Shown piece by piece: positions 1-32,552 of a stretch of 32,552 bases of DNA (the stretch's first letter is position 1; every line of letters starts with the position of its first letter). Where the stretch lies: positions 1 to 32,552 of the IMG/VR virus record IMGVR_UViG_3300049783_000750. One strand, given 5' to 3'. This stretch comes from a virus. The notes below the pieces were generated by a model. That model was not told where the DNA came from. It worked only from the letters and a program-made list of their open reading frames with translations, and made no database searches. Both the position numbers and the translations under genes were made by a program.

Positions 1-25
1 AGTTTAAAAACATAAGGTTCTAAAA

Positions 26-1036
26 ATGCAAAAACGTATCGGCTTTGCTTGTAAATATCTACATCCGGATCAAACACAGCACAAGAAAGTGTTGGAAGAA
101 CTACAACGTCCTCTTACTGAGCGATCCACTACAGTTGCATGGCTCAATAGACAAACACGTGATGTTGCAGAACAGCGGCTATGGGACATCATGGTACATA
201 ACGCAGCCGCAGCAAAAAGATTGGTAGAATATGTCGGAACCTGTGTTCCTGAACTTAGAATGGTTCGAATTGGTAGTAATCAGCTACCTTGTGCTACCCA
301 TGCTGATTGGCAGTATTTTTGGAGTCGCAGCGACGTGGTTGCGTACTGCGAGAAGCACTACGGCAAAGTTGGAGACACGGCGCGAGCCCTTGATGTGCGA
401 CTTTCGATGCATCCCGGACAATTCGTCGTCCTTGCTAGTGATAACCCGGAAATTGTAAATCGAAGTATAGCGGAGTTCGAATATCATGCGAATCTCATCA
501 GGTGGATGGGCTACGGTCAGAAGTTCCAAGATTTCAAGTGTAACGTCCACATCTCAGGTCGACAAGGTCCAGCCGGTATCAAAAGTGCTCTTAAACGATT
601 GTCTACAGAAGCACGAAACTGCATTACCATCGAGAATGACGAAAACAAATGGGGAATTTCAGACAGCCTCGAATTGGCTAAAGACTTGGCCCTGGTCCTA
701 GATATACATCATGATTGGTGCCGAGAGGGCACATACATGTCGCCAGATGACGACAAGTTCAAGCGTGTGATTGACAGTTGGCGCGGCGTTCGCCCAGCTA
801 TACATTACAGCGCAAGTCGCATTGACGTCTTACACGGTCATAGCGACGCTGTAAGACCCGACATGCCAGCTTTGCTAGCACAAGGCTACAAAAAAGGCAA
901 ACTACGCGCACACAGCGACTTTATGTGGAATCATGCAGTTAATGACTGGGCACTGGAATTTTGGCCACATGCTGATATTATGGTAGAAAGCAAGATGAAG
1001 AATCTTTCCAGCAAGCAATTGTATGAACAAGCCTAG
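26..1036 (+). CDS. uvdE: UV-damage endonuclease (UvdE/UVDE family)
   Basis: 336 aa, a full-length UVDE-type TIM-barrel endonuclease. The family nicks DNA 5' of UV photoproducts such as pyrimidine dimers and some other lesions, starting an excision pathway independent of UvrABC. The metal-binding barrel motifs are visible in order: RIGFACKYL at the N-terminus, RLSMHPGQFVVLAS near residue 125, NVHISG near 172, TIENDE near 200, LDIHHDWC near 224, IHYSAS near 258, HSDFMW near 297 and a C-terminal MVESKMKN. All the usual His, Glu and Asp ligands appear to be present, so the enzyme looks active. Its stop overlaps the start of the next gene by 14 bases. A repair role for phage DNA in sunlit water is inference; the family assignment is firm. 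Confidence 0.95.
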   Translation: MQKRIGFACKYLHPDQTQHKKVLEELQRPLTERSTTVAWLNRQTRDVAEQRLWDIMVHNAAAAKRLVEYVGTCVPELRMVRIGSNQLPCATHADWQYFWSRSDVVAYCEKHYGKVGDTARALDVRLSMHPGQFVVLASDNPEIVNRSIAEFEYHANLIRWMGYGQKFQDFKCNVHISGRQGPAGIKSALKRLSTEARNCITIENDENKWGISDSLELAKDLALVLDIHHDWCREGTYMSPDDDKFKRVIDSWRGVRPAIHYSASRIDVLHGHSDAVRPDMPALLAQGYKKGKLRAHSDFMWNHAVNDWALEFWPHADIMVESKMKNLSSKQLYEQA

Positions 1037-1397
1037 TAAATCTAACACTGTTCTCAAAGAAGCGTATCATCGCAGGCAAAAGAACACCTTCAGACAAGGG
1101 TGTATGATATACTCAATACCAATGAATGATATTTTAATTATGACAAAGAGAAAAAGTTTGGTGCCAATGGACGATGAACTAAACGACTGGGTCATCAGTT
1201 ACCGAACCACTAGAACTGTAGATCGAATATGCTTTAATCCTAGAGCGTTTTGTTGGGCTACTGGTCAGCGACTGTTTCTCAAAGTTGCAACACATGTTTA
1301 TACAAGAATTGACGGACCGGGATCGCCAGTTCTCACTGTGTATTATTTCACTCCCAAGCATTACACAGTATGGTTATTGAAAAATGCACATACTTAG
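1023..1397 (+). CDS. Unknown small protein, copy 1 of a tandem three-gene family
   Basis: 124 aa, function not recognised. It is the first of three adjacent related genes (see 1410-1763 and 1756-2040). The shared core is a FNPRAFCWATGQRLFLK block near residue 70 followed by IDGPG, and the protein ends with YYFTPKHYTVWLLKN. Copy 2 also shares the upstream pattern PM-[DN/EE]-[IV]-x-x-MTK and a DW[VL]I element, which supports using the early ATG at 1023 even though it lies inside the last codons of uvdE. An internal start near 1104 would drop part of that shared region. No transmembrane segment or signal peptide is apparent; the composition is basic and aromatic. No function is proposed. Confidence 0.8.
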   Translation: MNKPSKSNTVLKEAYHRRQKNTFRQGCMIYSIPMNDILIMTKRKSLVPMDDELNDWVISYRTTRTVDRICFNPRAFCWATGQRLFLKVATHVYTRIDGPGSPVLTVYYFTPKHYTVWLLKNAHT

Positions 1398-1409
1398 GAA
1401 TTCACAAAC

Positions 1410-1763
1410 ATGCAAACTCGCAAGGAAAAATGGCTCGTCGAGTACGAATGGAGGCGCCACTACTTGGCCTTTATACTCCCAATGGAAGAAGTTTATGCAA
1501 TGACCAAAGAAACAAGTTATTCGCCAAGTCTTGAAAACATCGGCGATTGGCTGATCAAAGAACGAACAGAGAAGATAATCGAGAGACGCATGTTTAATCC
1601 TCGGGCGTTTTGTTGGGCAACAGGAAAAAGTTTGTTCTTAAAAAAGTCTGTTATTGTTGTTTCGGAGATAGACGGGCCCGGCGTCGGCCGCGGCCCGCCC
1701 GTGGTTGAGAAGTTCTGTTTCTCTCCCAAGCAATACACGCTGTGGTTGTTAAAACATGGATAA
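1410..1763 (+). CDS. Unknown small protein, copy 2 of a tandem three-gene family
   Basis: 117 aa, paralogue of the preceding gene. The FNPRAFCWATGKSLFLKK block, the IDGPG turn and the FSPKQYTLWLLKHG end align closely with copy 1. Between IDGPG and the C-terminal block it carries extra residues (VGRGPPV) encoded by an almost pure G+C stretch at 1673-1701, very unlike the surrounding AT-rich DNA. An AGGAA element lies about 11 bases before the ATG. The last codons overlap the start of copy 3 by 8 bases, so the three are probably translated together. Function unknown. Confidence 0.82.
   Translation: MQTRKEKWLVEYEWRRHYLAFILPMEEVYAMTKETSYSPSLENIGDWLIKERTEKIIERRMFNPRAFCWATGKSLFLKKSVIVVSEIDGPGVGRGPPVVEKFCFSPKQYTLWLLKHG
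1673..1701. other. Extreme G+C island inside copy 2 of the paralogue array
   Basis: 28 of 29 bases are G or C in a window of roughly 40% G+C. It encodes residues around GPGVGRGPP, which are expanded relative to copy 1 (GPGSP). It contains repeated GGCCGCGG-like palindromic pieces and could form a strong local hairpin. Confidence 0.7.
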
Positions 1764-2040
1764 GCATCAGATAAGAGACCTTAACTATCGAGATTACTTT
1801 AATATTACAGCAGATTTTACTTTTCCAAAAATGACGTCAGGGATTGTATTTAATCCCCGGGCAAGGTCTTACAAGACTGGTCGTTGTATGTTCCTACGCA
1901 AGGCCGTAAAAATTACAATCGGTACCACAAATTATCAGCTTGTTTACGATGGCGAACAAGAGCACCTAGTTCACAGAAGTCCAACATACACATATTATCT
2001 AACTCCCAAACAATACACTGTGCTTTTATTACTAACATAA
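1756..2040 (+). CDS. Unknown small protein, copy 3 of a tandem three-gene family
   Basis: 94 aa, the shortest and most diverged member of the tandem family. It keeps VFNPRARSYKTGRCMFLRKA in place of the FNPRAFCWATG block and ends YYLTPKQYTVLLLLT, matching the C-terminal block of copies 1 and 2. It lacks the N-terminal PMxx...MTK region and the IDGPG turn. The start overlaps the end of copy 2 by 8 bases. The graded divergence suggests old duplication rather than a recent copy error. Function unknown. Confidence 0.8.
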   Translation: MDKHQIRDLNYRDYFNITADFTFPKMTSGIVFNPRARSYKTGRCMFLRKAVKITIGTTNYQLVYDGEQEHLVHRSPTYTYYLTPKQYTVLLLLT

Positions 2041-2043
2041 ATA
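2036..2043 (+). promoter_or_regulatory. Possible T4-type late promoter (CATAAATA)
   Basis: CATAAATA differs from the T4 late consensus TATAAATA only at the first base. It lies 5 bases before the ATG at 2049, so a transcript from here would be nearly leaderless unless the ATG at 2067 is used. This makes it the weakest of the late-promoter candidates. Confidence 0.3.
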
Positions 2044-2048
2044 TATGT

Positions 2049-2339
2049 ATGAATTATTTAAGCAAGATGTACAGCAGAATTAACGACCCTGCACCCAGTC
2101 AAAAAAATGCAAACAGAGTACTAGGTGGTTTACGCGGACAAGGCGTGGACCATTATTCTATTCTAGGTGAAGATGGCGAAGAGCGCAGCGTTCCTACACA
2201 GAAATATGTGCAAGGACTAGAGCAAAAGGTACGAGATCAGGATCAACGATTGCATGTACTAGAGAAGAAGATTCGAAGTGTGGGCAATGATCAGAAAGCA
2301 ACTGCAACTGCTGTCAGCAAGCTGCACAAGTCTTCATAA
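2049..2339 (+). CDS. Small coiled-coil protein of unknown function
   Basis: 96 aa from the ATG at 2049. A longer reading from 1884 would lie largely on top of copy 3 of the paralogue array in another frame and is rejected. The protein begins MNYLSKMYSRINDPA, has a glycine-rich middle (VLGGLRGQGVDHYSILG) and ends in a charged helical stretch with heptad spacing (VQGLEQKVRDQDQRLHVLEKK, residues roughly 55-80), a probable coiled coil. MYSRIND at 2067 is an alternative start. No ribosome-binding site is clear for either. The final 6 bases overlap the convergent gene on the other strand. Function not recognised. Confidence 0.7.
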   Translation: MNYLSKMYSRINDPAPSQKNANRVLGGLRGQGVDHYSILGEDGEERSVPTQKYVQGLEQKVRDQDQRLHVLEKKIRSVGNDQKATATAVSKLHKSS

Positions 2340-2621
2340 TCCGCCAATTGGCAAGTTGCTGCTAGCACTCATTGTCCACACACTCTTGCGCTCAACTCCT
2401 TTGCGTTGAGCGAATTTCTTTGCATCGCACATAGAACAAACATGAAAATAATTGTTGCTTAGCCGCTTTGGATCCATGCTTCCTCGGAAGCGTGTGAACT
2501 CATTGTCGCAGTTATCGCAACGAAAATGCACAATTGTTTTCTTTCTAGTATACAAATGATCAGCACCTAATTTGCTTTTTCTTGTATGTGATGTCTCTAC
2601 GATACTTTGTTTAATGAACAT
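2334..2621 (-). CDS. Small four-cysteine zinc-ribbon protein on the minus strand
   Basis: 95 aa. Two CxxC pairs (C35/C38 and C62/C65) sit in RCDNCDNEF and HVCSMCDAKKFAQRKGV, spaced 23 residues apart as in a zinc ribbon or treble-clef knuckle. The linker FRGSMDPKRLSNNYFH is basic and looks conserved in style, suggesting nucleic-acid binding; that is inference. It is one of only two convincing minus-strand genes in the window and is convergent, overlapping the stop of the previous gene by 6 bases. Upstream on its own strand a TATAAT-like box at 2639-2644 could serve as a -10 element, although no good -35 was found. Confidence 0.78.
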   Translation of the reverse strand: MFIKQSIVETSHTRKSKLGADHLYTRKKTIVHFRCDNCDNEFTRFRGSMDPKRLSNNYFHVCSMCDAKKFAQRKGVERKSVWTMSASSNLPIGGL

Positions 2622-2653
2622 ACTGTATTTACATTAAGATTATAAAAATTAGC

Positions 2654-2661
2654 AATAAATA
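2654..2661 (+). promoter_or_regulatory. T4-type late promoter candidate (AATAAATA)
   Basis: AATAAATA lies 16 bases before the HesB-like gene and is followed by a ribosome-binding site (AGAAGGA). It opens the structural-gene block in the gap after the minus-strand zinc-ribbon gene, where a new promoter is expected. Confidence 0.5.
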
Positions 2662-2677
2662 TATAGAAGGAACTAAA

Positions 2678-3040
2678 ATGAATATTTGCACACTAACCGA
2701 TTCGGCAAAAACTCAAATTAATGCAATCTGTGACGAAAACAACGTCTACGGAATTAGTCTTAATTTAAAAGGCGGCGGATGTGCCGGATTTGAATACGAT
2801 TGGGGCACAATTGCCGACGAATCGGACATTATTGCCAGCGACGAAGTAGTTGATGCCGGCACTGGAAAGTTTATAATCGGCGCATCTAGTTTGATGTTTT
2901 TAATCGGAACAGAAGTCGACTATGTGCGAAGTTTAGTCGGTTCCAACTTTGAGATAAGAAATCCAAATGCTGCATCGGCTTGCGGCTGCGGTGTCTCGGT
3001 AAATTTTGATATGGATAAGCTAGCACAACCTGCTGTTTAA
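2678..3040 (+). CDS. HesB/IscA-like iron-sulfur cluster protein
   Basis: 120 aa, an A-type Fe-S carrier protein. The three conserved cysteines are present: C35 in GGGCAGFEY and C102/C104 in the C-terminal ACGCG motif. The family binds and delivers Fe-S clusters to apo-proteins. Homologues are known in marine T4-like phages, where the purpose is unsettled (host Fe-S repair, or iron in tail structures). It has its own ribbon of late signals: AATAAATA at 2654 and AGAAGGA before the ATG. It sits just 12 bases ahead of the giant fibre gene, so it is probably co-transcribed with the structural genes, which supports a late or virion-related role by context only. Confidence 0.92.
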   Translation: MNICTLTDSAKTQINAICDENNVYGISLNLKGGGCAGFEYDWGTIADESDIIASDEVVDAGTGKFIIGASSLMFLIGTEVDYVRSLVGSNFEIRNPNAASACGCGVSVNFDMDKLAQPAV

Positions 3041-3052
3041 TGGAGTTATAAT

Positions 3053-6000
3053 ATGGCAAAACAAGATGTTAATATTGGTGTAGAAGGCAACGACGGCACT
3101 GGCGGCAGTGTAAGAGACAGTTTTCGCAAAGTCAATGAAAACTTTACAGAACTGTATGCAATCTTTGGACTAGGTGGAAATATTAGTTTTACCACGCTCA
3201 ACGATACACCGAATACATTACTAGGCAACGAGGGAAGGGTTCCCCTTGTAAAACAAGATGGCACTGGAATCGGTTTTTTCGATCTTGTTTCAGATGCTGG
3301 CACAAACGATCCAAACAATTCCGAAAACACTATAAGCTTCGAAGTTGATGGAGAGAAATTAGTTGTTAAGTCGATTAATGCTAAAATAGGCAGCGATCCG
3401 GCGCCGGCTGTGCAAAATCCGTTTAAGATCAGTGCACCTACTGCATACAACAATTTCACACAGGACATCTTAGTCAGCAACGATCGTAGTTCAATGGTAT
3501 CGGACTTCAATAGTGTCCACGTAGGATCGGCGATTACAGAAGACAATCTTCTGGTATCAAAAGGGTATACTGATTTATCTTATATAAAAGCTGTCGGCGG
3601 AACGCTAACTGGGCCACTAGAAGTGCCAGCCGGTGCATCCGGCGCTGAAGTCCCCCAAGTTGACGAAGTTGTACAACGTGCCGGCGACACCATGCTTGGG
3701 CCACTTACTTTATATGATCATCCTTCGCCGTTTAGCGGATTAGGAACACCAAACGGCCAAGAAGACCTACAAGCTGTAACAAAATTGTATGTCGACAGTA
3801 GCTCTTATAGCAGCACTGTGAATCTATATGTTACAAAAGCCGGCAGCGATACTCAATCATTGTCACCTCCTGGAAAAAAAGGCCGCAGCGAAAGTTATTC
3901 TTATGCTAGTATTAGTGCAGCGTGTGCAAAGGCTGCAAGAATACAAGAAGCATCACCAATTGAAGCTGGACCCTACGTGCAGGTACTACAATACCAGGAC
4001 GGTGCCGACATATTCAATGCTTATTTGCTGGCAACAAATACTGCGTCGTCTCCGTTTGGATACTCGACAGCAGGCAACCAGTCTGTTGTTGCAACAACTA
4101 TCGAAAATCAGCGTGCTAACGTTATTACAAATACTATTTCTGCAATCAATGCACAATTTCCGACATTTGTTTACAACGAAGCCATTTGTAGCAGAGACGT
4201 TGGATTAATCATTGACAGTATCAAACTTGACATTCAAGCAAGTACTGGAACAATTAAGAACAATTATTTGTCAAGATTTGCAGGATTACGATACTTTGCT
4301 AATCCGAGCTCCGAAGTTGCAATTGATACCAACGGACAATATACAGAAACCGCATTTGGAATTACTCAAGCAAAAACCCTACTGCTTGCAGAGATTGCAA
4401 GCAGTCTAGGTACAACATCCGACGAGTGGTACACCGCAGTTGCCGCACGATTCGACGACGTATTAAATACCATTGACCAAACTACAGACGACCCAGTACT
4501 AGTCGAAGCACCAAACTACTATAAAGTTTTTGTACACAGTGGTCCTGACAAGTATACTATTCAGTCAGGAAATCCTGCATCCGCAACGCCAAATGCCGAC
4601 GTTATTCCTGGCAAAGTTATAGTAGGTAGAACTAGCAAGGCAATTGGCAGAATTGTAACTTACACAAGAGGTGCCAATAGCGCTGGATCACCGACATACG
4701 ATACTGTCGAAATGGAATTACTGTCACCTGTTGAGTTTACTGCAAGCGAAGAATTAGATTTTGGAAGCTCAGTTAAAGAGACACAAATTACAATTCTTGT
4801 CGAGACTGGAATATACAAAGAACAACTTCCTATTCGTATTCCTAACAACACATCACTCAAGGGTGACGAATTTAGACGTGTAATTGTTCGTCCTGCAGAT
4901 GGAGTAAGTCAAAGTTCTGCTGCAAGATCATACTTTTATAGAGACGCAGTATTTGATGGATTAACCATTGCAACTGGTGGAGAGGCAGAAGTAGATTTAG
5001 ATAGTGGCAATACTGTTGGGTATTACGGATATCACTATTTAACAGACCCTAGTGACCCTCTTAGCACTCCGATGAACAACAACGAAATGGATGTGTTCTT
5101 AACAAACGACGCTACTATTATAAGAAACTTGACGGTACAACGTCAAGGAGGATTTATGATGGTATTGGATCCAGCCGGATCTATTCAAACTAAATCGCCA
5201 TACGCACAAACATGTTCTAGCTTTAGTAAAAGTAAAAATACACAAACGTTTGCAGGCGGAATGTTCATTGACGGATACACTTATAACATTCCTGTTACTA
5301 TTGTCAGCAAAGATGATAACTTTACAGTAAATATCGAAGCAGCAGCAACCTCGGGTCTAGGAATTAGAAAACCGAAGATGCCTGCATCGTACTTTATTAG
5401 CGGAGTACGGTATCAGGTTAATGCCATTAAAAATTATGTTGCAGACGATGGCGGCGTTGCTAGTGCAACATTAATTATAAGTGAAAATAGCAACAGCGGC
5501 GACGGATTTGACGACGCAATTGACAGTGCAGGCGGATTAACTCCGATTGTATTACAAGGCGCTGGCAACAAGTCAATGTTGGCAAACGACTACACACAAA
5601 TCAACGATTTAGGATATGGTATTGTAGCTATGAACAATTCATTAGCTGAACTTGTAAGTGTGTTTACATACTATTGCCATACTGGATATTTTTCAGGAAA
5701 CGGTTCACAACTTAGATCACTAACTGGAAATAACAGTTACGGTACATACGGAATGATTGCAGCAGGCAGTGACACAGACGAAAAGTCAGCTGTAGTAACA
5801 CTTGCACAAAACCATATTCAGCCAGCTAAGATGTTTGTAGTTGACCAAGAACTGTTGTTTACTGGCGACCTAACAGCATTGCTAACTAACGGCGAAATAA
5901 TTACACAGTTGTTGGCTACAAGTACTCTTGCATTTTCAAATTACGACGGAATAAACACAACATTATACTTACAATCGGTATCGGGTGGAATTTTTAATTC

Positions 6001-8800
6001 AACTGACGAAGTATTTGAAGGCTCTAGCACTTCACTTGGTATACCCGACGATGTTGTTAATAGAGGATTTTCTGGTAACAAAGGTAGCATATCATTATAT
6101 GTTTACGACTTAACTGAATACCCATTAAATGCAAGTGAAATAGAAATACTTCATGCTAGCGGATTATATCAACCTTACGATGTAGTAAGTGCAACTGAAA
6201 CTTCTGTACAAATTCCAACAGAATCTATTGCAGCGTTGTGTGACAGCGGAAGCACAATACAAGCAACAGTGTGGAGATTAGATCTGTCAAGTGGTATTGC
6301 TTCTAGCAATACTGGGTTACAGGAAAATACTGCATTTGGCACACTAGCTGTATACAGATTAAAACAAAACATTTTAGTCAATGGCATCCCACCAAGTACA
6401 CTTACCCGCCCGAGTACTGCACTTGTATTCAACGAATACGAGTTTACATATAGAACAATTGCATTTGAAAACACAATTGTTGGCAGTGTTCCAACTGTTG
6501 GGCAACAATCAAGAATTACAATCGATTCAAACTTTGTGTATGTCGATTTACTAGCTTCAAATGATAGAGCAGTATACACAATTGGAAATGATTATACAAT
6601 TGATTCTACTGTCGGATCGGCTCCATCTGGCGGAACTACACTAGGTCGAACACAAGGCGACTTAAATTTTGCAACTGGTATACTTGATGTCATTTCACAA
6701 GGCAGGATACTTGGAATGATATTTGCATGGGCAGGAAAGTTACACAGAATTACAGGATTCTCGGAAGCAACTGATACAAGTGGCACAAGCGAGTTAACAG
6801 GGCAAGCATTTAGTATTATAACATTCGAAGATGTTTACAATATTAACCCTGCATTTTTAGGAATAGGCCTGGCTGCAAGAGTTGATAGCATTGTTGGTGA
6901 TAACATATCTATAAAAGCAGGACTCGAGCAAGGCGACGCTGCCTCAATTACTGTAAATATTTCAACATGCCGCGCGACAAGTCACGACTTCTTGGACGTC
7001 GGTACTGGCGGATACAATACCAGTAATTACCCTGATAGAATCTACGGCGCCCCGGCAATTAGTGCAGTATCCGACGAAGAAAGTGTCGACAGCACTGGTC
7101 TAAATTCCAAAGCACAAGTACAGGAACGGTCAAGGGGCCGTGTGTTCTTTGCAAGCACTGACCAGGATGGATTTTTCCGCGTAGGTAGATTCTTTACAGT
7201 TGATCAAGGTACCGGAAGAATTACATTTAATGCTGCGCTTGTACTTACAAACATCGACGGTATTGGATTTAAACGAGGCGTTCGTGTAAACGAATTCTCA
7301 GCAGACACTACATTTACAAACGCAACAGCAGACTCAGTACCTGTTGAAACCGCAGTTGAGGGATACATTAACCGACGCCTTGGTTGGGACAGAAACGGTG
7401 TGTCTATCACTCCGGGAAATGTAATCGGAGGCGGTTCTATTAAGAAGTCTGGCGATGCAATGACCGGCCCGCTAAGCCTAGGCGGAAATCAAATTACAAA
7501 CGTGTCTACACCAACATCTGGCAGCGACGGTGTTAACAAAAGCTACGTGGATGCATTACTGGATCTACAAAACGAGCTTAGTGAGTTAACAGATGTTACC
7601 ATTTCTGGTGTTGCAGATGGTAACTTGTTGGTATACAACAGCACTGGTTCACAATGGGTTAATGCGGACTTGAGTACTGATCCAGCAGTATCGGATGTTG
7701 CCTTTACAATAGTCGGCGGCATCATCTCTGCGCAGATCAATGCCGGGGCAATACTTGATGCTGATGTTAGCGCAAGCGCTGCAATATCACAAAGCAAGCT
7801 AAATCTAAATGCAGCTACAACTCGAGGCAACGCAACCGGAATAACAGCAGCTGATCGCGGGTCTGCAAGCTTTAGTAGTAATACGTTTAGTGCCGACAAC
7901 GGGTGGATCAACATTGCTACAGACGGTGTTACTAATTCTATGATAGTAAACAGCGGATTTACTCTCAGTAATGGTACAACATCTGATACTGTCGAATTAG
8001 GTAGTACTGTATCAATCAACGGAACTGCTGATCAAATTACAGTAGGGTATGCAGCTGGAGCATTTACACTAAGTCTTCCTTCAACTATTAATACCAACGC
8101 TGCAACTGCAACAACTGCAACTAATGCAGCAGTAGTGGGCCGAAACACAACTGATGCTGTGCATTATCCGTTGTTTGCAACAGCAGCAACCGGAAATCTT
8201 CCATTATTTACTGACACTGGGTTAACATACAATCCGGGCACAAATACAATGAAGATTACAGGCACAGGCGGTCTTGAATTTACATTTAATTCAACAAGCG
8301 GAAGTTTGTTACCTAGAATTAATGCACCGACAGACAGTGGCCAAAGCATAGGTAGCACTGCCAACAGATGGAACACAGTGTTTGCTACTACATTTAATGG
8401 TACTGCCACCGAAGCAATGTATGCTGACTTGGCCGAAAACTACCTCGGAGATGCAGATTACCGACCAGGAACTGTACTAGTGTTTGGCGGTGACAACGAA
8501 GTCACAACCACATCAGGCAAAGGCGACAGACGTGTTGCCGGAGTGGTAACAACAAATCCAGCACACTTGATGAACAGCGCACTCGAAGGTGAGCATGTTG
8601 TCGGGCTTGCATTACAAGGCCGTGTACCGTGTAACGTTATAGGAAAGGTTGCAAAGGGCGACTTGTTGGTTTCGGCAGCATACCCAGGGTATGCAATAGT
8701 TGATAATTATCCATCTGTTGGAACTATAATCGGTAAAGCAGTATCGGAAAAGTTTGATACTGGTTACGGCATTGTCGAAGTAGTGGTAGGGAGAGTATAA
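3053..8800 (+). CDS. Giant tail-fibre-like virion structural protein
   Basis: 1915 aa, the largest gene here. It starts with an anchor segment VNIGVEGNDGTG...VRDSFRKVNENFTELY that recurs in the next fibre genes. Fibre-type MxGPLxL modules occur near residues 185-220 (GDTMLGPLTL) and again near 1463 (GDAMTGPLSLGGNQITNV, followed by GSDGVNKSYVDA). The middle is long, Ser/Thr/Asn/Gly-rich and beta-type. The C-terminal 130 residues start at AMYADLAENYLGDADYRPG (about 1788) and look like a tail-fibre tip or self-cleaving intramolecular-chaperone domain (Peptidase_G2/S74-like); that subassignment is tentative. The start is preceded by GGAG and the leader GGAGTTATAATATG, also used at 9739. Role: probably host recognition or a baseplate-attached fibre. 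Confidence 0.88.
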   Translation: MAKQDVNIGVEGNDGTGGSVRDSFRKVNENFTELYAIFGLGGNISFTTLNDTPNTLLGNEGRVPLVKQDGTGIGFFDLVSDAGTNDPNNSENTISFEVDGEKLVVKSINAKIGSDPAPAVQNPFKISAPTAYNNFTQDILVSNDRSSMVSDFNSVHVGSAITEDNLLVSKGYTDLSYIKAVGGTLTGPLEVPAGASGAEVPQVDEVVQRAGDTMLGPLTLYDHPSPFSGLGTPNGQEDLQAVTKLYVDSSSYSSTVNLYVTKAGSDTQSLSPPGKKGRSESYSYASISAACAKAARIQEASPIEAGPYVQVLQYQDGADIFNAYLLATNTASSPFGYSTAGNQSVVATTIENQRANVITNTISAINAQFPTFVYNEAICSRDVGLIIDSIKLDIQASTGTIKNNYLSRFAGLRYFANPSSEVAIDTNGQYTETAFGITQAKTLLLAEIASSLGTTSDEWYTAVAARFDDVLNTIDQTTDDPVLVEAPNYYKVFVHSGPDKYTIQSGNPASATPNADVIPGKVIVGRTSKAIGRIVTYTRGANSAGSPTYDTVEMELLSPVEFTASEELDFGSSVKETQITILVETGIYKEQLPIRIPNNTSLKGDEFRRVIVRPADGVSQSSAARSYFYRDAVFDGLTIATGGEAEVDLDSGNTVGYYGYHYLTDPSDPLSTPMNNNEMDVFLTNDATIIRNLTVQRQGGFMMVLDPAGSIQTKSPYAQTCSSFSKSKNTQTFAGGMFIDGYTYNIPVTIVSKDDNFTVNIEAAATSGLGIRKPKMPASYFISGVRYQVNAIKNYVADDGGVASATLIISENSNSGDGFDDAIDSAGGLTPIVLQGAGNKSMLANDYTQINDLGYGIVAMNNSLAELVSVFTYYCHTGYFSGNGSQLRSLTGNNSYGTYGMIAAGSDTDEKSAVVTLAQNHIQPAKMFVVDQELLFTGDLTALLTNGEIITQLLATSTLAFSNYDGINTTLYLQSVSGGIFNSTDEVFEGSSTSLGIPDDVVNRGFSGNKGSISLYVYDLTEYPLNASEIEILHASGLYQPYDVVSATETSVQIPTESIAALCDSGSTIQATVWRLDLSSGIASSNTGLQENTAFGTLAVYRLKQNILVNGIPPSTLTRPSTALVFNEYEFTYRTIAFENTIVGSVPTVGQQSRITIDSNFVYVDLLASNDRAVYTIGNDYTIDSTVGSAPSGGTTLGRTQGDLNFATGILDVISQGRILGMIFAWAGKLHRITGFSEATDTSGTSELTGQAFSIITFEDVYNINPAFLGIGLAARVDSIVGDNISIKAGLEQGDAASITVNISTCRATSHDFLDVGTGGYNTSNYPDRIYGAPAISAVSDEESVDSTGLNSKAQVQERSRGRVFFASTDQDGFFRVGRFFTVDQGTGRITFNAALVLTNIDGIGFKRGVRVNEFSADTTFTNATADSVPVETAVEGYINRRLGWDRNGVSITPGNVIGGGSIKKSGDAMTGPLSLGGNQITNVSTPTSGSDGVNKSYVDALLDLQNELSELTDVTISGVADGNLLVYNSTGSQWVNADLSTDPAVSDVAFTIVGGIISAQINAGAILDADVSASAAISQSKLNLNAATTRGNATGITAADRGSASFSSNTFSADNGWINIATDGVTNSMIVNSGFTLSNGTTSDTVELGSTVSINGTADQITVGYAAGAFTLSLPSTINTNAATATTATNAAVVGRNTTDAVHYPLFATAATGNLPLFTDTGLTYNPGTNTMKITGTGGLEFTFNSTSGSLLPRINAPTDSGQSIGSTANRWNTVFATTFNGTATEAMYADLAENYLGDADYRPGTVLVFGGDNEVTTTSGKGDRRVAGVVTTNPAHLMNSALEGEHVVGLALQGRVPCNVIGKVAKGDLLVSAAYPGYAIVDNYPSVGTIIGKAVSEKFDTGYGIVEVVVGRV

Positions 8801-9051
8801 TGGTACAAAAAATAGTCAACATTGGATCAGGACCAAACGAAGGAGGAGGCGACCTTCTAAGAGTCGCTATGAGTAAAATAAATGACAACTTTGTCGAAGT
8901 TTACAACGGTCCGACTATTTTAACCCAAGAAGAAATTGATCTGCTAACACCAACAGGCGGTCGAATGGTGTACAATGCAACAACTGGAAAATTCCAGGGG
9001 TATGCAGAAGATGCAGATGATAGTACCCCTGGGTGGGTAGACTTACATTAA
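8800..9051 (+). CDS. Mini-fibre: anchor motif fused to a short fibre-tip motif
   Basis: 83 aa, start overlapping the previous stop by one base (TAATG), so translationally coupled. The first 40 residues repeat the anchor motif of the giant fibre (VNIGSGPNEGGGDLLRVAMSKINDNFVEVY). The rest contains GGRMVYNATTGKFQGYA and ends GWVDLH, a short motif common at the tips of phage tail fibres. There is nothing in between, so it looks like a fibre reduced to its two ends. It may be a real small accessory fibre or baseplate protein, or the remnant of a larger fibre. It has a normal reading frame and no sign of decay. Confidence 0.82.
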   Translation: MVQKIVNIGSGPNEGGGDLLRVAMSKINDNFVEVYNGPTILTQEEIDLLTPTGGRMVYNATTGKFQGYAEDADDSTPGWVDLH

Positions 9052-9055
9052 ATAC

Positions 9056-9063
9056 CATAAATA
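9056..9063 (+). promoter_or_regulatory. T4-type late promoter candidate (CATAAATA)
   Basis: CATAAATA lies in the 30-base gap before the 218-aa fibre gene, followed at suitable distance by the ribosome-binding site CGGAGAG and the ATG at 9082. Confidence 0.5.
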
Positions 9064-9081
9064 TTTAAAACGGAGAGTACA

Positions 9082-9738
9082 ATGGCACTAGAACAAATTA
9101 ACGTAGGTAATACAATAAATGACGGAACAGGCGAAGACCTACGAGATGCATTTATCAAGGTTAATCAAAACTTTCAAGAACTGGACATTCTGTCTGCTGT
9201 AAATATAGGCACGTCAGGTGCTGAAGTTTTTGCTGGAGTAACAAACGGTGTTGCAAACTTTAGAAAACTAGTTGCTGGTAATAATATTGTATTAGATGAA
9301 CTTGCTAACACCATTGTCATCAACGGAGCAGCAACCGATAGCCGATTTACTATTACAGGCGATACCAGTAGTTTGATTGCAGGAAACGGAATTAATCTAA
9401 ATATTCAAGGCGCAAATGGTATAGTTGTAGGAGCAGATGCCAATACAAACACTATTACAATAACAAGCGGAATAACTTCACTTAACCAATCACTTGATGC
9501 CAGCAACAACGATATATCTAATGTAGGAACGTTAACAACTGGCAATGTAATTCCTGCTAACATAAACGGATTCGATTATGATGCTATCATCGGAAGATAC
9601 ATTGAGGGGTTCGACTTTGGAACATTTAATATTAACTCATCTAGTATCCTTGATTGGGTAATAAACGAAATCGGAGTTGATCTAGGTACATTTACTGCGC
9701 CGTCGAATGTTCTAATAGACTTGGGTAATATTGTATAA
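9082..9738 (+). CDS. Short fibre-like structural protein with shared anchor motif
   Basis: 218 aa. The N-terminus gives the cleanest form of the shared anchor: INVGNTINDGTG followed by LRDAFIKVNQNFQEL. The next segment has beta-repeat signatures (FRKLVAGNNIVLDELANTI, then LIAGNGINLNIQGANGIVVG) and a SLDASNNDISNVGTLTTGN element typical of phage fibre shafts. It ends hydrophobically (VLIDLGNIV) without a recognised tip domain. A clear ribosome-binding site and a late-type promoter precede it. It is probably a baseplate or fibre component assembled with its neighbours through the common N-terminal motif; exact position in the virion unknown. Confidence 0.83.
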   Translation: MALEQINVGNTINDGTGEDLRDAFIKVNQNFQELDILSAVNIGTSGAEVFAGVTNGVANFRKLVAGNNIVLDELANTIVINGAATDSRFTITGDTSSLIAGNGINLNIQGANGIVVGADANTNTITITSGITSLNQSLDASNNDISNVGTLTTGNVIPANINGFDYDAIIGRYIEGFDFGTFNINSSSILDWVINEIGVDLGTFTAPSNVLIDLGNIV

Positions 9739-9749
9739 GGAGTTATAAT

Positions 9750-12700
9750 ATGCTGCCAGAATGGACCGTAGCTACAAATTACGAGCTAGGAATAATACAA
9801 GAACGAGATGCAGTTAACATAGCGTTACCGCTGGCTGATACTTCAGGGATTACTACATCTATTATCAGTGGATCGTTGCCAGCCGGGTTGCGGCTCGAAG
9901 CTAACAGTATTGTCGGCCGTCCTTTTGAAGTGAGTACTAATAAGCTTAGTAATTTTGTTATAAGGGCTGTAAGCGATAGCGGAATTGCAGATAGAACTTT
10001 TAATGTAGTTATTCAAGGACCGGACGAACCAGTATGGATTACACCCGATGGTAACTTACCAGTCGGTCCTAATAATGTGTTCTTTATTTTAGACAACAGT
10101 GTAATCGATTACCAACTATTAGCAACCGATGCTGATTTACCAACTGGCAGTACTTTACGTTATTTTGTTGCAGACGGAAGTGGAGAGTTGCCTCCGGGTA
10201 TCGAACTTACAACAACCGGAAGACTTTTAGGAGTTGTTGATCCGCTTCTTGCACTAGATCGAAATATAATAAACGGTGGGTACGACGTTCCAGTATACGG
10301 AAACTTTCCATTTGATTATAGTGTGTTAAGTGATAATGGATTAGACAGTTTCTTTTATGATACTACACTATACGATTATAGTATTCCGACACAAAATCCA
10401 AAAAAACTTAATAGAAGATACGAGTTCGAAGTAACAGTAACCGACGGTGACAATTTTGTAAAAAGACAATTCCAGATATACGTTGTTGGCGACGACTTTG
10501 CAAGAGCTGATACTACCATAATGAAGGCATCCAGCGGTGTGTTTACAGCAGACATGACGTATGTAAGAGCACCGATATGGCTAACTCCAGCGGATCTTGG
10601 TGTTAAGCGTGCAGACAATTATATTACTGTTTACTTAGATACAATTGAATCATCAACTGTTACAGGAGAATTGTTTTACTTTCTGGAATCTTATAATCCA
10701 GACGGCACGCCCAGTTTACTTCCTACAGGAATGGTAATTGATCAACAAACCGGCGAAGTAGCAGGCCGCGTTTCGTATCAGCCAGCAGTTACTAAGGAAT
10801 ATAAATTTACAGTATCGGCCCAGCGATTTAACACGCTAACAGGAATTGTCACAGTCTTTGGCTCATACGTGTACGATGTACTAGTAGGCAACACAACTAT
10901 CAGAATAGGAAAACTTTCAACATCACTTGATGACGGCCTGAACGATTTACAGAATTTAGTTGACAAAGAAATTGTAATCGAAGGAGTAGGATATACTGTT
11001 GATTCTGTGAATGACACTAACCGAAATTATGATACCATTACCCTAACTACTCCATTGTTATCTACATACAAAGCAAGTCCGTTAATAGTCAATCGGACTG
11101 CTAATGGTACAGACTTCTTTTTTGTGGAGAGCTTGTCAAACAACAACATTGATTTTTATTCTGGAAAAAGTCTAAACTTTGATAGCACCGAGTCGTATGA
11201 AATTGACAACATCTATCCTTACATCGAGTGGAAGGTTACATCATCGGCAATATTAGAAATAGATGAAAATATGCTCAATGGAAATACGTTAGCAGGTCAT
11301 CTAAGTACCCCCCTCTATCCTGCATATGTCACTAGCGTATCCGATAATGAAATTATATTACTTGTTCCGGCTGTTTCTAGAAATAGAATTGCAACCGATG
11401 TTAAGCAGTTATTTTATAATGCAGACAGCAGTAATGTATCTGTTGAAATTATTGCAGAAGTCGACAGGGTTGCAATTGACAATGTGTTAACTCGCGTGTT
11501 TAGCACCGGGCGTGCATTGAGCTTTGGTACGTACACAGGTGGGTTTTTTACTAAGGCATTTGCAAGAAACGAAACAGAAACTGCCAAAACAGATAAAACA
11601 TTTACGCTGAGGCTTCTTGGTGAAGTTGACAGCACTATTTCGTGGTTAACTAATTCAAACTTAGGTACTTTACAAGCAAACAGAATTAGCACAATCAACG
11701 TAAGGGCTATAACATCTATACCCGGCGGCTTTCTAAGATACGCATTAGTTAGCGGTAGTCTTCCACCTGGGGTTGTGCTCAAAGGAGACGGAGAACTAGT
11801 AGGAAAGGTTCCTATTAACGGAACTGCTGGCGCACTAGGACTAACCTTTTTTGATACAGGACAAACTACCTTTGACGGAAGTACATCCACGCTAGACAGA
11901 GTTTATACATTTAGTATAATTGCCAGAGATAGATTTGGGTTTAGCGCAATATCGCGAGAATTTACTTTAAGAATCAGTGATCTAGACAATCTAACATATA
12001 GTAATATCTTTGTTAGACCATTTTTAAATAGCACACAGCAACAATTGTTTGCTACACTGATCAACAACTCAACACTTATTGATCCTACAAATGTTTATAG
12101 ACCAAGTGATCCAAATTTTGGGGTACAGCAGGATCTCAAGTCGTTGATTTATGGCGGAATTGAAACATCTAGTATAGAAACTTTTGTAAGTGCAATTGCC
12201 AAAAATCACAAACGAAAAAAGTTCTTTATGGGCAATCTTAAAACAGCAGTCGCCAAGGCCCCGGGTACTAACAACATTGTGTACGAAGTTGTTTATATTG
12301 AACTAATTGATCCTGCACATCCGTTTACTGGACATACTAGAACATCGTTTAGTGTAAACAATGGTGCAAATAAGATTACAACTGATACTAGCAGATATAA
12401 AGCAGTAACCGATAATCCTGTAAGTTACAGGCCAGCTCATACTAATCCAATAACTGCTGATACTAATGCAATAAAGATTTCACAAAGCAGAGATGTAAAA
12501 AAGTATATTGCCAATATTGATAATATGCGAGAAAACATCAAAGCAACAGGAACTAGTTCACGAGACTTCTTGCCACTGTGGATGAGAACTGCACAGGACG
12601 GAGGGCGAGTCGAATTAGACTATGTGCTGGCTATTCCGTTGGTCTATTGTAACTCTGGAACTAGTACACTTATACAACAAAACATATTGAACACAGGGTT

Positions 12701-12809
12701 TGACTTTACAAGTATCAACTATGACATAGATAGGTACATCATTGACACTACAACTGGCAACAGCAACGAACAGTATATATTGTTCGCGAATTATCAATTC
12801 AACGTATAA
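9750..12809 (+). CDS. Large virion protein with repeated Ig/cadherin-like (He_PIG-type) domains
   Basis: 1019 aa. At least four segments carry the 'G-x-LP-x-G-hydrophobic ... G-x-h-x-G' signature of putative Ig or dystroglycan-cadherin-like domains: SGSLPAGLRLEANSIVGRP near residue 50, ELPPGIELTTTGRLLG near 150, LLPTGMVIDQQTGEVAGRV near 330 and SGSLPPGVVLKGDGELVGKV near 670, each followed by beta-rich sequence (for example YKFTVSA, FTLRISD). Such domains in phages commonly decorate tails or capsids and bind surface carbohydrate. The C-terminal 300 residues lack this repeat. Unlike its neighbours it lacks the NDGTG anchor and begins MLPEWTVATNYELG. Start supported by AAGGAG. Function is by analogy; a virion role is likely from context. 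Confidence 0.83.
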   Translation: MLPEWTVATNYELGIIQERDAVNIALPLADTSGITTSIISGSLPAGLRLEANSIVGRPFEVSTNKLSNFVIRAVSDSGIADRTFNVVIQGPDEPVWITPDGNLPVGPNNVFFILDNSVIDYQLLATDADLPTGSTLRYFVADGSGELPPGIELTTTGRLLGVVDPLLALDRNIINGGYDVPVYGNFPFDYSVLSDNGLDSFFYDTTLYDYSIPTQNPKKLNRRYEFEVTVTDGDNFVKRQFQIYVVGDDFARADTTIMKASSGVFTADMTYVRAPIWLTPADLGVKRADNYITVYLDTIESSTVTGELFYFLESYNPDGTPSLLPTGMVIDQQTGEVAGRVSYQPAVTKEYKFTVSAQRFNTLTGIVTVFGSYVYDVLVGNTTIRIGKLSTSLDDGLNDLQNLVDKEIVIEGVGYTVDSVNDTNRNYDTITLTTPLLSTYKASPLIVNRTANGTDFFFVESLSNNNIDFYSGKSLNFDSTESYEIDNIYPYIEWKVTSSAILEIDENMLNGNTLAGHLSTPLYPAYVTSVSDNEIILLVPAVSRNRIATDVKQLFYNADSSNVSVEIIAEVDRVAIDNVLTRVFSTGRALSFGTYTGGFFTKAFARNETETAKTDKTFTLRLLGEVDSTISWLTNSNLGTLQANRISTINVRAITSIPGGFLRYALVSGSLPPGVVLKGDGELVGKVPINGTAGALGLTFFDTGQTTFDGSTSTLDRVYTFSIIARDRFGFSAISREFTLRISDLDNLTYSNIFVRPFLNSTQQQLFATLINNSTLIDPTNVYRPSDPNFGVQQDLKSLIYGGIETSSIETFVSAIAKNHKRKKFFMGNLKTAVAKAPGTNNIVYEVVYIELIDPAHPFTGHTRTSFSVNNGANKITTDTSRYKAVTDNPVSYRPAHTNPITADTNAIKISQSRDVKKYIANIDNMRENIKATGTSSRDFLPLWMRTAQDGGRVELDYVLAIPLVYCNSGTSTLIQQNILNTGFDFTSINYDIDRYIIDTTTGNSNEQYILFANYQFNV

Positions 12810-12813
12810 CAAC

Positions 12814-12821
12814 GATAAATA
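12814..12821 (+). promoter_or_regulatory. T4-type late promoter candidate (GATAAATA)
   Basis: GATAAATA falls in the 34-base gap before the gene at 12844, with AAGGA and the ATG correctly placed downstream. Confidence 0.5.
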
Positions 12822-12843
12822 ATTAAAAGTTAAGGATCAACAA

Positions 12844-13410
12844 ATGGCTAGTGAAATTATTAGTACAACAATAGACGAGAACTTCCCAGTAGCAGGGCAA
12901 GACAACGATAGCCAAGGCTTTCGAGACAATTTTAACATTGTTAAAACAGCCCTAGGCATTGCAGGCGAAGAGATTACAGAACTACAAGCAGAATCGGTAT
13001 CCAAGACGACTGACAACGATTTTGATAACAATTCAATTGTACAAGCTAACTTCAGAGCTTGTACTCTTGAATCAAATACCGAAATGAACGGCAATCCTGC
13101 ACAACTGGAAGATCGTATCATTGACTGGACTGCTGGTCCAGTAGTGTACATTATAAAAGTTGGTGCTAAGGTAAATTTAACCATTGCTAATATGCCAACT
13201 GCGCAGTATGCATCAATGAAATTTATATTATACTCCGACGATGTAGCACGGACTGTTGAATTTTTCCAAGAAGACAGCGGAACAGTTAAGGTAGAAGGCG
13301 GGGGCGAACCTACAGTAATTGCAACATCGTCAACTGATCCGATTGTAGTCGAAGTGTTTAGCTACGATAACACTGTTTTATTTTTAAGAACCATCGGTAG
13401 TTACTCTTAA
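12844..13410 (+). CDS. Fibre/baseplate-like structural protein
   Basis: 188 aa. It opens with IDENFPVAGQDNDSQGFRDN and a following FNIVKTALG...EEITELQ helix. This is a variant of the anchor found in the three upstream fibre genes (glycine turn, then [LF]RD, then a helical NF segment). The remainder is beta-rich: WTAGPVVYIIKVGAKVNLTI, then a Val/Thr-rich C-terminal half. It has its own late promoter candidate and an AAGGA ribosome-binding site, and its stop overlaps the next start by one base (TAATG). Probably a small virion protein attached near the baseplate; not confidently matched to a T4 gene. Confidence 0.8.
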   Translation: MASEIISTTIDENFPVAGQDNDSQGFRDNFNIVKTALGIAGEEITELQAESVSKTTDNDFDNNSIVQANFRACTLESNTEMNGNPAQLEDRIIDWTAGPVVYIIKVGAKVNLTIANMPTAQYASMKFILYSDDVARTVEFFQEDSGTVKVEGGGEPTVIATSSTDPIVVEVFSYDNTVLFLRTIGSYS

Positions 13411-13649
13411 TGCATCCTAACTTAACCGACCTATTAGAGATGACAGATCGCGATATCGAAAGCAAGATTGCAAAACTGAACTCTATTTATTTCATGACAA
13501 CCGACGAGGATGTTCGTCACCAAATGATACTGTTGTTGGATACGTTTAAAGTAGAACAACAAACACGGGCGCTGGCTGTGAGAAAAAAGCAGGCAGAAAA
13601 CCGTAAACCAGGCGATAATGATCTTGACAGTTTAATAAGAGTAAGCTAA
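13410..13649 (+). CDS. Small helical protein of unknown function
   Basis: 79 aa, translationally coupled to the preceding gene by a TAATG overlap. It is predicted almost entirely helical and highly charged (DRDIESKIAKLNSIYFM, then TFKVEQQTRALAVRKKQAEN), with no cysteine, no membrane segment and no recognised motif. Being the last gene of the late structural block, it may be a virion or assembly protein. No function is claimed. Confidence 0.75.
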   Translation: MHPNLTDLLEMTDRDIESKIAKLNSIYFMTTDEDVRHQMILLLDTFKVEQQTRALAVRKKQAENRKPGDNDLDSLIRVS

Positions 13650-13657
13650 TATAAGAT

Positions 13658-14185
13658 ATGCTCTTAAAAACCGATGACCTAGGGGTCGTACGATTCAATA
13701 ATAGAAATTTAATGGATATGATTTATCACGGCCACATGGACAAGTGCCATGTGGTTCTTTGTGACCCAAGTGACGAGGTTGACAAATTCAATGCAAGGGC
13801 AGAGGAAATTGGCCTAGATCCCCTTATGAAATATGTTGTAATAGATGTTGATCAAAAGACGTTTGACGGAGTTTGCCAGGGCGAATGGTACATGCCAGAC
13901 AAATACAAGAAGATCAATCTAGAAGATTACTTGTGGGATAAACTACTAAAGCGAGAATCAGCTGAATACCCTCGTATGATAGATGAATTAACTGAGTTTC
14001 ACCGCCGAGGAATGCATGACTTGCTGCGCTACATGATCTACCTTGTAGACTTTATGCGCGAGAATGATATTGTCTGGGGCGTAGGCAGGGGCAGCAGCGT
14101 TGCAAGTTATATATTATTTTTGATCGGTATACACCGAATTGACAGTATCAAGCACGGGCTGGACTGGCAAGAATTTCTAAGATAA
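13658..14185 (+). CDS. DNA polymerase III alpha-like fragment protein (GRGS region only)
   Basis: 175 aa. Residues about 85-175 resemble the part of bacterial DnaE/PolC that enters the palm: a helical FHRRGMHDLLRYMIYLVDFMRE element, then NDIVWGVGRGSSVASYIL (residues 136-153), LIGIHRIDSIKHGL and a terminal WQEFLR, parallel to the DnaE pattern GPGRGS-aGSlvaY-LgItdiDPi-lLFERFL. The protein stops exactly where DnaE would continue into the PDxDxD catalytic aspartates, so it cannot polymerise on its own. The first 80 residues are not recognised. T4-like phages use a family B polymerase, so this may be a nucleotide- or DNA-binding accessory protein derived from DnaE. The gene has an intact frame. 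Confidence 0.78.
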   Translation: MLLKTDDLGVVRFNNRNLMDMIYHGHMDKCHVVLCDPSDEVDKFNARAEEIGLDPLMKYVVIDVDQKTFDGVCQGEWYMPDKYKKINLEDYLWDKLLKRESAEYPRMIDELTEFHRRGMHDLLRYMIYLVDFMRENDIVWGVGRGSSVASYILFLIGIHRIDSIKHGLDWQEFLR

Positions 14186-14187
14186 AC

Positions 14188-14208
14188 GATTGTACCAAAT
14201 GTACAATC
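14188..14208 (+). terminator. Hairpin between the DnaE-like gene and the next promoter
   Basis: GATTGTAC and GTACAATC form a perfect 8-bp stem around a 5-base loop (CAAAT), right after the stop of the DnaE-like gene. No T-run follows, so termination is not certain; an mRNA-end stabiliser or protein site is possible. Confidence 0.35.
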
Positions 14209-14213
14209 ATTGG

Positions 14214-14242
14214 TTGACACCAATCATAAGTAATGTTACATT
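14214..14242 (+). promoter_or_regulatory. Sigma70-like promoter with palindromic -35 region
   Basis: A perfect TTGACA (14214-14219) is followed after 17 bases by TACATT (14237-14242), a good host sigma70 pattern. The -35 box is embedded in the perfect inverted repeat ATTGGTTGACACCAAT (14209-14224), which could be a repressor or activator site. It lies in the only gap before the early/middle-type block. Confidence 0.5.
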
Positions 14243-14256
14243 ATAAGGAGATACAA

Positions 14257-14637
14257 ATGAAACAATCAGGTCGTAAAATCTACAAAAGTGCTAATGGTAA
14301 GAATATTGACCTCGATCTCTTGATTTCTCGAAACGAACTAACTCCAGCAGTCGGTAATGCCAAAGTCAACGCACGCGGCGATGAATTAGGTCCAGGAGGA
14401 CAAATAGTTCGAAAAAAAGAAAACGTGTTAAAAGACTATTACGCTCAACAACCGGGCATGGCAGAAGAATCTGTTTTAAAGCAAGCACCAGAAGTTGCAG
14501 AAGAAGTAGTAGTAGTAGTAAAACAAGAGACTGAGAAATCAAAGCCTACTACTGCGCAACTTGACAAGTGGATCGAAGATGACGACGGAAATTTTATTCA
14601 AGATAAATCTAAAAGTTCTACAGCTAAGAAAAGGTGA
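14257..14637 (+). CDS. Conserved-looking small protein of unknown function
   Basis: 126 aa from the ATG at 14257, chosen because TAAGGAG lies 6-7 bases upstream; an in-frame ATG at 14233 overlaps the promoter and has no ribosome-binding site. The N-terminal half is basic and ordered (KQSGRKIYKSANGKNIDLDL, then NELTPAVGNAKVNARGDELG), and the C-terminal half is acidic and low-complexity, with five consecutive Val codons from a (GTA)5 repeat at 14506-14520. It ends in a Lys-rich tail. It is the first gene behind the sigma70-like promoter, with the cochaperonin gene next. Function not recognised. Confidence 0.8.
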   Translation: MKQSGRKIYKSANGKNIDLDLLISRNELTPAVGNAKVNARGDELGPGGQIVRKKENVLKDYYAQQPGMAEESVLKQAPEVAEEVVVVVKQETEKSKPTTAQLDKWIEDDDGNFIQDKSKSSTAKKR

Positions 14638-14640
14638 TTA

Positions 14641-15048
14641 ATGGCAGGAAATTTTAACAAGGTTTTTAAAGGTGATTTGAAACCTATACACGATAGAGTT
14701 ATTGTAAACGACATGCACTTTGGTGAACAAAAAACCAATAGTGGATTAATTATCGCAGACGATAACGGCACAACACGCGGCGTCTATGCACGCTGGGGTC
14801 AAGTTTATGCCAAAGGTGACACTAACAAAGATAGCTACAACGTCGGTGATTGGATCCTAGTTGAACATGGTCGATGGACTAGAGGACTGAATGTTGACAA
14901 CGGAACTGGTTCTACAGAAGTGCGCATGGTTGATCCAGATGCAATTATAGGATGGCAAACAATAAAGCCAACTGGATTGACGTTTGGCAAAGAATACAAA
15001 GACGGCGAAGGTGCAACCTTTGATCCGCAAGATTTTGTGAGAGTATAA
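14641..15048 (+). CDS. GroES-like / T4 gp31-like cochaperonin
   Basis: 135 aa. The N-terminal LKPIHDRVIVNDM matches the opening beta-strand of GroES (MKPLHDRVIV). It is followed by a short mobile-loop region with TNSGLIIADD, where GroES has a loop ending GGIVL, then ARWGQVYAKG and VGDWILVEHGRWTRG, corresponding to the GroES VGDIV and beta-barrel strands. About 40 residues beyond the GroES length are present at the C-terminus, as in phage versions. T4 gp31 replaces GroES on host GroEL to fold the large capsid protein; the same job is likely here. A ribosome-binding site (AAAAGGTG) lies in the end of the previous gene. Its stop overlaps the next start (TAATG). Confidence 0.88.
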   Translation: MAGNFNKVFKGDLKPIHDRVIVNDMHFGEQKTNSGLIIADDNGTTRGVYARWGQVYAKGDTNKDSYNVGDWILVEHGRWTRGLNVDNGTGSTEVRMVDPDAIIGWQTIKPTGLTFGKEYKDGEGATFDPQDFVRV

Positions 15049-15278
15049 TGGTAAAATTTTATAAAGTATTAAACAATATTATAATTTATTCAGAAAGTTC
15101 TATCGAACCGATGTCGGGCATCGAAGTTACTAGATTCTTTCACATCAAAGAAGACAGTAATCCGCAATACTTTTCGTGCAGTTACAATGGAGAGTTGACA
15201 GCTATTCTAGCTGTTGACAGTGTAGTAGAAGAAATAACCGACAAAGAACTAACAGCAGAAATAGGAATGTATGCATAA
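15048..15278 (+). CDS. Small unknown protein
   Basis: 76 aa, coupled by one-base overlaps to both the cochaperonin gene before it and the pyrophosphatase gene after it. Mixed alpha/beta sequence, acidic, with an IEVTRFFHIKEDSNPQYFSC element in the middle; no membrane segment and no recognised motif. Its place in a three-gene overlapping unit argues that it is a genuine translated gene. Confidence 0.75.
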   Translation: MVKFYKVLNNIIIYSESSIEPMSGIEVTRFFHIKEDSNPQYFSCSYNGELTAILAVDSVVEEITDKELTAEIGMYA

Positions 15279-15643
15279 TGACCAATATTTTTAACGATTC
15301 AAAAGACTTCATGTATGCAATTGACCAAGATACCGATGTACTTGATCAGAAACAGTACGACCTATATGTCAATCTAATTGATGAAGAGCATGGTGAATTG
15401 CATGAAGCAATTGCAGAAAACGATAGAGTAGAACAACTAGATGCACTTATAGACATCTTGGTTGTTACAGTTGGCGCTATTAATTCGCTGGGTGCAGACG
15501 GCGAAGGCGCATGGAAAGAAGTAATGCGCACCAACTTTGCCAAAGTAGATCCCATTACCGGAAAAGTGCGACGTCGTGAAGACGGGAAAGTGCTCAAGCC
15601 AGAAGGCTGGCAAGGCCCAGAACTAGCACAATTTTTAAAATAA
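15278..15643 (+). CDS. MazG-like (all-alpha) NTP pyrophosphohydrolase
   Basis: 121 aa, all-helical. The metal-binding signature of the MazG/HisE/dUTPase-2 superfamily is visible: EEHGEL (residues 36-41) followed by DRVEQLDALIDILVV with D55 and D59 in the second acidic helix. After this come NFAKVD and a basic segment with KVRRREDGKVLKPEGW, a tail frequent in phage members that act on nucleoside triphosphates. The family hydrolyses (d)NTPs to monophosphates and pyrophosphate; in phages it may tune nucleotide pools or (p)ppGpp signalling, although the substrate cannot be read here. Start overlaps the previous stop by one base. Family call firm, substrate unknown. Confidence 0.85.
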   Translation: MTNIFNDSKDFMYAIDQDTDVLDQKQYDLYVNLIDEEHGELHEAIAENDRVEQLDALIDILVVTVGAINSLGADGEGAWKEVMRTNFAKVDPITGKVRRREDGKVLKPEGWQGPELAQFLK

Positions 15644-15659
15644 ACTTCTAAACTTTAAC

Positions 15660-15688
15660 TTGACTCCTTGATGATTGCATGCTAGTAT
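15660..15688 (+). promoter_or_regulatory. Sigma70-like promoter before the exonuclease gene
   Basis: TTGACT (15660-15665) and TAGTAT (15683-15688) are 17 bases apart. Transcription would start near 15695, just before the ribosome-binding site AAGGAG at 15700-15705. The -35 end overlaps the left arm of the inverted repeat at 15664-15705. Confidence 0.5.
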
Positions 15689-15712
15689 ATGTTATTATCA
15701 AGGAGTTTTTTT
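15664..15712 (+). terminator. Terminator-like hairpin that also sequesters a ribosome-binding site
   Basis: CTCCTTGAT (15664-15672) and ATCAAGGAG (15697-15705) pair perfectly over 9 bp, extendable to 12 bp with one G-T pair, around an 18-base loop, and are followed by seven T. In a transcript reading through from upstream this would act as an intrinsic terminator and hide the AAGGAG of the exonuclease gene. A transcript from the promoter at 15660-15688 starts after the left arm and leaves AAGGAG free. Confidence 0.55.
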
Positions 15713-16252
15713 ATGGCCTTACATGGCACAATCGATTTAGAGACACTGGACACAGTTCCAGGCGCAACAGTATTAAGTTTAGGTGCTGTAAAGTTTAATC
15801 CGTTCAGTACAACTGCTGAACCACATTCAGAACTATATATTAAGATATTAGTAGACGACCAACATGCTGCTGGCAGAACCAGCAGCGACAGCACAATTGA
15901 GTGGTGGGGAAGACAAGACCCGGCAATCATGGAAGAAGCATTTGATCAAACAGGTGCAGTAACCATGGAAGAAGCATTGCGCCAAGTGAGCAAGTGGAGT
16001 ATGGGAGTAGACGAATTTTGGGGGCAAGGTTACGGATTTGACTTTACGATGCTCGAAGACATGTATCGTAGCATGGGTAAACCCATTCCGTGGCAGTTTT
16101 GGCAAGTAATGGACAGCCGAACAATTACCAGGCGCATGCCCAAAGACCCACGCAAGGATATGCAAACTTCGTTGCACAACGCACTAGCCGATGCATACTT
16201 TCAAGCAAAGTCGATTCAAATTATATTTGATCACAACGGATGGAAAAAGTGA
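15713..16252 (+). CDS. DexA-like DEDDh 3'-5' exonuclease
   Basis: 179 aa from the ATG at 15713, which has AAGGAG 7 bases upstream; an in-frame ATG at 15689 would place its start inside the promoter region. DEDDh exonuclease motifs: TIDLETLD (D8, E10) followed by the typical ATVLSLGAVKF strand, YGFDFTMLE in the middle for the second aspartate, and HNALADA near the C-terminus for the His/Asp pair. This layout and length match T4 DexA (exonuclease A) and its relatives, which act on single-stranded DNA or RNA. It likely processes nucleic acid during infection; the precise substrate is not determined. The next gene starts inside its last codons. Confidence 0.87.
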   Translation: MALHGTIDLETLDTVPGATVLSLGAVKFNPFSTTAEPHSELYIKILVDDQHAAGRTSSDSTIEWWGRQDPAIMEEAFDQTGAVTMEEALRQVSKWSMGVDEFWGQGYGFDFTMLEDMYRSMGKPIPWQFWQVMDSRTITRRMPKDPRKDMQTSLHNALADAYFQAKSIQIIFDHNGWKK

Positions 16253-16425
16253 CGCGAGTTGATCTGTCAAAGTTTTGCAAAACCGAGACCGAGATTATCG
16301 ACTCGGTAATTTGGATGATTAATAATCAAGGTCCACTTGACCATGCAAGACGCTTTAGAGATCTGCGATACTTGGAGTTTGAAAACGAACGAGAAGCAAC
16401 CTTTTTTATATTAAAATGGAGTTAA
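16240..16425 (+). CDS. Small unknown protein
   Basis: 61 aa, starting 13 bases inside the end of the exonuclease gene (ATGGAAAAAG). The sequence is charged and mostly helical, with ETEIIDSVIWMINNQGP in the middle and an aromatic C-terminus (EATFFILKWS). No motif is recognised. The AAC GGATGG context gives a weak ribosome-binding site. Its tight packing in the operon is the main support. Confidence 0.65.
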   Translation: MEKVTRVDLSKFCKTETEIIDSVIWMINNQGPLDHARRFRDLRYLEFENEREATFFILKWS

Positions 16426-16428
16426 GTT

Positions 16429-16692
16429 ATGGACCGTGAAAGATTACAAGAACTAGCAGGCAACACTCCTGCAAAACTACACATGCGATACTATGACTGG
16501 GCAGCGGCATTTTTTATTGCCGACACGTCTTCTGAATTGATATTATTGGGTATGTTCTACGATGGTACTAGTTGGATTGCACCTTATTTTCTAATAGGGC
16601 TGGGTTATATCATGATCAACGGCTGGACAAAGATTTATTGTCCACTTAGAAGGCAACAGGAGATAGCGATATACAATGAATCCATTAAATAA
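16429..16692 (+). CDS. Small predicted membrane protein
   Basis: 87 aa. A hydrophobic stretch around residues 45-64 (WIAPYFLIGLGYIMI) is a likely membrane span; a weaker hydrophobic patch (AAAFFIADTSSELILLGMF) precedes it, giving one or two spans. A basic segment (CPLRRQQE) follows, consistent with a cytoplasmic C-terminus. Positioned 3 bases after the previous stop, with ATGGAGTTAAG supplying GGAG before the ATG. The end overlaps the next gene by 17 bases. Function unknown; possibly an early membrane-acting host takeover protein, but that is only a guess from size and place. Confidence 0.72.
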   Translation: MDRERLQELAGNTPAKLHMRYYDWAAAFFIADTSSELILLGMFYDGTSWIAPYFLIGLGYIMINGWTKIYCPLRRQQEIAIYNESIK

Positions 16693-17137
16693 AAATGGCA
16701 TGCGCAGTTTCAAGTCAATGATTGAAGAGAATACTGTGGTCAAGTGTGTTGACCAAGCTTGTGTAGAAATCTGTAAGAGATGCGCAGGCATTGGATCGTA
16801 CTTGGAAGAAGAGTACAGTGGTAGAGATATGTCACTCGTTCGACATGCTTGCAAAGTATGTGACTCTGACGGGCGGGTTGTTATAGTTAGAAGAATCATC
16901 GAGATTGATTCCAAGGGAGACCAATGCAAGGAAATCCCCCTTTCAAAGTTTACAGATAAGCCGTTTTATAATAACACATCCTGGATTAAGATTATAGTAG
17001 ATCGCCGTGATGAAAAATTAGAAGAAAAACATCCTTCTCTCAAAGCATTGACATACAGCCGTTACCATGCAGCATTAGACAAATACGAAACCCTTGATCG
17101 GATACAGAACCCAAAGAAATGGACTAAAAATGAATAG
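16676..17137 (+). CDS. Unknown protein with DnaJ-type zinc-knuckle cysteines
   Basis: 153 aa. Two CxxC pairs occur in ICKRCAGIGSY and ACKVCDSDGRV, the CxxCxGxG-like repeats found in DnaJ zinc centres, about 26 residues apart, so one zinc-binding knuckle is likely; an additional Cys pair (KCVDQAC) lies just before. The C-terminal half is charged and helical with LKALTYSRYHAALDKYETLD. There is no J domain, so it is not a DnaJ. A start at the ATG 16676 overlaps the previous gene; GGAGA lies upstream. Nucleic-acid or protein binding through zinc is an inference. Confidence 0.78.
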   Translation: MNPLNKNGMRSFKSMIEENTVVKCVDQACVEICKRCAGIGSYLEEEYSGRDMSLVRHACKVCDSDGRVVIVRRIIEIDSKGDQCKEIPLSKFTDKPFYNNTSWIKIIVDRRDEKLEEKHPSLKALTYSRYHAALDKYETLDRIQNPKKWTKNE

Positions 17138-17357
17138 CGTATTAAATAAGCTACATGATATAGCAGATAAATTAAAAGCACTGGAAACACACTATTCTGC
17201 TAATAACAAGGAACCGTTATCAGACGAGGAAGTGAAGCTCCTTGAGGTGTTAAATGCCACAATCAATTCGTTGGATGATGTAGACGACGACGAAGACGCT
17301 GCAATCAACAACGAACAATCAAACGATACCCAAGACAAGAATGGAAACAGTAAATGA
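17130..17357 (+). CDS. Small acidic protein preceding the clamp-loader gene
   Basis: 75 aa from the ATG at 17130, whose ATGAATAG overlaps the previous stop; a TTG at 17094 would be a poorer start. The first half is helical (LHDIADKLKALETHYS, then SDEEVKLLEVLNATINSL) and the second half is an acidic, Asn/Asp-rich disordered tail (DDVDDDEDAAINNEQ). No motif recognised. It abuts gene 44 with a 4-base overlap, the position where a small replication partner could lie, but it does not resemble T4 gp62. Confidence 0.72.
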   Translation: MNSVLNKLHDIADKLKALETHYSANNKEPLSDEEVKLLEVLNATINSLDDVDDDEDAAINNEQSNDTQDKNGNSK

Positions 17358-18274
17358 TAGAACTATGGACAGACAAGTATCGACCTAAGACGATGGACGG
17401 ATACGTGTTTCGCGACAGTAAGCAGCAAGCTCAAGTAGCGCGGTGGATTGCTGATAAATCAATTCCACATTTGTTGTTGTCGGGCACAGCAGGAACAGGA
17501 AAAACATCAATGGCTAAGATGTTGATTCATGAGCTCGACGTGGAAGAAATGGACGTGATGGAAGTCAACGCCAGCAGAGAAAACAAGATTGAATTTATTA
17601 GAGAAAAGATTGTTCCGTTCCTTAACACCATTCCGTGGGGCGCTTTCAAAGTAATACTATTGGACGAAGCAGACAGACTGTCGCCGCAGGGTCAAGATTC
17701 ATTAAAAGGCACAATTGAACAGTATTCTGGATATGCTAGATTTATTCTAACCACCAACAAGCCCAACATGATTTCACCGCCGTTGCACAGTCGTTGTTCA
17801 CAATTTCACTTTGCTAAAATTGACCAAGTTGAGTTTACTGCAAGACTGGCTCATATTCTTATTGAAGAACATATAAAGTTTGACATCGAAACACTGGACA
17901 AATATGTTAAAGTTGTGTATCCTGACTTGAGAAAAGCTATCAGTCTTATACAAGAAAATTCAATTGACGGATCTCTTACTGCTGTCGAAGATGCTGATAC
18001 CGGAATAGCCGATTGGAAGGTTGGAATGGTAGATCTGTTCAAAGAAGGCAAGATACAAGAAGCACGTAAGCTGTTGTGCGGAACAGTTCGAGCAGATGAC
18101 ATGGAAGAAATCTATCGCTGGTTGTATGATAACATTGATTTGTTTGGCAACGAAGAGACTCAGCAAAGTGCAATACTTACAATCAAACAAGGATTAGTAG
18201 ATCATGCACTAGTTGTTGATCCAGAGATTAACCTAAGTGCAACATTGATTAGATTGGCAAGATTAAATGCCTAA
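17354..18274 (+). CDS. 44: Clamp-loader ATPase subunit, T4 gp44-like
   Basis: 306 aa AAA+ ATPase of the clamp-loader family. It opens with LWTDKYRPKTMDGYV, the RFC/gp44 hallmark; Walker A is GTAGTGKTS (residues 44-52), Walker B is ILLDEAD (101-107), sensor 1 is LTTNK (132-136), and the SRC arginine-finger motif is at 146-148. In T4, gp44 (four copies) with gp62 loads the gp45 sliding clamp at primer ends. No gp62-like gene follows; the next gene is a ferredoxin, so the second subunit must lie elsewhere. The start overlaps the previous gene by 4 bases (ATGA). Assignment is firm. Confidence 0.93.
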   Translation: MIELWTDKYRPKTMDGYVFRDSKQQAQVARWIADKSIPHLLLSGTAGTGKTSMAKMLIHELDVEEMDVMEVNASRENKIEFIREKIVPFLNTIPWGAFKVILLDEADRLSPQGQDSLKGTIEQYSGYARFILTTNKPNMISPPLHSRCSQFHFAKIDQVEFTARLAHILIEEHIKFDIETLDKYVKVVYPDLRKAISLIQENSIDGSLTAVEDADTGIADWKVGMVDLFKEGKIQEARKLLCGTVRADDMEEIYRWLYDNIDLFGNEETQQSAILTIKQGLVDHALVVDPEINLSATLIRLARLNA

Positions 18275-18310
18275 TAGAAAAAACACAATTTCAATATTAG
18301 GAGGCAAGAA

Positions 18311-18649
18311 ATGACTTATATCGTTGATGATGCTTGCATTGCCTGCAAGTACACCGATTGTGTCGAAGTATGTCCAGTTGACTGTTTTTACGAAGGTGAA
18401 AACATGCTGGTCATACACCCGGACGAATGCATTGACTGCGGCGTTTGTGAACCAGAATGCCCTGCTGATGCTATCCATCCCGACACTGCTCCAGGAGCAA
18501 GCGACTGGATAGCATTCAATCTCAAGTATTCCGAGATGTGGCCTGTTATAATTACCAAGAAAGACCAACTGCCCACTGCTGTAGAAATGGATGGCAAAGA
18601 AGGCAAAATAAAACTATTCTCGGAAGAGCCGGGTGTAGGCGATGATTGA
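18311..18649 (+). CDS. fdxA: 7Fe ferredoxin (FdxA type)
   Basis: 112 aa, near full identity in pattern to bacterial FdxA/FdI ferredoxins. All nine cysteines fall at C9, C12, C17, C21, C25, C40, C43, C46 and C50, within [18 protein letters not shown] and [13 protein letters not shown], the arrangement that holds one [3Fe-4S] and one [4Fe-4S] cluster. The C-terminal extension with WPVIITKKD is also typical. It is a soluble cytoplasmic electron carrier. A very strong ribosome-binding site (AGGAGG, 18299-18304) suggests high expression; this site is partly within a 7-bp inverted repeat CCTAATA/TATTAGG (18270-18301). The gene was probably acquired from a bacterial host. Which redox partner it serves in infection is unknown. 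Confidence 0.93.
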
Positions 18650-18951
18650 TTTATGCAAGAAAGCAGACAACCATGAATAGAACGTACAAGAGATTTCTTA
18701 AAAAAATAGGAACAGGACTTCTAAGTTTTTCAAAGTTTATAGGAGCATGGATAGCAATGGCTATTCCGATTTGCGGCATTGTGTTTCTACTTACTGGAGA
18801 CGCCTCGCTATCGATCTTTGCTGGAGTGATAGCATCAACGCTCTCCTATCTGGTCTGGCTGGTTCTCAAAGATGTATGGGATGATTCAAAAGCCGAAGTC
18901 GAACGTGAAAATAGAAGTATGATGAATACGTTAAAAGGTAAAGACTATTGA
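18646..18951 (+). CDS. Small protein with two predicted membrane spans
   Basis: 101 aa from the overlapping ATG at 18646 (ATGA with the ferredoxin stop); 18673 is an alternative start that would remove MIYARKQTT. Two hydrophobic segments follow: [19 protein letters not shown] (about 37-56) and [19 protein letters not shown] (about 61-80), separated by a short turn, giving a hairpin with both ends in the cytoplasm (KKIGTG and [10 protein letters not shown]). Its position between ferredoxin and DHFR shows no clear functional link. It could be an early membrane-modifying protein or, less likely, an alternative holin. Function unknown. Confidence 0.72.
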
Positions 18952-19436
18952 TTAGAGCAATACTCGCATGTGACGACGACTGGGGCATCGGCAAAGACGG
19001 TGATTTGCCGTGGCCCCACAATCCTGCAGACTTGAAATGGTTTAAAGAATGCACTGTTGGTGCAGTGGTTGCAATGGGAAAGTCCACCTGGGATAGCTTG
19101 CCGGATAAAAGTCGGCCATTGCCTGGTCGCAACAATGTGGTAATTACCAGCAGCGTTATGGATAAAAATGGTCCATATCATTATTTAACATTTGATGCCG
19201 CAGCAGATGGACTAATTGCAATGTCCAAATTGCAACCAGTGTGGGTAATAGGCGGAGCGCAATTGGTCAATGGGTTGCTTCCAATTATTGATGAGATATG
19301 GCTAAGCCGTATCGCTGGCACATTTGATTGCGACACGTTCTTGCCAGCATCTACAATCAAGGAAAAGTTTTTGCTAGGCGCAGCAGAGGCCGGCACCGAT
19401 ATCAGCGTCGAGAAATGGATTAGAGACAGTGACTAA
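18948..19436 (+). CDS. folA: Dihydrofolate reductase
   Basis: 162 aa, standard DHFR length. It reduces dihydrofolate to tetrahydrofolate with NADPH, recycling the cofactor used up by thymidylate synthase (encoded downstream). Motifs: start (M)[22 protein letters not shown] with the Trp/Gly loop, VVAMGKSTWDSLP, RNNVVITS, and the NADPH-binding WVIGGAQLV. The only start that retains the N-terminal beta-strand is TTG at 18948, which overlaps the previous stop as TTGA; AAAAGG lies upstream. A small GTG-start gene begins in its last codons. Confidence 0.92.
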   Translation: MIRAILACDDDWGIGKDGDLPWPHNPADLKWFKECTVGAVVAMGKSTWDSLPDKSRPLPGRNNVVITSSVMDKNGPYHYLTFDAAADGLIAMSKLQPVWVIGGAQLVNGLLPIIDEIWLSRIAGTFDCDTFLPASTIKEKFLLGAAEAGTDISVEKWIRDSD

Positions 19437-19605
19437 AGAACATGATAAAAAAGTAGAGATAAGAGAAACGTTTCTCAGTCTCAAAGAAGGCTGCCAATTT
19501 CGAGAAAAACTTTTACTTAGAGCATACAAGGCCGACACTTCATTAAGTGATGTTGAGATATACATTGCCCTTAACGCGTTAAAAAAACAAGCAGGAATTA
19601 AATAA
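19429..19605 (+). CDS. Small unknown protein, GTG start
   Basis: 58 aa, read from GTG at 19429, which overlaps the DHFR end by 8 bases; it ends at 19605, immediately before the next ATG at 19607. The product is highly charged and helical (HDKKVEIRETFLSLKEG, then LLLRAYKADTSLSDVEIYIA). It fills an otherwise empty 170-base gap in a block where genes touch each other, which is the main support. TAGAGA before the GTG is a weak ribosome-binding site. Function unknown. Confidence 0.65.
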   Translation: MTKEHDKKVEIRETFLSLKEGCQFREKLLLRAYKADTSLSDVEIYIALNALKKQAGIK

Positions 19606-19606
19606 G

Positions 19607-19837
19607 ATGACCAACAAAATATCATACGACGAAGATGGCAATACAATTGTTCCAGACATTGACTTGCAAGATATCGCAAATGCACTGAATTTGATTACTG
19701 TTGCTATTAAACGCGGTACGTATGAACGCCGTGAATTACGAGACGTTTTAGATACTACTGATAAACTTGAAACATATGTGAGTTATCATGCGCCGGCAGC
19801 AGCATCACAACACGCACACAAATGTAAAACTTACTGA
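19607..19837 (+). CDS. Small unknown protein
   Basis: 76 aa, starting one base after the previous stop. N-terminal DEDGNTIVPDIDLQDIANAL is acidic, followed by a helical region (IKRGTYERRELRDVLDTTDK) and an Ala/His-rich end with HAHKCKTY. No motif recognised. Likely part of the same operon as DHFR and ThyA. Confidence 0.7.
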   Translation: MTNKISYDEDGNTIVPDIDLQDIANALNLITVAIKRGTYERRELRDVLDTTDKLETYVSYHAPAAASQHAHKCKTY

Positions 19838-19857
19838 ACCATGTGTAAAGGAAGAAA

Positions 19858-20124
19858 ATGTCACAGTGGATACCGTTTCCCAAAAGTAAACCTGATGAAT
19901 CAGGATACTATTTGATATCTTACTATAGTTTTGAGAACAAGCATTACTACTACAAATGTGTCTGTTGGCTCCACGATCATGGATGGGTTGGATGGAGACC
20001 AAATGGCGGTCCGGATTTATCAAAAGTCAAGTGTTTTGCACCAGAAACTAGACACGCCTACTATGGTGAGTGTTATCAATTAGCAAACAAAATTACAGAA
20101 AGGCCATTATGCAGCAATACTTAG
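19858..20124 (+). CDS. Small aromatic-rich unknown protein
   Basis: 88 aa. It starts MSQWIPFPKSKPDESGYYLI and is rich in Trp, Tyr and Cys, with a WLHDHGWVGWRPNGG turn and CFAPETRHAYYGECY near the end. The opening W-x-P-x-P-x-x-x-P pattern and the length are reminiscent of small phage DUF551-type proteins, but this is not secure. GGAAG lies upstream at good spacing. The last 16 bases overlap the start of the thymidylate synthase gene. Function unknown. Confidence 0.73.
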   Translation: MSQWIPFPKSKPDESGYYLISYYSFENKHYYYKCVCWLHDHGWVGWRPNGGPDLSKVKCFAPETRHAYYGECYQLANKITERPLCSNT

Positions 20125-20975
20125 AAGCATTAGAACACATATTAACCAACGGTAAAGACCGAGGCGATAGAACAGGCGTAGGGACACGCGGAGTATTTGG
20201 GCATCAAATGCGATTTGACTTGCGCAAAGAGTTTCCAGCAGTAACGACCAAGAAGCTTGCATGGAAAAGCGTAGTGTCAGAGCTGCTCTGGCTGTTAGAG
20301 GGCAGCACAGACGAGCGCAGGCTTGCGGAAATACATTATCAGCAACCAAGAGAAAATCTCATAGGCAAGACCACCATATGGACTGCAAACGCTGACAAGC
20401 AAGGCGCAGAGCTAGGCTACACAAACACTTCTACTATCAAGGATCTTGGTCCTGTTTACGGACAACAATGGCGCAAATGGGATGCACAGCTAGGATATGT
20501 AGATCAGATTGCACAAGTGCTAGAAGGATTGCACAATGATCCAAATGGTAGACGACATATTGTAAGTGCATGGAATGCAGATCAAGTACCAGTAATGGCA
20601 CTGCCGCCGTGTCACACACTGTTCCAGTTTCATGTACAAGACGGAGAGCTGAGCTGTCAGCTTTATCAACGTAGTGCTGATATGTTTCTAGGAGTACCAT
20701 TTAACATTGCGTCATACAGTTTACTTACACATATGTTTGCTCAGTTACTTGGACTTAAAGTTGGAGACTTTGTATGGACAGGTGGTGACTGCCATATCTA
20801 TCAAAATCACATGGATCAGGTCAAAGAACAAATTACAAGAGTGCCAGTAGCCGGTCCACTACTAGCTATGCCACAGTTTCGTAATTTAGACGAACTACTT
20901 GAAACTGTGCCTCTTGATTATAAGCTAGTTGGATACAATCCTATGCCTAGTATAAAAGCACCAATGGCAATATGA
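20109..20975 (+). CDS. thyA: Thymidylate synthase (ThyA)
   Basis: 288 aa. Methylates dUMP to dTMP using methylene-tetrahydrofolate. Conserved elements: DRGDRTGVGT near residues 17-26, the KLAWKSVVSELLWLLEG helix, LGPVYGQQWRKW, DPNGRRHIVSAWN with the paired arginines binding phosphate, the catalytic cysteine C168 in ALPPCHTLFQF, QRSADMFLGVPFNIASY, and DCHIYQNH. All catalytic residues are present. The ATG at 20109 has AAAGG 6 bases upstream and matches the family N-terminus; a GTG at 20070 would add residues unlike the family. With DHFR upstream it forms a complete dTMP cycle. The stop overlaps the next start by 4 bases. Confidence 0.96.
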   Translation: MQQYLEALEHILTNGKDRGDRTGVGTRGVFGHQMRFDLRKEFPAVTTKKLAWKSVVSELLWLLEGSTDERRLAEIHYQQPRENLIGKTTIWTANADKQGAELGYTNTSTIKDLGPVYGQQWRKWDAQLGYVDQIAQVLEGLHNDPNGRRHIVSAWNADQVPVMALPPCHTLFQFHVQDGELSCQLYQRSADMFLGVPFNIASYSLLTHMFAQLLGLKVGDFVWTGGDCHIYQNHMDQVKEQITRVPVAGPLLAMPQFRNLDELLETVPLDYKLVGYNPMPSIKAPMAI

Positions 20976-21271
20976 TGGGAGTCAATTACGGTTATCAGCC
21001 TGGGCCAAAGTTGCCCGAACAAGATGTAAGGCAAAAGTGGGCATGGCTACCTTTAAAGAGCAGCAGCGGAAAATGGATATGGCGCGAATATTATGCACTG
21101 CTCAGAATTTACCAAGACAAGGACGGTAAAGTTCCAATAACAGGACTCTATTGGAAAATTATATTCACGCAGAATGAATTTCTAGTTTGGGAGTTAAAAT
21201 ATGAACAACCTGCTCCACAGCAGTCACGACCACCTACTACCGGAAGTAGTGTAGTAAGAAAGCGGATATAG
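20972..21271 (+). CDS. Small unknown protein
   Basis: 99 aa, ATG overlapping the thyA stop (ATGATG; the second ATG at 20975 is equally possible). It has a compact ordered first half rich in Trp and aromatic residues (KWAWLPLKSSSGKWIWREYY, then GLYWKIIFTQNEFLVWEL) and a Pro/Ser/Arg-rich tail. No motif recognised. It is the last gene of the plus-strand block before the terminator hairpin. Confidence 0.75.
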   Translation: MMGVNYGYQPGPKLPEQDVRQKWAWLPLKSSSGKWIWREYYALLRIYQDKDGKVPITGLYWKIIFTQNEFLVWELKYEQPAPQQSRPPTTGSSVVRKRI

Positions 21272-21273
21272 GG

Positions 21274-21301
21274 CAAAGGGCTCACCGAAATGAGCCCTTT
21301 G
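21274..21301. terminator. Bidirectional terminator hairpin between convergent genes
   Basis: An 11-bp perfect inverted repeat (CAAAGGGCTCA / TGAGCCCTTTG) with loop CCGAAA lies between the plus-strand stop at 21271 and the minus-strand phoH stop at 21307. Its position and symmetry fit a shared terminator, although neither side has a long T-run. Confidence 0.65.
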
Positions 21302-21306
21302 AGGTA

Positions 21307-22056
21307 TTATACGTCGCCGTATATTCGGAGAACTTCTTTAACAGCAGCATGTCTTTCAATATCGCCATGCTCGAATTCAACAACGGAAATACGGTTTGAA
21401 TTAACCAGTCTTACTTGACCAATAAAGTCAAACAATCCGTTGTCCTTGAGTCTGTCTGCTTGGGCAAGGTCGCCAGTAACAGTCATTTTAGATCCTTCGC
21501 CAATTCGTGTTAGTAACATCTTCATTTGACTAGGCGTTGCATTTTGCATTTCGTCTGCAATAATATATGCATTCTTAAATGTTCTGCCGCGCATGTACGC
21601 AAGTGGAGATATTTCTATCACTTGTTCAGCAATCATATTTTCAATTTCGTTAGCATAAAAATACTCTTTAAATACGTCAAAAATTGGCCGAGTCCACGGA
21701 GCCATCTTTTGCTCCAGTGTGCCAGGCAAGAAACCCAGATCTTCATCTGCACTCACTGCCGGACGTGTAACAACAATACGATCCACGCTACCTTCTAGAA
21801 AACTTTTTACTGCCACCTGACAAGCCAACATGGTTTTGCCGGTTCCTGCAGGACCTATCCCGAAGACTATGTCTTTCTGCTCGTCCGTTAGTTGTAACAC
21901 GTAAGTTTCTTGATTTGTATTTCTTGGAATGATATCGACAGATTTCTTCTTCTTTGGAAGAAAACTGTTAATTTTAACAACATTCGTATCCGAATTGTTA
22001 TTATTTTTTGCATAGTTCGATTGCTTTTTATTACTGTTAGCTCTAGCTTTACCCAT
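21307..22056 (-). CDS. phoH: PhoH-like ATPase
   Basis: 249 aa, a PhoH-family P-loop ATPase. Motifs: Walker A GPAGTGKT (residues 68-75), IVVTRPAVSADEDLGFLPG (94-112), LAYMRGRTF, Walker B YIIADEMQN (164-172) and VTGDLAQAD (193-201). The N-terminal 50 residues are Asn/Lys-rich and look disordered. PhoH is very common in marine phages; a link with phosphate stress or RNA metabolism has been suggested, but no firm biochemical role is known. It is the only large gene on the minus strand here, with its own very strong ribosome-binding site (AGGAGG) and a GATAAATA box upstream, so it is separately expressed. Confidence 0.95.
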   Translation of the reverse strand: MGKARANSNKKQSNYAKNNNNSDTNVVKINSFLPKKKKSVDIIPRNTNQETYVLQLTDEQKDIVFGIGPAGTGKTMLACQVAVKSFLEGSVDRIVVTRPAVSADEDLGFLPGTLEQKMAPWTRPIFDVFKEYFYANEIENMIAEQVIEISPLAYMRGRTFKNAYIIADEMQNATPSQMKMLLTRIGEGSKMTVTGDLAQADRLKDNGLFDFIGQVRLVNSNRISVVEFEHGDIERHAAVKEVLRIYGDV

Positions 22057-22123
22057 TCAGTCCTCCTGTAGGTAGTTTGACAGAGTGATTGGTCCTTAAC
22101 AGGACATCGTTTCCCTGCACTTG

Positions 22124-22131
22124 TATTTATC
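22124..22131 (-). promoter_or_regulatory. T4-type late promoter candidate for phoH (GATAAATA, minus strand)
   Basis: Read on the minus strand the site is GATAAATA, about 68 bases before the phoH start. The leader between them contains a 5-bp hairpin (GTCCT...AGGAC at 22092-22105) and the ribosome-binding site. It is back-to-back with the plus-strand box at 22170. Confidence 0.4.
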
Positions 22132-22169
22132 CCCTGATGTCGCGTTAAAACCACGCATTGAATATAGAT

Positions 22170-22177
22170 GATAAATA
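22170..22177 (+). promoter_or_regulatory. T4-type late promoter candidate (GATAAATA)
   Basis: GATAAATA lies 25 bases before the ATG at 22203, followed by GTAGGA as ribosome-binding site, in the largest intergenic gap of the window (22057-22202). Confidence 0.5.
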
Positions 22178-22202
22178 TAATTAATATAATGTAGGAACTT
22201 TA

Positions 22203-22757
22203 ATGAGCAATATTCTTGACGAATTAGATGTAATTAAAAACATCGAAGGTATGTACGAAAGTAATAGTGCATTCGAAGTATTAAAAGACTTCGAACGAGT
22301 TCTTGATGAACTCGATATTTACGTTTATAAAAACTGGCAAGATGGCGAACTAGCCTCTGGACCGACAATCGACAGACACTGGATCACAGCTAAGTTTTTC
22401 TGGAAGAGGGATAAGATGCCAGACCCAATGGGCGGCAAGCGCCTTCTCGATTACGACTGTAAAGTAACATACCAAAAGTCATACATTGCAAAACCGAGAA
22501 CAGTACGAACACAAGCCGACTTACGACCTGGTACTAAAAAAGGAAAGATGGAAAAATCGCCTATATGGATTATTGAGATTCGTATGCCCAAGAAGTTGCT
22601 TGCTGATATGTATGCTGCTAACTTGGAAAACTTAGATGATATAACCGATGCTGATGTAGAAGAAGAACCACAGGAAGCTCTCCCAGATGATGTATCACCA
22701 GAAATGGAAGATCAAGCTGCGCCAGACGCTGCTGGCGACAACGGAGGTGCGTTGTAA
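22203..22757 (+). CDS. Unknown protein, possible virion or assembly protein
   Basis: 184 aa. The first 140 residues are ordered alpha/beta with WQDGELASGPTIDRHW, LLDYDCKVTYQKSYIAKPRT and IWIIEIRMPKKLL; the last 40 residues are a strongly acidic disordered tail (EEEPQEALPDDVSPEMED). It begins a unit with the next gene (one-base overlap at 22757) that leads into the lysis cassette, behind a late-type promoter, suggesting late expression. No motif or T4 counterpart recognised. Confidence 0.82.
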   Translation: MSNILDELDVIKNIEGMYESNSAFEVLKDFERVLDELDIYVYKNWQDGELASGPTIDRHWITAKFFWKRDKMPDPMGGKRLLDYDCKVTYQKSYIAKPRTVRTQADLRPGTKKGKMEKSPIWIIEIRMPKKLLADMYAANLENLDDITDADVEEEPQEALPDDVSPEMEDQAAPDAAGDNGGAL

Positions 22758-23476
22758 TGGGTCTTACTGCACGCGACTTAGATGGAATGATCGAACAGGT
22801 GTTCGAAATTGATTCACATAGCAGTAAAATGGGCAGCGACTCGGGTATTGTTGTTATAAGTTTTACTGTAAGAGAAGAAGCGCCTGCGCAAGATCTCGTG
22901 GCATTCATCGAAAAAGGGTACAGCTTTGTTCTTGATGCTGATTGTTCCAGCGGTGAACAAGATGACGGAATGTATCGAGTATTTGTTGAGATAGAAAGAG
23001 ATCCCGGAGTTGTTGAACAAATTATGGAATTAATGGATGGTGTGTCGAAACTTTCAGGAAGAAATGACTTTGAATTCAGATACTATAAGAGTTTTGAAAG
23101 CCAGCCGGTGACTATAGAAGAATTGACAAACAGTATTCCTGTAGACCAAGAATCATACGAATCAGTTGTAACTGAAACAAATATGAATAACTTTAAGAAT
23201 TTCTTTAATAGAAGCTACTTAGACGAAGTAACTCTAACTGTCAATCAAGAACTTAGTATAAAAAAAGCGTTTGCTGATCCAGTTGTATTTAAAGTCAAAG
23301 GATTCGGCGAGAGTGTGCAAGTAGACAAGTCAATAACTGAGAGAATAAATGTAGATGCGTATGCTGAGCTATTGTTTTTAACAAAGTATATCGGCAACTA
23401 TAATATAACAAAGTTCGGCGAGCATACATTGACCTTTGAAAACAGTGGGCACATGCTGGTCTTAGAAAGACTGTAA
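22757..23476 (+). CDS. Unknown protein, coupled to the previous gene
   Basis: 239 aa, start overlapping the preceding stop by one base. Alpha/beta sequence with two apparent parts: residues 1-110 (GIVVISFTVREEAPAQDLVA, then FVEIERDPGVVEQIMELMDG) and residues 140-239 (NNFKNFFNRSYLDEVTLTVN, then ending HTLTFENSGHMLVLERL). No cysteine cluster, membrane segment or enzymatic motif is evident. Coupling suggests that it works with the 184-aa protein in a fixed ratio. Function unknown. Confidence 0.82.
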   Translation: MGLTARDLDGMIEQVFEIDSHSSKMGSDSGIVVISFTVREEAPAQDLVAFIEKGYSFVLDADCSSGEQDDGMYRVFVEIERDPGVVEQIMELMDGVSKLSGRNDFEFRYYKSFESQPVTIEELTNSIPVDQESYESVVTETNMNNFKNFFNRSYLDEVTLTVNQELSIKKAFADPVVFKVKGFGESVQVDKSITERINVDAYAELLFLTKYIGNYNITKFGEHTLTFENSGHMLVLERL

Positions 23477-23512
23477 AGTGATACTAGAAATAAATCAACA
23501 AGGAAACACACA

Positions 23513-24340
23513 ATGACTTTTAAATTTAAATTTGAAGAAAAGATGACCCTCGAATTGCTGCGCGGCAACAGCGAAGCTGATGACTGGCATGACGCGATGC
23601 ATGAGGTATTGCCGCTTTGGGACATTGATACAGTTAATCGAGTTGCAGGATTTATATCACAGTGTAGTCACGAATCGGTGAATTTTAACAAACTTTCTGA
23701 AAATATGAATTACAGTTCAAGTAGACTGAATGTGGTATTTCCAAAATATTTTAAAAGGGCAGGCCGCAACGCTGACCAATATCACCGCCGTCCTAGATCC
23801 ATTGCAAATGTAGTGTATGCAAATAGAATGGGCAATGGCGATGCAGCAAGCAATGACGGTTGGAACTTCAGAGGCGGAGGTCTATTACACCTTACTGGCA
23901 GAAACAACTATACTGCATTTGGCAAGGCTGTTAGAATGTCTCCAGAAGACGCTGCTGGATATGTAAGAACCAAAAAAGGTGCAGTTGATAGTGCATGCTG
24001 GTTCTGGGACGCGAATAATCTCAACAAATTTTGCGACAGTGGAGATGTTAGGCAGTTGTCAAAAACCATCAACGGTGGGTGGAATGGCCTAGCTGAAAGA
24101 ATAGAAAATTGGGATCACGCTATTGCTGTATTAAGTGGCAATGCCGCAGTATCATATCAAACAGTACGGGTCGGAAGCAGAGGTCCTACTGTTCGTGCAA
24201 TTCAAGAAGAACTTGAGATTACAGCAGATGGAGTATTTGGTCCAGGAACTGAAGCGCATTTAAAAGCATGGCAACGAAGTGCTGGGTTAGTAGCTGACGG
24301 AATTGCTGGTCCAAATACATTAGAAAAGCTATTAGGATAA
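23513..24340 (+). CDS. Endolysin: GH19 chitinase-like lysozyme with peptidoglycan-binding domain
   Basis: 275 aa, two domains. Residues 1-205 are a glycoside hydrolase 19-type domain: FISQCSHESVNF contains the likely catalytic Glu54, followed by ENMNYSSSRL, WNFRGGGLLHLTGRNNY (117-133) and INGGWNGLAERI. Residues 210-275 are a PG_binding_1 domain (VGSRGPTVRAIQEELEI, DGVFGPGTEAHLKAWQ, DGIAGPNTLEKLL). GH19 phage enzymes cleave the peptidoglycan glycan strand at lysis. There is no signal peptide, so it needs a holin. AAGGA lies upstream of the ATG. The spanin and holin-like genes follow directly, confirming a lysis cassette. Confidence 0.93.
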   Translation: MTFKFKFEEKMTLELLRGNSEADDWHDAMHEVLPLWDIDTVNRVAGFISQCSHESVNFNKLSENMNYSSSRLNVVFPKYFKRAGRNADQYHRRPRSIANVVYANRMGNGDAASNDGWNFRGGGLLHLTGRNNYTAFGKAVRMSPEDAAGYVRTKKGAVDSACWFWDANNLNKFCDSGDVRQLSKTINGGWNGLAERIENWDHAIAVLSGNAAVSYQTVRVGSRGPTVRAIQEELEITADGVFGPGTEAHLKAWQRSAGLVADGIAGPNTLEKLLG

Positions 24341-24344
24341 TTGT

Positions 24345-24800
24345 ATGAAGATAGCAGGTATATTAGTGATTGTTATTGCAGTACTGTGTGGAGGATTCTA
24401 CTGGTACTATCAGGATTCACAAAGTAGAATTGAAAATCTCACGGCTAACAATGCAACCTTGACAGTTGCCGTTGATTTAAGCGAAGCTGCTGTTGCATCA
24501 TTGCAGTCAGACTACGCAATTGTTCAGCAAGAAAGTCAGCGGGTCAATCGAGAGTTTGCAAATGTACGTAGACAAAATAGTATACTATCTCAAAAACTAA
24601 GCGAGTCAGATATTGGATTCCTTGCTGCAAACAGGCCTGAATTAATCGAAAGACTGATTAATCGAGGAACAGAAAATGCAGCAAGATGTTTTGAAATACT
24701 GTCTGGCGCAATTTTAACACAACAAGAAAGGAATGCAACTGATGCGACATCTTTTAATAATGAGTGTCCTTGGCTTTGGTCTAATGGCATGCAGCCCTAA
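24345..24800 (+). CDS. Inner-membrane spanin (Rz-like) candidate
   Basis: 151 aa. A single N-terminal membrane anchor (residues 3-22, AGILVIVIAVLCGGFYWYY) is followed by a long charged helical region with heptad character (ENLTANNATLTVAVDLSEAA, then QQESQRVNREFANVRRQN) and a C-terminal segment with two cysteines (ARCFEI and NNECPW). This is the topology of an i-spanin: N-in, periplasmic coiled coil. It starts 4 bases after the endolysin stop, and the lipoprotein gene is embedded in its 3' end in another frame, the classical Rz/Rz1 arrangement. Identified by topology and context rather than sequence family. Confidence 0.82.
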   Translation: MKIAGILVIVIAVLCGGFYWYYQDSQSRIENLTANNATLTVAVDLSEAAVASLQSDYAIVQQESQRVNREFANVRRQNSILSQKLSESDIGFLAANRPELIERLINRGTENAARCFEILSGAILTQQERNATDATSFNNECPWLWSNGMQP

Positions 24801-25119
24801 GCAAGAAGTTTTAGAAATTTCAACTACTCCTGTTGTTAGACCAACACTGATACTGCCAGAGGCTGACGAAGTGGTAGCGCGACCAGTTGAGTGGATTGTT
24901 ATTACACCTGATAACTTTGAAGAAAAGATAGCCGATCTTGCTGCATCAGGAGAAGCAATTGTAGTATTTGGCGTTACTAGTACCGGTTACGAAAATTTAA
25001 GTTTAAACTTATCGGACATACGAGCACTAGTTGAGCAGCAACAACAAATTATTGTAGCATACGACCGTTATTATAATCAATCTGTCAGGGCACTAGACGG
25101 AGCAGTAATAATAGATTAA
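24742..25119 (+). CDS. Outer-membrane spanin lipoprotein (Rz1-like) candidate
   Basis: 125 aa from the ATG at 24742, chosen because AAAGGA lies 9 bases upstream (the in-frame ATG at 24733 is too close to it). A lipoprotein signal MRHLLIMSVLGFGLMAC places the lipobox LMAC with Cys17 as the lipidated residue. The mature part is acidic and helical with LVEQQQQIIVAYDRYYNQ near the end. It overlaps the inner-spanin gene by 59 bases in another frame. The protein is longer and less proline-rich than lambda Rz1, so partnership with the preceding gene rests on order, overlap and lipobox. Two-gene spanins bridge both membranes to complete lysis of Gram-negative hosts. Confidence 0.82.
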   Translation: MRHLLIMSVLGFGLMACSPKQEVLEISTTPVVRPTLILPEADEVVARPVEWIVITPDNFEEKIADLAASGEAIVVFGVTSTGYENLSLNLSDIRALVEQQQQIIVAYDRYYNQSVRALDGAVIID

Positions 25120-25142
25120 TACCGGCATCTAGGAGGGTACCA

Positions 25143-25523
25143 ATGCCAAGAGAATTTCCAGAAGACACTAACAACACCCATTCTCATGCAAACGAGGATA
25201 ACACACATAACATCGATGTTGAAGATAGCGAAACTGGTGTTACACACAGAGTTAAACTAGACTTAGAAGTTAACGCTAGTACAAAGGACCATGGCAAAAA
25301 TCCTTACATTAAGTGGATACACATGGCTATTGCATTTGATGCATGGCGGCCATTTCCTCGATTGTTTATTGGTATATACATCTATATACTGTATACTACT
25401 ATTAACTGGTACTTGATATTACCAGAACCAACGCTGGAACAAAGTGGATTTGTTTCTATTATAGTAGGAGCAGGAGCTGCATGGTTTGGGCTATATGTCG
25501 GATCTGGCGGTCGACACAGATAA
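25143..25523 (+). CDS. Holin candidate with two membrane spans
   Basis: 126 aa. A hydrophilic, His/Asn/Asp-rich N-terminal 50 residues precede two predicted spans: RLFIGIYIYILYTTINWYLIL (about 73-93) and GFVSIIVGAGAAWFGLYVG (about 102-120), with a short basic end (GGRHR). The segment KWIHMAIAFDAWRPFPR before the first span is amphipathic. AGGAGGG precedes the ATG. Its place directly after endolysin and both spanins, and the two-span topology, make it the best holin in the window; no family motif proves this. Confidence 0.72.
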   Translation: MPREFPEDTNNTHSHANEDNTHNIDVEDSETGVTHRVKLDLEVNASTKDHGKNPYIKWIHMAIAFDAWRPFPRLFIGIYIYILYTTINWYLILPEPTLEQSGFVSIIVGAGAAWFGLYVGSGGRHR

Positions 25524-25541
25524 CCTTCAATAAGTATATGC

Positions 25542-26342
25542 ATGAGCAACCATTACAGCATTCTAGGCGTTTCTAATACAGCAAGTCAAGACCAAATCAA
25601 GCAAGCGTATCGCAAGCTTGCCAAGCAGCACCATCCCGACACCGGCGGCGACGAAACAAAATTCAAAGAAGTTAACGCAGCATACCAGACGTTGAAAGAT
25701 GAAAACAAACGGCAAGAGTACGACCAGCCTGCACAAAAAATGAACATTAACCCTACTGACTTTGAGGATATGTTTTCGTCATTTTTTAATCAGAATAATT
25801 TACATCGGCGCAACAAGGATATTAAAATTGCAGTTACTATTACTTTAGAAGAAGTAGCAACTGGCAAAGAAATAATAGCAAAGTATATACTAGCAGACGG
25901 GCAACATGCAACTGCAACTATTAAGATTCACGCAGGTGCCGAAAACGGTGAAGCAATTAGATATAAAGGGCTTGGGGATAATGCTGCTAGTCAAATACCA
26001 CGTGGAGACTTGCTGGTATTTATAAATGTATTGCAGCATAAACAGTTTGACAGAGACAAAAATCACCTGTATACTACTTATGACATCAGTGTGATTGACC
26101 TTATATTGGGTAGAAAAATAAATGTTCAAACGTTATTAGGCCATAACATTGCAGTTAACATACCCAAGGGCACACAACCAGGTACTATTATGAGTGTAAC
26201 AGGTCACGGGCTACCTAACCCTAGATCAGGCATCAATGGAAACTTCCATATTGTACTAAAAGGAAAAGTGCCTACGCTACTTGACGACAATATTTTAACA
26301 AGGATTAAAGATATAAATGATGATATTAATAAAAGCGCCTAG
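25542..26342 (+). CDS. DnaJ/CbpA-like cochaperone
   Basis: 266 aa. An N-terminal J domain (HYSILGVSNTASQDQIKQAY, HPD at residues 31-33, ending near QEYDQPA) is followed directly by two C-terminal substrate-binding beta domains (IKIAVTITLEEVATGKEI, GLGDNAASQIPRGDLLVFIN, VNIPKGTQPGTIMSVTGHGL). The Gly/Phe-rich linker is very short (FSSFFNQNN) and there is no zinc-binding domain, so it is closer to CbpA (type II) than to DnaJ. The HPD motif implies that it can stimulate host DnaK. It overlaps the deformylase gene by 26 bases, beginning a three-gene protein-handling cassette. The start has no strong ribosome-binding site. Confidence 0.92.
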   Translation: MSNHYSILGVSNTASQDQIKQAYRKLAKQHHPDTGGDETKFKEVNAAYQTLKDENKRQEYDQPAQKMNINPTDFEDMFSSFFNQNNLHRRNKDIKIAVTITLEEVATGKEIIAKYILADGQHATATIKIHAGAENGEAIRYKGLGDNAASQIPRGDLLVFINVLQHKQFDRDKNHLYTTYDISVIDLILGRKINVQTLLGHNIAVNIPKGTQPGTIMSVTGHGLPNPRSGINGNFHIVLKGKVPTLLDDNILTRIKDINDDINKSA

Positions 26343-26832
26343 TATACTACTTGAGGAGCCAGTGCTGCCGTTTAACATTGATCAAATGGACCCAGTGCCT
26401 ATTGCGCTGGATATGATAGACTTGATGAATGTAGAAAGCGGATTAGGGTTAAGTGCTAACCAAGTAGGACTAAACGCTCAGATATTTGTTATGAAAGCAA
26501 TACTCAATAAAACGTTTGGCTCACCACTGGTAGTGATGAATCCGCACATTAAAAGTATTAGTAACAACCGAGAAGCAAGCATCGAAGGATGTCTAAGCCA
26601 TCCAGGATTATACTTAAAAGTCAAAAGACCAACAAGTATTGTAGTGGAATTTGAGACGTTGACAGATGACTACAAGTCTGTTATAAATGTAGAGACCAAG
26701 TTTGATGACATTGATGCCCGAGTGTTCCTACACGAATACGATCACTTACACGGCATCCAATTTATTAATAGAGTCAGTAAACTTAAACTAACAATGGCTG
26801 AAAAGCGTAGAAAAAAGAAGGAACACGTATGA
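26317..26832 (+). CDS. def: Peptide deformylase
   Basis: 171 aa, all three family motifs intact: GLGLSANQVGL (residues 42-52), EGCLSHPG (90-97) with the metal-binding Cys92, and HEYDHLHG (139-146) with both metal-binding His and the catalytic Glu140. The enzyme removes formyl groups from N-terminal Met of new proteins. Unlike many short phage deformylases it has a C-terminal extension, ending in a basic tail (AEKRRKKKEHV). The start (ATG at 26317 or 26320) lies 26 bases within dnaJ and the stop overlaps clpA by 4 bases, so all three are probably translationally coupled. It may speed maturation of phage proteins; that is inference. Confidence 0.94.
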   Translation: MMILIKAPSILLEEPVLPFNIDQMDPVPIALDMIDLMNVESGLGLSANQVGLNAQIFVMKAILNKTFGSPLVVMNPHIKSISNNREASIEGCLSHPGLYLKVKRPTSIVVEFETLTDDYKSVINVETKFDDIDARVFLHEYDHLHGIQFINRVSKLKLTMAEKRRKKKEHV

Positions 26833-29090
26833 TTGACCCAAGTGACGCGTTAAAGAAAGTATTTGATCAAGCAGTAAAGACTGCGACATGGCATCAACAC
26901 GAGTATGTGACATTAGAGCATCTGCTTAGTGCAATGTTAGACGACAAAGAATTTAGACTTATCATTGAGGAATTTACTAAAGAATCGACTCGAGACGGCA
27001 TGAAGATTAACCTAGACGACTATGTTAGCACCAAGCTCAGCGATATTAAGACCGACGAAAAAAACTTTAAACCTAAAAAGACACAGACAGTAGAGCGTGT
27101 ACTAAATCGTGCATTTGCGCAAATATTGTTTCAAGGTCGTGACCAGATTGAAGTAGTCGATGTGTTTATTAGTGTGCTGACCGAAAAACGGTCTTATGCA
27201 TACTTCGTTACACAACAAGCAGAGATTGACAAAGAGAAATTTCTGTCTCATATTGGCAAGGATGATGCATTAACCAGTGATGGCGGCATTGCTGACGAAG
27301 ATGCAGGATCTGCCAACAAAGCACTTAAAGCATTTACAGCAGACCTTAATCAAGAAGTGATAGACGGGAAGATCGATCCTGTTATTGGACGCACTGACGA
27401 AATTGAGCAAGTTGCACTAGCACTAGGTCGCCGAAGCAAAAGCAACGTGTTACTAGTCGGCGACCCGGGTGTGGGTAAAACTGCCATTGCCGAAGGGCTT
27501 GCATGGCGTATTCAAAACGGCGACGTTCCAAAATTCTTGCTAGACTACAAGGTATTCAGCTTGGATATTGGGTCAATGCTTGCAGGATCCAAGTACCGAG
27601 GCGATTTTGAAGAACGCTTTAAGCTTGTGCTTTCGGCATTGCAGAAAAAAGGCAAGACTATTATGTTTATTGACGAAGCACACATGATTAGTGGTGCCGG
27701 GTCAGGTGGACAGAATAGCGCAAATGACCTTGCTAACATGCTCAAGCCAGCACTTAGCAAAGGCAACATCAAAGTCGTTGCTTCGACAACCTGGGAAGAG
27801 TATCGCAAGTACTTTGAAAAAGACCGCGCGTTAATGCGTCGTTTCCAAAGAGTTGGAGTTGAAGAACCATCTGAGCAAATGTCAGTGGATATCCTCAAAG
27901 GTATCCGCAAGTACTACGAAGACTTTCACAATGTTACAATTACAGATGAAGCAATCGACGAAGCTGTAAAGCTAAGTGTTAAATACCAGCCAGATAAGAA
28001 ACTTCCAGACAAAGCAATTGACCTAATTGATATTGCGTGTTCTCGCTTTAAAGTAAATGAGCAAGAGGAAGAGTGTGTTGTACATGCAGAAAACGTGCAA
28101 TCCGAACTTGCAAAGCTTGTTAACATTCCCGAAGATCGCATTGCTGAAAAAGAAACATCGAATCTTGTACACCTTGAGGACAATCTCAAAGGCAGTGTAT
28201 ACGGTCAGGATGAAGCAATTGAAAGCATTGTTGACAAGATTCTTGTTAGCCAAGCTGGACTGAAGCCCGACGACAAGCCAGTTGGTAGCTTTGTGTTTAT
28301 GGGGCCGACTGGTACTGGTAAAACAGAAACTGCAAAGCAACTTGCACACCACCTTGGTGTAAAGCTTGTGCGGTTTGACATGTCAGAATACCAAGAGAAA
28401 CACAGCCTTTCCAAGTTTATTGGATCGCCTCCGGGCTATGTTGGGTTTGATGACAATGCTGGACAATTAATTGTAAAGCTACAAGAAAATCCTAATTGTG
28501 TTCTGTTGCTAGACGAGATTGAAAAGGCACACCCAGATGTTACATCTGTGTTGCTTCAGCTTATGGACAATGGCAAAGTAACAGGATCCAACGGCAAAGA
28601 GGCGGATGCACGCAACTGTGTGCTGATTCTTACCACCAACCTTGGTGCAAAGGAAGCCGAGAAGAACAGCATTGGCTTTGGCGACAGTCTTGAAAGAGAA
28701 TACGACAATACCGAGATGACAAAATTCTTTTCGCCTGAATTCCGAAATAGACTCGACGGCACAATTACATTTGCCAAACTAGGCAAGCCAGTTATGTTGA
28801 AAATTGTTGGCAAGTTTCTTGGAGAACTCAGGAAGCAAGTAGAGGACAAAGGCATTGCCGTTACTGTCTCCAACGAGGCGCTGGACTATCTTGTTGACAA
28901 GGGTTTCGACCCAACAATGGGAGCAAGACCGTTGCAACGTGTAATCGACAAAGACATCAAGCGTCCGCTTTCGAGGATGATGTTGTTTGGCGATCTCAAG
29001 AACGGCGGAACTGTTAACATTGGCGTTGCTGATGGTAAGATCGATATTAAGGTAACTGTGCATGAGCAATCTGAAACTACTGGAGTCTAA
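26829..29090 (+). CDS. clpA: ClpA-like AAA+ unfoldase
   Basis: 753 aa, close to bacterial ClpA length (about 758). An N-domain with two Clp_N repeats (residues 1-140), then AAA1 with Walker A GDPGVGKT (211-218) and Walker B MFIDEA, and AAA2 with Walker A GPTGTGKT (492-499), Walker B LLLDEIE and FSPEFRNRLD. The coiled-coil middle domain of ClpB is absent, so it is a protease partner type, not a disaggregase. The ClpP-docking tripeptide IGF is present at 615-617, the same place as in ClpA. No clpP is seen in the window, so it would have to dock on host ClpP. Stop overlaps the next gene by 29 bases. Confidence 0.94.
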   Translation: MIDPSDALKKVFDQAVKTATWHQHEYVTLEHLLSAMLDDKEFRLIIEEFTKESTRDGMKINLDDYVSTKLSDIKTDEKNFKPKKTQTVERVLNRAFAQILFQGRDQIEVVDVFISVLTEKRSYAYFVTQQAEIDKEKFLSHIGKDDALTSDGGIADEDAGSANKALKAFTADLNQEVIDGKIDPVIGRTDEIEQVALALGRRSKSNVLLVGDPGVGKTAIAEGLAWRIQNGDVPKFLLDYKVFSLDIGSMLAGSKYRGDFEERFKLVLSALQKKGKTIMFIDEAHMISGAGSGGQNSANDLANMLKPALSKGNIKVVASTTWEEYRKYFEKDRALMRRFQRVGVEEPSEQMSVDILKGIRKYYEDFHNVTITDEAIDEAVKLSVKYQPDKKLPDKAIDLIDIACSRFKVNEQEEECVVHAENVQSELAKLVNIPEDRIAEKETSNLVHLEDNLKGSVYGQDEAIESIVDKILVSQAGLKPDDKPVGSFVFMGPTGTGKTETAKQLAHHLGVKLVRFDMSEYQEKHSLSKFIGSPPGYVGFDDNAGQLIVKLQENPNCVLLLDEIEKAHPDVTSVLLQLMDNGKVTGSNGKEADARNCVLILTTNLGAKEAEKNSIGFGDSLEREYDNTEMTKFFSPEFRNRLDGTITFAKLGKPVMLKIVGKFLGELRKQVEDKGIAVTVSNEALDYLVDKGFDPTMGARPLQRVIDKDIKRPLSRMMLFGDLKNGGTVNIGVADGKIDIKVTVHEQSETTGV

Positions 29091-29763
29091 GAAGTTACAC
29101 TACAAAAAGTATCTTTATAAACTAAAAGTTTCAAATCCCATTGCAAATATCTTTAGGACAGAAAGACAACGCGGTGGAAACTTGGAGTTTGCAAGGAGCG
29201 AATTAGACAAGTATTATAATTTGTACAATGAAGGGTCACCGTTAGTTTGTTATCGTTTTAGAACATCAACTCCGGTAGACTTTAAATTCGTCGAAGAAGC
29301 TAACGAAATATACAATATACTCCTCAGCGCATCAGGATACCTGATGCGCTGCGAACATAAGACTATGATAATCTATTCCAATGACAAGAAATTATTAGTT
29401 AGCATAAGTAAAAAAATACACAGCGGAGAAGTTGAATTTTGGGAACCCGACAAGGCTGTTGTCAAATTTTTAACAAGCAACGCAAATACAATCATTGTTG
29501 ATAAACCTACAGATTTTCCTTATAAGATAACACTCGGACGAGAACCCGGATCTCCACAGCTTGCCAATTGGATCGTCAACAACACCGACAAGGTTAAGAT
29601 AGGGCCAGTGTTACTTGACAATTTGCACAAGACTGTAAAATGGATACAAGGACAATATTTCTACGTTAGAGACGAACATGTTATCTTTCTACTTCAGATA
29701 ATGATTAGTACAAACATAAGCAGAATAGATAAGTTAGTATACAAAGGCGATATAGATAAATAG
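29062..29763 (+). CDS. Unknown protein overlapping the end of clpA
   Basis: 233 aa, beginning 29 bases inside clpA. It is basic, with a KKLHYKKYLYKLKVSNPIAN start and alpha/beta sequence after that (TSTPVDFKFVEEANEI, then KKLLVSISKKIHSGEVEFW, then YKITLGREPGSPQLANWI). No motif or membrane segment is recognised. Its reading frame contains the perfect 12-bp inverted repeat at 29325-29351. Coupled to clpA by overlap, but the contents do not suggest a Clp adaptor with confidence. Function unknown. Confidence 0.82.
   Translation: MSNLKLLESKKLHYKKYLYKLKVSNPIANIFRTERQRGGNLEFARSELDKYYNLYNEGSPLVCYRFRTSTPVDFKFVEEANEIYNILLSASGYLMRCEHKTMIIYSNDKKLLVSISKKIHSGEVEFWEPDKAVVKFLTSNANTIIVDKPTDFPYKITLGREPGSPQLANWIVNNTDKVKIGPVLLDNLHKTVKWIQGQYFYVRDEHVIFLLQIMISTNISRIDKLVYKGDIDK
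29325..29351. repeat. Perfect 12-bp inverted repeat within a gene
   Basis: CAGCGCATCAGG (29325-29336) and CCTGATGCGCTG (29340-29351) are exact reverse complements separated by ATA. The G+C content is higher than in the flanking sequence and no T-run follows. Confidence 0.8.
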
Positions 29764-29767
29764 TTAT

Positions 29768-30130
29768 ATGTCGAATAGTAAAATCATATTATCTGGACAA
29801 TCATATCTTGGGGATAGCAGTCCCCAGGATATCTTTGGTGAACCATACAAGGGCGACGGCTTCTACGGAAGATCCGACGGAATACATACTGTACAATACA
29901 GCGTAGTAGGACTGATAGGGACTGTTGCAATGCAAGCAACACTAGAAACCAATCCTGTAGAAGCTGACTGGTTTGTAGTTTCTGAATCAACTCATACTAG
30001 CTTATCCACTGATAGCAACGAAAGTGATGGGTCTTATATTAAGAACTTCACAGGAAACTATGTTTGGGTAAGAGCAACAATAAACAACTGGACCGACGGC
30101 ACAGTATCAAGCATACTACTAAATCATTAA
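29768..30130 (+). CDS. Small beta-rich protein, possible virion component
   Basis: 120 aa, beta-type sequence with little charge: KIILSGQSYLGDSSPQDIFG, then FYGRSDGIHTVQYSVVG, then FTGNYVWVRATINNWTDGTV and a terminal LLNH. The composition and alternating Thr/Val pattern resemble phage virion decoration or tail-fold proteins, but no family is recognised. It begins 4 bases after the previous stop. A GATAAATA string at 29755-29762 spans the previous stop codon and lies too close to the ATG to be a convincing promoter. A stable hairpin (29803-29832) lies near the start of its message. Confidence 0.78.
   Translation: MSNSKIILSGQSYLGDSSPQDIFGEPYKGDGFYGRSDGIHTVQYSVVGLIGTVAMQATLETNPVEADWFVVSESTHTSLSTDSNESDGSYIKNFTGNYVWVRATINNWTDGTVSSILLNH
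29803..29832. repeat. 12-bp inverted repeat near the start of a gene
   Basis: ATATCTTGGGGA (29803-29814) and TCCCCAGGATAT (29821-29832) form a 12-bp stem with one G-T pair and the loop TAGCAG, 35 bases into the coding sequence. It is a possible message-level control or stabilising structure. Confidence 0.65.
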
Positions 30131-30138
30131 GGCGTAAC

Positions 30139-30411
30139 ATGGATAACTTTATAAGCATAATTTGGAAAGACGGAATATTAGACGAAAGGACAATTGCCGA
30201 ATCAATTGTAAATTTAGCAAATGTACCACTAACCGAAGATGAATTTGATTGCGTGCTTGGAGAAAGTGAAGACGGGGAAAACGTATGGCGCATTGCAATA
30301 AGCGAAGCGCTTGGAGACGAAGAAAGTCACAAACTTGCAGAAGCAATTGCAGAAAAATTGTTTGACTCCGGTCTGGTAAATTTTGATATAGAAATCAGCG
30401 CAAAGGAATAA
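30139..30411 (+). CDS. Small acidic unknown protein
   Basis: 90 aa from the ATG at 30139 (an in-frame ATG at 30064 lies inside the previous gene and is rejected). Strongly acidic and helical: WKDGILDERTIAESIVNLAN, then LTEDEFDCVLGESEDGEN and EALGDEESHKLAEAIAEKL. No motif recognised. AAGGCG lies upstream. Followed after 2 bases by the next gene. Confidence 0.72.
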   Translation: MDNFISIIWKDGILDERTIAESIVNLANVPLTEDEFDCVLGESEDGENVWRIAISEALGDEESHKLAEAIAEKLFDSGLVNFDIEISAKE

Positions 30412-30413
30412 CT

Positions 30414-30755
30414 ATGAAAATTAATGAAATTGAAGACATTTCCGACCTTGATCCTAATGCGCCGTTGCCGTGGAACATGGTAGATGACCTAATTTCCTAT
30501 ATGAAAAATGAATCTGGATTTTATAGAAAATATCTATACCCGCTTTTACTAGACGTACAAGAAGCAGTAGCAAATGGCGGCAAGTATAATAAAAAAGATT
30601 TTATTCCAATCATTGATATTGCAATCAAACAATACGTTAAAAAGTTTGATATCAATCGTAGACCCGAAACTGTGATGTCTCCGGCAGATAAAATGGAATG
30701 TGTTGACAAACTACTAGCAGACGAAGTAGAAAATTTACAAGCTGGAGAGTACTAA
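30414..30755 (+). CDS. Small unknown protein with MKI-type N-terminus
   Basis: 113 aa. It begins MKINEIEDISDLDPNAPLPW, then a helical body (LLLDVQEAVANGGKYNKKDF, then ADKMECVDKLLADEVEN). The N-terminal MKIxEI resembles the short leader peptides of genes further along (31971, 32230), but it lacks a clear cleavage-type IxE|A site at the same distance. AAGGA lies 4-8 bases before the ATG. The stop overlaps the next start by one base. Confidence 0.75.
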   Translation: MKINEIEDISDLDPNAPLPWNMVDDLISYMKNESGFYRKYLYPLLLDVQEAVANGGKYNKKDFIPIIDIAIKQYVKKFDINRRPETVMSPADKMECVDKLLADEVENLQAGEY

Positions 30756-31756
30756 TGCATTTACGAAGCTTGTTCGAGAGCAACAACAGGACTGCTGTTG
30801 TCGCGTTTGGTCGAATGAATCCTCCTACAATTGGGCACAAGAAACTAGCAGAGACAATGTCAAACTTGCCCGGTGATGGATTTATATTTTTAAGTCATAC
30901 ACAAAAGGGCAAAACGGATCCGTTGGACTTTGATACCAAGCTACGATTTGCAGAACAATTTTTTCCCAAGTTAACAGTCGGTGATAAGAATGTTCGCACA
31001 ATCATCGAAGCATTAAAGGCAGTTGAGGCACGTGGATACAAGAGTGTAATCTATGTTGCTGGAGAAGATCGCATTAATGAATTTGCACAACTGATTCACA
31101 AATACAACGGAAAAGAATACAACTTTAACAACATTCATGTGGTCAGTGCAGGCACACGAGATCCTGATGCACTCGAGGCTGCTGGTATGAGTGCTAGCAA
31201 GCTACGACAAGCTGCAACAGACGGCGACCTTGTTGAGTTTAGCAAAGGTGTACCAAGTGACAATGACGGGCTTACAGAGGCTATGTACGCCGCTGTACGC
31301 GCAGGGCTTGGTATAAAAGAAGATGATTCTGTGCCTGATCTACCAGCAATGCAACAACAACCCAAGACACAACAACAGACCGATGATCCCCAATCAGAAG
31401 TTACTCCTATACTCTTAAAAAAGTTGGAACAGTATCTTGATAAACTATTTTCAAGAGTAGGAATTGATGTTGAATTTACAAGGCACTTCCTGGACAGAGT
31501 AAACGATCAAAGAAATGTAACACAGATTACCATACAAGAACTAGTGGTGTTGTTTAGAGCAACTTACAGCAAATATGGTAAAGCAATTGCACAAATGGGG
31601 CCAGATGCACAGGCTGTTATCAAAGACATGCAAACAGATATTAATCTTCCATTTGTATTGAATTGGGATAACAAAAACAAAGAACTAGACCTTGTTGCCA
31701 AAACTGTTATGCGCAAAAAGAACTTCAGTACTCCTGACCGAGAGCTAAGAGTATAA
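30755..31756 (+). CDS. Nucleotidyltransferase (cytidylyltransferase-like) with C-terminal extension
   Basis: 333 aa. Residues 13-180 are a HIGH-type nucleotidyltransferase fold: VVAFGRMNPPTIGHKKL with TIGH at 25-28, IYVAGEDRINEF near 99-110, and MSASKLRQAA at 145-154, the counterpart of the ISSTxxR motif. This superfamily includes NMN adenylyltransferase and CTP-dependent cytidylyltransferases; the substrate cannot be told. A Gln/Pro-rich linker (about 195-215) leads to a second domain of about 115 residues with FTRHFLDRVNDQRNVTQI and RATYSKYGKAI, not recognised but compact. The first residues MHLRSLFES resemble a phage propeptide with LxE|S. One-base overlaps at both ends. Confidence 0.85.
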   Translation: MHLRSLFESNNRTAVVAFGRMNPPTIGHKKLAETMSNLPGDGFIFLSHTQKGKTDPLDFDTKLRFAEQFFPKLTVGDKNVRTIIEALKAVEARGYKSVIYVAGEDRINEFAQLIHKYNGKEYNFNNIHVVSAGTRDPDALEAAGMSASKLRQAATDGDLVEFSKGVPSDNDGLTEAMYAAVRAGLGIKEDDSVPDLPAMQQQPKTQQQTDDPQSEVTPILLKKLEQYLDKLFSRVGIDVEFTRHFLDRVNDQRNVTQITIQELVVLFRATYSKYGKAIAQMGPDAQAVIKDMQTDINLPFVLNWDNKNKELDLVAKTVMRKKNFSTPDRELRV

Positions 31757-31974
31757 TGAATGTTGATGATCTTAAAAGACTAGCAGGCATAACAGGATCA
31801 GCTGGCTACAGCGAGGTACAGTTTGAAGACCCGTATCAAGTTGCTGCTGACAACCGTGCAAGAGAAAAGAACGACAATATTCAACCAGGCACTAAGGAGT
31901 GGATGGATATGTGGTTCGGCAATGCCAACCCTTACAACAATCCTGTGCAATTCAGGGGACGTAAAAGAAAATGA
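31756..31974 (+). CDS. Small unknown protein
   Basis: 72 aa, coupled to the nucleotidyltransferase gene by a TAATG overlap and overlapping the next gene by 4 bases. It starts MNVDDLKRLAGITGS and has GTKEWMDMWFGNANPYNNPV near a basic end (FRGRKRK). No motif recognised. Confidence 0.72.
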   Translation: MNVDDLKRLAGITGSAGYSEVQFEDPYQVAADNRAREKNDNIQPGTKEWMDMWFGNANPYNNPVQFRGRKRK

Positions 31975-32243
31975 AAATACACGAAATTATATCAGAAGCA
32001 ACTAGCAGAGATGAGCTAGTGTCAAAGATGTCAGCAAAGCAAAAAAAACGTATGCTAGATGCAATATTTGCGTATCTTGACAAAGCTGTGAAATCCGATC
32101 CTGACAAGGATGTAAAAAAACATGCGTTCCAAGTCGGTAGAGAAGTTAACCTAATCGACGTCGGTCTTACTACTAGGATGCTATCAAGGCAGTATTCTCA
32201 ACAAACAGGCATCCCTGAGAGCTACAACCGTGAACATAGCTGA
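31971..32243 (+). CDS. Small helical protein with capsid-targeting-like N-terminus
   Basis: 90 aa. It begins MKIHEIISEATSRDEL; the T4 internal-protein leader is MKTYQEFIAEA, and the T4 prohead protease cleaves after (I/L)xE before A/G/S, so ISE|A at residues 7-10 fits. The rest is basic and helical (MSAKQKKRMLDAIFAYLDKA, then DVKKHAFQVGREVNLI). A packaged or head-associated protein is a plausible inference, not shown. The start overlaps the previous gene and the end overlaps the next gene by 14 bases. Confidence 0.75.
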   Translation: MKIHEIISEATSRDELVSKMSAKQKKRMLDAIFAYLDKAVKSDPDKDVKKHAFQVGREVNLIDVGLTTRMLSRQYSQQTGIPESYNREHS

Positions 32244-32493
32244 TCTTATAAATGAAGACGGGCGGGTTGTTAAGGGAGTTAACACCACTGTGGATGTCGG
32301 TGTTAACGAAATTCCAACACAAGCAGCCAAGTTTGGCAACGAAGTAACTCAAAACGGCTTGCCGCCATTCTTGCGCACAGATGGCAAAACAAAGACTGTT
32401 AAGCTAACTACAATGGAACAAGCGTGTATAGACGGCGGACACGACGTCAACGATCTTTATTCCACAAAGCTGTTTGATTGGAATAAATACTAA
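32230..32493 (+). CDS. Small unknown protein, GTG start, propeptide-like N-terminus
   Basis: 87 aa read from GTG at 32230 inside the previous gene. The choice is supported by the resulting N-terminus (M)NIADLINEDGR, which matches the MKIxEIIxE-type leader of the gene before it, with INE at the same position (residues 7-9). The remainder has TTVDVGVNEIPTQAAKFGNE and LTTMEQACIDGGHDVNDLYS; no motif recognised. There is no strong ribosome-binding site; translation probably re-initiates after the upstream gene. Confidence 0.72.
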   Translation: MNIADLINEDGRVVKGVNTTVDVGVNEIPTQAAKFGNEVTQNGLPPFLRTDGKTKTVKLTTMEQACIDGGHDVNDLYSTKLFDWNKY

Positions 32494-32494
32494 C

Positions 32495-32552
32495 ATGTTG
32501 ATAAGAGAGTTCAGTACCGCAGCCGGCTTTGCTATATTCATAGCCAATGTCA
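32495..32552 (+). CDS. Start of a gene cut by the window edge
   Basis: Only the first 19 codons are visible, beginning MLIREFSTAAGFAIFIANV, from an ATG one base after the previous stop. The opening resembles the short hydrophobic/acidic leaders of the neighbouring genes, followed by a hydrophobic run. Nothing more can be said. Confidence 0.55.
   Translation, partial: MLIREFSTAAGFAIFIANV

What the first reader, a model, noticed from the sequence alone, without database searches (positions are those of the whole stretch)
13658..14185. Stand-alone fragment of DNA polymerase III alpha ending just before the catalytic aspartates
The C-terminal half follows the DnaE pattern around GRGS, including IHRIDSIKHGL and WQEFLR, then stops where the PDxDxD motif would begin. 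The frame is intact, so it is a maintained gene rather than obvious debris. A family C polymerase piece in a T4-like phage, which replicates with a family B enzyme, is unexpected. It could bind dNTP or DNA, or interfere with the host replicase.
Basis: partly seen in the sequence, partly recalled or inferred. Interest (0 to 1): 0.65.

Follow-up and report, generated by a model that had tools for sequence, protein, structure and literature searches.

The report
N-terminal half of split phage polymerase
The gene is not a dead fragment: it encodes the first half of a very small bacterial-type DNA polymerase that large T4-like phages make as two separate proteins, with the second half, carrying the catalytic residues, encoded elsewhere in the genome; this arrangement was reported from sequence in 2021 but, as far as I could find, has never been tested at the bench.

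Summary
In detail: 13658-14185 is an intact 175-aa ORF whose residues 76-175 are the first part of a family C (DnaE/PolC) palm with the GRGS motif, ending just before PDxDxD. The family (phrog_11127) has at least hundreds of members, all ending at the same point, under purifying selection (median dN/dS 0.14). The missing aspartates sit in a second ~190-aa gene (phrog_11778) in the same phages, often starting at the Met of MPDxDxD. That gene carries all three catalytic Asp, the steric-gate His and reduced fingers. Predicted models of the two proteins map onto E. coli DnaE 277-393 and 400-780. PHP, most of the thumb, part of the fingers and all C-terminal domains are absent. Both genes occur together in 59 of 60 checked phage records, beside T4-like replication genes and a family B polymerase. 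The window itself is too short to hold the second gene. Iyer et al. 2021 (PMC7824862) already described this split minimal Pol III alpha in group 2.2 jumbo phages, so this is a new member of a known kind. Likely function (inferred): a two-subunit, low-processivity family C polymerase working beside the family B replicase. Possibly new: two uncharacterised genes that flank the halves almost invariantly.

The parts
13658..14185 (+). N-terminal subunit (piece 1) of a split minimal family C DNA polymerase, 175 aa; residues 76-175 = first part of the palm with G-x-GRGSS, ends EFLR; residues 1-75 = N-terminal region without a recognised fold
14078..14107 (+). GVGRGSSVAS coding stretch (residues 141-150): GS (NTP-side) motif of the nucleotidyltransferase palm; GxGRGSS and S150 invariant in 79 aligned homologues
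   Evidence: GRGS = E. coli DnaE 361-364
14233..14637 (+). phrog_14844-like small protein (start more likely ATG 14257, which has a Shine-Dalgarno sequence); immediately downstream of piece 1 in 220 of 225 testable loci; possible partner, function unknown
14641..15048 (+). GroES/gp31-like co-chaperonin, conserved neighbour
   Evidence: Cpn10 PF00166 4.9e-5, above its cut-off; phrog_931; same order in 121Q, MIJ3, Phosso, Vibrio 2.275.O
17354..18274 (+). T4 gp44-like clamp loader ATPase, conserved neighbour linking the locus to replication
   Evidence: phrog_168 1.8e-73; same synteny

Best explanation
The ORF encodes the N-terminal subunit of a minimal DNA polymerase III alpha (family C) that the phage makes as two independently translated proteins. 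This subunit brings the GS-motif half of the palm; a second subunit, encoded elsewhere and not on this 32.5-kb contig, starts at PDxDxD and brings the three catalytic aspartates and a reduced fingers domain with the steric-gate histidine. Shown here: homology, exact breakpoint, conservation, selection, co-occurrence in relatives and predicted folds. Inferred: the two bind each other non-covalently to rebuild the palm, and the dimer extends primers by two-metal-ion catalysis. Because PHP, most of the thumb, part of the fingers and the clamp-, OB- and tau-binding regions are missing, it should be distributive or depend on other replisome proteins for its grip on DNA, and probably does a limited job (primer extension, gap filling or lesion bypass) beside the family B replicase.
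For: Piece 1: Pfam, PHROG and structure matches to the DnaE palm. Piece 2 profile is collinear with DnaE at four motifs: 399-420 (PDFDVDF), 537-559 (third Asp), 596-641 and 752-767 (FNKSHS). Piece 2 model pLDDT 95.1, pTM 0.85; 183 of 185 residues on Taq DnaE 461-837, Z 10.0, and 182 on E. coli 400-780, Z 9.2, with no non-family-C chain above Z 3.2. Together the two tile DnaE 277-780 with the break between 393 and 400. Invariant in 73 piece-2 sequences: D3, D5, D7, K63, D65, H165, R132-P133, matching D401, D403, D405, K553, D555, H760, R639-P640 of E. coli; D401/D403/D555 and steric gate H760 are given in PMC8485763. In 41 of 95 piece-2 genes the chosen start codon is the Met of MPDxDxD. Co-occurrence: 58 of 60 listed piece-2 phage records are also in the piece-1 list, one more by profile, and the exception is an unverified 109-kb record; many long IMG/VR contigs have both. 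Distances of the two pieces correlate across 21 genomes, r 0.85. Median dN/dS 0.14 and 0.11. Loci flank gp44/gp31 (piece 1) and gp61/gp41/uvsW (piece 2) genes. Same conclusion in Iyer et al. 2021.
Against: The second gene has not been seen in the window's own genome (32.5-kb contig); the 251-kb contig carrying the closest distinct relative (about 71-73% identical) lacks it too, though that contig also lacks a DnaB_C (gp41) match, the gene that lies near piece 2 in relatives. No complex could be modelled. Loss of most of the thumb and of the RRAMGKK-containing part of the fingers could abolish DNA synthesis. Piece-1 Foldseek E-values alone are weak (7.8e-3 at best).
Confidence: 0.78

Rival explanations
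1. The pair assembles but is not a DNA polymerase: it keeps dNTP/Mg binding as a scaffold, nucleotide sensor or template-independent nucleotidyltransferase within the phage replisome.
For: Thumb, PHP, HhH/OB and clamp-binding parts and about 60 residues of the fingers are missing. The phages already have a family B polymerase.
Against: All three catalytic Asp and the steric-gate His are invariant in 73 sequences; a pure scaffold would not need them. The conserved 'DR' after DIDIDF lies where DnaE lines the template groove (D431/R432, PMC12641269).
Confidence: 0.15
2. The fragment acts alone, binding DNA or dNTP, or interfering with the host replicase by mimicking part of DnaE.
For: It resembles a piece of the host enzyme.
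Against: Nearly strict co-occurrence with piece 2, slow evolution, conservation across phages of very different hosts with conserved replication-gene synteny; it lacks the PHP and C-terminal regions through which DnaE meets its partner subunits (general knowledge).
Confidence: 0.04
3. The two halves are joined after transcription or translation by a split intein or trans-splicing intron, giving one chain.
For: A putative split intein occurs in the PolB (gp43-like) genes of MIJ3, a relative (PMC6892783).
Against: Piece 1 ends at EFLR plus at most a few residues in the members read, and piece 2 starts within 18 residues before DxDxD, often with its own Shine-Dalgarno: no room for intein halves. 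No Rfam match, so no known intron, in the window.
Confidence: 0.03
4. Decaying remnant of a captured host dnaE.
For: The polymerase is heavily reduced.
Against: dN/dS 0.14 and 0.11; same ends in the members read; invariant active site.
Confidence: 0.01

Closest known systems
Split minimal Pol III alpha of group 2.2 jumbo phages (Iyer et al. 2021, Viruses 13:63, PMC7824862)
   Same: [quoted passage not shown] by description the same system.
   Different: That report covers sequenced jumbo phages, with a short in silico description. Here: a metagenomic clade, exact breakpoint, predicted folds, selection, co-occurrence counts, an occurrence in a complete 141-kb phage, and two conserved flanking genes.
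PHROG 11127 (piece 1) and PHROG 11778 (piece 2), both labelled 'DNA polymerase'
   Same: The window ORF matches 11127 over its full length (1.6e-41); relatives' second genes match 11778 at 4e-58 or better.
   Different: The PHROG labels do not say that the two are halves of one enzyme.
Bacterial DnaE/PolC (family C polymerases)
   Same: NT-fold palm, GS motif, PDxDxD, third Asp, steric-gate His, fingers motifs.
   Different: Two chains; no PHP, most of the thumb gone, shortened fingers, no HhH, OB, clamp- or tau-binding regions.
Cyanobacterial DnaE split by an intein
   Same: DnaE made from two genes.
   Different: There the split is at an intein (PMC3919608, citing Caspi et al. 2003); here there are no intein sequences.

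Membership tests
Split minimal Pol III alpha of group 2.2 jumbo phages | N-terminal half: DnaE-like palm start with GRGS, ending before PDxDxD | tested here: met
Split minimal Pol III alpha of group 2.2 jumbo phages | Second, distant gene with PDxDxD, third Asp and fingers | tested here: inconclusive
   Present in close and distant relatives; the window contig (32.5 kb) has no match
Split minimal Pol III alpha of group 2.2 jumbo phages | Family B polymerase in the same genome | tested here: inconclusive
   Met in 10 of 10 related records; the window itself is a fragment and was not searched for it
Split minimal Pol III alpha of group 2.2 jumbo phages | Host genome is a jumbo phage (>200 kb) | not testable with these tools
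   Window is a 32.5-kb fragment; related contigs reach 251-256 kb, but one complete phage with both halves is 141 kb
Family C DNA polymerase | Polbeta-like (NT) palm with GS motif and three catalytic Asp | tested here: met
   Split over two chains: GS in piece 1, three Asp invariant in piece 2 of relatives
Family C DNA polymerase | Fingers with steric-gate His (E. coli H760) | tested here: met
   H165 invariant in piece 2 of relatives, aligned to FNKSHS
Family C DNA polymerase | Thumb domain | tested here: not met
   About 23 residues replace E. coli residues 406-510 between PDxDxD and the HAGG His
Family C DNA polymerase | PHP domain | tested here: not met
   Absent from piece 1; PF02811 has no match in 12 whole records, while all 14 control genomes ring
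Family C DNA polymerase | Single polypeptide | tested here: not met
   Two separate ORFs
Family C DNA polymerase | Template-directed DNA synthesis | not testable with these tools
   Needs an enzyme assay

The most novel reading that the evidence does not exclude
The split polymerase is part of a four-protein phage-specific module: piece 1 with its downstream phrog_14844 neighbour, and piece 2 with the convergent phrog_11637 neighbour (basic C terminus). The small partners would replace the lost thumb, PHP or clamp-binding functions, giving a family C polymerase assembled from small subunits.
Probability: 0.12. Interest if true: 0.75.

Novelty: new member of a known kind. Interest (0 to 1): 0.42.

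Why it matters
If the pair is active, it would be a very small family C polymerase, with its active site assembled from two proteins at the metal-binding motif, and a test of which parts of Pol III alpha are really needed for catalysis. It would also show T4-type phages running two unrelated polymerases. The sequence claim dates from 2021; the bench test is still open as far as I could find.

Tried and rejected
Third DnaE piece: PF07733 and PF17657 over ten records gave no convincing third piece. The PF07733 hit CBB 53183 (E 6e-4) runs through three stops; Vibrio 123058 (E 0.06) and CBB 198044 (E 0.02) are weak matches inside longer ORFs and were not followed up. PHP in trans: none. Introns: no Rfam match in the window. 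Intein: no room in the ORFs. Piece 2 in the window or in the 251-kb contig of its closest distinct relative: none, but that contig also lacks gp41. Cellular origin: the genome scan gave only two close hits, on MAG contigs labelled archaeal that may be phage, and weak matches of 33% identity or less that look like ordinary DnaE (not followed up). Residues 1-75 of piece 1 had no match in the whole-model search; they were not folded or searched alone. The 307-aa piece-1 reading in L367 is a far-upstream start choice, not a fusion. Co-variation between the halves was not attempted: too few paired genomes.

Full report
What is there. The window holds an intact ORF at 13658-14185 (+), 175 aa, ending TAA. 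Residues 104-174 match Pfam DNA_pol3_alpha at 4.4e-10, above the curated cut-off, and the whole protein matches PHROG 11127 at 1.6e-41. An AlphaFold model from 79 sequences has pLDDT 90.4 and pTM 0.69. Residues 76-175 superpose on the start of the family C palm: Mtb DnaE1 305-413 at Z 13.2, E. coli DnaE 277-393 at Z 10.5, PolC 823-965 at Z 8.4; every listed row is a family C polymerase. Foldseek alone gives weak E-values, 7.8e-3 at best. The first 75 residues have no reported match.

It is a family, and it always stops there. In about 175 homologues read, the protein ends at EFLR, EFLK, EFFR or a close variant, plus at most a few residues (one further hit there is E. coli DnaE itself). In 79 aligned sequences GxGRGSS, R106, E110, S150 and F173 are invariant. 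Pairwise dN/dS among close members has median 0.14, so the gene is under purifying selection. In sequenced phages it is found in the RaK2/121Q/CBB/GAP32 group, PA5oct/MIJ3, XacN1, Phosso, Atu_ph07, SCTP-2 and Vibrio 2.275.O.

The missing half. Searching ten whole records with the DnaE fingers model found a second ORF of about 190-222 aa in seven of them, in most cases below the curated cut-off. Six of these, aligned, have DIDID at or near the N terminus and carry an invariant K-x-D, an RPxK motif and a KxHA motif, and all match PHROG 11778 at 4e-58 or better. A profile of this family finds it in nine of eleven records, including MIJ3, Vibrio 2.275.O and an IMG/VR relative of the window. Against DnaE it aligns collinearly at residues 399-420, 537-559, 596-641 and 752-767 of E. 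coli. Its model, from 73 sequences, has pLDDT 95.1 and pTM 0.85 and places 183 of 185 residues on Taq DnaE 461-837 (Z 10.0) and 182 on E. coli 400-780 (Z 9.2); the best non-polymerase chain scores 3.2. The two proteins therefore tile DnaE 277-780, with the cut between residues 393 and 400.

The break. E. coli DnaE reads FLN-PERVS-MPDFDVDF here. Piece 1 stops at the FL; in 41 of 95 piece-2 genes the best start codon is the methionine of MPDxDxD itself, in ten more it directly precedes DxDxD, and in all 95 it lies within 18 residues of the motif. Many have a Shine-Dalgarno-like sequence. There is no room for intein halves, and no Rfam match in the window. So the simplest reading is two separately translated proteins that meet at the active site.

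Active site. Invariant in the 73 piece-2 sequences are D3, D5, D7, K63-x-D65, R132-P133, K162 and H165. By alignment and motif position these correspond to D401, D403, D405, K553-x-D555, R639-P640, K758 or its neighbour, and H760. The aspartates 401/403/555 are the active-site ones and H760 the presumptive steric gate (PMC8485763). The nearly invariant R11, in the DR that follows DIDIDF, sits where Mtb DnaE1 D431/R432 lines the template groove (PMC12641269; the positional match is mine). One metagenomic member (L165, left out of that alignment) reads PDIVID instead of PDIDID. Missing relative to DnaE: PHP (absent from piece 1, and no PHP match in twelve whole records), most of the thumb (about 23 residues in place of 105), some 60 residues of fingers including RRAMGKK, and everything after the fingers.

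They travel together. Of 60 listed phage records with piece 2, 58 appear in the list for piece 1; Alishewanella phage Slicko01, a complete 141-kb genome, has piece 1 by profile (8.6e-17); the exception is an unverified 109-kb record. Long IMG/VR contigs of 200-561 kb mostly have both; those lacking one are of unknown completeness. Distances of the two proteins across 21 genomes correlate at r 0.85, with no permutation of 5000 reaching it; shared ancestry alone would give this, so it shows joint inheritance, not binding. The related genomes tested have a T4-like family B polymerase (10 of 10).

Neighbourhood. Piece 1 sits upstream of a small phrog_14844 gene, a GroES/gp31-like gene and, some genes on, a gp44-like clamp loader, in the window and in phages. 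Piece 2 sits near uvsW, gp61 primase and gp41 helicase. phrog_14844 lies downstream of piece 1 in 220 of 225 testable loci, and phrog_11637 lies on the opposite strand downstream of piece 2 in 158 of 160, usually abutting it. Among 50,697 phage records, the records listed for both neighbours are split-polymerase phages. This may be only shared ancestry, but it makes them candidates for partners.

The window's own second half. It is not on this 32.5-kb contig. The 251-kb contig of the closest distinct relative lacks it, but also lacks any gp41 match, while three related contigs have both piece 2 and gp41. I take this as incompleteness, not proven.

Mechanism, and how sure. Shown: homology, folds of the separate halves, breakpoint, conserved active-site residues, selection and co-occurrence in relatives. 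Inferred: that the halves bind, that they polymerise DNA, that low processivity follows from the lost thumb and clamp-binding parts, and that the job is primer extension, gap filling or lesion bypass beside the family B enzyme. Main rival: a non-polymerising scaffold or other nucleotidyltransferase.

Prior work. Iyer et al. [quoted passage not shown] CBB's authors had noted the truncated protein in 2017 (PMC5259590). So the kind is known. I found no experimental test in the open-access library searched, which does not cover most subscription journals.

Verdict. A real, conserved half of a split family C polymerase; new member of a known kind. The flanking-gene association is the only part I did not find described, and I did not search the literature for it specifically.

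Noticed in passing
L196:8573-8941 (-); 121Q gp17 (L100:4908-5261 -): phrog_11637-like gene, about 120 aa with a basic C terminus, convergent with and usually abutting or overlapping the 3' end of piece 2 in 158 of 160 loci; phage-record hits lie within split-polymerase phages. Function unknown, no Pfam match.
   Followed up: partly
window 14233-14637: phrog_14844-like gene with a conserved N-terminal motif (GNxxxNARGDxxGxGG) and a variable charged tail, downstream of piece 1 in 220 of 225 loci.
   Followed up: partly
window 13658-13882 (residues 1-75 of the ORF): Confidently predicted N-terminal region with no reported structural match; it stands where DnaE has its PHP domain. Not folded or searched on its own.
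   Followed up: no
OQ508956.1 (L453, L454): Complete 141-kb Alishewanella phage, below the jumbo size limit, carries both halves about 11 kb apart, near the clamp loader and primase/helicase genes.
   Followed up: partly
G001:C1:132627-136244 and MIJ3 (W02) 124889-128666: Family B polymerase (gp43) matches fall in two or three separate ORFs; in MIJ3 a putative split intein was reported there.
   Followed up: no
L165:5995-6543: A piece-2 homologue with PDIVID, replacing the Asp aligned to E. coli D403; possible inactive variant or sequencing error.
   Followed up: no
PHROGs 7513, 13169, 11165, 12219 (hits of the window ORF or of piece 2): Other phage families (461-823 aa) match DnaE near the same palm or fingers region and may be truncated or differently divided DnaE genes.
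   Followed up: no
window 26-1036, 18311-18649, 25542-26342: Host-like genes: UvdE UV-endonuclease, a ferredoxin, DnaJ.
   Followed up: no
window 15689-16252: 3'-5' exonuclease (Rv2179c-like, 8.5e-34) between piece 1 and the clamp loader; a possible proofreader, not tested.
   Followed up: no
window 14187-14210: Inverted repeat GATTGTAC-CAAAT-GTACAATC directly after the stop codon of piece 1, possibly a processing or termination hairpin (seen; not folded).
   Followed up: no
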